Of a stretch of DNA of 36,007 nt, positions 1 through 36,007 are shown in pieces. The stretch lies in IMG/VR virus record IMGVR_UViG_3300047678_000516, positions 1-36,007 of that record, one strand, 5' to 3'. Made by a program: the position numbers and the translations under genes. Under the pieces are notes generated by a model. That model worked only from the letters and a program-made list of their open reading frames with translations, was not told the DNA's origin and did no database searches. The stretch comes from a virus. Each line of letters begins with the position of its first letter. Position 1 is the stretch's first letter.

Positions 1-114
1 ATAGGCGGCGGGTTCGGATTTGACCATCCAGTGTTTCGGCATGGGTGGAAAACGTCGCGGCTCTCGGAAAACCTCAAGTCCAAAAGCGCAACTGCGCGCA
101 GTAGCGCGTCGGGT
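1..114. other. left flank, no gene seen
   Basis: These bases precede the prophage left-end repeats. I see no credible coding frame. The long plus-strand open frame that begins at 117 is the GC-driven antisense of the tail genes. This stretch is probably host DNA, or the outermost phage end if the true tip lies further out than the inverted repeat. Confidence 0.5.
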
Positions 115-146
115 GGTTGGAGAACGGACTGACAAAGGTTGGAGAA
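115..146 (+). repeat. left-end transposase-site repeats and terminal inverted repeat
   Basis: GGTTGGAGAA occurs at 115-124 and again at 137-146, exactly 22 bp apart, which is the spacing of adjacent MuA-type end-binding sites. The inner copy, read from 128 as ACTGACAAAGGTTGGAGAA, recurs inverted at 35801-35819 with one mismatch. The pair therefore marks the two ends of the element. Mu-type tips begin with TG, and a TG lies at 130-131. The 5 bp outside that TG (CGGAC) do not match the 5 bp outside the right copy (GTTTG), so the exact tip is unresolved. Confidence 0.65.
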
Positions 147-164
147 TCCGGGCGGGTTGCGGCT

Positions 165-197
165 CTGCACAAGCCGTGCAGCGCCGTTGAAACGGCG
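165..197 (-). terminator. tandem hairpins after the tail operon
   Basis: Just after the stop of the last minus-strand gene (198-200) lie two hairpins: CGCCGT/ACGGCG (182-187 with 192-197) and CTGCAC/GTGCAG (165-170 with 176-181, loop AAGCC). There is no T tract, so this may be a weak or Rho-assisted end of the late transcript. Confidence 0.35.
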
Positions 198-2012
198 TTA
201 CCACGGCACCAATTCTGGATTGGCTCCAAGGATGTCCGCCTTCTGTGCCGCCAGCGCGTCGGCGATGGCGGCTGCCAGTGCCTCGGCGGTTACGTAGCCC
301 TCGCAGCCACCGCCGCCGCAACTTTCGGAGATGGCGTCGGCGATCATGCCGGCGACTTCTTCCGGGCTGATGCCGTCCGCCCCACGCGGAATCGTGAAGC
401 GCAGGATTGCGTTTTCGGGCGTGCCGGCATTCTCCACCAGCGCATCGGTGCCGGGCTCGCCGGTCGTCGTGCTGCTCACGTCCACCGTCGCTCCAGCGCC
501 AGGCTCGCCCTTGAGGTTGTGGAATGCCAGCGTCCATGCGTTGCCGGGGTCCGGACCCACCACATCCACGGAAGGTGTGCCTACGCCGCCGTCCACGGTG
601 ATGTCATCAAAGGTGGCGTTCAGCCCGTCCGTGCCGTTGGTGCCGTTGGTGCCGGGTGTGGAGCCTTCATCCGGCGGCTCAAAGCCCCATTGCTTCGAGC
701 CGACCTTGGCCTCCGGTTTGTCCTCCGGCGCCCCACCGCCGCTGAGAGCGCGGGCTTGCGTGATTCCGCGCATGGCCGGCGTGCCGGTATCGAGCACCGT
801 GCGACCGGTGCCGAGGAACCGCCGGAACCTCTGCATGACGGCGAAGGCCGCGGCCAGCTCAGCGCCGGCATCCGCGATATTCGCCAGGTCGCCGGGCTTC
901 CACTCCCAATGGAAGCTCTGCGTGCGCACGCCGTCCGCCGAGCTGATGTCGCGCACGGCGGCGTTGAATTTCCACCACTCGCGCGCGGCGGCGGCGATCA
1001 GCAGTTTCGCGATGCCGGCACCCGGCGGCTGCTCCGGGTCCACCCAGCCGGAGCCGTTGTAGGTTTTTCGCAAAAGACTGAGTGTGACGTGCCGGACGAT
1101 ATTGCTGCCGTTGTTCGCGAGCGCGATCTCCCGGCGGATCACCTTGAGGTTGGTCGCATCGTCCACATACTTCCAATTCAGCACGAGCTTGCCGACGAGC
1201 TGCCCCTGCGTCTCGGGCTGGAACTCCTCCAGCACGGTGCCGTCATTCGGAAGCGTGTGAATCTCGGGGGAGCCGCTGCCGTCGAGCGTCGGCGGGTCGA
1301 GCAGGTCTCCCGCGGAATCCGTCACGGTCATCACCGTGAAGCGCAGCACGGGCAGCCCCGCGGCCGCGTAGTCCCACCACATCGTAGCGCCCGGCACGCG
1401 CGCGAGCTCCTTTTCGATCGCCGCCAGGAAGGTGATGTTGCTCGCGATCTGCGCCTCGCACACCTGCTCCGGAAGTCCGCATGTGTCGTAGTCGAAAGGC
1501 GCGGCGCCGCCGAGGTTCCCCGTCGCCTTCGCCTGCGCGAGGATTTCCTCCACCTGCGCCTTGATCGTCACGCTGTTCACGAAAGGATGCTCCTCCGTGA
1601 GGATGAGTTCGCGGTTCAGGACCACCCAGGATTGCAGCTCTCCGGCATAGGAGAATCCCCCGTCCGTCTGGACGACGACTTCCGGCTGCAGGTAGGTGCC
1701 CTGCAGCCATCGTGCAGGGCCTTGGAAAGTGATCGCCTGCCACTGTTTTTTCCCGGTGGCGGAGGGCCGGGCGGAAAGCGCGTAGCCGACAAACCGGCGG
1801 ACGCCGGCGCACCACAGTTCCACTTCGTCGCCGCGCGCGAACAGCGCCGCGGCGCCCACGGCACGCCGCACGCTGAAGGACAGCGTGTCCTCGCTCTGCG
1901 AGGTCGCGCCGGCCGCGCCGGTATCGAGCACGATGGACTCGCGGATCGCGCCCCACTCCGCGAGCGTCTTCTCGTCTTCCCCCCGGATCAAAGTGAACTG
2001 TTCGACAGCCAT
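198..2012 (-). CDS. tail hub/baseplate-like protein with collagen-like tail
   Basis: The 604-residue product is the last gene of the late operon and follows the tape measure, a usual place for a tail hub or tip protein. The first 400 residues look like a globular beta-rich tail protein with several Trp-containing segments; I cannot assign a precise family. About residues 445-550 carry short collagen-like Gly-x-x runs (PGTNGTNGTDG, GEPGAGA, GEPGTDA, PRGADG) typical of phage fibre joints. A Cys/Gly patch (CGGGGCEGY) and an Ala-rich helix close the chain. The start at 2012 is chosen because it lies 3 bp after the TAA of the upstream gene. It may take part in host adsorption; that is inference. 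Confidence 0.6.
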   Translation of the reverse strand: MAVEQFTLIRGEDEKTLAEWGAIRESIVLDTGAAGATSQSEDTLSFSVRRAVGAAALFARGDEVELWCAGVRRFVGYALSARPSATGKKQWQAITFQGPARWLQGTYLQPEVVVQTDGGFSYAGELQSWVVLNRELILTEEHPFVNSVTIKAQVEEILAQAKATGNLGGAAPFDYDTCGLPEQVCEAQIASNITFLAAIEKELARVPGATMWWDYAAAGLPVLRFTVMTVTDSAGDLLDPPTLDGSGSPEIHTLPNDGTVLEEFQPETQGQLVGKLVLNWKYVDDATNLKVIRREIALANNGSNIVRHVTLSLLRKTYNGSGWVDPEQPPGAGIAKLLIAAAAREWWKFNAAVRDISSADGVRTQSFHWEWKPGDLANIADAGAELAAAFAVMQRFRRFLGTGRTVLDTGTPAMRGITQARALSGGGAPEDKPEAKVGSKQWGFEPPDEGSTPGTNGTNGTDGLNATFDDITVDGGVGTPSVDVVGPDPGNAWTLAFHNLKGEPGAGATVDVSSTTTGEPGTDALVENAGTPENAILRFTIPRGADGISPEEVAGMIADAISESCGGGGCEGYVTAEALAAAIADALAAQKADILGANPELVPW

Positions 2013-2015
2013 GGC

Positions 2016-4664
2016 TTAACCCTGCGCGAGGCTTTCGATCGCCGCCTCGGCGGCGGCAAGGCGGGAGCTGATCGCCGAAAAACCAGCCTGCGCGGCCGCG
2101 CCCAGCGACGCGGCGGCGGCGGACACCTCGGCGCTGCCCGCGGTGATCGCCGCTTGCACCTGCTGCAGACCCTGCGCCATCTGCTGCGAGCCCTGCTGCA
2201 CCGCCTGCTCCACCGGGGAGACATCGAGGTGCGCCGCATCGGTCTGGCTCGGTTGCTCCACGGCAGGCGGCGGCACGGGATGCCCGGCGTCGGGGATGAG
2301 CGGGTTTTCCTCCGCCGCTCCGGGCTTCGCGGGGTCGGCGCCGGGCGCTCGCGGGGTCTTTTTCCCACCGGGCTTGTCGCGCCCGATGTCGTCTTCCGGG
2401 CGATCGGGCCTGCGGTGCGCGTCGTCGAGCCGGCCTCCTTTATCGTCGAGGCCGCGCTTCTTGTTGTATTCGTCGGCCCACTCCGCGCGCCGCTTCTCCT
2501 GCTCGGCGCTGGCGAGTTTTCCGAAGCCCTCATCTTCGCGCGCCTGCGCCTCGCGGCGGCTCAGCACGCGGGCACGCTCGGCACGCTCGTCGCTGGCCGC
2601 GCGCTTCTCCGCTTCGCGGCGCGCGTCGCGCTGCCTGGGGGTTTCCCGCGCCTGCGCGATATCCGTCTCCACGTCGGCGTTGAGCTTCGCGCGATCCTGC
2701 CCGAACTGCTTGGCCTTCGCGTCGCGCTCGGCGAGTCCCTTGAGCTGCTCGCCCTCGCCCTCCGTCAGTGCGCCGCTCCTCACCTGGTTGGTGATTTCGA
2801 GGATGCGATCCGCGAGTTCCTTTTGGACGGAAAGTTTCTGCGCCAGCTCGCGGTTGCCCGCCGCCTCGGCCTCATCAATGCGCGCGCGCGCCTGCGCATC
2901 GCGCAGCGACGCGGCCACGAGCTCCCGGCGCTCCTTCTCGCGCGTGAGCGACTGCTGCACGGCGAGCTTCTGCGCCGCGGCGATCTCCGACTCGCGCTGG
3001 CCCGGCGTGAGATTCGGGTTGGCCTTGATGCCGGCGATCTGCTGTTCCAGCGCGAGCCGTTCGCGCGCGTGCTGCACGCCGATGCCGTCGCCCGCCGCCG
3101 TCATCGCCGAAATCTGCGCCTCGGCTTCCATCGCGTGCAGTGTCTGCTCGACAGCCCGCTGCCGCGCGCCCGCGGCGGCGACCTCCGCCTGCGCCGACTG
3201 CTGGCCGGCGAGCATGAGCGCGGCCTTCTTATCCTGCGCCGACATGTCGGACTTGTTGATCGCGTCGATTTCGCGCGTCAGCGCGAGCTGCCGTTCGAGC
3301 TGGCCGGCCATCACCTCCAGGCCACCGGCCTGCAGGCTGCCGGAAAGCACAGCCGCCTGGCGTGCCGCCAGTGCGCTCGCGTCGGCCTCGCTATTGTCGC
3401 GTTCGATTCGCTGCTCCCCCGTCGCCCATGTCTTCCGCACGGCAGCCGCCCGCTCCTCGCGGTCGGGCAGGTCCTTGTTGCCCTCGATGTCGCGCACCTG
3501 CTCCTCCATCGCCGCCTTGCGCTGGATCGCCGCTGCCGAGCGCTCGTGGCCGATGGAAAGCTCCTGCTGCACCGCGAGCTGGGTGTCGAGTGCGCGCGCC
3601 GACTTCGCGTCCGCCTCGGCGTTCTTTTCCTTGATGGCCTGCTCCTGCGCCTCGTGGCCGGCGAGCATCTGCCGGCCGATGATCTGTTTTTTTTCGTTCG
3701 AGATTCCCTCCGTGTGCATCAGGCCCTCCACCTCCTGCATGAAGGACGCCTTGCGCCGGATCGCGTCCGCCTCGCGGAGGTGCCCGTCCGCCGCGAGCTG
3801 CGTGGCCTTCTGTTCCTCCGCGCCGAGGCGGATCGCCTTGTCGGCGGCGAAATCCATCTGTTTGCGGCGCGCGGAGAATTCGATATCGCTCGATTTCTGG
3901 CGCTCTGGAGTGATGCCGATGAAGTCGAGCCCGTCGCGTAGTTTCGTCGCCGCCCATTTCATGGGTGACTCTGCGGCCCTTGGATTTAGCTGCTCGTTTC
4001 GCGCGCGCTGCTCAAGCCGGATGCGCGCCGATTCTGACTCGACATTGGCGATGAGTTGCTTTGGCCCGGCGCCATGCGTGCCGCGCTCAAAGGCGCGCGC
4101 CGCGTCGGTCTGGGCCTCACTGAACAGTCGCGTCTCTCTGCGCATCTCGCCGACTTTTTCAGCGATCGAAACCGCCGCCGTCGCACCGAGCGCGAGCCGC
4201 CCCACGCGGCCGATGGCCTGCCCGCCGAAGCCGAGCGCGTCGCCGATCTGCCCGAGGCCGAGCGTGCCCACCGCGCCGAGCGCCTCCTTGCCGCGATCCT
4301 CCCTGCGCTCATTCAGCTTTGCCTGCGCCAGCGCGCGCGCCTGCTCCTGGCTCAGGCCGAGCCGGCGCTGGAACACGCGCGTCGAACGATCGAGCGCGAT
4401 GGTTTCCTCCGCGGCGCGGAGCTGCGAGTTGGACGCCTCGCCGCCCGCGATTTTCGCAAAGCTCGTGCTGATGGCCTGCGCCGCCGCCTGCGCCTTCGCC
4501 GCCGCGGCGGGCGCGGCCTTCGCGACCGCGTCGAACGGCGTGCCGTCCTTCGGCGCGCGCACGTCCGCGATGCGGTGCTCGGCGTCGGCGACGGCGTTCA
4601 GGTTCTTCACCGCCTCGGGCGCGCCCGCGGCCTGCACTTCGATCACATATTTTTTGTCACTCAT
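2016..4664 (-). CDS. tail tape measure-like coiled-coil protein
   Basis: The 882-residue protein is almost entirely charged, Ala/Glu/Arg-rich helix with heptad-like spacing, the longest protein of the tail block and placed between the minor tail genes and the hub. This fits a tape measure protein, which sets tail length and is ejected with the DNA. It begins with a short non-coiled segment (KYVIEVQAAG) and has a small hydrophobic patch around residues 140-170 (GTLGLGQIGDALGFGG), but no clear membrane helix of the kind many tape measures carry. A Pro-rich linker lies near residue 750. The ATG overlaps the previous stop and has a GGAGG ribosome site inside the upstream gene. Confidence 0.7.
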   Translation of the reverse strand: MSDKKYVIEVQAAGAPEAVKNLNAVADAEHRIADVRAPKDGTPFDAVAKAAPAAAAKAQAAAQAISTSFAKIAGGEASNSQLRAAEETIALDRSTRVFQRRLGLSQEQARALAQAKLNERREDRGKEALGAVGTLGLGQIGDALGFGGQAIGRVGRLALGATAAVSIAEKVGEMRRETRLFSEAQTDAARAFERGTHGAGPKQLIANVESESARIRLEQRARNEQLNPRAAESPMKWAATKLRDGLDFIGITPERQKSSDIEFSARRKQMDFAADKAIRLGAEEQKATQLAADGHLREADAIRRKASFMQEVEGLMHTEGISNEKKQIIGRQMLAGHEAQEQAIKEKNAEADAKSARALDTQLAVQQELSIGHERSAAAIQRKAAMEEQVRDIEGNKDLPDREERAAAVRKTWATGEQRIERDNSEADASALAARQAAVLSGSLQAGGLEVMAGQLERQLALTREIDAINKSDMSAQDKKAALMLAGQQSAQAEVAAAGARQRAVEQTLHAMEAEAQISAMTAAGDGIGVQHARERLALEQQIAGIKANPNLTPGQRESEIAAAQKLAVQQSLTREKERRELVAASLRDAQARARIDEAEAAGNRELAQKLSVQKELADRILEITNQVRSGALTEGEGEQLKGLAERDAKAKQFGQDRAKLNADVETDIAQARETPRQRDARREAEKRAASDERAERARVLSRREAQAREDEGFGKLASAEQEKRRAEWADEYNKKRGLDDKGGRLDDAHRRPDRPEDDIGRDKPGGKKTPRAPGADPAKPGAAEENPLIPDAGHPVPPPAVEQPSQTDAAHLDVSPVEQAVQQGSQQMAQGLQQVQAAITAGSAEVSAAAASLGAAAQAGFSAISSRLAAAEAAIESLAQG

Positions 4665-5082
4665 CGCCGCCCTCCTCGCCGTCCGGATCCGTGAGGCTCA
4701 CCTCCGAAAACAGGATCGTGTAGCTGGCCGTCACGCTCACGCCCTCGTATCCGCCCTCGGGCATGGCCTGCAGCACGGCGCAGGGCAGCCATACGCTCTC
4801 ATGGTCTCCCTCGCTCGTGCCGCACTGGATTTCGCAGTGCCCTTCCTTCGCCAGCCCGGCGAAGTGCGTGAGCAGGAATTTCTCCGCCGCCTTGATCGTG
4901 GGGAATTCGCGGCGCGCGCGGAACTGGAGTGACTGGGCGAGGTTTCCGTCTCCGAAATTGAGCGCGTGCGCGGCATTGACGATCTCGACCGTCTCCGTCG
5001 CGATCTGCCCGTTCACTCGCACCTGCGCCGCGAGCGCGTCCTCGAAGCCCGCGAGTTCCGTGCCGGCGAAAAGGATGCGCAT
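4657..5082 (-). CDS. small tail protein upstream of tape measure
   Basis: This 141-residue protein is translationally coupled to its neighbours: its start lies 2 bp after the upstream stop, and its end overlaps the tape measure start by 8 bp. It has a beta-rich pattern (MRILFAGTELAGF at the start, SVTASYTILFSEVSL near the end) and an acidic tail. Its position suits a tail assembly or minor tail protein. I do not recognise a family. Confidence 0.55.
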   Translation of the reverse strand: MRILFAGTELAGFEDALAAQVRVNGQIATETVEIVNAAHALNFGDGNLAQSLQFRARREFPTIKAAEKFLLTHFAGLAKEGHCEIQCGTSEGDHESVWLPCAVLQAMPEGGYEGVSVTASYTILFSEVSLTDPDGEEGGDE

Positions 5083-5084
5083 AC

Positions 5085-6470
5085 TCAGTCCGTGACCACC
5101 GTGATGCCCATCTCTTCGAGCGCGCGCACGTCGGCGTTTTTGCGCGCGAAAAGGATCGCGGAAAGCGTGGGCCGCACGAGGAGCCGGGCGGCGAACTCCG
5201 GCAGGACCGGCAGGGCGGCACTCAGGACGGGCGGAGTGCCAGCGCCGGAATAATCCAGCGCCACGCTGGCCGCCGAGTAGCCCGTGCCACCGTCGTCGAG
5301 CGTCACGCTTACCACTTCACCATCGGCGACGGTGGCGGTGCCCGCCGCGTCGGAACCATCGCCAGTAAAAATCAAATCATACACGCCGTCCTCCATTTCG
5401 CTGCCGGGGTCGTGAATGATCACGCGGGCGATGTTCCCGACGCCGTAACCGAGTGTGACCGTGGGCGGCACGGTGTAGCCCGCGCCGCCACTGCCAATCG
5501 CGAGCTCTGTGACAGCGCCTTCCGCGACGGTGGCGGTGCCCGCCCCGCCGCTACCATCGCCGCTGAAAATCAGATCATACACGCCGACATCCATTCCGCT
5601 TCCAGCATCAATCACCGCGACGGATGTGATGCGCCCGTCGTCCGGGCCGGTATAGTCCAGAGCCACGGTCGGCGGCGATGTGTAATCTTTGCCGCCTTCG
5701 GAAAACTCGACGTGTTCCAGCGCACCGCCGGTCACAGTGCCGTTGGCCGCCGCGCCGGTTCCGCCGCCGCCCGCGAAGATCAGGGCGTAATACCCGTCCT
5801 CCATTTCGCCGCCGGGGTCATCAATGATCACGACCACGCTGTCCTCCATTTTCGTCGGCGCGCTGTTGCCCGTCAGGGTGATGATGCCGCTGGTCGCGCT
5901 CCCTGCGATGCACGCAGCCAGCAGGTTCGCCAGCAGCGCATCGGTCGCTTCGACATCCAGCCCGAGGCTGAGCGTGATGGTGCAGCCGCTCGCGATGGAG
6001 CCGATGGTGAGCGGAGCAGTGAGTGTGGGGGCATCGCCGAAAGCGAGCGTCAGCATGCTGCCGGTGCCTACGGCGGCAAAGGCGACGGTGATCACTGGCG
6101 CGACACCTGCGCCGAGCGCGACGGCGAATGTGCCGCCGTAGGCGATGCTGATGGGCTGGTCGAAACGCAGGAGCTCCAGCGCGGCCATGTCGCCGCCGAT
6201 GCCGAAGGTGATCACATCCGTCATGCCGGTGAAAATCATCTTCGCCACGGCGTTATTGGCGCTGATGGAAAATCCGTCCGCCGCCGCGAACGTCGCGACG
6301 ATGCCGGTGCGCGTGGTGTAGCTGGCATCTGCATAGGCTCCGTCCGCGATGACGCTCACCTCCTGCCCGCACGTGCTGCTGATGAGTTCCGCCGCCTGCG
6401 CGAGGGTGATTGCGCCGCCGCCGCCGCCGCGCTGGCGTGTCCTGCTTCCGAGTGGCGCGAAAAAAAACAT
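5085..6470 (-). CDS. repeat-containing structural/fibre-like protein
   Basis: The 461-residue protein has a Gly-rich start, a beta-rich region (about 20-205) and then three tandem copies of about 65 residues (about 212-277, 282-345, 348-411). Each copy has the pattern DPGxEMEDGVYDLIF, GDGSxxAGTATV, GGxGYTxPPTVTL. Such Gly-Tyr repeats occur in phage fibre, appendage and head-decoration proteins. The C-terminal 50 residues (VLPEFAARLLVRPTLSAIL) read as a separate small domain. It sits between the tail tube gene and the tape measure, so it is likely a virion surface component. The run of Phe codons at the start is odd but the frame continues cleanly. Confidence 0.55.
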   Translation of the reverse strand: MFFFAPLGSRTRQRGGGGGAITLAQAAELISSTCGQEVSVIADGAYADASYTTRTGIVATFAAADGFSISANNAVAKMIFTGMTDVITFGIGGDMAALELLRFDQPISIAYGGTFAVALGAGVAPVITVAFAAVGTGSMLTLAFGDAPTLTAPLTIGSIASGCTITLSLGLDVEATDALLANLLAACIAGSATSGIITLTGNSAPTKMEDSVVVIIDDPGGEMEDGYYALIFAGGGGTGAAANGTVTGGALEHVEFSEGGKDYTSPPTVALDYTGPDDGRITSVAVIDAGSGMDVGVYDLIFSGDGSGGAGTATVAEGAVTELAIGSGGAGYTVPPTVTLGYGVGNIARVIIHDPGSEMEDGVYDLIFTGDGSDAAGTATVADGEVVSVTLDDGGTGYSAASVALDYSGAGTPPVLSAALPVLPEFAARLLVRPTLSAILFARKNADVRALEEMGITVVTD

Positions 6471-6860
6471 TTACTCGGCGTGGTAAAGCGCCTCGGCGGA
6501 GATGCGCCCCGCCGCCTCCGAAACGAGGCGGAGCCGCCGGCCCGCCTCGGGCAGGCGGACGGACCCGCGCAGCGTGATCTGCACGGTCGTGAATTCGGCG
6601 AGATAGAGCGGGCCGTGGATCACCTTTCCGCTCACCTCCTCGACGATCAGGACCACCGCGTCCTCGCCGGCGCTGAGCAGCAGGTCGTGCAGCACGATCC
6701 TCCTGCCCTCGCCGGGAGCATCGGTGAGGAAGACGCCCGCCGTGGCGTCCGCCGTGGAGACAGGCTCGCCATCCACTCCGCGCGATGTCGCGAACCAATG
6801 TCCGGCGTCGAGAGCCGGCTGTGCGGATGGATCGGGGTAGGCTGTGTGTTCGGTGCTCAT
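6471..6860 (-). CDS. small tail-region protein, 129 aa
   Basis: I place the start at ATG 6860 (MSTEHTAYPDPSAQ), which has AAGGA just upstream and lies 5 bp after the stop of the tail-tube gene; a longer in-frame start at 6941 would run deep into that gene. The product is beta-rich (HWFATSRGVDGEP, IVLHDLLLSAGEDAVVLIVEE, TVQITLRGSVRLP) and resembles small carbohydrate- or capsid-decorating sandwich proteins in pattern, but I cannot name a family. The stop abuts the next ATG (TAAATG). Confidence 0.55.
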   Translation of the reverse strand: MSTEHTAYPDPSAQPALDAGHWFATSRGVDGEPVSTADATAGVFLTDAPGEGRRIVLHDLLLSAGEDAVVLIVEEVSGKVIHGPLYLAEFTTVQITLRGSVRLPEAGRRLRLVSEAAGRISAEALYHAE

Positions 6861-6865
6861 GATCC

Positions 6866-8128
6866 TTAGGGTGCGACGGTGCCGAGGTGGAAGAGCGGGG
6901 ACACCGTGCCGCCCGCGCCGATGACGCGGCTGCCCTTCCATGTGAGTTCCGGCACGGCCTGGTTCTTCGAGCTGCGCGTGATGCCCGCGCCGTCGAGGTT
7001 CGCGCCGTAGAGGCGGAAATAAACACCCTCGCCGATCACATCGAGGCCGAGCGCGCCGGTCGCGAGCTTGCGACCGCGCACTGAGAGCGGACCCTGCACA
7101 CGGGCTGCAGCGAGCACATTCTCCAGCGAGATGCCCTGCGGCTGCGCCTTCAGCGTGCAGTCGAGCGAATTGAAAATGGTGTCGTAGTGCCCGATGGCGT
7201 CCGTCTCGTCGTCCGTCGTCTGCATCTCGAAGCTCACCTTCACGCCCTCGCGCGCCTCGAAGCTCTGCCAGGGCGAGGCGAGTGTGACCTTCTGCACCTC
7301 GGCGGTCGTGTCTGTCACGCCGGCCGTCGTGGTGCTCGGCGTGAGCGTGGTTCCGCTCGGCGCGTTGTCGCTCAGAGTGCAGCTCACCTGCGCGACGTTG
7401 CCGTCAGCGACGCCGTAGGTGATCACGATCTCGCCGTCCGCCGCGAAGGTGTGCGTGATGGCGGGAGGGGTCGTCAATGCGAGCACGCTGGCGAGCGCGC
7501 GATAGGCCGTCTGGATATCCGCGGCGCTGGCATCCCACGCGAGCCAGCCGGTGGAGTTCGCGCCGAAGGTGAGCTTGAATTTCATCCCCTCCAGCCACCG
7601 GTTGGTATACGCCTGCACGAGCAGCTTCTCCGGATCGTAGGGGATGGCCTCGGGGTCGAGGTCGTTGTCCGCGAAAACAAACAGCCGCGCCGCGTCGGTG
7701 ATCACCGTGTTGTTCGCGCCGACCATCTTGAATTCCACGTCGCCGATGATCGTGTCCTTCGCGGTGAAATTGAGGTCCGGCATCTTACTCACGCCCGCCG
7801 CCTTGAACGTCACCATCTTCTGCGTGCCGTCGAGCGGCTTGATGATCAGCGTCGAGTCCTCCGTGCCGAAGATGCTCTGCCCTTTCTTCGTGGCGGCGTG
7901 CGGCCACAGCACATCGAGGTGCTCGAATTCGCCGATGGGCCGGAACTTCAGCGACGCCTTCACGCCGAGTTGCATGTCGGTGAGTTTTCCGAACGCGTCG
8001 GAATCAATGGAGCCGGTGTCGTGCTTCAGCTCGACGACCATATCCTCGCGGGAGAGGAACACGCCGCCCGCAAAATAGCAGACGGCCGGGCCGCGGCTGA
8101 CAACGAGACGATCAATTTTATTGGACAT
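6866..8128 (-). CDS. major tail tube-like protein
   Basis: A 420-residue beta-rich protein between the connector genes and the tape measure region, the usual position of the tail tube subunit. It opens with NKIDRLVVSRGPAVCYFAGG and alternates short strands throughout, with an inserted Thr-rich region near residues 220-275 (TTPPAITHTFAADGEIVI, TPSTTTAGVTDTT) that looks like an immunoglobulin-like added domain. Assignment rests on order and pattern, not on a signature motif. No clear ribosome site precedes its ATG; heptamer repeats lie just upstream. Confidence 0.6.
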   Translation of the reverse strand: MSNKIDRLVVSRGPAVCYFAGGVFLSREDMVVELKHDTGSIDSDAFGKLTDMQLGVKASLKFRPIGEFEHLDVLWPHAATKKGQSIFGTEDSTLIIKPLDGTQKMVTFKAAGVSKMPDLNFTAKDTIIGDVEFKMVGANNTVITDAARLFVFADNDLDPEAIPYDPEKLLVQAYTNRWLEGMKFKLTFGANSTGWLAWDASAADIQTAYRALASVLALTTPPAITHTFAADGEIVITYGVADGNVAQVSCTLSDNAPSGTTLTPSTTTAGVTDTTAEVQKVTLASPWQSFEAREGVKVSFEMQTTDDETDAIGHYDTIFNSLDCTLKAQPQGISLENVLAAARVQGPLSVRGRKLATGALGLDVIGEGVYFRLYGANLDGAGITRSSKNQAVPELTWKGSRVIGAGGTVSPLFHLGTVAP

Positions 8129-8140
8129 TGGAGAGGTGGG

Positions 8141-8168
8141 TGACTGGTGACTGGTGACTGGTGGCTGG
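8141..8168. repeat. four tandem heptamers
   Basis: Between two minus-strand tail genes the plus strand reads TGACTGG three times and then TGGCTGG, head to tail. It fills most of the 49-bp gap. It could be a slippage product that changes the spacing in front of the tail tube gene. Confidence 0.8.
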
Positions 8169-8177
8169 TGAAAAAAA

Positions 8178-8867
8178 TCAGAGTGTCTGCGTCAGCTCCG
8201 CGGAGGCCGTGTAGCCGGCGAGCCAGGCGCGCGCGCGGAGCTTCTGCCCGGCGGTCGCGCTGAACGGCGCGAGCGCGAGTTGCGCGGCCTCGTTGCGAGG
8301 GATCGGCGCGGTGCCGTCGAGCGTGTAGAAAATCGCCGCGCCCGGCGTCCCGTGGGCCAGCGTGATCGCCGACAGGTCGGGCGCATTGATGGACACGGGC
8401 GCGAGGCGCGGGATGGAAATTTTCACGCCGCCCTCGGTGGCGAAGGCGACATCGTAGCTGCGATACACCGGATCGTTTCCCATCGTGATCGCGTCGTCGC
8501 TCGGCACGAGCGCGGTCGGGAAGGTGTCGGGCTTCTCCTGGTTCCAGAGGTTCGCCAGGGCGATGGCGACATCGAGCGCCTCCTTCCCGGTGTCGTTCGT
8601 GTTCACGTTTTCGAGCACGCGCGCCACGAAGCGCAGGTCCTTGAAGTTCGCGCCCTTCACATTCTGCATCATGCCGCCCGCGACCGGCGTGACGAGCAGC
8701 ACACAGATGCCGCCGATGGTGCCGATGGTCTGCTCAATGCGGCCCTCGATGTCCTTCAGTTTTTCGCTGACGATCTCAATGTCTGAAAAATACGGGTCCG
8801 CCTGCGTGAACGCCTGCAGCGCATCGCGCATCTCGCGCAGGAACCGCTCTGGATTCCCGTCGCTCAC
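8178..8867 (-). CDS. tail completion-like protein with CHB/HEX-type C-terminal domain
   Basis: A GTG start at 8867 overlaps the upstream TGA as GTGA and has GGAGG about 8 bases ahead, giving 229 residues. Residues 1-145 are a mixed domain (FLREMRDALQAFTQ, IGGICVLLVTPVAGG), at the place of Mu gp37-like tail-terminator genes. Residues about 148-229 match the chitobiase/beta-hexosaminidase C-terminal-type sandwich: SAITLAHGTPGAAIFYTLDG, then PFSATAGQKLRARAWLAG. In other proteins this fold is an accessory beta-sandwich, so here it is probably a surface decoration on a head-tail connector. The fold call is confident; the role is inferred from order. Confidence 0.6.
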   Translation of the reverse strand: MSDGNPERFLREMRDALQAFTQADPYFSDIEIVSEKLKDIEGRIEQTIGTIGGICVLLVTPVAGGMMQNVKGANFKDLRFVARVLENVNTNDTGKEALDVAIALANLWNQEKPDTFPTALVPSDDAITMGNDPVYRSYDVAFATEGGVKISIPRLAPVSINAPDLSAITLAHGTPGAAIFYTLDGTAPIPRNEAAQLALAPFSATAGQKLRARAWLAGYTASAELTQTL

Positions 8868-9319
8868 AGTCCGGACCTCCGCCTGCGCCGCGCCTCCGCG
8901 CGGCAGTTGGAAATGTGCGGCGTGCCGCTGGTGACTTCCACCGCGGGCGCGGCGGCGTCGTCCGGCTGCTCGATCACGTCGTCGCAGGATGCGATCCGGT
9001 TCAGCGTGCGCTCGTGCGTGGATTGGTTGGTCCGCTCGTCGTCCGTCAGCGGGATTTCCAGCCGGAGCTTCAGCCGGAAGATAATCAGGTCGCACGCCAG
9101 CGGCAGCAGCGACGCGGGGATCGTCGTGGCGTCCGCGTCCGTGCGGTTCGCACGGCAGCTCGCGACCTTCCGGCGAATGTCCGTCACCACGCTCGCGATG
9201 ACGCGCTCCACCGGATCGGTCTGCCCGTCCGCCAGCGCCTTCGTGCGCAGCGCCGTGACGAGCTTCGCGACCTTCGCATCCTGAAGGTCTGAGACTGTGA
9301 CCGGGTTCCAGCGTGGCAT
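8864..9319 (-). CDS. Mu gp36-like head-tail connector
   Basis: The 151-residue protein begins WNPVTVSDLQDAKVAKLV, then VERVIASVVTDIRRKVASC and LACDLIIFRLKLRLEIPLTD, the helical layout of the Mu gp36/DUF1320 family, which sits at the neck after the capsid gene. The C-terminus is Arg-rich. It is coupled by GTGA to the next gene. It lies after the capsid gene across a strong stem-loop. Confidence 0.6.
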   Translation of the reverse strand: MPRWNPVTVSDLQDAKVAKLVTALRTKALADGQTDPVERVIASVVTDIRRKVASCRANRTDADATTIPASLLPLACDLIIFRLKLRLEIPLTDDERTNQSTHERTLNRIASCDDVIEQPDDAAAPAVEVTSGTPHISNCRAEARRRRRSGL

Positions 9320-9351
9320 CGTGCATCAAAAGAAAAGGCCGCGTGCAGCCA

Positions 9352-9381
9352 CCGGCCCGGCGCTCGCACACGCCGGGCCGG
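9352..9381 (-). terminator. strong stem-loop after the capsid gene
   Basis: A perfect 11-bp inverted repeat (CCGGCCCGGCG and CGCCGGGCCGG, 8-base loop) lies between the capsid stop and the gp36-like gene. On the minus strand a TTTTCTTTT run follows about 15 bases later. It may be a partial terminator that lowers expression of tail genes relative to capsid. Confidence 0.5.
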
Positions 9382-9394
9382 GGCCGCAAAAGGG

Positions 9395-10318
9395 TTACGC
9401 GATCGCGCCGACCGCCACATCAATGCGCTTCACGCACTTCGCGCCGGTCATCTTGATGTCCTCGGACCACGCGAGGTAATTGACCTCGGCGAACGGCTTC
9501 TCCTCATAGTAGCCGACGCCTTGCACCTGGCCGAGATTCGTGGTGAAAGTTTTCGCCGCGCTCGGATCGAAGGGCGACGGGTTCGGCTGCGTGAGGAAGG
9601 CATACACCTTGCCCGTTCCGATGACGCCCTTCGCCGCCGCCTTGCCTTCCTTTTCCAGCGCGATCGGCATCGCGCCGACATGCACGATCACCGGGAGAAT
9701 GAGCGCCTTCGCGAGGCGCTCGGCGCTGAAGTTGATCAGGTCCGCGCCGGGCATGCGCGCGAGCACCTTGGGATGCTTGCCGGCCTGCTGCAGCGAGTTG
9801 ATGTCGATGACGAGGTGGATGTCCGAGTTGCCCGTCTCCGTCGCGAGCGCGACGACGATGCTGTTCAGCTCGTCGATCGGGTCTTTCGCCGCGTTCGTCC
9901 ATGTGCCGAGGCCGGCTTCCGCCGCGGTGCCCGCGGCGTAGGCGTCATACACGCGCTTCTCGCGTGAAAGCGCATTTCGGGAGACCAGCGTGCGGATTTT
10001 CGCCTCGCGCAGCATCTGGATGCCAGCCTCGCCGACCTTCTCATACTCGAAAACGTCGGTGGGAATTTCGATGGAGTGCGGCGAGCAGTTGAACGTCGGT
10101 GCGGTCGAGTCAATCGTCAGGCGGTGGCCTTTGCCGCCGAGCGCGCGACGCGTGTCCACGGCGCGGAACGCCTGGTCATCGTCGAACTTGATGTATTGGC
10201 CTGCGGCAGCAGGCGCGATGCACTGCGGCGCCATGATCTCGGCGAGCGCCTTGGTGTAATCGGGCGCGATGCCGTGTGCGAAGGTGGTGAGCTGAACGTC
10301 GAAGGAAATGCCTTTCAT
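9395..10318 (-). CDS. major capsid protein (Mu gpT-like)
   Basis: The 307-residue protein lies after the scaffold and decoration genes in the usual head order. It shows the flow of an HK97-type capsid: an N-terminal arm (FDVQLTTFAHGIAPDYTKAL), the segment PTDVFEYEKVGEAGIQMLR, an alpha/beta core (GNSDIHLVIDINSLQQAG), and a C-terminal strand near WSEDIKMTGAKCVKRID. Residue count is typical for Mu-like capsids. It has its own stem-loop downstream, consistent with high expression. Confidence 0.8.
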   Translation of the reverse strand: MKGISFDVQLTTFAHGIAPDYTKALAEIMAPQCIAPAAAGQYIKFDDDQAFRAVDTRRALGGKGHRLTIDSTAPTFNCSPHSIEIPTDVFEYEKVGEAGIQMLREAKIRTLVSRNALSREKRVYDAYAAGTAAEAGLGTWTNAAKDPIDELNSIVVALATETGNSDIHLVIDINSLQQAGKHPKVLARMPGADLINFSAERLAKALILPVIVHVGAMPIALEKEGKAAAKGVIGTGKVYAFLTQPNPSPFDPSAAKTFTTNLGQVQGVGYYEEKPFAEVNYLAWSEDIKMTGAKCVKRIDVAVGAIA

Positions 10319-10376
10319 GGGTCGTGTGGTCTGTCGGTTGGGTCTGTGGTTTTGGCTGCGGGAAAGTGGATTCGGG

Positions 10377-10898
10377 TTAGGCGAGATGGCCGGAGGTCTG
10401 CAGCGCGGCGATGACCGCGTTCAGCTTCGCCTTGGTGGCGTTCGCGAGCGCCTGCGTGGTGCCGGCATCCGAGCCGTCCGCTGTCGCGAGCGCTGTGACC
10501 GCCGCGCCGAAGACGCGCGGCTTCATCAGGATGGCTTCGATCATCTCGGTGGATGATCCGGTCTCGACCGGACGCGCCACGATCACGCGGGCGCCTGCGC
10601 CGGTATCAGGGCCGACGCTGCCATCAGCGCGCAGCACGAGGTCCTTCGTGAGGTTGGTCACATTCGCGCCGAGCTTCACCTTCACGGTGCCGTGGTTGCC
10701 GCCCGCCTTGAGCGCGGAAATTTCGAGGCCATCGCTGGTGACTGCGCCGATCAGGCCGTCCGGAACGTCCGTGACGGCGGCGATGGCGACCGCCTGGTTG
10801 CTGCCGTCGAGCTTGTAAAAAAAACCTTCCTTCCCGGCGAGGGTGGCGGTGGCGGTGATGGGAACGATGGCGGTTTCGCGAGCGAAGAGTGAACTCAT
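10377..10898 (-). CDS. head decoration-like protein
   Basis: The 173-residue product starts with beta-rich sequence (ETAIVPITATATLAGKEGFF, AAVTDVPDGLIGAV, VKVKLGANVTNL), the pattern of small phage capsid-stabilising proteins encoded just upstream of the capsid gene. The last 40 residues are a helical Ala-rich extension (ANATKAKLNAVIAALQTSG) not needed for the sandwich. Role inferred from position and fold pattern. Confidence 0.6.
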   Translation of the reverse strand: MSSLFARETAIVPITATATLAGKEGFFYKLDGSNQAVAIAAVTDVPDGLIGAVTSDGLEISALKAGGNHGTVKVKLGANVTNLTKDLVLRADGSVGPDTGAGARVIVARPVETGSSTEMIEAILMKPRVFGAAVTALATADGSDAGTTQALANATKAKLNAVIAALQTSGHLA

Positions 10899-10949
10899 GT
10901 GATGTGTGGTGCTGTGTGGTTGGTTTGGTTTTTTCCGGGGTGAAATGGA

Positions 10950-11588
10950 TTAGGTGAAAAGCTCGGGCTCGCGGCGGCGCGCTTCCTCGCGCGCGGCGGT
11001 GTAGTCCTTGAACCTGCCTTCCTTCTGCACGGCCTTGATCAGCTTCTCCGCCTCGGCGGATTTCTGCTCAGGCGTCAGTTCGGCGGGCGCGTTCGGATCG
11101 TGGATCGGCTTCGGTGGCGGTGGAGCGCCGGCGTCCCCGCCGGCCTTCGCCTTCGCGGCTTCCGCGCTCGCTTCGTTCTTCGCGGCTTTCTTCGGCACCG
11201 CGCCGAGCAGGGCGGTCGCCTGCTCGCGGTTCGCCTTCGCGAGATCGCGCATCGCCGGGAGCGCGGCCTCGGGGAGATCGTAGTCGGCGAGCAGCGCGTC
11301 CACTTCCGCCATCGTCTTCGCCTCCTCGATTTCCTTCAGCTTCGCCGCCGCGGCATCGCGCTCGCCGGTGACGGTGGCGAGTTGCGCCGTGATCGTGTCG
11401 GCGCTCTTCGCTTTTTCGCCGCACGCGTTGACTGCAGCCAGGACGCTTTCCGGCGTGGCCTGATCCGCCGGCACACCGAGCGCGGCGAGCAGCTCGGGCG
11501 TCACGGTGATCGTGATGGCGCTCGCGTCGGAAGCGCCGGGGGCTTCGGTTTCGCCGGCGGGTTTGGTTTGATCTTGATTGGTGTCCAT
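10950..11588 (-). CDS. scaffold protein (Mu gpI/Z-like, without protease part)
   Basis: I place the start at ATG 11588 (MDTNQDQTKPAG), giving 212 residues; a longer in-frame start would run into repeat DNA. The protein is acidic and helical with a Lys/Glu/Ala coiled-coil region (about 65-115) and a basic C-terminal end (FKDYTAAREEARRREPEL), as expected for an internal scaffold that is removed during maturation. In Mu the scaffold is the C-terminal half of the protease gene gpI; no protease domain is seen here. A 24-bp dispersed repeat lies in frame and is translated as GGDAGAPPP. Confidence 0.6.
   Translation of the reverse strand: MDTNQDQTKPAGETEAPGASDASAITITVTPELLAALGVPADQATPESVLAAVNACGEKAKSADTITAQLATVTGERDAAAAKLKEIEEAKTMAEVDALLADYDLPEAALPAMRDLAKANREQATALLGAVPKKAAKNEASAEAAKAKAGGDAGAPPPPKPIHDPNAPAELTPEQKSAEAEKLIKAVQKEGRFKDYTAAREEARRREPELFT
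11122..11145. repeat. GC-rich dispersed repeat, copy 1 (in scaffold gene)
   Basis: A 24-base unit beginning GGAGCGCCGGCGTCC and ending CGCCGGCC, with an internal inverted repeat (GCCGGCG...CGCCGGC). It is identical at 11680-11703, 14375-14398 and, inverted, 11784-11807. Here it is read in frame within the scaffold. Confidence 0.85.
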
Positions 11589-11641
11589 CGCGTGTGCTTT
11601 GAGTGGCGCGACGTTGGACGGCATTCGCCGCCCGCGCCAAC

Positions 11642-11673
11642 GGACGGCGGGGAACACGCGGAACGCGGGCGGT
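11642..11673. repeat. 32-bp dispersed repeat, copy 1
   Basis: This 32-base sequence (starts GGACGGCGGGGAACACG, ends GAACGCGGGCGGT) is identical to 20006-20037. It lies in the 220-bp gap between scaffold and gpG-like genes, directly beside two copies of the 24-bp repeat. It behaves like a host intergenic repeat carried into the phage. Confidence 0.85.
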
Positions 11674-11679
11674 TTTTAT

Positions 11680-11807
11680 GGAGCGCCGGCGTCCCCGCCG
11701 GCCACAGCCCAAGCGCGCTGCGCCACTTCGGCGAAAGGCGAAAGGCGACGGGGGGAGATTGGACGCTGCGCGTCGCGTGGGGGGGCCGGCGGGGACGCCG
11801 GCGCTCC
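11680..11807. repeat. inverted pair of 24-bp dispersed repeats
   Basis: Copies at 11680-11703 (plus) and 11784-11807 (minus) face each other across 80 bp, forming a potential large hairpin after the stop of the gpG-like gene. Together with the 32-bp repeat they fill the only sizeable gap in the head operon. A transcript-processing or termination role is possible but not shown. Confidence 0.8.
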
Positions 11808-11808
11808 A

Positions 11809-12432
11809 CTACTGCCGCTCCATGAACTGCTGCGCCTCGTCGAGCATCGCGTCCTGCAGGTGCTGCTCGCCCGGCAGCGCGTTCGCGTCGGCCTTCTGCG
11901 TCACCTTTTTCGCGAGCCAAAACCAGACACGGCCGCGTTGCGCCTGCCCCTTGTCTTTCACGCGCCGCGAGCCGTCCTTCCGCTGCTTGCCGACGCTGAT
12001 GAAATTACGGTCTGCCTCGACGAGCGCGAGCGCGCCACTGCCCTTGAATCGCACGACGTGCAGAAAATTGAATTCGCGCGGCGCATGCCCGTAAGCCTCG
12101 GCGATGGCCGCGAGCGCGAGAAACTTCCGCTCGACGGGCCTAATGGTCCCGCCGTGGATTTTCTGCGCGATGCGCGGATCGCTGATGACCACGCGCGCCG
12201 CGGTTTCATCCGCGCCCTGGTAAGCCGTCGCGCGGCGAACCTGCGACCAGAAATTCTGCGACGGCCACCCGCGTTTGTTCGGCTCCTCATTGCGCTGCAG
12301 GAAGTGCGCGCGCAGTTCGCCCTCCACACGCTTGCCCATCGCCGCGTGCAGCGGCTTGCGGTGCGTGAGCTTCTCCGCGATGGCCGCGAGCGTCGGCGAG
12401 GCGGACTTACTTTCCTTGAGGGTGAAGCGCAT
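11809..12432 (-). CDS. Mu gpG-like virion morphogenesis protein
   Basis: The 207-residue protein has the layout of the phage virion morphogenesis (Mu gpG) family: an early helix (LKESKSASPTLAAIAEKL), then VEGELRAHFLQRNEEPNKRG followed by a WPSQNFW segment, then RVVISDPRIAQKIHGG and the later ERKFLALAAIAEAYG region. In Mu the gene follows gpF, as it does here. The product takes part in tail or head completion. The C-terminus is basic and then Gln-rich. Confidence 0.65.
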   Translation of the reverse strand: MRFTLKESKSASPTLAAIAEKLTHRKPLHAAMGKRVEGELRAHFLQRNEEPNKRGWPSQNFWSQVRRATAYQGADETAARVVISDPRIAQKIHGGTIRPVERKFLALAAIAEAYGHAPREFNFLHVVRFKGSGALALVEADRNFISVGKQRKDGSRRVKDKGQAQRGRVWFWLAKKVTQKADANALPGEQHLQDAMLDEAQQFMERQ

Positions 12433-12552
12433 GGTTTTCGTTGGCGGTTCAGCGCGGCGGTGCTACCAGTGGATCGGGAATCGTTGACCGGCACCGTCTC
12501 GGACGTTTGGCCTGGCGGGCGCAAGCACGCTGGCTGTCGGCAGCGGTTCCCT

Positions 12553-13836
12553 TCATTTTTTCACCCACATCGTCACGATGTTCGCGAGTTGGTTTTTCAC
12601 GGAGCGCTGCAGGAAGGTGGCGACCGTTTTGCCGTCGATGTCCTTTTCCAGCCGGAACGATCCGGACTTCGTGCCGGGCACGACACGGTCGGGCTCGCGC
12701 AGCACGAATGGCAGGAGCTGGAAGTCCATTTGCGTCAGCGGTCGCTGATCGGGTTCCTGCTCCCCGGTCGGCTTTCCCTTCCGGTCCGTGCCGGGTTCGC
12801 CGTGGCCGGACACCGCGTGCCGCACGTCATTCGCGCCGATGTCGAAAGTGTGGCCGGTGAGATCGAGGCCGGTGGCCGATTGGATCATCTGCACGGTGGC
12901 GGGCGTCACCGCGCCGAGGGACACGCGGTCCTGGTGCGACTTGTCCGTCACCGCCTGCTGATACAAATCGCCTAGCAGGTTTCCGCGCCACTGGACGGTG
13001 TCGCCTTCGATGGCGATTTGATCGCCGAAGGTGGATTGCAACTGCCGGCGATATTCGGGCGAAAGTTCCGCGACGCTCGCTTCGAGCTTCGCATTGAAAT
13101 CCTGTTCCGCCGGCTTCGGGCGCTCGCCGGGTTTGATGAGGCCGAGCTTCTCCGCATCGCGTCGTGAGACGTCGCGCAGTCCCATGCCGCTGCCAAAGTC
13201 GAACGGCGGATACGGCGTGCCGAAGCGCGAGAGCGCCGCCCACACCGGATCATTTTTCAGCGCGATCATCTTGCCGCTGAAAAACTGCCCTCCCGCGTCA
13301 TCCCAGCGCTGCGGCCAGTTCGTGCGCGGCATCTTGCGTTTCTCGACGCGGATGAACTCCTGCGCGGGATACGCGTCCAGGACATCAGGGTCCTGCTCCG
13401 CTTTCCAGCGCGCGAATTCCTGCGCGCTCGCGGTCTGGTGATCGTAGATGAGCCGCAGCCGCTGCGAGCTGGTGATGTCGCGCATCGTGCCATAGCGCTC
13501 CGGCTGCGCAAAGCCGCCCGGTGCGCCGGGGCCGCGCGGGTCGAGTCCCTCGCTGCGTGCGACGGACTGCATCTCGGTGACAAACTTCTCGCGCGTCTGG
13601 AACGCACCCGGCCCGCCATTCGCGCCCTTGCCTGCGCGCCGCACGCCATCCAGCGCGGTCTGAATGCTCGACTGCATCCGCGACAGCAGCCGCACCTTTT
13701 CCACTTCGGCGGAAAAGAATGCGCGCTCGCGCAGCGCCAGCGGCACCTGCGACCACTCCTGCGTGTTGAGCACCGAGCCGACCGGCGTCTTGGCGCGGAG
13801 CTTCGCGGCGGCGAGGATGTTGGCTTCGGCTCCCAT
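12553..13836 (-). CDS. gpF-like head morphogenesis protein with C-terminal PBECR-type nuclease domain
   Basis: Start chosen at ATG 13836 (MGAEANILAAAKLRAK), 4 bp after the upstream stop, giving 427 residues. The middle matches the Mu gpF/SPP1 gp7-type minor head protein: FARWKAEQDPDVLDAYPAQE (141-160) and WAALSRFGTPYPPFDFGSGM (199-218). Residues about 323-427 look like a PBECR-type domain of the Barnase-EndoU-ColicinE5/RelE-like class: an N-terminal His pair (DVRHAVSGHG, 337-346), then LTQMDFQLLPFVLREPDRVV and closing strands NQLANIVTMWVKK. In this family such toxins are injected or packaged with the head. Catalytic activity cannot be judged from sequence alone. A shorter gene at 20324-20893 shares the 157-232 region. 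Confidence 0.75.
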   Translation of the reverse strand: MGAEANILAAAKLRAKTPVGSVLNTQEWSQVPLALRERAFFSAEVEKVRLLSRMQSSIQTALDGVRRAGKGANGGPGAFQTREKFVTEMQSVARSEGLDPRGPGAPGGFAQPERYGTMRDITSSQRLRLIYDHQTASAQEFARWKAEQDPDVLDAYPAQEFIRVEKRKMPRTNWPQRWDDAGGQFFSGKMIALKNDPVWAALSRFGTPYPPFDFGSGMGLRDVSRRDAEKLGLIKPGERPKPAEQDFNAKLEASVAELSPEYRRQLQSTFGDQIAIEGDTVQWRGNLLGDLYQQAVTDKSHQDRVSLGAVTPATVQMIQSATGLDLTGHTFDIGANDVRHAVSGHGEPGTDRKGKPTGEQEPDQRPLTQMDFQLLPFVLREPDRVVPGTKSGSFRLEKDIDGKTVATFLQRSVKNQLANIVTMWVKK

Positions 13837-13840
13837 CGTT

Positions 13841-14065
13841 CTATTCCGCACAGGGCTGTTCGGAAATGGCGTCGCGCACGAACATGGCGCACGTCTCGCA
13901 CAGGCAGACGCGCGGAGCCTCGTCCATCTCATCCTCACCATCCATCATCGCGAGGTAGCGCGTGCCCGGCCAGATGACCGGGATGGTGCGCTGCAGCACC
14001 GCGCAGCGCGTGCAAGTCTCCACGTCCGGCGAAACCTGCTCAACGAAAAGGATGCGGAGCGACAT
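13841..14065 (-). CDS. small Cys-containing protein between portal and gpF-like genes
   Basis: The 74-residue product has ETCTRCAVLQ at about 16-25 and RVCLCETCAMF at about 52-62, two Cys clusters (CxxC and CxCxxC) that could bind one zinc ion. It sits tightly between the portal (5-bp gap) and the gpF-like gene (4-bp gap). The family is unknown to me. Confidence 0.55.
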   Translation of the reverse strand: MSLRILFVEQVSPDVETCTRCAVLQRTIPVIWPGTRYLAMMDGEDEMDEAPRVCLCETCAMFVRDAISEQPCAE

Positions 14066-14070
14066 GGCTT

Positions 14071-15633
14071 TTATGCAGGCTGCACAGCGTCTGCAGCCGT
14101 GTTTCCAACCGCGGATTCCGCCGCGTCCCGCATCGCGTCCGCGAGCTTCGCGGCGATGCCGGTGGCATCCATCATCTTGGCGAGCTGCGGGAGCTTCTTC
14201 AGCAGCTCCTCGGCGCGCGCGATGAACTCGTCATTGCTGATCGCGCCGTCCTGCGCGTCGGCGATGAGCGCGGCGAAGGTCTGCTCGACGGGCGCGAGAT
14301 ATTCCGGCGTCACGCCGAGCTGCGCGGCGGTCGCGTTGGCGAGATTCGCGGGCGTGACGGGCGCGGCCTCCGCCGGAGCGCCGGCGTCCCCGCCGGCCAC
14401 CTCGCCACCCGCCGGGACGGCGGCACTTTTGGGCGCGGGCAAGGGCGCGGGTGTGGGCGGCGTCGCCTCCGGCTGCGGCGCTGCGGTGAGCTTGTAGCCG
14501 CTCTCCTCGCTGAGCTGCTCGGCATCCATCGCGTAGCCGGCCTCGCGCGCGGTCTTCGCGTCATTCAGCGCCTTGCTGCCGTCCTTCTCAGAGACGGGGC
14601 CGAAGTCGAAATACGCCAGCACCGGCTCGCCCTGGTGTTTCGCCGCGAGCAAGGGCGCGTCGAACTGATCCTGCATCGTCATGGACAGATCTGCGGCGAT
14701 GGCCTCGGCGATGTCGTCGAACGCATCCGCCTGCGCGCCGCCCGCGAGCGTGCCGCTGCCACTCTCGGTCAAAATGGTGAGCTTGCCGCTCGTCGCCGCG
14801 ATCACGATTTGCGACGCGAGATAGTCGAGCCGTTCCTTGTGGACGCTCGCGCCCGGAGCCGCGGCGATCATGTGGACTTTCGCGCCGTTCGGAATCGCGC
14901 CGCGCGAGTCCGCCGCGATCTTCTCCGCCTGGCGCTGGTATTCCGCCTCCTTGCTTTCCGGCACATTCGGCGGCAGTTCGACGAACGTGGACGGAATGCC
15001 GAAGCCTTCGAGGAAGCCGTCCCAATCCGAATCGCTCGCCTCCATGCGCACGTGCATCTTCGCCACGATCTCATTCACGGGATCATCCACCTCGCGCGCG
15101 ATGAAGCGCGAGAGGTCCACGGCCTCGCCGGTGAAGACACCCTGCCGCGCCTCGCGGTTGTATTGCCATTTGCCGAGCACTCCGTCGCGCACCCAGAACC
15201 ACTGCTCGACGACGCGCAGCTCCGTGATGCTCGTCGGATCGCCGCCGCCGCGGCCGTCGCCCGCGGCAAAGATTTTTTCGACGTGCGCGAAGCCGCGCAG
15301 CTCGGCGCTGGCGAGGTGCTGCAGCGCGCGCTGCAAATTCTTCACCCGGTCGTAGGCGGCGCGCAGCGTTGCGGCCTGCTTGTCCGCCGCGGCCTGCTTT
15401 GCGGCGTCGCCGTCGCAGTCCGTCGTCTTGATTTTCCATTCGAGCCGCCCAATGGAAGCGAGCAGCCGGCGCTTCACCGCGCGCGCCGTGGCGTTCCGTT
15501 TTTCGATGAAGCGATACAGCCACTGCAGCGTGGCGTAGGCACCGCGTTCGCCCTGGGAGAGGTAGTCGGCGAGCCGGTATTCGTCGAGGCCGGCCAGCGG
15601 GTTGAAGTATTGGAGCGGAAAATTGTTATTCAT
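14071..15633 (-). CDS. portal protein (Mu gp29-like, DUF935)
   Basis: Start at ATG 15633 (MNNNFPLQYFNPLAGLDEYR), overlapping the upstream stop by 8 bp; 520 residues. The layout fits Mu gp29-like portals: LQWLYRFIEKRNATARAVKR (54-73), ASIGRLEWKIKTTD, VVEQWFWVRDGVLGKWQYNR near 155-175, and a C-terminal helical region. The protein forms the ring at the unique capsid vertex. The C-terminal third contains a Pro-rich linker and an in-frame 24-bp dispersed repeat read as AGGDAGAPAEA. Confidence 0.8.
   Translation of the reverse strand: MNNNFPLQYFNPLAGLDEYRLADYLSQGERGAYATLQWLYRFIEKRNATARAVKRRLLASIGRLEWKIKTTDCDGDAAKQAAADKQAATLRAAYDRVKNLQRALQHLASAELRGFAHVEKIFAAGDGRGGGDPTSITELRVVEQWFWVRDGVLGKWQYNREARQGVFTGEAVDLSRFIAREVDDPVNEIVAKMHVRMEASDSDWDGFLEGFGIPSTFVELPPNVPESKEAEYQRQAEKIAADSRGAIPNGAKVHMIAAAPGASVHKERLDYLASQIVIAATSGKLTILTESGSGTLAGGAQADAFDDIAEAIAADLSMTMQDQFDAPLLAAKHQGEPVLAYFDFGPVSEKDGSKALNDAKTAREAGYAMDAEQLSEESGYKLTAAPQPEATPPTPAPLPAPKSAAVPAGGEVAGGDAGAPAEAAPVTPANLANATAAQLGVTPEYLAPVEQTFAALIADAQDGAISNDEFIARAEELLKKLPQLAKMMDATGIAAKLADAMRDAAESAVGNTAADAVQPA
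14375..14398. repeat. GC-rich dispersed repeat, copy in portal gene
   Basis: Identical to the 24-base unit at 11122-11145. It lies inside the portal gene near codons 412-420 in a low-complexity linker, where an insertion would be tolerated. Confidence 0.85.
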
Positions 15634-15904
15634 AAACGGTCGGTTCGGTGGAGATGGGATTGCGCGGCTTCCATCCGTGCGGATGCCGGCGCTGCGCACG
15701 GGCCGCGGGCGCTGTGCTGTCTCGGTTGTGCGAGAGGTGCCATTGGCCGCAGTCCGCGCAGCAGTAGGCGCGCAGTTGCTTCACCTTGCCGCGCTTCGAG
15801 CGATGGTCGTGCATCCGGTGATTTGCCGCGGACTGCGCCGCGCGCTTGTCGCCATAGGCGTATTTGCCGCAGGCCGTGGATCGTGCTGGATGAGGATTGC
15901 CCAT
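15626..15904 (-). CDS. small basic zinc-ribbon-like protein
   Basis: Start at ATG 15904 (MGNPHPARSTACGKYAYGDK), giving 92 residues. It is rich in Arg/His and carries AYCCADCGQWHLSH (about 51-64), with a CxxC and following His, plus an N-terminal Cys. Short proteins of this look often sit next to terminases. It overlaps the portal start by 8 bp and starts 2 bp after the terminase stop. Function unknown. Confidence 0.5.
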   Translation of the reverse strand: MGNPHPARSTACGKYAYGDKRAAQSAANHRMHDHRSKRGKVKQLRAYCCADCGQWHLSHNRDSTAPAARAQRRHPHGWKPRNPISTEPTVYE

Positions 15905-15906
15905 GA

Positions 15907-17364
15907 TCAGCAGAGGCAGTTGCGCCCGCGGCGGCGCGCGGAGCCGAATGCACCGGGCGCATCGTTGAATGAATGGAAGGATCCGACGTTGCCGACGTGC
16001 AGGCCGGCGCGGATCGCGAGCGCGAGCGCGGTGCAGCGGTCCGCGTGGCCGTCCTCGGTGTGCGGCGCGCGATACGTGATGTTGCCCGCGGGTGTCACCA
16101 CGCGGCACATGCTGTGGAGGTCCTCGCGAATCGTGCGGCTTACCGGAAGGCCGATCATGCGGCGGTCGGCCTCGGCGCGGACGGCCGGAAAAATTTCGCA
16201 CTTCACCTGGTTGGTGAAAGTCACCAGCTCGATCTTGCCGAACTTGTGCTGCTCGGGTGCCCACTCGCCGAACTCCGCGACCATCAGATCACCGAGGCCG
16301 ATGCCCGGCCCGGTGTAATCGTGGCACACGCGGCGGCAGCGCTGCAGGCGCGGGCGCAGGTGTTCTAGCTGGATGTGCGTCGGCATCCGGTCCAGCTCCA
16401 GCACTTCGCGCGTCATGCGGAAGCCGCCGATGTTTTCCATCGCCCAGAAAACCGTGAGGTCCTTCTTGCGGCCAAAATCAATCCCGGCATCCACCGGCAC
16501 GGCGAGCGGCGACTGCCAGTAGCCGTCCGGCGCGGCGGCGGTCGCGAGCGGATTCTCCACGGCGGCGAGCACCTCGTAGGGCAGCAGCACGCTCGCGGTA
16601 TCGAGGAACTCACACTCGAATTCCTGCGCCCATCCCTCCGGATCATCGAACGCCTCACGCAGCTCCTCGATGTCCACGGGCAGGCCCATGCGCACCGCGT
16701 CGTAGATTGTGACCTTGTGCCGGCTCCACTTCACCTTGCCGTCCGCCTTTGTCCAAATCTTGTGCGCCGCGCTGCCGATGCCGTTCGGAGTCGTGATAAG
16801 ACGCACGACCTTCTTGCCGCCCTTGAGCGGGTTTGTGATCGAAGGCAGGAACGCCCGCCACGTCTCATCCGGGCGCTCGAAGAAATCGAACTCCGTCATG
16901 ATCACGTTCGTGCTCAGGCCGCGCACCGTGCTCGGCTTGCCCGGCACGCACCGGATTTTGCTTTTGCCCTTCGGCCCGTTCTTCGCGCGGATCGTGATCT
17001 CCGCGGATTTCAAAAGCGAATCACTGCTGCTGCCCTCGCGCCGCTCCTGGTAGTCATCCACCACGCCCGCGAACGCCTCCACCCATTCCTTCGCCTTGTC
17101 GAGCGACTCCAGTGACTGGCGCTCGGAAGGCGCGGCGATGCACCACTGCGTTCCGTTGCGACCGTCCACCATCGCACGGAAGCAATCCTCCGCGGCCTCG
17201 CCGCTCTTCGTGTGGTCCTTGCCTGTCTGGCGCGACCACAGGCTGATTTTGAATCGCGCCGGATCGGACCAGTCTTCCCACTGGTATTGCAGCAGCATCG
17301 CGCGAGGGTCCGTTTTCGGGAACGGATTCACCCACTGCTGCGCTGGTGAAGGTGCGTCGCTCAT
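15907..17364 (-). CDS. terminase large subunit (Mu gp28-like)
   Basis: The 485-residue protein has an ATPase part with a deviant Walker A (SRQTGKDHTKS, 44-54) and a Walker B-like strand (NVIMTEFDFF, 153-162), then TTPNG (191-195), the coupling motif. The RNase H-type nuclease part begins at VDAGIDFGRKKDLTVFW (291-307), continues with HDYTGPGIGLGDL, and ends with the acidic GHADRCTALALA near 448. This set is that of Mu-type terminases that cut packaged DNA headful-wise. The Walker B shows E-F-D in place of D-E, as some gp28-like proteins do. Confidence 0.9.
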   Translation of the reverse strand: MSDAPSPAQQWVNPFPKTDPRAMLLQYQWEDWSDPARFKISLWSRQTGKDHTKSGEAAEDCFRAMVDGRNGTQWCIAAPSERQSLESLDKAKEWVEAFAGVVDDYQERREGSSSDSLLKSAEITIRAKNGPKGKSKIRCVPGKPSTVRGLSTNVIMTEFDFFERPDETWRAFLPSITNPLKGGKKVVRLITTPNGIGSAAHKIWTKADGKVKWSRHKVTIYDAVRMGLPVDIEELREAFDDPEGWAQEFECEFLDTASVLLPYEVLAAVENPLATAAAPDGYWQSPLAVPVDAGIDFGRKKDLTVFWAMENIGGFRMTREVLELDRMPTHIQLEHLRPRLQRCRRVCHDYTGPGIGLGDLMVAEFGEWAPEQHKFGKIELVTFTNQVKCEIFPAVRAEADRRMIGLPVSRTIREDLHSMCRVVTPAGNITYRAPHTEDGHADRCTALALAIRAGLHVGNVGSFHSFNDAPGAFGSARRRGRNCLC

Positions 17365-17379
17365 GGCTTCACGGCGCGG

Positions 17380-17973
17380 CTACGCCATTCCGAAAATCTG
17401 CCGCCACTTCGCGGCCTTCTGCCCGTCGTCGAGCGCTTCGTCCTTCTCCACTTCCGCCGCCTTTTTCTTCCGCTCCGCATCACGGACCTCGTATTCGCGG
17501 AGCTTCGCCTGTGATTCACTGAGCAGCATCTTCACGCGGTCCACTTCGCCGAAGCCTTTCTGGATGCGCGCCGCGGCCTTCGTGAGCGCGTCCATCTTAT
17601 CGAGGTCGATGCGCGACGGCTCCTCGTCGTCGCCGGTCGCATCGGCGTCGGCGCTCAGCTCGTCGAAGATTTGCTCGGCCATGATGCCGAGCGCGGCCTC
17701 GTTCAGCGTGCGGCCCGTGCCGTCGCCGACCATCGCGGCGATGCTCTGCGCCTTTTCCTTGCGGCGGCGCAGGCGGTCGAGATGGCGCGCGAAGGTCGTG
17801 TTGCGGAACGTGCGCGCGCTCTCCAGGCTGATGGCGATGTTGCGCTCCGCGGCCTTGGCCTTGATGGCGGCGAGCGTGCGCTCGGCGGCGGGCAGCGCGA
17901 TCAGGTCCTCGACGAATTGAGTCAGCTCCTCGTCAGTGAGCGCCTGCGCGATTTTGTTGCGATCCTCAGCCAT
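17380..17973 (-). CDS. small terminase / Mu gp27-like (DUF3486)
   Basis: The 197-residue helical protein precedes the large terminase by 15 bp. It has the gp27-like order: VEDLIALPAAERTLAAIKAK, ISLESARTFRN, RHLDRLRRRKEKAQSIAAMV, and a long charged C-terminal coiled coil. This family is the likely small terminase subunit. A 152-bp gap upstream (17974-18125) holds several short GC hairpins but no gene. Confidence 0.7.
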   Translation of the reverse strand: MAEDRNKIAQALTDEELTQFVEDLIALPAAERTLAAIKAKAAERNIAISLESARTFRNTTFARHLDRLRRRKEKAQSIAAMVGDGTGRTLNEAALGIMAEQIFDELSADADATGDDEEPSRIDLDKMDALTKAAARIQKGFGEVDRVKMLLSESQAKLREYEVRDAERKKKAAEVEKDEALDDGQKAAKWRQIFGMA

Positions 17974-18125
17974 GTCAGGCGCGGGCCTCCGTTTTCGGGG
18001 TTACGACCCGTTTTGCAGCGGTCTGCAACCGCACGGAAACGGTCTGCATGGGGCGCGAAGCCCCGGATCGCGGGGTCCGAGCCCCGGAAATCGAATTTGG
18101 GGCGTTTAGAGCGTTCCGGTTCACG

Positions 18126-18398
18126 TCAGAATCCCTCCGTTTCGAGATACTCCCGGCCCGCGGGGGTGAGCTTGTAGCGTTTGAGGGCGGCGCTGAAGGC
18201 TTCCGTGGCGGCGGTGAGAAGCGGAGGACTTAGCTCGGCCAGGAACGCGCACTCGCGCTGCACGGCCTTTTCATCCGCATCGAAGGCTTCGAGCCTCGCA
18301 CCCGTGAGCAGCCGCGAGACGGGCACCGCCAGCGGCGCGGCGGCGGCGAGCTGACGGAGGAGATTGATGCGAAAAAGTTTGGTCTGTTCGTGATCCAT
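18126..18398 (-). CDS. small winged-helix-like protein
   Basis: A 90-residue product from ATG 18398; a TTG start at 18407 would overlap the upstream stop and is an alternative. The C-terminus (FSAALKRYKLTPAGREYLET) has the look of the last helix and wing of a winged-helix domain. In Mu-like phages a small gene of this kind precedes the terminase genes. The rest of the sequence (INLLRQLAAAAPLAVPVSRL) would form the first helices. Regulatory or packaging role is inference. Confidence 0.5.
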   Translation of the reverse strand: MDHEQTKLFRINLLRQLAAAAPLAVPVSRLLTGARLEAFDADEKAVQRECAFLAELSPPLLTAATEAFSAALKRYKLTPAGREYLETEGF

Positions 18399-18403
18399 AG
18401 CGT

Positions 18404-18994
18404 TCAAGTGCGGCGGGGCGGGTTGCTGCGCAGGTTATCGATCTTGGAATCCAGGCTGTGGAGGGTCTGCACGTTCGTCTCCGTGGTGGCCTCCACACCC
18501 GCGAGGCGCTCGCGTGTCTCCGTGAGTTCCTTGTGCAGGCTGGAGACATCCGTGCTCCGCTTCTGATCGAGTTGTGCGAATCGCGAATCGATCAGGTTCT
18601 GCAGCTCTTTCACCGCCAGCTGCGTCTGCTCCTGCCCGTGCTGCAGCGAGTCATGGACGAGCAGCATCTCCTTTTCCATGCGCTGGAAGTCGCCCTCCAG
18701 CTTGGCCCGCGGGATGATCTGCGCGTGCAGGTCCGTCACTTCCGTGCGTAGTGCGGCGGCGTCGATTTTCGACTCCAGCGCGCGCAGCTTGTCGTCGAGC
18801 GGCGGCGTGCGCCCGAAGGTTTTCACGCCCTCGTTCCAGATGCGCAGGAGGAAGAGCACGATACCGAGCGCGCCGAGCAGGCCCCACAGCCACATCGCGG
18901 TGACGGGCATCGGCGGCATGGGGATTTCCGCGAGCATCCACCAGTCAGGCGGGAACCCGACTTCGAGCGGCCAGATGGTCGGGATCAGCATCAT
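18404..18994 (-). CDS. membrane-anchored coiled-coil protein (DUF2730-like)
   Basis: Start at ATG 18994, overlapping the upstream stop as ATGA; 196 residues. One clear membrane helix lies at about 34-55 (MWLWGLLGALGIVLFLLR), followed by a long coiled coil to the C-terminus. This matches the DUF2730-type proteins that Mu-like phages encode beside lysis and terminase genes. Its exact task is unknown; an inner-membrane spanin-like role is possible because it follows the lysozyme-like gene. Confidence 0.55.
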   Translation of the reverse strand: MMLIPTIWPLEVGFPPDWWMLAEIPMPPMPVTAMWLWGLLGALGIVLFLLRIWNEGVKTFGRTPPLDDKLRALESKIDAAALRTEVTDLHAQIIPRAKLEGDFQRMEKEMLLVHDSLQHGQEQTQLAVKELQNLIDSRFAQLDQKRSTDVSSLHKELTETRERLAGVEATTETNVQTLHSLDSKIDNLRSNPPRRT

Positions 18995-19560
18995 GCGAGC
19001 AGTGCCTCCCATTCCTTCAGTGCGGCGCGGCTCAGCCATTGGTTGATGGTGCCGATCAGCACCGGCCCGTTGTGGCGCACTGTATGGCGCAGCAGCCGCG
19101 CGACGTATTCCATCGCGAACGCATGGTCCGCCTTCATCGCCCGCTGGAAATTCGTGCCGTCCAGATTCCCGACCGCACGCATCACGAGATCATGCAGGTC
19201 CGCGCCGAAGGGAATGCTGTCCGCACTCACCTGCCATGCGCCGGCCTCCATGTTCCGGGGCGTGTTCGCGGCCCGGCGCGTGGTGTCGCTGCCGCAATTC
19301 CAGTTCCACGAGCTTTCAAAGCCCGCGAGCACGCGCATTGCCTCCAGCATCGCCGCGCGGCGCATCTGCGGGCGCGTGGCATCCCACGGCCCAAGGAAGG
19401 GCGCGATCCGCGTGTAGATGTCATCCGGCACGGCGTTGCGCGCGAAGATTTCCGCCGGGGCCATGCGGCCCCACGTGAGCAGCTCGTGCAGGAACGCATC
19501 CGGCGGATTGCCGCGGGTCGAGACCCTGGCCTTCGTGGCGGTGAAAGGGAAGCCGTCCAT
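18991..19560 (-). CDS. endolysin-like peptidoglycan hydrolase
   Basis: The 189-residue protein contains VLAGFESSWNWNCG (78-90), with Glu82 in the position of the catalytic Glu of lysozyme-like transglycosylases, followed by MEAGAWQVSADS (104-115), the typical Gly-Ala-x-Gln-x-S stretch. No signal peptide or membrane segment is visible, so it would rely on the holin. It follows the putative holin gene by 3 bp and is coupled to the membrane coiled-coil gene. Confidence 0.65.
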   Translation of the reverse strand: MDGFPFTATKARVSTRGNPPDAFLHELLTWGRMAPAEIFARNAVPDDIYTRIAPFLGPWDATRPQMRRAAMLEAMRVLAGFESSWNWNCGSDTTRRAANTPRNMEAGAWQVSADSIPFGADLHDLVMRAVGNLDGTNFQRAMKADHAFAMEYVARLLRHTVRHNGPVLIGTINQWLSRAALKEWEALLA

Positions 19561-19563
19561 GAC

Positions 19564-19968
19564 TTACTTGCCTGCGGTGACGTTCACGCTCTTGCCGTCT
19601 GTCTCCGCGCAGACCTGCGTGCCGCCGATGTTCCGGCAGTAGCGCAGCTTCACTTTCCCGGCGAGCGAGGAGCACCCGCCGAGCAGGAGCGCCACGGCCA
19701 CGAACGCGAGCAGCACCGCGCTTTTGCCGAGGCCGAATTCCAGCGGGCCGGTTGCCTTTGCCCGCGCCCACAGCACGCCCGCCACGGTGAGCAGCTTCAC
19801 GATGGCGTCCGCCGCATCCTGCGCCTGCACGTCGGGGAACTCGAAGCCGAGGCGCTTCAGCCACGGCACCACGATCACGCCGAGCAGCGCGATCCAGAAG
19901 GTCTTGGAGAGCAGGAAGTGCTTTGCTGGCGTTCCTGCGTTGACATCGGGAGAGGCGTTTGGTTCCAT
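19564..19968 (-). CDS. holin-like protein with internal lipobox
   Basis: The 134-residue product has hydrophobic segments at about 24-37 (FWIALLGVIVVPWL), 57-68 (VKLLTVAGVLWA) and 82-98. The last ends in LLLGGCSS, a lipobox with Cys99, followed by a 35-residue tail with two more Cys. The first part looks like a holin, the last part like an outer-membrane spanin. No Met start lies between them; a GTG near codon 85 exists but lacks the usual Lys. So this is either a fusion or two overlapping products. Confidence 0.55.
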   Translation of the reverse strand: MEPNASPDVNAGTPAKHFLLSKTFWIALLGVIVVPWLKRLGFEFPDVQAQDAADAIVKLLTVAGVLWARAKATGPLEFGLGKSAVLLAFVAVALLLGGCSSLAGKVKLRYCRNIGGTQVCAETDGKSVNVTAGK

Positions 19969-20005
19969 GCCACGACCGTGAGGGCCGGGCAGGAAAACGG
20001 CAAAA

Positions 20006-20037
20006 GGACGGCGGGGAACACGCGGAACGCGGGCGGT
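20006..20037. repeat. 32-bp dispersed repeat, copy 2
   Basis: Identical over 32 bases to 11642-11673. It sits in the gap between the holin-like gene and the Cys-rich gene, with a palindromic element 28 bp downstream. The gap 19969-20098 may also hold the late promoter, but I see no convincing -35/-10 pair. Confidence 0.85.
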
Positions 20038-20065
20038 AAATCAGGGCCGCAGGCAGTTCATCCGC

Positions 20066-20090
20066 AAACTGATCCATCGTGGATCAGTTT
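20066..20090. repeat. palindromic element, copy a
   Basis: A perfect palindrome with 11-bp arms (AAACTGATCCA and TGGATCAGTTT) around TCG. Related copies lie at 20260-20282, 24222-24252 and 26785-26809. Confidence 0.9.
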
Positions 20091-20098
20091 CGCCGCGC

Positions 20099-20317
20099 TC
20101 ACTTCTTCCGCTTCGCGTCGCGCCGCCTTGCGTCCTCGCCGGACTGGTCGCGGCAAGTCCCGCACGAGCCGCGCTTCGGATTCTTCGGATCGCACAGCTT
20201 GCACGCCGAACAGTCGCGGCACGCACGGCACGGGTCCTCGCCTTTGCACACCGCTGCGTAAACTGATCCACCGTGGATCAGTATCGCGAGTGCAATGGCT
20301 GTGCAGAGTGCGTGCAT
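20099..20317 (-). CDS. small secreted Cys-rich protein
   Basis: The 72-residue product starts with a signal-like hydrophobic stretch (LCTAIALAILIHGG) and a possible Ala-x-Ala site (VYAA, 19-22), then eight Cys at 24, 30, 33, 36, 39, 42, 52, 55 with repeated CxxC spacing, then a very basic tail (DARRRDAKRKK). A metal-binding or disulphide-rich periplasmic protein is possible. Part of the signal segment (LIHGGSVY) is encoded by a palindromic repeat. It lies in the late operon between the gpF-related gene and the lysis genes. No recognised family and a weak ribosome site. Confidence 0.45.
   Translation of the reverse strand: MHALCTAIALAILIHGGSVYAAVCKGEDPCRACRDCSACKLCDPKNPKRGSCGTCRDQSGEDARRRDAKRKK
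20260..20282. repeat. palindromic element, copy b (in Cys-rich gene)
   Basis: Reads AAACTGATCCA, CCG, TGGATCAGT. It differs from copy a mainly in the centre (CCG rather than TCG). It is translated in frame as LIHGGSVY in the signal-like region of the Cys-rich protein. Confidence 0.85.
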
Positions 20318-20323
20318 CCGATT

Positions 20324-20893
20324 TTAGGATTCGTCGGATTTCCTCTTGTTCAGCCGAGTCCACTCCCGCGCTGAAACGCTTCTCCAGTCCATGTCTGAAC
20401 CAAATTCAAAAGGTGGATATGGGAGGCCTGTCACTGAGAGCTTCACCCACACGGGGTCGGCCACAGGCGCGACCATCCTCTTGCCGTAAAATGTTCCGCC
20501 CACCGAGGCCCATCGCTCACGCCAGTTTGTGCGTTCCCGTTGTTTTGTCAGGTTGATCAGCTCGTTGGCTGGAAACGCTTCAGTGGACGCATCATCATAC
20601 GCCGGACGGATCGCGTTGAACATCAGTGCTGAGTAGAAATGGCGTGCCGTATCAAACGCGGCGGAGTGGTCTCGCGCGCGGAAGCCGCCGTCTTTGAGAA
20701 AATGTTCCTTCACGCGCCATGCGTTGATTGCGTCGGAAAATTCGAGCCACATCGCCCCGTGCGCCGCCCGCAGGATTGCGGGATCGTCCACGCCGGGCAT
20801 GGTGAACTTCGCGCGGCGGGCTTCCGGCGTGAGCGCCTGGAACTCCGCCCAGCCGCACGGCGCGAAGCCGCGGAATAGTTCCTCACGCTCCAT
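20324..20893 (-). CDS. stand-alone protein sharing a module with the gpF-like protein
   Basis: The 189-residue protein has an N-terminal half I do not recognise (EFQALTPEARRAKFTMPGVD). Residues 107-185 align by eye with the gpF-like protein 157-232: FPANELINL, RTNWRERWASVGGTFYGKRM, DPVWVKLSVTGLPYPPFEFG, SVSAREWTRLN. It overlaps the repressor stop by one base (TGATG), so it is translated with the regulator rather than with the head genes. It may be a second minor head or superinfection-related protein; that is inference. Confidence 0.6.
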   Translation of the reverse strand: MEREELFRGFAPCGWAEFQALTPEARRAKFTMPGVDDPAILRAAHGAMWLEFSDAINAWRVKEHFLKDGGFRARDHSAAFDTARHFYSALMFNAIRPAYDDASTEAFPANELINLTKQRERTNWRERWASVGGTFYGKRMVAPVADPVWVKLSVTGLPYPPFEFGSDMDWRSVSAREWTRLNKRKSDES

Positions 20894-21231
20894 CAGGACT
20901 CCTTCTGTCGGGCTCGTGGATCAAGTTTCGCCGCGAGGTCGAGATACTTTTGCGCTCGGGCGCGCAGCAACTCCGCAATCTTTTTGTCCTCACGATCCAG
21001 CCGCGCGTTCATGTTCTTGAACGCCGCGTTGGACGCTGCTGTGCGCGACAGATCGTGGATCGGCGTGGGCGGCGGCAGAAGCCCATAAATCTCCCCAAGC
21101 TTTGAGCGGAGGCGCCCGCTGCCCTCACCGTGATTTTCTAGTCCGTTAATTGCGGCAATCGAGTAGCCCGATATCTCCGCCGCTTTTTCAAGCGTCAGTC
21201 CCTTTTTTTCGCGGGCGGATTTGAAGTCCAT
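20893..21231 (-). CDS. HTH repressor-like protein (XRE type)
   Basis: The 112-residue protein begins FKSAREKKGLTLEKAAEISG (3-22) and continues SIAAINGLENHG, an XRE-type helix-turn-helix. The C-terminal half (AAFKNMNARLDREDKKIAEL) is helical and may dimerise. It starts at the control region that separates early and late arms, and a sigma70-like promoter (TTGACG, 17 bp, TGTAAT) reads into it, so it is the likely lysogeny regulator. It leads a co-directional run into the late genes. Confidence 0.7.
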   Translation of the reverse strand: MDFKSAREKKGLTLEKAAEISGYSIAAINGLENHGEGSGRLRSKLGEIYGLLPPPTPIHDLSRTAASNAAFKNMNARLDREDKKIAELLRARAQKYLDLAAKLDPRARQKES

Positions 21232-21302
21232 TTACAGAAAGTGAAAAAGCAGTTGACGGTTACGGGTTCTGAAATTACAGATTCCGTATGTTGACACGTC
21301 AA
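21232..21302. promoter_or_regulatory. divergent control region: repressor promoter and operator-like palindromes
   Basis: Minus strand: -35 TTGACG (21297-21302), 17 bp, -10 TGTAAT (21274-21279), reading into the HTH repressor. Plus strand: TTGACG (21253-21258), 17 bp, TACAGA (21276-21281), a weaker pair that would start transcription at or beside the ATG at 21288. Operator-like sequences: TCTGAAATTACAGA (21268-21281, near-palindrome), TTGACACGTCAA (21291-21302, perfect but for the central AC), and TTACAGA half-sites at 21232 and 21275. The two promoters overlap, so a bound repressor could switch between them. Confidence 0.5.
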
Positions 21303-21461
21303 ACAGCGAAACGCGAATTGAAAAAGAAGGGGTGGACCTACCGGACGGCCGCGCCGGAACTGGCAGTGCATTGGGGCCACCTCGCCCATGTGCTGCGCGG
21401 CGCGCGGGAATCGCGCAGTTTACTCGGGCGGATCGCTAAACTCGGGAGGGCGGCGAAATGA
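21288..21461 (+). CDS. 57-aa HTH early regulator (Ner-like)
   Basis: This short gene starts 57 bp after the repressor start on the other strand and ends ATGA-overlapped with the Bro-N gene. The product reads MLTRQTAKRELKKKGWTYRT, then AAPELAVHWGHLAHVLRGAR and ESRSLLGRIAKLGRAAK: a compact helix-turn-helix with the usual HLxxVLxGxRxS recognition pattern. It sits where Mu has ner, the early regulator that limits transposase and repressor transcription. No ribosome site precedes it, and the predicted start of the transcript falls at its ATG, so it may be leaderless. Confidence 0.65.
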   Translation: MLTRQTAKRELKKKGWTYRTAAPELAVHWGHLAHVLRGARESRSLLGRIAKLGRAAK

Positions 21462-22135
21462 AGGCGCTGCTTGATCTGCTTTTCGAGGGCCATGAAATCC
21501 GCGTGGTTTCAAACGGCGAGGTTCTCTTTGTGGCGGCGGATGTGTGCGCGGCGTTGGAGCTGAGCAAATCGCGCGATGCGATCACAAGGCTCGACGTGGA
21601 TGAGAAAACGAGCGTCCGGCTCGCTGGAATTCCGTCCACTACTACTGGACGGAATTCACGAGGCAACCCGAACGTCGCCGCAGTCACGCAGTCTGGTCTC
21701 TATCATCTGATCCTGCTGAGCCGGAAGCCGGTGGCGAAGCGCTTTCGCAAGTGGATCACCTCAGAAGTCCTGCCGCAGATCGCGAAGTATGGGACGTGGA
21801 TTCCCGGCGCGACACCAAAGGAACGCTGCTCGGCGCTATGGAAGCGCTGGAAGCAGGAACGCGCGGAACTGCTGAGCCGCGACGAGTCAGCGCTGGCGGA
21901 AAGCGGCCTGCTGACGGTCGCGGCGTTCCGTGTGGTCCATGCCATTCCCGCCCGCGACGGCCTTTCGTTTGCCCGGCAAGTGCAGTTCCAGGCGGCGCGC
22001 GCCGGGATTCGCCCGCGCCGCTTCTTCCAGCGCGGCGGGATGCGCAGCGCTTGGCCGGCGGCGGTGCTCACCGCAGCGCTCGGAAACTTCCAACCGCGAC
22101 TTGATCTCGGCTTCCAGGAAAAGACCGCACAATGA
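21458..22135 (+). CDS. Bro-N antirepressor-like protein
   Basis: The 225-residue protein has a Bro-N-type N-terminal domain (about 5-110): LLFEGHEIRVVSNGEVLFVA, DVCAALELSKSRDAITRLD, then SGLYHLILLSRKPVAKRFRK and WITSEVLPQIAKYG. These are the conserved features of the BRO/antirepressor fold, a DNA-binding domain common in phage regulators. The C-terminal half (ESGLLTVAAFRVVHAIPA) is not assigned and may set specificity. It is ATGA-coupled to the small HTH gene and begins the long early operon. Confidence 0.75.
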   Translation: MKALLDLLFEGHEIRVVSNGEVLFVAADVCAALELSKSRDAITRLDVDEKTSVRLAGIPSTTTGRNSRGNPNVAAVTQSGLYHLILLSRKPVAKRFRKWITSEVLPQIAKYGTWIPGATPKERCSALWKRWKQERAELLSRDESALAESGLLTVAAFRVVHAIPARDGLSFARQVQFQAARAGIRPRRFFQRGGMRSAWPAAVLTAALGNFQPRLDLGFQEKTAQ

Positions 22136-22473
22136 GCCGCGCCGAATCCATTTCGCTCCTCGCCCGGCTCGCCTTCATCGCTGCTGGCGATTCCCGCGCA
22201 CTCCGGAGGCAGTGCATGGAGGCCGTTGTCGAGATTCACCACGACGCGGATTCCGCCGCCGCCAGCGCCGCTGAGCTGGCGCTCCGCGCGGACGATGAGG
22301 CGCGCTTCAACGAAGCCGTGCTGATGAAGCTGCTGGCGTCGCCAGCCGAAGAACTCGCCGGAAGCGCCACGCTGGAACAGCCGAGCCGCTTTTTCACCAC
22401 GCCCGCGCCGGCCTCCGCGCCGGTCGCGACGTTCACGGGCGACGTGATGCCCGCATCCCTCTCCGCGCTCTGA
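22132..22473 (+). CDS. unknown early protein, 113 aa
   Basis: ATGA overlap with the Bro-N gene. The product is Ala-rich and mostly helical (SLLARLAFIAAGDSRALRRQ, ELALRADDEARFNEAVLM), with a Pro-rich, likely flexible C-terminus. No family recognised. Confidence 0.5.
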   Translation: MSRAESISLLARLAFIAAGDSRALRRQCMEAVVEIHHDADSAAASAAELALRADDEARFNEAVLMKLLASPAEELAGSATLEQPSRFFTTPAPASAPVATFTGDVMPASLSAL

Positions 22474-22506
22474 ACGCGCAACCAAACCCACAACCGAAAG
22501 GAAACA

Positions 22507-22728
22507 ATGAGCATCCCAATCCACTACATCATCCGCTCGAAGGAGCGCCCGGAAGGCCGCAACTACTTCGTCGCGTTTCACTCCTACACCACCTTCTTCG
22601 GCGGCGAGGAAATCGCACGCAGGTTCAACACGGGCGCGGAGGCGACCGCCTACGCGCGCAAGGAACTCTTCACCAGCGACGCCGCCTTCGAGGTGCAGGG
22701 CGTGCGCGTGATGGAGCGGGCGGCGTAA
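22507..22728 (+). CDS. unknown small early protein, 73 aa
   Basis: Preceded by AAAGGAAAC, a good ribosome site, 33 bp after the previous gene. The product (IHYIIRSKERPEGRNYFVAF, then FNTGAEATAYARKELF) looks like a compact alpha/beta domain. No family recognised. Confidence 0.55.
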   Translation: MSIPIHYIIRSKERPEGRNYFVAFHSYTTFFGGEEIARRFNTGAEATAYARKELFTSDAAFEVQGVRVMERAA

Positions 22729-22747
22729 CCCCACACGAAAGGAACCA

Positions 22748-23035
22748 ATGACCAACGCAACCAACCTCATCCACCGGCTCGCGACGCGTCGCGCGGGCGT
22801 GCTCTCGCGGCTCCGCACACACTTCGCGCGCTGGAAGCGGCTCGGCAGTTCGCGCAGCGAGGCGAAGGACACGATCACCTTCCTCTCGCTGAGCGCCGCG
22901 CTCGCGACGATCGACGACTGCGCGACGGACGCCGAGCTGATCGCCGAGGTCCGCACCACTTCGCGACGCCTCTACTGGCGCACGCTCTCACCCTCGCAGG
23001 CAACAGAGAACGAAGCCCTCGCGAAAGCCGCCTGA
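22748..23035 (+). CDS. unknown small early protein, 95 aa
   Basis: Preceded by AAAGGAAC. The product is basic and helical (HRLATRRAGVLSRLRTHFAR, FLSLSAALATIDDCATDAEL). No family recognised; nucleic-acid contact is possible from the Arg-rich start. Confidence 0.5.
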   Translation: MTNATNLIHRLATRRAGVLSRLRTHFARWKRLGSSRSEAKDTITFLSLSAALATIDDCATDAELIAEVRTTSRRLYWRTLSPSQATENEALAKAA

Positions 23036-23043
23036 ACGCAGCC

Positions 23044-23454
23044 ATGCCTTCGCCGCTCACATTCACCGGCCAGAGCCGCGCCGACGCGCGCAAGCTCGCC
23101 GCCCTGGAGGAGAAGCAGGTCGAGTTCGACTTTCTGATGCCCTTCTCCGAGCGGCGTGCGCTGCTGAGTGTGAAGGAAGTGTGTCTGTGCATCGGGCGCG
23201 AGGAGACGTTTATCCTGGAGCGCGTGCAGGACGGCTCGCTGGAGGCGCACGGCACCGCGCCCGCCGGTGAGACGGCGGGCCGTCGCGTCGGCCTGCGCAT
23301 CACGCGCCGCAGCGTGCTGCTGTGGCTCACGCGCACGGCGCAATACGAGCCGGAGTATTTCCTGGAGCGCCTGCTGAAGTGTGTGGACGCGCTGACTCCG
23401 CAGCAGTGTGAAGTGGTCATCAAGCGCGCGACCGCGCGGAGGGCGAAGCTATGA
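23044..23454 (+). CDS. small HTH-like early protein, 136 aa
   Basis: After a charged start, residues about 38-105 contain RRALLSVKEVCLCIGREETF, ILERVQDGSLEAHGT and RITRRSVLLWLTRTAQ, the layout of an excisionase/MerR-type helix-turn-helix (helix, turn, recognition helix, wing, closing helix). The C-terminal 30 residues are helical and basic. It is ATGA-coupled to the winged-helix-like gene. Probably a phage regulator; target unknown. Confidence 0.5.
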   Translation: MPSPLTFTGQSRADARKLAALEEKQVEFDFLMPFSERRALLSVKEVCLCIGREETFILERVQDGSLEAHGTAPAGETAGRRVGLRITRRSVLLWLTRTAQYEPEYFLERLLKCVDALTPQQCEVVIKRATARRAKL

Positions 23455-23768
23455 ACCCCGGCGATCAGGCGGAATTTTCCGTGAACGGCAAAGGCGCGTC
23501 GCAGTGCGAGAAGATCGCGGCCACGCTGCGCGCACGCTGCGGCGAATGGGTGCCGATGCCGGACCTGTGGCGCGCGTCCGGCGCGTTCGCCGTGCATTCG
23601 CGCATCTCCGATTTGCGCAAGCGCCAGGGCATGCGGATCGAGCACCGCAACGAGCACCAGCCGGACGGTGCCACGCACAGCTTCTACCGGCTGCTCAACG
23701 CGGAACAGATCGCCGCGGCAGACGAGCACGCCGCGCAGGAACTCGCCGACGAATTTTCCCAACGCTGA
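23451..23768 (+). CDS. winged-helix-like early protein, 105 aa
   Basis: The segment KIAATLRARCGEWVPMPDLW, then AVHSRISDLRKRQGMRIEHR and an aromatic wing (ATHSFYRLL) has the shape of the phage winged-helix domains that occur beside replication genes. The C-terminus is an acidic helix. DNA binding is likely; the target is not visible. Confidence 0.5.
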   Translation: MNPGDQAEFSVNGKGASQCEKIAATLRARCGEWVPMPDLWRASGAFAVHSRISDLRKRQGMRIEHRNEHQPDGATHSFYRLLNAEQIAAADEHAAQELADEFSQR

Positions 23769-23781
23769 ACCCGACCGCACC

Positions 23782-23982
23782 ATGATCACCGACACTCTCA
23801 CCACCGACGAACTGGAGGCCGCACGGAGCGACTTCGACGCCTTCTGGCAAACACTACTTTCACAAAGCGAAGGCATGCGCGCCTGCGCCGAGCGTCCGGA
23901 TGCCAAGATTCGCGGCCTCGACTACCGCGACTTCCGCGCCGCCATGCTGGATTCATTCATCGCCGGGAGGGCCGCGAAATGA
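23782..23982 (+). CDS. unknown small early protein, 66 aa
   Basis: A 66-residue product (TDTLTTDELEAARSDFDAFW at the start, RGLDYRDFRAAMLDSFIAGR near the end), acidic then basic, helical. It starts 13 bp after the previous stop and is ATGA-coupled to the zinc-finger gene. No family recognised. Confidence 0.5.
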   Translation: MITDTLTTDELEAARSDFDAFWQTLLSQSEGMRACAERPDAKIRGLDYRDFRAAMLDSFIAGRAAK

Positions 23983-24830
23983 GCGACCAGCTTCACGACT
24001 GCCCCAAGTGCGGCACGAAGAACTTCACCGCCAAGGGACTCGCGTCCCACAACTGCGCGAAGCACGCCGCCCGGCGTGACGCGTCGCTCGCTGTGGCGGG
24101 CGCTGCGGTCCCTGCGATCAACCACGCCGAGATGGGTGCGCAGCTCACCGCGCAGTATCACCGCGCCGTCAATGCGATGCCGGAAATCCTGCGCTTCGGT
24201 GCGATGATGATCCTGCTTAGGGATCACCTTTTCCACGATGGAAAAGGTGATCAGTCAGTGCGCGGAAAAGACATCACCGGCAATGGCGTCAAGGGTGACG
24301 GCGTGAAAGGTTGGCTCGCGCAGCACGCGCCAGACGTGAAGCTGTCGACAGCCTACCGCTTCGAGTGTGTGACACTGAGCATCGCGGAAGACTACGCGGA
24401 ACTCGTCGGGCCGAAGGTCGCGAAACAATACGCGCTGCCCGAACTCGTGACCGCCGATGCGTCCAAGCTGCCGCCCTTCGCCGCGAAAAAGCAGCAGGAG
24501 CTTTTCGACCACGTCGCCGGGACATCGCAGAAAAGCTGGCTCGATAAATTCCGCCCCGCGGGCGGGCGCGGAGGTGACCGGGGCAAGCAGCGCGCGGCGC
24601 GCACGCTCACGGCGGAAGAGGCCGCGGCGGCGCTGCGCGACATCTGCGTGAGCGCGGGCGCGGCGGTGGACCTGATGCTCAAGCAGCAGGCCTTCACCGC
24701 GGTCGCAGTGGATGCGGAGCTGGACGGCCTGCACGACCTCCTGGCCGACGCGCTCACCGCCGTCGCCGCGTGGAGGAAGCTCACCAAGACCGAGCGCGAG
24801 GCACGGCTCGCCGCGATCGTGAACGCCTGA
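23979..24830 (+). CDS. zinc-finger early protein with in-frame palindrome
   Basis: The 283-residue protein opens with a C2H2/C2HC-like finger: CPKCGTKNFTAKGLASHNC (8-26) followed by a His. The middle (YHRAVNAMPEILRFGAMMIL) and later helices resemble phage proteins of the DUF3102 kind, but I only hold this loosely. Codons for LFHDGKGDQ (about 83-91) come from a perfect palindrome. The C-terminal helical half includes ALTAVAAWRKLTKTEREARL. It precedes the transposase by 25 bp and may assist transposition or replication; that is inference. Confidence 0.5.
   Translation: MSDQLHDCPKCGTKNFTAKGLASHNCAKHAARRDASLAVAGAAVPAINHAEMGAQLTAQYHRAVNAMPEILRFGAMMILLRDHLFHDGKGDQSVRGKDITGNGVKGDGVKGWLAQHAPDVKLSTAYRFECVTLSIAEDYAELVGPKVAKQYALPELVTADASKLPPFAAKKQQELFDHVAGTSQKSWLDKFRPAGGRGGDRGKQRAARTLTAEEAAAALRDICVSAGAAVDLMLKQQAFTAVAVDAELDGLHDLLADALTAVAAWRKLTKTEREARLAAIVNA
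24222..24252. repeat. palindromic element, copy d (in zinc-finger gene)
   Basis: Perfect arms of 14 bp (GATCACCTTTTCCA and TGGAAAAGGTGATC) around CGA. It shares the TCCA-CGA-TGGA core with copies a and c but has a longer arm. The reading frame stays open across it. Confidence 0.9.
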
Positions 24831-24855
24831 ACCCCAACCCCTGACCACCGCACCC

Positions 24856-26958
24856 ATGTCCCAACTTCCCGCGCCCGGCAGCAAAGCCTCCGCCTCCGCC
24901 CTCCTCTCCCTCGTGCCGGATCAGCTCGGCGACGTGTATGCGTGGCAGCGCGCGCTGGAGGCTGAGGCCGCGCAGCCCGCGGGCGGTCGCGGCCTGCGTC
25001 TGGTGGCGCTCGGCGAGCGGATGCACGTCGCGGCGAAGACGGCGCGCAAGTATTTCGACGGCTACCTCCGCGAGGGGATGGGCTACCTCGTGGACGCGCG
25101 GACGTGCCCCGCGCTGTGGCAGACGCGCGACGGCCAGGGCGGCGGACTGAGCGCACAGGATCGCGACCTCGCCGCGCTGTGGGCCGGGAAGTTCCTGCGC
25201 AGCAGCGCGGAGGCGATGCGCGTGATGCGCAAGTGCTGGCACCGGCAGCAGGTGCCGGAAGACCTCGCGCTCCGCGGCCTCACGGTGCCGGTGACGGCGA
25301 CGCCGATTGATTCAGGCACGGGCTACCCGGTGGGATGGAGCGTGGAGAACCTTTGCCGATCGCTGCGCGACAAAAAATTCGACATGGCCGCGGCGCGGCG
25401 CGGACGCACGGCGGCGGCGGAGCACAGGCCGCTCGTCTATACGACGCGCGCCAAGCTGCGCGTCGGCCAGGTGCGGCAGTGGGACGACATGTGGCATGAC
25501 TTCGAGGTTGCGGATTATGCGCGCGCCAGCCGCGGGCGTCCGCTGGAATTTCACGGGCTCGATCTCGCGAGCGGCTACCTGTTCGACTTCGGCTTCCGCC
25601 TCCGCGTGCAACGGGAGGACGGCTCGCACGATTCGCTGAAGGACGCCGACTTCCGCTTCCTCCTGGCCGCGAGCTACGCGACCACCGGCTACCTGCCCGA
25701 GGGAACCACGGAAGTGATCGAGCACAAGACGACGAACGTGAGCGAGGGGATCGAGCGCCTGCTGCACGATGCGACCGGAGGCGCGATCCAATTCGTGCGC
25801 GGCGGCATCCAGGGCGCGTCGGCGCTCGACTCGCAATTCGCCGGACGGGCGAAGGGTAACTTCCACGTGAAGGCCGCGCTGGAGTCGCTGCATAATCTCA
25901 TCCATAACGCGACGAGCGCGCTCCCGGCGCAGACCGGCAAGGACCGCAACCAGACGCCGGAATGGATGCACGACGGCGGACGGCTCGTGGAGAAGGACGG
26001 GCGTCCGCTGCGCAGCGCGGGCCTGCTCAAGGAGACGGACGCGCTGCTCGCCGCCGTGCGCGTCATCCCGCCGGAACTCGCGGAGCAGATCGAATTCGGC
26101 ATGCTCACCCGCGCGCAGGCGATGAGCGTGCTGCAGCGCATCTACGCGGAGATTCACGGCGAGACGGATCACAAACTCGAAGGCTGGGACATGAACTGGG
26201 TGCCGGATGGCCGCGGCGGGATGCGCCGCATGTCGCGTGGCGAGGTGTATCGCCGCGGGCGCGGCGCGCTGCGTCCGCTCGACATGGAGACGATCGCGCT
26301 GCTGCTGAGCGCGGACGGATTCCTGGAACAGCACGGCGAGGAGAGGATCGTGCGCAAGCGGATGATCACCCTGGAGGACTGCGAGCTCAGCGGCGACAAG
26401 CTCCGCTTTGACGCCGATGCCGCAGGCGTGCCGGACGGCGCGAAGTTCATGACGGTGCTGAATCCCTTCGCGCCGGACGCGCTGTGGATTTTCGACGCGA
26501 ACGGTTCCTTCGTCGCGTCGCTCCCACGGAAGTGGAAGGTGGACGCGGGCGACCTCGACGCCATTCACCGCGCAGCCGGCCAGGCGCACTCCCTTGAGGT
26601 CAAGATGCTGGAGGAGCCGCGCCGTCGCGACGCCTCGGAGGCGAAGCTGCGCATCGCGCGGCAGAGTCACAACACGGCGTTGCTCGGCGGAAACACACCC
26701 GCGGACAAGGCGCGACGCCGCGCGATGGCGGGCCTCGACAGCGGCGCGCTGCTGAACGCCGGCACCGCGGACGAGGCGGAGGAGAAAGTGATCCACGATG
26801 GATCAGTTTCCGACGCCGGAAACGGCAGTGCAGACACCGTGCAGGAAGATTTCCACGCAGCGGATTCCGGCGAGTGGCCGGGCGCTGCGGAAAACGAATC
26901 GGCCCCGGAAACGGAAGCCGCGCCCACCCAAACCTTCGACGCGAGCGCCCTACTCTGA
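24856..26958 (+). CDS. MuA-like DDE transposase
   Basis: The 700-residue protein has an N-terminal helix-rich DNA-binding part with an HTH near 48-75 (LVALGERMHVAAKTARKYFD), then a catalytic rve-type core: QWDDMWHDF (208-216, first acid), VIEHKTTNV (287-295, where most homologues have Asp-His or Asp-Asn) and KAALESLHNLIHN (339-351, final Glu). The distance of about 54 residues between the second and third acid is normal. The Mu-type C-terminal beta-barrel and linker follow. Near residue 643 an in-frame palindrome is translated as KVIHDGSVSD. It drives strand transfer with the ATPase encoded next. Confidence 0.85.
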   Translation: MSQLPAPGSKASASALLSLVPDQLGDVYAWQRALEAEAAQPAGGRGLRLVALGERMHVAAKTARKYFDGYLREGMGYLVDARTCPALWQTRDGQGGGLSAQDRDLAALWAGKFLRSSAEAMRVMRKCWHRQQVPEDLALRGLTVPVTATPIDSGTGYPVGWSVENLCRSLRDKKFDMAAARRGRTAAAEHRPLVYTTRAKLRVGQVRQWDDMWHDFEVADYARASRGRPLEFHGLDLASGYLFDFGFRLRVQREDGSHDSLKDADFRFLLAASYATTGYLPEGTTEVIEHKTTNVSEGIERLLHDATGGAIQFVRGGIQGASALDSQFAGRAKGNFHVKAALESLHNLIHNATSALPAQTGKDRNQTPEWMHDGGRLVEKDGRPLRSAGLLKETDALLAAVRVIPPELAEQIEFGMLTRAQAMSVLQRIYAEIHGETDHKLEGWDMNWVPDGRGGMRRMSRGEVYRRGRGALRPLDMETIALLLSADGFLEQHGEERIVRKRMITLEDCELSGDKLRFDADAAGVPDGAKFMTVLNPFAPDALWIFDANGSFVASLPRKWKVDAGDLDAIHRAAGQAHSLEVKMLEEPRRRDASEAKLRIARQSHNTALLGGNTPADKARRRAMAGLDSGALLNAGTADEAEEKVIHDGSVSDAGNGSADTVQEDFHAADSGEWPGAAENESAPETEAAPTQTFDASALL
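26785..26809. repeat. palindromic element, copy c (in transposase gene)
   Basis: Reads AAAGTGATCCA, CGA, TGGATCAGTTT: the reverse complement of copy a with a single base change. It lies in the C-terminal tail of the transposase and keeps the frame open. Confidence 0.9.
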
Positions 26959-26989
26959 GTCGGAAAAATCCAAACACCCAAGCACATCA

Positions 26990-28189
26990 ATGACACTCGA
27001 CGAAAAAAAACAAGACAGCAACACCCTCATTCCCGCCGGCTCCAATGAGCTGGCGGAAGTGAACCAGGGCGACACGACGCGCGCCTCATGGCCCATCTCC
27101 GCGGCGGACCTGCGCTCGAATATCGCGCACTGCTCGGAGACCGGGCGCGATGCGATTGTGCGCGCCTTCATGTGGTGCATCGATCCCGCGCACCCGGTGC
27201 GGAAGTCGGAGTTCGCCCGCGAGGTGGACTACGACGAAAACACGATCTACAAAATCCTCACCGGGCGCTACAAGGGGCCGGACGGCAAGCTGCTCGACAT
27301 CCCGGAGAAGCTCATCAAGGGCATCGCGAATTTCATGGAGCGGGAGAAAGACCGCTTCCTCGGCAAGAAGCAGGAGTTCATCGAGTCGCCCACGGCGAAG
27401 CGCATCTTCACCACGTGCGACCTGGTGCGCGAGTCGCGCAGCATGGGGATGATCTGGGGGCCGTCGCACTGCGGGAAATCCTGGGCGCTGGAGCACTACC
27501 AGCAGACGAACAACCACGGGCGCACCATCTACGCGCGCCTCGGCGCGGCGGACGGCCTCGGCGGCATGCTGAAGCTCATGAGTGTGGCCGCGGGGAACAG
27601 CGACAAGGCGAACGGCGCGGACATCAAGTCGCGGCTCAAGCGCGCGCTCGCGCCGGGAATGCTGTTCATCTTGGACGAGGTCCACGAGCTGGCCTACACC
27701 TACCAGACGAGCAGTTTTTTCAAGTGCATCGAGGTGATCCGTGAAATTCACGATAAGACGAAGTGCGGCTTCCTCCTCTGCGGCACGCAGCTCATGCTCG
27801 ACGACATGAACGCGGCGCGCGCGGGCGAGCTGCAGCAGGTGTGGCGGCGCGGGGTTCACAAGCTCGACCTCACCAATTCGCCGACGAAGGCCGACGTGGC
27901 GGCGATCGTGCAGCACGCCGGGCTGGAGATGCCCGGCGCGAAGCTCACCGTGCGCGTGGCCGGCACGGGCGGCAATGAGATCACGGAGCACCCGCTCGCC
28001 ATCCTGCGCCAGCTCGCGAAGGACGACGGCCTGCTGAGCATCACCGAGCGCCTGCGCTACGGTCGCAAGCTCGCGCAGAAGGAGAAGCCCGCGCGCCGGC
28101 TGTCCTGGCACTCCTTCACGCTCGCGCACCTCATGATCAAGGCGCAGCAGACGCCGCAGGAGAGTGGGTGGGACAAGGAGGAGGCATGA
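26990..28189 (+). CDS. MuB-like AAA ATPase, transposition target protein
   Basis: Start at ATG 26990 (MTLDEKKQDSNTLIPAG); the longer open frame from 26798 lies inside the transposase gene. The 399-residue protein has an N-terminal HTH-like segment (SEFAREVDYDENTIYKILTG, 73-92), a Walker A (GPSHCGKS, 157-164) and a Walker B (LFILDE, 225-230), with LLCGTQ as sensor region. This is the MuB layout: ATP-dependent DNA binding that selects targets and activates MuA. It follows the transposase by 31 bp. The C-terminal part ends in basic helices. Confidence 0.85.
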   Translation: MTLDEKKQDSNTLIPAGSNELAEVNQGDTTRASWPISAADLRSNIAHCSETGRDAIVRAFMWCIDPAHPVRKSEFAREVDYDENTIYKILTGRYKGPDGKLLDIPEKLIKGIANFMEREKDRFLGKKQEFIESPTAKRIFTTCDLVRESRSMGMIWGPSHCGKSWALEHYQQTNNHGRTIYARLGAADGLGGMLKLMSVAAGNSDKANGADIKSRLKRALAPGMLFILDEVHELAYTYQTSSFFKCIEVIREIHDKTKCGFLLCGTQLMLDDMNAARAGELQQVWRRGVHKLDLTNSPTKADVAAIVQHAGLEMPGAKLTVRVAGTGGNEITEHPLAILRQLAKDDGLLSITERLRYGRKLAQKEKPARRLSWHSFTLAHLMIKAQQTPQESGWDKEEA

Positions 28190-28235
28190 GCGCGCGTGAT
28201 TTTTTCCAACAACAACCCAAACCCAAAGACCCAAG

Positions 28236-28562
28236 ATGAAACTGACCGAAGAACACAAGGAGAACGCCGGGCTCGTGCGCGACATCGTCGCGGCGCTCGG
28301 CATCAAATTCACCACGGAGGAGCAGCAGCGCTTCCGCGACGCACTGTGCAAGAAGGCGCTCACGATGGCGAAGGTGCTGGACCTCGTCCACGTGCGCCGC
28401 ATCCACGAGGCGCTCTGCGGCGTGGAGCACGCGAGCGACGCCGAGCTGGCCGCGCTCTCCGCCATGCAGGCGCGCATCGGCTTCCACTACAAGCTCGGCC
28501 TCATGCGCAGCGTGAAGGTGCCCGAAGTGCGGCGTCCGGCTGGGAAGGCGGTGGCGAAGTGA
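28236..28562 (+). CDS. unknown early protein, 108 aa
   Basis: Helical product (EEHKENAGLVRDIVAALGIK, MAKVLDLVHVRRIHEALC). It begins 46 bp after MuB and is GTGA-coupled to the next gene. No family recognised; a transposition accessory role is only suggested by position. Confidence 0.5.
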   Translation: MKLTEEHKENAGLVRDIVAALGIKFTTEEQQRFRDALCKKALTMAKVLDLVHVRRIHEALCGVEHASDAELAALSAMQARIGFHYKLGLMRSVKVPEVRRPAGKAVAK

Positions 28563-28777
28563 GCACGCCTCTGCCCAACGGCATGACGCGGGAGGAGTGC
28601 ATCGAGGGACTGCGCTACCTGCGCGACCGCGTTGTGCAGGAGGAGCAGGCGAAGGACGCGCTGTTCCGCGACTGGCCCTACGTGGACGCGCTGCTCGATC
28701 ACATCGAGGCCCACGGATTCCCGGCACCCGAGGCGCGGAGCGCAGAGTCCAGCGACAGCGCGGGAGGGCGAGAGTGA
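28559..28777 (+). CDS. unknown small protein, 72 aa
   Basis: GTG start overlapping the previous TGA (GTGA), as in other gene pairs of this phage; an ATG at 28583 is the alternative. The product is acidic and helical (REECIEGLRYLRDRVVQEEQ, PYVDALLDHIEAHGFP). No family recognised. Confidence 0.5.
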   Translation: MSTPLPNGMTREECIEGLRYLRDRVVQEEQAKDALFRDWPYVDALLDHIEAHGFPAPEARSAESSDSAGGRE

Positions 28778-29022
28778 TGCAGGGCGTGCCGCCAAATCAC
28801 GCCGCCACGTCGCCAGTGAACAGCGAAGCTGTTCGCTGCGACGGCTGGATCTGCGCCACGGCACCCCAAGTGTCCAACCGGCCCACTGCGGCGGGGTGGT
28901 GGTGGTGCCGACATAACGCAGAGCTATGCGGCGGCGGGCCAGAAGGAGGTTCAAATGCACGCTGACCGCCATGCCCGCCGTCCTGCATCAGCGGCTGGTT
29001 CTTTTTCGCTTGGTGAAATTAC
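28778..29022. other. gap with hairpins, possible short ORF
   Basis: An ATG at 28777 could open a 62-codon frame to 28965 with GGAGG upstream, but its product (a Gly/Trp/Cys-rich chain) looks non-coding. A hairpin GAACAGC-GAA-GCTGTTC lies at 28818-28834. A larger imperfect palindrome spans 28911-29000 (own entry). Confidence 0.4.
28911..29000. other. attC-like imperfect palindrome (tentative)
   Basis: Outer AAC (28915-28917) and GTT (28998-29000) enclose inner arms: GCTATGCGGCGGCGGGC (28923-28939) against GCCCGCCGTCCTGCATCAGC (28973-28992). The arms pair imperfectly. It lies just after the 3' end of a minus-strand small-gene cassette, where an integron attC would be. The outer sites do not fit the attC core consensus well. 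Confidence 0.25.
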
Positions 29023-29065
29023 TCAGCGCGTCGGATCGGAAATGCCTCTTGGAGCGGGCGGAGTT
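28995..29065. repeat. 71-bp cassette 3'-end repeat, copy A
   Basis: Matches 33321-33391 at 65 of 71 positions by my count. It covers the last codons and the stop of the 54-aa gene plus about 28 bp downstream of it (TGAGTAATTTCACC and GAACCAG on the minus strand). The non-coding part is as conserved as the coding part. Confidence 0.9.
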
Positions 29066-29187
29066 TTCCAACGCATCTTCCGCGCAGCGGCCATTCTTTG
29101 TGCCCGCGCCGCGCGCTCTGCGGCGCTGATGTTTTTCTTGATGCCCTTCGCCATCCTGCCGAGCGCCTGCGCTGCTTTATTCTTCAT
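29023..29187 (-). CDS. small basic protein, 54 aa (cassette A)
   Basis: The start overlaps the end of the 59-aa gene (GATGAAGAATAA). The product begins MKNKAAQALGRMAKGIKKNI, is Ala/Lys/Arg-rich, and ends TPPAPRGISDPTR. The protein at 33349-33510 shares the NKAAQALGR start and the TPPxPRGxxDPTR end, so the two are paralogues. Such basic small proteins are widespread in phage and plasmid accessory regions; function unknown, nucleic-acid binding likely. Confidence 0.65.
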   Translation of the reverse strand: MKNKAAQALGRMAKGIKKNISAAERAARAQRMAAARKMRWKTPPAPRGISDPTR

Positions 29188-29356
29188 CGGGAGTGGTGGC
29201 GAGGAAGGTCTCGATTTCTTCTTGGGCGGCTTCGAGCGTGGGCAGTCCGGTGCCCTCGCCGCCCGCGTGAATATAGCGCCATCTGCCGTTCTCTTCGTAG
29301 AAGCGGACGGTTCCGATGCTGGGGTAGTCTTGGGTGTAGTCAGGCGTGGTTTTCAT
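29177..29356 (-). CDS. unknown small protein, 59 aa (cassette A)
   Basis: The product reads MKTTPDYTQDYPSIGTVRFY, EENGRWRYIHAGGEGTGLPT, LEAAQEEIETFLATTPDEE: a compact acidic alpha/beta protein. It overlaps the next gene by 11 bp and follows the 92-aa gene by 9 bp, so the three form one operon. No family recognised. Confidence 0.6.
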   Translation of the reverse strand: MKTTPDYTQDYPSIGTVRFYEENGRWRYIHAGGEGTGLPTLEAAQEEIETFLATTPDEE

Positions 29357-29365
29357 GGGTTTGGA

Positions 29366-29644
29366 TTACTTGTTTTCTGCGGTGAATGCTTCAGTCAGGT
29401 CGGTCGCTGCCTCGAAGTCTGCCTGCATCTCGGCGCTGGGCTTCGCGGCGTAAAACTTCCGGCAGATGATGGTCTCGACTTCTTCGATGATGGTCGCCGC
29501 CACGACGGAGGCGGAAGACCACGAACCGAAGTCGTTCGTGTAGCTTCCGACTTTGATCTTCATGTCGTTGGCTGCGCCTTTTCCGGCGAGGGCGGCTTTG
29601 GCTTTTTCGACTGCGGCGGTAGCGATGGTCAGGAGTTCGTTCAT
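29366..29644 (-). CDS. unknown small protein, 92 aa (cassette A)
   Basis: The first gene of the minus-strand trio. It is mainly helical (LLTIATAAVEKAKAALAG, AATIIEEVETIICRKF, MQADFEAATDLTEAFTAE). An 8-bp perfect inverted repeat lies immediately upstream of the start. No family recognised. Confidence 0.6.
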   Translation of the reverse strand: MNELLTIATAAVEKAKAALAGKGAANDMKIKVGSYTNDFGSWSSASVVAATIIEEVETIICRKFYAAKPSAEMQADFEAATDLTEAFTAENK

Positions 29645-29650
29645 GGCGTA

Positions 29651-29670
29651 TCAGTAAACCGCTTTACTGA
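29651..29670 (-). promoter_or_regulatory. operator-like inverted repeat of cassette A
   Basis: TCAGTAAA, CCGC, TTTACTGA: perfect 8-bp arms with a 4-bp centre, starting 6 bp upstream of the 92-aa gene. The place suits a repressor site that blocks transcription or translation of the operon. Confidence 0.45.
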
Positions 29671-29709
29671 GTCTGTCACGAACTATTTTCAGAAATCTTT
29701 CGGCCTCGA

Positions 29710-29757
29710 TTCTTCGGGCGGCGGGGGTGCGGAGCTTCTTCGTAACCTCCCATCGGC
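29710..29757. repeat. cassette upstream repeat, copy A
   Basis: TTCTTCGGGCGGCGGGGGTG (29710-29729) is identical to 33935-33954. A second block, AACCTCC then CATCGGC (29744-29757), matches 33963-33975 with one base fewer there. It lies upstream of each minus-strand cassette. Confidence 0.8.
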
Positions 29758-29942
29758 CCCCGCGAAAAAGAACGCGCCGGTCAGCGACTCGCGCCCATGA
29801 AAACTTTCGATTCACGCAAACCGTGCCGCGCGAGTTCGCTGCACTGGCATGGTTCTGAGCCGAACGTAATCGGCGCTAGCACACGATGCGCTGGGAGCCG
29901 TGGCGGGGCGCATGGTGCGCGGTCGAATGCAAGAATGACTTT
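29758..29942. other. leader region before the csf genes
   Basis: No array-like repeats are visible. An ATG at 29797 opens a 49-codon frame that ends ATGA-overlapped with the csf2 start, but its composition does not look like a protein. A small hairpin (GCGCA-TGG-TGCGC, 29909-29921) is present. I see no convincing promoter. Confidence 0.4.
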
Positions 29943-31172
29943 ATGAAACCAACCACACTACAGCGATTCGGGGCCACGGTGCTTCATGCAGCGGGCCTGA
30001 AAACTACACGCAACTTCCTTGATGTCTTCGCCGACCGATTGCGGCAGGCGGGCGTCGAGCCAACGCTGATGGCCTTCGGGCAAAAGCTTTGCGATCTCGT
30101 GGACGCGCAGGCGTCCGAACTCCGACAGCAGGCCGTGACTGACTTCCTGTCGGTCTGCACGGGAGCCGACGCGCCCGGTGCGCTGAAATGGATTCGCGAA
30201 AATCACACGCTCTTTGCGGTGCTTTGCGCCAGCAAGTTTGCCGACGCGGGCGCGGCGATGGACGGCATGGAGATCGCGCAACTCGACACGGCGCAAGACG
30301 AGGCGCTGCCTCGCCGGCCTTACCAGATCGGCATCCGCGCGCAGTGCCTCACGCCGCTCTCGCATGGTGCGGACGGCAAGAGTGGCAACGCCACTCTCTT
30401 CCGTCGCATGGCCGTGCTCGGAAAAAACGGGACGTTGCTTGAACTGCCTTACTACGCTGGCAACGCGATTCGCGGGCAGGTGCGCGACCTCCTCGCGGAT
30501 CACTTCGCGGTCGCGCTCGGCCTCAAGCCGCGCCGCGACAAGCCGCCCTTCGCGCTCTGGTTCTTTCACGCGCTCTATGCGGGCGGCGCGCTGGAGGAGG
30601 CGAGCGCCGCGACGAAAGCCATCGCCACGAATCTCGGCGATCATGGCGCAGTGCGGAGCGACGGCGTGCGCGAGTTCCGCGACACGTTGCCGGCGCTCTC
30701 ACTGCTCGGCGCGGCGATGGGCAACAAGGTGCTCAGCGGCCATGCCGATTTCGGCGACTGGCGGCCTGTCTGTCGCGAGTGGGGCAACGGCGGGAAAGCA
30801 AGCGCCAGCGAGCTTTTCGAGTGGCTGTATCTCACGCGCCGCGAGGACCACGAAGACCACGACGAACATCACGGCATGATCGCCGTGACGGAAACCCTCA
30901 AGCCCGGCACGACGCTGGAGGGCGGGATCGACCTGCGCTTGCACGTCGGCGATCTCTCTCGTTCCGCGCTCGGCGTGGGCCTGCGGCTGCTGCGCGAGCG
31001 CGCCCGCATCGGCGCGCAGAATCGCGCGGATCTCGGAAGCGTCGAAATCGAACTGACCAACGCGCCCGACCCGGAGCCTTACGAGGTGTATCTCCGCGAC
31101 AACCAAAAGCGCATCCTCGACTACCTCGAAAAGATCGGAGGCATCCATGCACGCGACGCGTTTGATCTTTGA
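29943..31172 (+). CDS. csf2: Csf2 (Cas7-like) with helical N-terminal extension
   Basis: Start at ATG 29943 (MKPTTLQRFG); an upstream ATG at 29886 would add 19 unlikely residues. Of 409 residues, about 127-375 form a RAMP/Cas7-like part: YQIGIRAQCLTPLSHGADGK (127-146), LFRRMAVLG, LELPYYAGNAIRGQVRDLL (167-184), with the small-residue GNxIRG motif of Csf2, and the late block LEGGIDLRLHV to RADLGSVEIEL. Cas7 subunits form the guide-RNA backbone of class 1 complexes. Residues 1-120 are all-helical and absent from ordinary Csf2; they have the size of a Cas11 small subunit. A His/Asp-rich run (EDHEDHDEHH, 301-310) could bind metal. Stop overlaps csf1 by 26 bp. Confidence 0.75.
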   Translation: MKPTTLQRFGATVLHAAGLKTTRNFLDVFADRLRQAGVEPTLMAFGQKLCDLVDAQASELRQQAVTDFLSVCTGADAPGALKWIRENHTLFAVLCASKFADAGAAMDGMEIAQLDTAQDEALPRRPYQIGIRAQCLTPLSHGADGKSGNATLFRRMAVLGKNGTLLELPYYAGNAIRGQVRDLLADHFAVALGLKPRRDKPPFALWFFHALYAGGALEEASAATKAIATNLGDHGAVRSDGVREFRDTLPALSLLGAAMGNKVLSGHADFGDWRPVCREWGNGGKASASELFEWLYLTRREDHEDHDEHHGMIAVTETLKPGTTLEGGIDLRLHVGDLSRSALGVGLRLLRERARIGAQNRADLGSVEIELTNAPDPEPYEVYLRDNQKRILDYLEKIGGIHARDAFDL

Positions 31173-31833
31173 TTCTCTCCCGCTCGCGGAACGCGAGCCG
31201 CTGCCTGCGGTGCCCTTGCCGGGCATCTGCTGTATCACCGGCGAAGCCGGGGATTGCGTGCCGCGCGCCGAGCTGCTCGGCAAGAGTTTCACGGAGCAGC
31301 ATCTGCTCAAGGCTCCCGACTCGCCGCTCGTCGGCGCGGCCGCGTGGTGCGCGCTCAAGTATCGCTGGGAGCGCATGGGCTCGTGGCTGTGCGATGGGCA
31401 GACGTTCGCGCGGCTGGATCGGCTCGGCGTGCGTGAGCACGTCATCGGCGGCGTCCGCGCCGCGCGCTGGGCAGGCTACGTGACGACGAGCTACAAAAAG
31501 CACGGGGCGATGAAAGCGCCCGTGAACAGCGGCTCGCGGCAGGTCTGGCAATTCGAGATGGTGCAGGTGGATTGCAGCGACCGCGCGAAGCTGGATCATT
31601 GGTGGGACGTGCTCAATCGCGCGCTGCGCGAGGGCATCGGGCGGCAGAGCATGGAGGCGCTGGACATGCCGCCCGCCGTGATGCGCAAGGTCGGCATCGC
31701 CAAGTGGGAGGCGTTCCGCGCGTGGGCGTGGGACAAGCATCGGAGCGGCCTTTACGCGCTGCTCTGCTACCTGCTGCCGTCGCAGGAAGAACTCAAAAAG
31801 GAGGCCCCGCGCGATGAGCTTTTCGCCGCTTAA
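31147..31833 (+). CDS. csf1: Csf1-like (type IV Cas8-like) protein
   Basis: GGAGG precedes ATG 31147. The 228-residue protein has an N-terminal Cys region: ICCITGEAGDC (27-37), then LLGKSFTEQHLL, AAWCALKYRWERMGSWLC (65-82), resembling the zinc-finger part of Csf1, with Cys 28, 29, 37, 68 and 82 available. The second half has WAGYVTTSYKKHG (108-120) and DHWWDVLNRALREGIGRQSM (150-169), a pattern I associate with Csf1. The large-subunit role, contact with the 5' end of the guide, is known for type IV. It is encoded between csf2 and csf3, whereas csf1 usually precedes csf2. Confidence 0.6.
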   Translation: MHATRLIFDSLPLAEREPLPAVPLPGICCITGEAGDCVPRAELLGKSFTEQHLLKAPDSPLVGAAAWCALKYRWERMGSWLCDGQTFARLDRLGVREHVIGGVRAARWAGYVTTSYKKHGAMKAPVNSGSRQVWQFEMVQVDCSDRAKLDHWWDVLNRALREGIGRQSMEALDMPPAVMRKVGIAKWEAFRAWAWDKHRSGLYALLCYLLPSQEELKKEAPRDELFAA

Positions 31834-32476
31834 AGTCACCTTCCATCTCGACGGCACCGGGGTCTATTTCGATCCCGCCGAGCCGTTGCATCTCGACGCG
31901 CTACTTGTCTTCGCCGCGGCGGCGCATCATGGCAGCACCGGCGAATTGAGCCGCGAGGAACTGCCGAAGGACATCCCGATCCCGGTCGCGAAGTGGAGGG
32001 TCGGCAGCGTGTGGGGATGGAGCGCTTCAGCGCTCTTCCCCGATGGGCAGACCGCCGAGTCGCTCCAATTCTGGCGCAAGAAATTCCGGCAGAACCGCGT
32101 CGAACTCACCGCCGGTTCGCCGAACCTCACGAATGCAACGTTCCGCGAATACAACATGCCGATGCCGCTGGTGCTCTGTCACACGATGGTCGCGTGGTGC
32201 CTCGGCGACCGGCGCAACATCCGCCACGAGCTGATCCGCAGCGTGCGGCACCTCGGGAAGAAAGCTGCGATGGGCAAGGGCGCTGTGAATGACATCACGG
32301 TGGAGCGAGTGGAGGAAGACTGGTCGCTGGTGCGCGCGGGCAGCGCGCAGCGCTGGCTGCCCTCGCCGCAAGGCGCGCGGCTCTGCCGCGCCCGACCGCC
32401 CTACTGGAACAACGTCGAGCGCTCGCTGATGTGCGAAGTCGGAGAACCCTATGACCTCGAAAATCTCACGCGCTGA
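31814..32476 (+). CDS. csf3: Csf3 (type IV Cas5-like) protein
   Basis: AGGAGG (31798-31803) precedes ATG 31814. The 220-residue protein shows the Csf3 signature: an early strand (KVTFHLDGTG), LHLDALLVFAAAAHHG (25-40), KDIPIPVAKWRVGSVWGWSA (52-71), then the Gly-rich loop HLGKKAAMGKGAV (146-158) and VERVEEDWSL (163-172) followed by RWLPSP. These are features of type IV Cas5-like proteins, which cap the guide-RNA 5' handle. Overlap of 20 bp with csf1 and 26 bp with the CysH-like gene indicates a single translational unit. Confidence 0.8.
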   Translation: MSFSPLKVTFHLDGTGVYFDPAEPLHLDALLVFAAAAHHGSTGELSREELPKDIPIPVAKWRVGSVWGWSASALFPDGQTAESLQFWRKKFRQNRVELTAGSPNLTNATFREYNMPMPLVLCHTMVAWCLGDRRNIRHELIRSVRHLGKKAAMGKGAVNDITVERVEEDWSLVRAGSAQRWLPSPQGARLCRARPPYWNNVERSLMCEVGEPYDLENLTR

Positions 32477-33257
32477 ATCCCTGCTGCGCGCCAAGCGCGC
32501 CGACTACCAGTGCCGCGAGCGCCAGCTCGCCGCGCTGCTCCTGCGCGAGTTGGATGGGCGCTGCTACGTGAGCTTTTCGGCGGGCAAGGATTCCGCCGTC
32601 GTGGCGCACGCCTGCCACGCCGCGCGCCCTGGCGTCGCCATGCTCATGGTCGATCCTGGCTGCCCTGTGCATTGGACAGAGGAAGAGCGGGCCGCGTGGC
32701 TCGCCTACGCGCAAGCGCAGGACTGGAATCTCACGCTCTTTCCGTGGGACAAATACGCGAGTGCGCCGCGTAGCGGCGATCTCTCCGCCTACCGCGCAGC
32801 GGTGCATGACGACATGTTCTGCGACCTCACCGCGCACGCCGAGGCGCACGGGCTCACGCGCCGCGTGATGGGCATCCGGCGCGAGGAAAGCAGCGCTCGC
32901 GCGCACGTCGCGAAAGCGACGCTGCACACCCTCTGCCCGCTGGCCGAATGGCGGACTTCCGACGTGTGGTGCTACATCGTCACGCACGGCCTGCCTTGGC
33001 TCTCGATCTACGATCACCTTGGGGCAACGTCCCGCAATGGATTGATCGGCCGCAACGGCGAAGCGCATGGGCGTCTGGTTTTCCTGAGACGCTACTATCC
33101 GAGCGCATTCCGTATTGCCCGGCAGATTTTCGAGACGGTAGCTGATGCGCGCGGTGGGTCTGCCGGGGAGCGCATGAGCGGGCCTTCGGAGGTTGAGCCG
33201 CGCCCAGCTCAGAACGCGGAAATCCAGCAACCGGCGGGGGAGGCGCGTCGCTCGTGA
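32451..33257 (+). CDS. CysH-like PP-loop protein of the csf operon
   Basis: The 268-residue protein has the PP-loop SFSAGKDS (41-48), the segment VMGIRREESSAR (139-150), and LCPLAEWRTSDVWCYIV (161-177), all typical of the PAPS reductase/ATP-pyrophosphatase family. The C-terminal Glu-Cys-Gly motif of true PAPS reductase is missing, so sulphate reduction is unlikely. CysH-like genes accompany type IV-B csf operons, and that association, not the enzyme family, suggests its role. A low-complexity tail (about 235-268) follows. Substrate unknown; an adenylating or thiolating activity on RNA or protein is possible. Confidence 0.8.
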   Translation: MTSKISRAESLLRAKRADYQCRERQLAALLLRELDGRCYVSFSAGKDSAVVAHACHAARPGVAMLMVDPGCPVHWTEEERAAWLAYAQAQDWNLTLFPWDKYASAPRSGDLSAYRAAVHDDMFCDLTAHAEAHGLTRRVMGIRREESSARAHVAKATLHTLCPLAEWRTSDVWCYIVTHGLPWLSIYDHLGATSRNGLIGRNGEAHGRLVFLRRYYPSAFRIARQIFETVADARGGSAGERMSGPSEVEPRPAQNAEIQQPAGEARRS

Positions 33258-33278
33258 TGCCGCCCGTCCAAATGAGAG

Positions 33279-33306
33279 CGGCGCGCAGCTCGAAAGCTGC
33301 GCGCCG
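33279..33306. terminator. bidirectional stem-loop between csf operon and cassette B
   Basis: A 12-bp perfect stem (CGGCGCGCAGCT / AGCTGCGCGCCG) with a CGAA tetraloop lies 22 bp after the CysH-like stop and before the 3' end of the converging cassette. It lacks a T tract but would block read-through in both directions. Confidence 0.6.
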
Positions 33307-33320
33307 GTTTGCTGCGATGC

Positions 33321-33391
33321 CTGGTTCTTTTTTGCCGGGTGAAATTACTCAGCGCGTCGGATCGGGAGTGCCTCTTGGAGTGGGCGGAGTT
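33321..33391. repeat. 71-bp cassette 3'-end repeat, copy B
   Basis: Partner of 28995-29065 (65 of 71 identical by my count). It covers the end of the 53-aa gene and non-coding sequence beyond it. The two copies are in direct orientation and bracket the csf module. Confidence 0.9.
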
Positions 33392-33510
33392 CCCCTCTTT
33401 TTTCCTTTCGGCCATCCGCCTTTTTTCGCGTTGCGCCGTGCGGCCTTGGCTTTGGCCTCGGAGGTCGCGAGACCTCCGAGGCGTCCGAGCGCTTGGGCTG
33501 CCTTATTCAC
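33349..33510 (-). CDS. small basic protein, 53 aa (cassette B)
   Basis: GTG start overlapping the previous gene by 8 bp. It reads MNKAAQALGRLGGLATSEAK, AKAARRNAKKGGWPKGKKRG, TPPTPRGTPDPTR. The Gly/Ala/Lys pattern is that of a family of tiny basic proteins with a GGLATSEAKAKAARRNAK core found in mobile elements. The 54-aa protein at 29023-29187 shares its two ends but not its core. Function unknown. Confidence 0.65.
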   Translation of the reverse strand: MNKAAQALGRLGGLATSEAKAKAARRNAKKGGWPKGKKRGTPPTPRGTPDPTR

Positions 33511-33700
33511 CGGCGATCTCCTCCAGCGCTTCCTTCATCTCCTCCTCGGTAATGTCGTCCCAGCGGGTGTCGCCCGCTGCCGAGCGGTCAATGATCAAGC
33601 CCATCTGGTAGTCTGCGGCGCCGTCAAGTCCGAGGCGTTTCACGTCTTCCTTGCAGGCGTTTTTGTCGGTTGCGATCCAGTCGTGTGCGGTTGCTTTCAT
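33503..33700 (-). CDS. unknown small acidic protein, 65 aa (cassette B)
   Basis: I place the start at ATG 33700 (MKATAHDWIATDKNACKEDV); a longer open frame exists upstream but has a repeat-like, AT-rich sequence and a promoter inside it. The product ends WDDITEEEMKEALEEIAGE. It overlaps the 53-aa gene by 8 bp. No family recognised. Confidence 0.6.
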   Translation of the reverse strand: MKATAHDWIATDKNACKEDVKRLGLDGAADYQMGLIIDRSAAGDTRWDDITEEEMKEALEEIAGE

Positions 33701-33750
33701 GTTCTGTTTTTTTTGGTTGCTCGTCGGATTGATTTCCTTCGATACGGGAC

Positions 33751-33778
33751 ACAATAGCGAACCGCTTGGGTATTTCAA
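33751..33778 (-). promoter_or_regulatory. promoter of cassette B
   Basis: On the minus strand TTGAAA (33773-33778), 16 bp, TATTGT (33751-33756), then a leader of about 45 bases to the ATG at 33700. The stretch 33690-33840 is notably AT-richer than its surroundings. Confidence 0.45.
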
Positions 33779-33934
33779 GAGAAAAGTGAAAATTCTTTTT
33801 GGGATTGATGGAGTTGGCGGCGGCTTTAAAATTCCGGGCGGACATCTCGCCCGGAAACCTGAGGCATCGCTGGTATCAGACCCCGCCAACTCCGCGCGAA
33901 GAATCTCCTCGAACGCAAAAGATTCAATCGGAAT

Positions 33935-33975
33935 TTCTTCGGGCGGCGGGGGTGGCTCGGAAAACCTCCATCGGC
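33935..33975. repeat. cassette upstream repeat, copy B
   Basis: Partner of 29710-29757. It abuts the recombinase remnant: the second block (33963-33975) runs into the codons for the first residues of the remnant. Confidence 0.8.
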
Positions 33976-34097
33976 ACGCGGACGTGGCGACGACCATGAT
34001 TTACATGCACGGGGACCGGGCGCGGGGCGTGAGTCCGCTGGATGCGGGCGCGCTGCTGCCGGCGATGCCGATGCGGATTCCGGGAGGTGCGCGATGA
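33969..34097 (+). pseudogene. C-terminal remnant of an integron-type tyrosine recombinase
   Basis: The frame reads HRHADVATTMIYMHGDRARG then VSPLDAGALLPAM. It matches the last part of IntI-type integrases, which have LGHxDVxTTMIYTH with the catalytic Tyr, then GVRSPLD. Only about 43 codons remain; no other integrase motif (the Arg, His-x-x-Arg boxes) is upstream in any frame. The stop overlaps the next gene's ATG (ATGA). The remnant points so that its missing 5' part faced the minus-strand cassettes, the geometry of an integron. Confidence 0.75.
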
Positions 34098-34525
34098 CTC
34101 CGCAGGCCTTCGTTCTTCACTGGCATGCGGTGGCGCGGATTGCGCCGCCGAGGTTTGTGCCGGACTCGTGGCTGCGCCAGGCGGACGTGCTGATCGGCAA
34201 GGGGATCAACCTGGAGGACCTCACGCTGGTGGCGAAGTGGATGCTCGCGGAGCTGGGGCGTTCGCAGGACGGGCGGCGGAATGCGGTGGCGTTCAACGCG
34301 GCGAGTTTCGGCTGGGTGAAAATGTTCGGGGAATTCGGCGCGAGCAATCAGCATGAGAATTTCATCGGGCGGCTCGCGCTGGCGGAGGCGGCGCGCAAGC
34401 CGGTGAGGGCACCCGTGAAGCCGTGCGCGCCGCCGGCACGGGCGGCGACGGATGAGGAGCGCAAGGCCGCGGCGGCGACGCTGGAGCGTTTTCTGGATGA
34501 GATGAAGGGAGGGCCGAAGCTGTGA
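34094..34525 (+). CDS. unknown protein, 143 aa
   Basis: ATGA-overlapped with the recombinase remnant. The N-terminal 100 residues (LRQADVLIGKGINLEDLTLV, AKWMLAELGRSQDGRRNAVA) look folded and helical; the C-terminal part is Ala/Pro/Lys-rich and ends in a helix. It begins the last plus-strand operon of the phage. No family recognised. Confidence 0.5.
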   Translation: MTPQAFVLHWHAVARIAPPRFVPDSWLRQADVLIGKGINLEDLTLVAKWMLAELGRSQDGRRNAVAFNAASFGWVKMFGEFGASNQHENFIGRLALAEAARKPVRAPVKPCAPPARAATDEERKAAAATLERFLDEMKGGPKL

Positions 34526-34935
34526 GCGGTGAATGCATATGCGATGCAGGTGCTCCGTTCCATGCTCCAGGCTGCCCGTTTCACCCGCTGAACCGCGGCA
34601 TGGTGCTGTCGGCCTCGGGTCGGCCTTCGGTGCCGGCGGCGGATGCGAAGACGCTGGCGTTCCTGCGGGAGTCCGGCGTGACGGTGGCGCTAGATGAAAC
34701 GCAGCTCCGCGAACTGCAGCTCGCGATGGATGCGGCGATGGCGGCGGGTGACGATGCGGTGAAGCGGCTGCGCGCCATCATCGGTCCCGAGGCGGCGGGC
34801 ATCGCGGAGCAGATCGTGCGAATGCTGCTGATGGGTTCGGGGTATTTCCGCGCGGCGCGGGACACCATCCACGCACTGTTTCATGCACGGGGAAAGGTGC
34901 GGCGTGCGAAGAAGAAAGGGGCGCGGTCGTGCTGA
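34522..34935 (+). CDS. unknown Cys/His-containing protein, 137 aa
   Basis: GTG start with GTGA overlap. The N-terminus has Cys and His that could hold a zinc ion (ECICDAGAPFHAPGCPFHP, 4-22). The rest is helical (ETQLRELQLAMDAAMAAGDD, IAEQIVRMLLMGSGYF) with a very basic end. No family recognised. Confidence 0.5.
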   Translation: MSGECICDAGAPFHAPGCPFHPLNRGMVLSASGRPSVPAADAKTLAFLRESGVTVALDETQLRELQLAMDAAMAAGDDAVKRLRAIIGPEAAGIAEQIVRMLLMGSGYFRAARDTIHALFHARGKVRRAKKKGARSC

Positions 34936-35639
34936 GCCCGGACACCATGAAGTATTACCGCGGGCTGTGGGCGCAGCTCCGGAAGGCGAAGGGGCTGGCC
35001 GAGGCCGACCGGAAGCCGCTGCACGCGCAGCTCGGGCTGCCGGTGTCGAGCAAGGATTTCACGAAGGAGAATTTCGACGAATGGAAGCGGCATGTGCTCG
35101 CGGAGACGAAGCCGGACATCGACACGCAGATCGCGCAGATCCAAATGCCGAAGACGCGGAAGCTGGTTTTCATCGGGCACCTGCTGTCCGCCCTGGAGGA
35201 AGGGCAGGAACACGCGGAGTGGATCGTGCGCTCGATGCGGGAGAAGGAGGACTTCATGCGTGCGCGACGCAGGGGCGACGGGCGCATGGGGCGCAGCCAC
35301 GACACGCTGGAGCAGCTCGGGCCGCGCGGCCTCGACGCGGTGCGGAATGCGCTGAAGGACGAATGCCGGAAGCGGTGGGAGACGAAGGATCATCTGCTCG
35401 GGGAAATCCAGGCTCTGCGCGCGGCGGGATTTTTTGACGAGGTGTGCGGGCTGTCGGTGGTGATGGCGGCGCTGAATGTCGAGACGCCGCCGTCGCTGAA
35501 CCTGCTCCCTTATGAAGACCTGCTCGTCGCACTCTCGGCTCTGCGGCGGCTCGCCGGGGCCGAGGTGATTTTTCCGCCGGTGGAATCAGCGGGCAAAACG
35601 GATGAGGTGCGCGTGGACGCGATGGATGTTCCGTTTTGA
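34929..35639 (+). CDS. unknown protein, weakly GemA/gp16-like
   Basis: GTG 34929 overlaps the previous stop by 7 bp; ATG 34947 is the alternative start. In the 236-residue product YYRGLWAQLRKAKGLAEADR then LPVSSKDFTKENFDEWKRHV resembles the opening of phage gp16/GemA-type regulators, with the small-helix, S-x-K-D-F-T pattern, but the rest (RKLVFIGHLLSALEEGQEHA) does not. It is the last gene before the right end. GemA modulates host gene expression in Mu; this is a weak match. Confidence 0.45.
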   Translation: MLSPDTMKYYRGLWAQLRKAKGLAEADRKPLHAQLGLPVSSKDFTKENFDEWKRHVLAETKPDIDTQIAQIQMPKTRKLVFIGHLLSALEEGQEHAEWIVRSMREKEDFMRARRRGDGRMGRSHDTLEQLGPRGLDAVRNALKDECRKRWETKDHLLGEIQALRAAGFFDEVCGLSVVMAALNVETPPSLNLLPYEDLLVALSALRRLAGAEVIFPPVESAGKTDEVRVDAMDVPF

Positions 35640-35960
35640 AAATGCGTGCGCTGACTTACATCGTGAAGCCGCATCCGAGCGCTTCCTGCGCGGTCTGACG
35701 ACTCAAGGACTCATGTCTGGCGTCTCCTTCGCGGGTTTCATTCGGGGCGATTCTGGCGCTGTGCAGGCAGGTTGCAAGCCGGGCGGTTTGCCGCACGGCG
35801 TTCTCCAACTTTTGTCAGTTTGGCGCTGAATGGCCTTTTATTCTCCGACATCCCGTCGAGAGAGGCGCGGCTGTTTTCAAGGGGTAACAGCCCCGTTCAG
35901 GGTTTTTCAGGGTTCTCTGACCTGTTGCTGCCTTCCCGCGCCGGGGGCGGCGATTCGGAA
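35640..35960. other. right end and host flank, no gene
   Basis: The phage right-end repeat (35801-35819) and about 140 bp of host DNA up to the tRNA. A short open frame at 35602-35829 crosses the repeat and is not credible. The host part has hairpins (GGGGCTGTTACCCC-like, about 35873-35890) that may terminate the tRNA transcript. Confidence 0.5.
35801..35819 (-). repeat. right-end terminal inverted repeat
   Basis: TTCTCCAACTTTTGTCAGT is the reverse complement of 128-146 with one mismatch. A further TTCTCC-A/G-AC match lies 40 bp outward (35841-35850), not 22 bp as on the left, so the two ends are not symmetrical. Confidence 0.65.
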
Positions 35961-36007
35961 TGGTCGGGCTGGCGGGATTCGAACCCGCGGCCTCCTGCAC
36001 CCGAGAC
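35961..36007 (-). tRNA. tRNA-Pro(CGG), 3' part
   Basis: The minus strand ends GCGGGTTCGAATCCCGC (T arm), then CAGCCCG, A and CCA, an encoded CCA end at 35961-35963. Working backwards, the stem GCAGG and loop CTCGGGT give anticodon CGG at 36001-36003. The 5' half lies beyond the window. It is host sequence outside the prophage. Confidence 0.85.

What the first reader, a model, noticed from the sequence alone, without database searches (positions are those of the whole stretch)
29943..33257. Type IV-B-like csf operon inside a transposable prophage
Seen: four overlapping genes encode Cas7-like Csf2, Csf1-like, Csf3-like and CysH-like proteins. Known: csf1/csf2/csf3 with a CysH-like gene, without array, cas6 or DinG helicase, is the gene set of subtype IV-B, known mainly from plasmids. 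Inference: this Mu-like phage uses a type IV-like ribonucleoprotein for its own ends, perhaps against competing elements or for control of host functions. The gene order (csf2-csf1-csf3-cysH) differs from the order I know for IV-B.
Basis: partly seen in the sequence, partly recalled or inferred. Interest (0 to 1): 0.93.

Follow-up and report, generated by a model that had tools for sequence, protein, structure and literature searches.

The report
Phage CRISPR complex with swappable enzyme
A phage carries a four-gene relative of the puzzling type IV-B CRISPR complex, part of a phage clade in which two of the usual proteins are fused and the partner enzyme is repeatedly swapped, which suggests that the complex chemically modifies RNA or DNA rather than cutting it.

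Summary
Window 29943-33257 encodes Csf2/Cas7, Csf1, Csf3/Cas5 and a CysH-like PP-loop protein in overlapping frames, under purifying selection (dN/dS 0.07-0.16), in a Mu-like phage without CRISPR array, cas6 or dinG. (1) The Csf2 gene is a Cas11-Cas7 fusion, so the IV-B subunit set is complete. (2) 33 non-redundant loci (the window, IMG/VR phages and a Mu-like prophage of Sulfuriferula multivorans TTN) form a fused-Csf2 clade split from plasmid IV-A/IV-B references at 100% bootstrap. (3) The core co-evolves but the enzyme does not: 11 PP-loop subfamilies, IbrA/IbrB pairs or a B12-binding radical-SAM enzyme fill the slot, with at least 4 radical-SAM/PP-loop switches. That radical-SAM family was found only beside csf genes (14 of 14), also in IV-B loci outside the fused clade. 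(4) The S. multivorans lysogen self-targets its csf prophage: four type I-C spacers, 0-1 mismatch, all with TTC PAMs, beside a full-length I-C operon. Verdict: new variant of type IV-B. Best mechanism (inferred): an RNA-loaded Csf filament positions an exchangeable modifying enzyme on nucleic acid, for counter-defence. Guide, target and chemistry are not shown.

The parts
29943..31172 (+). cas11-csf2 fusion: residues ~1-110 Cas11-like helical domain, ~127-409 Csf2/Cas7
   Evidence: PADLOC Cas7 2.5e-38 and Cas11_0_IV 6e-5; PDB profile hits to Cas7c, IV-B Csf2 and Cas11c; AlphaFold model and Foldseek; hhalign to IV-B Cas11 P 2e-6
29943..30275 (+). coding region of the Cas11-like N-terminal domain (seven helices, residues 3-107)
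31147..31833 (+). csf1 (Cas8-like subunit)
   Evidence: PADLOC Csf1_0_IV 1.6e-8; hhalign to IV-B Csf1 P 3.9e-16 and IV-A Csf1 P 5.6e-7
31814..32476 (+). csf3 (Cas5)
   Evidence: PADLOC Csf3 7.1e-32; PDB IV-A Csf3 1.2e-15; hhalign
32451..33257 (+). cysH-like PP-loop ATP pyrophosphatase, the exchangeable enzyme slot; no conserved catalytic cysteine
   Evidence: PAPS_reduct 2.9e-10; family alignment without an invariant Cys; hhalign to IV-B CysH P 8e-39
28972..29065 (+). left copy of a 94-nt direct repeat flanking the cassette
33298..33391 (+). right copy of the same repeat, 83% identical
33279..33306 (.). 12-bp perfect hairpin just after cysH, a possible transcription terminator although no T-run follows
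24856..28189 (+). transposition genes of the Mu-like phage: transposase (24856-26958) and MuB-like ATPase (within 26798-28189)
   Evidence: PHROG transposase 2.7e-10; AAA_22/TniB; PF09299 alone gave no match in the window

Best explanation
The cassette encodes a phage-borne type IV-B-like Csf ribonucleoprotein. A Cas11-Cas7 fusion polymerises with Csf3 and Csf1 around an RNA of unknown origin. The complex serves as a platform that positions a co-encoded, exchangeable enzyme on a nucleic acid and covalently modifies it: a PP-loop ATP pyrophosphatase (CysH-like) here, a B12-binding radical-SAM enzyme or a PP-loop plus ParB-domain (IbrA/IbrB) pair in sister phages. The modified molecule could be the bound RNA or the DNA/RNA it pairs with. 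The likely benefit to the phage is counter-defence, for example disabling host guide RNAs or marking phage nucleic acid. Shown: protein identities, fusion, clade, overlapping operon, enzyme exchange, absence of array, Cas6 and DinG. Inferred: RNA binding, recruitment of the enzyme, the chemistry, the target and the benefit.
For: Identities and fusion. All 33 complete loci carry an enzyme gene, mostly nested between csf1 and csf3 with overlapping frames. Core proteins co-evolve (Spearman 0.57-0.61) but CysH does not follow them (0.08); e.g. L006 and L021 share 65% in Csf2 and 17% in CysH. PP-loop and B12 radical-SAM enzymes replace each other at least 4 times on well-supported branches, do not co-occur, and the radical-SAM family was found only beside csf genes (14 of 14), including seven loci outside the fused clade, and moves between the two kinds. 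Such enzymes include known nucleic-acid modifiers (own knowledge); a IV-B Csf complex binds RNA of regular length without CRISPR origin (PMC7937560), and nucleic-acid modification by CasCysH was proposed before (PMC8175902). Self-targeting lysogen.
Against: No guide RNA, target or modified base is known. B12 radical-SAM enzymes mostly methylate small molecules or proteins, and nothing shows that this one acts on nucleic acid. Enrichment of DNA methyltransferases near the module is weak (9 of 117 against 2 of 110, p 0.06). Enzyme exchange would also fit independent cargo.
Confidence: 0.42

Rival explanations
1. Guide-RNA sponge / anti-CRISPR: the fused Cas11-Cas7 filament captures host crRNAs or other small guide RNAs, and the enzyme at most inactivates or stabilises the captured RNA. 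There is no guided targeting.
For: The S. multivorans TTN lysogen has a full-length type I-C operon and four spacers matching the resident csf prophage, all with TTC PAMs, two with at most a PAM-distal mismatch and one perfect; such self-targeting in a living cell has led to anti-CRISPRs elsewhere (PMC10810201, PMC7913775). The sponge idea was proposed for IV-B (PMC8175902, PMC7937560).
Against: A single lysogen; about 20% of CRISPR-bearing bacteria self-target (PMC10810201); the I-C system may be silent or another gene of the prophage may be the inhibitor. The studied IV-B complex hardly bound co-expressed crRNAs (PMC7937560). A pure sponge does not explain why every locus carries an enzyme.
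Confidence: 0.27
2. RNA-guided interference with competing elements: the complex borrows crRNAs made by host CRISPR systems and represses or marks other phages or plasmids.
For: Type IV-A does this with its own crRNAs (PMC11656645); a viral IV-B locus with a mini-array exists (PMC10848311).
Against: No CRISPR array in the loci, no Cas6 and no csf4 above cut-off in 32 records; the IV-B complex bound mainly non-CRISPR RNA (PMC7937560).
Confidence: 0.12
3. The enzyme genes are ordinary phage cargo (for example sulfur or nucleotide metabolism) that happen to be inserted into the csf operon, and the Csf complex works without them.
For: The enzyme sequences are uncoupled from the core; PP-loop and IbrA/IbrB-type genes are also carried by phages without csf (PHROG families; own knowledge).
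Against: None of 33 complete loci lacks an enzyme; the gene is nested between csf1 and csf3 in most; the radical-SAM family was found in the viral collection only next to csf (14 of 14); radical SAM and CysH do not co-occur.
Confidence: 0.1

Closest known systems
Type IV-B CRISPR-Cas (Mycobacterium sp. JS623 Csf complex, PDB 7JHY; plasmid loci of Thermococcus, Halomontanus, Mycolicibacterium, Rhodococcus)
   Same: csf1, cas11, csf2, csf3 and a CysH-like gene; no array, cas6 or dinG; homologous subunits
   Different: cas11 fused to csf2; order csf2-csf1-(enzyme)-csf3 instead of csf1-cas11-csf2-csf3; separate phage clade; enzyme exchangeable for IbrA/IbrB or B12 radical SAM; carried by phages
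Type IV-B of Bathyarchaeia viruses (Fuxiviridae, PMC10848311) and of Skermania phage SPI1 (KR011061, canonical genes present but annotated as hypothetical)
   Same: IV-B genes in a viral genome
   Different: Those have separate cas11 and csf2 genes with the usual order (SPI1 read here); Fuxivirus has a mini-array and a separate classification by its authors
Type IV-C (Cas7c and Cas11c, PDB 11fs)
   Same: Cas7c and Cas11c are the best PDB sequence matches of the two halves
   Different: IV-C has a Cas10-like HD large subunit in place of csf1; here csf1 is present and no such subunit is encoded in the operon
Type III-E Cas7-11 (gRAMP) and III-D fusions
   Same: Cas7 and Cas11 joined in one polypeptide (own knowledge)
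   Different: Here one Cas11 and one Cas7 only, in the order Cas11-Cas7, within a multi-subunit type IV set
DndC, IbrA/IbrB and other PP-loop nucleic-acid systems
   Same: PP-loop enzymes of the PAPS-reductase superfamily, in part with ParB-domain partners
   Different: Here encoded inside a Csf operon; no conserved cysteine in the small CysH-like enzymes

Membership tests
Type IV-B CRISPR-Cas | csf1, csf2 and csf3 core genes in one operon | tested here: met
Type IV-B CRISPR-Cas | cas11 small-subunit gene | tested here: met
   Present as a fused N-terminal domain, not as a separate gene
Type IV-B CRISPR-Cas | cysH-like gene | tested here: met
   Met in the window; replaced by radical SAM in 6 and by IbrA/IbrB alone in 3 of 33 related loci
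Type IV-B CRISPR-Cas | no CRISPR array, no Cas6, no DinG | tested here: met
Type IV-B CRISPR-Cas | Csf2 groups with IV-B Csf2 in trees | tested here: inconclusive
   Phage clade separate at 100; nearest to archaeal plasmid IV-B with weak support (about 76-81); IV-B references not monophyletic
Type IV-B CRISPR-Cas | Csf2/Cas11 filament on RNA | not testable with these tools
   Needs purification
Type IV-A | DinG (csf4), Cas6 (csf5) and array | tested here: not met
Type IV-C | Cas10-like large subunit with HD domain instead of csf1 | tested here: not met
   csf1 present; the operon has no other large gene
PAPS reductase (CysH enzyme) | catalytic cysteine near the C-terminus | tested here: not met
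   No invariant or nearly invariant Cys in 24 aligned proteins
B12-binding radical-SAM enzyme (the alternative slot) | CX3CX2C motif and B12-binding radical-SAM profile | tested here: met
   C197, C201 and C204 invariant in 6 of 6; TIGR04013 and related families in 6 of 6, below curated cut-offs
Mu-like (transposable) phage | DDE transposase, MuB-type ATPase and Mu-type portal | tested here: met
   the Mu-transpos_C domain alone was not detected in the window

The most novel reading that the evidence does not exclude
These phage Csf complexes are RNA-guided nucleic-acid modification machines with an interchangeable catalytic module (PP-loop adenylylating enzyme, IbrA/IbrB, or B12 radical-SAM enzyme). 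This would be a mode of CRISPR effector action that chemically marks rather than cuts or blocks, and it would explain the function of type IV-B as a whole.
Probability: 0.28. Interest if true: 0.95.

Novelty: new variant of a known kind. Interest (0 to 1): 0.8.

Why it matters
Type IV-B is a long-standing puzzle: an RNP without array or nuclease, with a CysH-like protein of unknown role. The phage clade is a natural experiment: while the core stayed constant the enzyme was replaced many times, even by radical chemistry, which turns attention to nucleic-acid modification. It also offers a compact fused Cas11-Cas7 for structural work, a candidate set of enzymes to assay, and a named sequenced lysogen (Sulfuriferula multivorans TTN) that self-targets its csf prophage, in which an anti-CRISPR role can be tested by gene deletion.

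Tried and rejected
Flanking 94-nt repeat as a guide-RNA source: no unusual fold (z -1.2 to +1.4), two copies only, its core absent from IMG/VR. CRISPR arrays in phage loci: none that look real. Rfam: nothing in the window. Enrichment of DNA methyltransferases next to the module: 9 of 117 near against 2 of 110 far genes, p 0.06, not claimed. A general position in the packaging cluster: true for some (S. multivorans between Mu portal and Mu F, L008 between a TerL-like gene and portal; csf2 fragment L068 after a TerL-like ORF), not for the window. The three-way CysH/Ibr labels are unreliable because the two PP-loop profiles cross-hit; only the radical-SAM against PP-loop split of that call is used. 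The genome-contig scan used a single sequence and found one genome; later searches of the class, order and phylum gave that genome and one contig-end fragment among roughly 1,160 genomes, overlaps not removed. The Foldseek hit of the isolated N-terminal domain to Cas11 ranks first but is not significant by itself (E 1.8). Literature searches found no description of the fusion or the radical-SAM partner, but two key papers on type IV diversity were not held, so priority there cannot be excluded.
Full report
OBSERVATION. The four ORFs exist at the stated place and overlap by 26, 20 and 26 nt. Profile searches identify them as Csf2/Cas7, Csf1, Csf3/Cas5 and a PAPS_reduct (CysH-like) protein, without better competing hits. 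Comparison with proteins taken from named plasmid IV-A and IV-B loci gives P 3.9e-16 for Csf1, 2.8e-28 for Csf3 and 8e-39 for CysH, with all wrong pairings at about 1% probability or less. A predicted structure of ORF1 (mean pLDDT 84.6) has a C-terminal Cas7 fold whose best PDB matches are type IV Cas7 chains, among them IV-B 7jhy. The genes evolve under purifying selection: dN/dS about 0.09, 0.16, 0.07 and 0.16 against L002.

CORRECTION. ORF1 is longer than Csf2 should be. Its first ~110 residues form seven helices and match the type IV Cas11 profile (6e-5), Cas11c of a IV-C structure (0.0046) and eight plasmid IV-B Cas11 proteins (P 2e-6). The isolated domain's top Foldseek hit in the PDB is IV-B Cas11, though only at E 1.8. 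In plasmid IV-B loci the cas11 ORF lies directly upstream of csf2, overlapping by 1-4 nt in several, so a simple gene fusion explains the architecture. The window therefore holds the complete IV-B subunit set.

CONTEXT. The record is a 36-kb IMG/VR virus, Mu-like by transposase, MuB-like ATPase and Mu portal. DNA similarity to the nearest relative L002 covers 29950-33079 and nothing else in the stretch held; L002 has a primase-like gene directly upstream of csf. The csf operon thus behaves as a cassette. A 94-nt direct repeat flanks it.

A PHAGE CLADE. Searches of IMG/VR gave about 37 contigs. Together with the window they make 33 non-redundant complete loci, all with the fused Csf2. One of them is a prophage of the isolate Sulfuriferula multivorans TTN, lying between Mu portal and Mu F genes, with MuA-like and MuB-like ORFs upstream as judged from their sequences. 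In a Csf2 tree the clade splits from all IV-A, IV-B and IV-C references with support 100, and no reference has the N-terminal extension. Only that genome and one contig-end fragment turned up in roughly 1,160 searched genomes, overlaps not removed: the system is essentially viral. No record has Cas6, and none has csf4 above cut-off. A scan that detects the array of a IV-A control found none that looks real in the phage loci.

THE EXCHANGEABLE ENZYME. Every complete locus carries an enzyme, usually between csf1 and csf3: 24 have a small CysH-like PP-loop protein, 6 of these together with an IbrA (PAPS_reduct + DUF3440) / IbrB (ParB_N) pair; 3 have only that pair; 6 have a radical-SAM protein instead (families). 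The radical-SAM proteins match B12-binding radical-SAM families in 6 of 6 cases, below curated cut-offs, and keep CX3CX2C. Core proteins track each other (Spearman 0.57-0.61) but CysH does not (0.08): L006 and L021 share 65% of Csf2 and 17% of CysH. CysH falls into 11 subfamilies at 35% identity; the 13 enzyme states need 21 changes on the core tree, against a mean of 24 and a minimum of 21 for shuffled labels, so they are hardly tied to the core. The radical-SAM state needs at least 4 changes on well-supported branches. A search with the radical-SAM family alone returned 14 viral loci, every one next to csf genes and none with a detected CysH. Seven of them lie outside the fused clade; where the contig allows, they show separate cas11-like ORFs and unfused csf2. 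The radical-SAM tree mixes fused and unfused loci with at least 3 changes. The search depends on short conserved patterns, so 14 of 14 is a strong association, not a census. One enzyme position is thus filled by unrelated chemistry, repeatedly. The small CysH-like proteins have invariant PP-loop residues but no invariant cysteine, as reported for CasCysH in PMC8175902, whose authors proposed an ATP alpha-hydrolase activity that modifies nucleic acid.

SELF-TARGETING LYSOGEN. S. multivorans TTN (G001) has a 41-repeat array beside a full-length type I-C operon: cas3 (857 aa), cas5, cas8c, cas7, cas4, cas1c, cas2. Four of its 40 spacers match the resident csf prophage with 1, 1, 1 and 0 mismatches. 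In I-C orientation all four protospacers are preceded by TTC, the I-C PAM (PMC7913775). The chance of four such PAMs is about 6e-8, and shuffled spacers never matched. One mismatch lies in the seed (position 4); two are PAM-distal and one target is perfect. A living cell with these spacers needs a silent system or an inhibitor; such strains have revealed anti-CRISPRs (PMC10810201), though about 20% of CRISPR-bearing bacteria self-target. The csf operon is a candidate, not the proven cause.

MECHANISM. Established for IV-B: Csf2 and Cas11 form a filament on ~55-60-nt heterogeneous RNA (PMC7937560). Inferred here: the fused protein does the same with Cas11 and Cas7 in 1:1 ratio; Csf3 and Csf1 complete the complex; the enzyme is brought to the bound RNA or to its target and modifies it. 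PP-loop enzymes act through adenylylation and radical-SAM enzymes through radical chemistry, and both kinds include tRNA-modifying enzymes (own knowledge). The benefit to the phage is most likely counter-defence, by disabling host guides or marking phage nucleic acid. I give this 0.42, the sponge/anti-CRISPR reading 0.27, guided interference 0.12 and independent cargo 0.10.

COMPARISON AND NOVELTY. By subunit content it is IV-B; by fusion, gene order, phage clade and enzyme exchange it is a new variant. Type IV in prophages and IV-B in archaeal viruses are known (PMC11656645, PMC10848311). No paper in the library was found on a Cas11-Cas7 fusion in type IV or on a radical-SAM partner, but two key papers on type IV diversity could not be read.

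Noticed in passing
G001 (Sulfuriferula multivorans TTN): array in L083, cas operon in L085, csf prophage L014: A full-length type I-C operon with a 41-repeat array carries four spacers against the resident csf prophage, 0-1 mismatch and all with a TTC PAM: a self-targeting lysogen.
   Followed up: partly
window 28972-29065 and 33298-33391: A 94-nt direct repeat (83% identical) flanks the csf cassette 4.3 kb apart; unexplained, perhaps a trace of cassette insertion by recombination.
   Followed up: partly
window 29366-29644 (-), 33503-33700 (-), 29710-29729 and 33935-33954: Two small minus-strand ORFs lie on either side of the cassette, each with a copy of a 20-nt exact repeat upstream, as if a regulatory unit had been duplicated around the cassette.
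   Followed up: no
L093-L096, L099, L100, L105: Viral IV-B-like loci outside the fused clade have the B12 radical-SAM gene and no detected cysH: a radical-SAM version of type IV-B.
   Followed up: partly
L075 (Halomontanus plasmid), L080 (Actinarchaeum plasmid): Archaeal plasmid IV-B loci lie within a few kb of further PAPS-reductase-family genes and ParB-domain genes (DUF3440 annotated in L075), hinting that the IbrA/IbrB link extends to plasmid IV-B.
   Followed up: no
L069 4816-8449 (Skermania phage SPI1): A cultured actinobacterial phage carries a canonical IV-B set (csf1, cas11, csf2, csf3, cysH) annotated as hypothetical proteins; an isolated phage for experiments.
   Followed up: partly
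L023/L030 9938-14197; L062 1629-2285: One phage has two csf3 genes around cysH and csf1; another contig has a csf3 next to an SSB-like gene without detected csf1 or csf2.
   Followed up: no
genes within 4 kb of the csf modules in IMG/VR loci: DNA methyltransferase genes are somewhat more frequent near the module (9 of 117) than further away (2 of 110), p 0.06; an HMC glucosyltransferase family also appears among the neighbours.
   Followed up: partly
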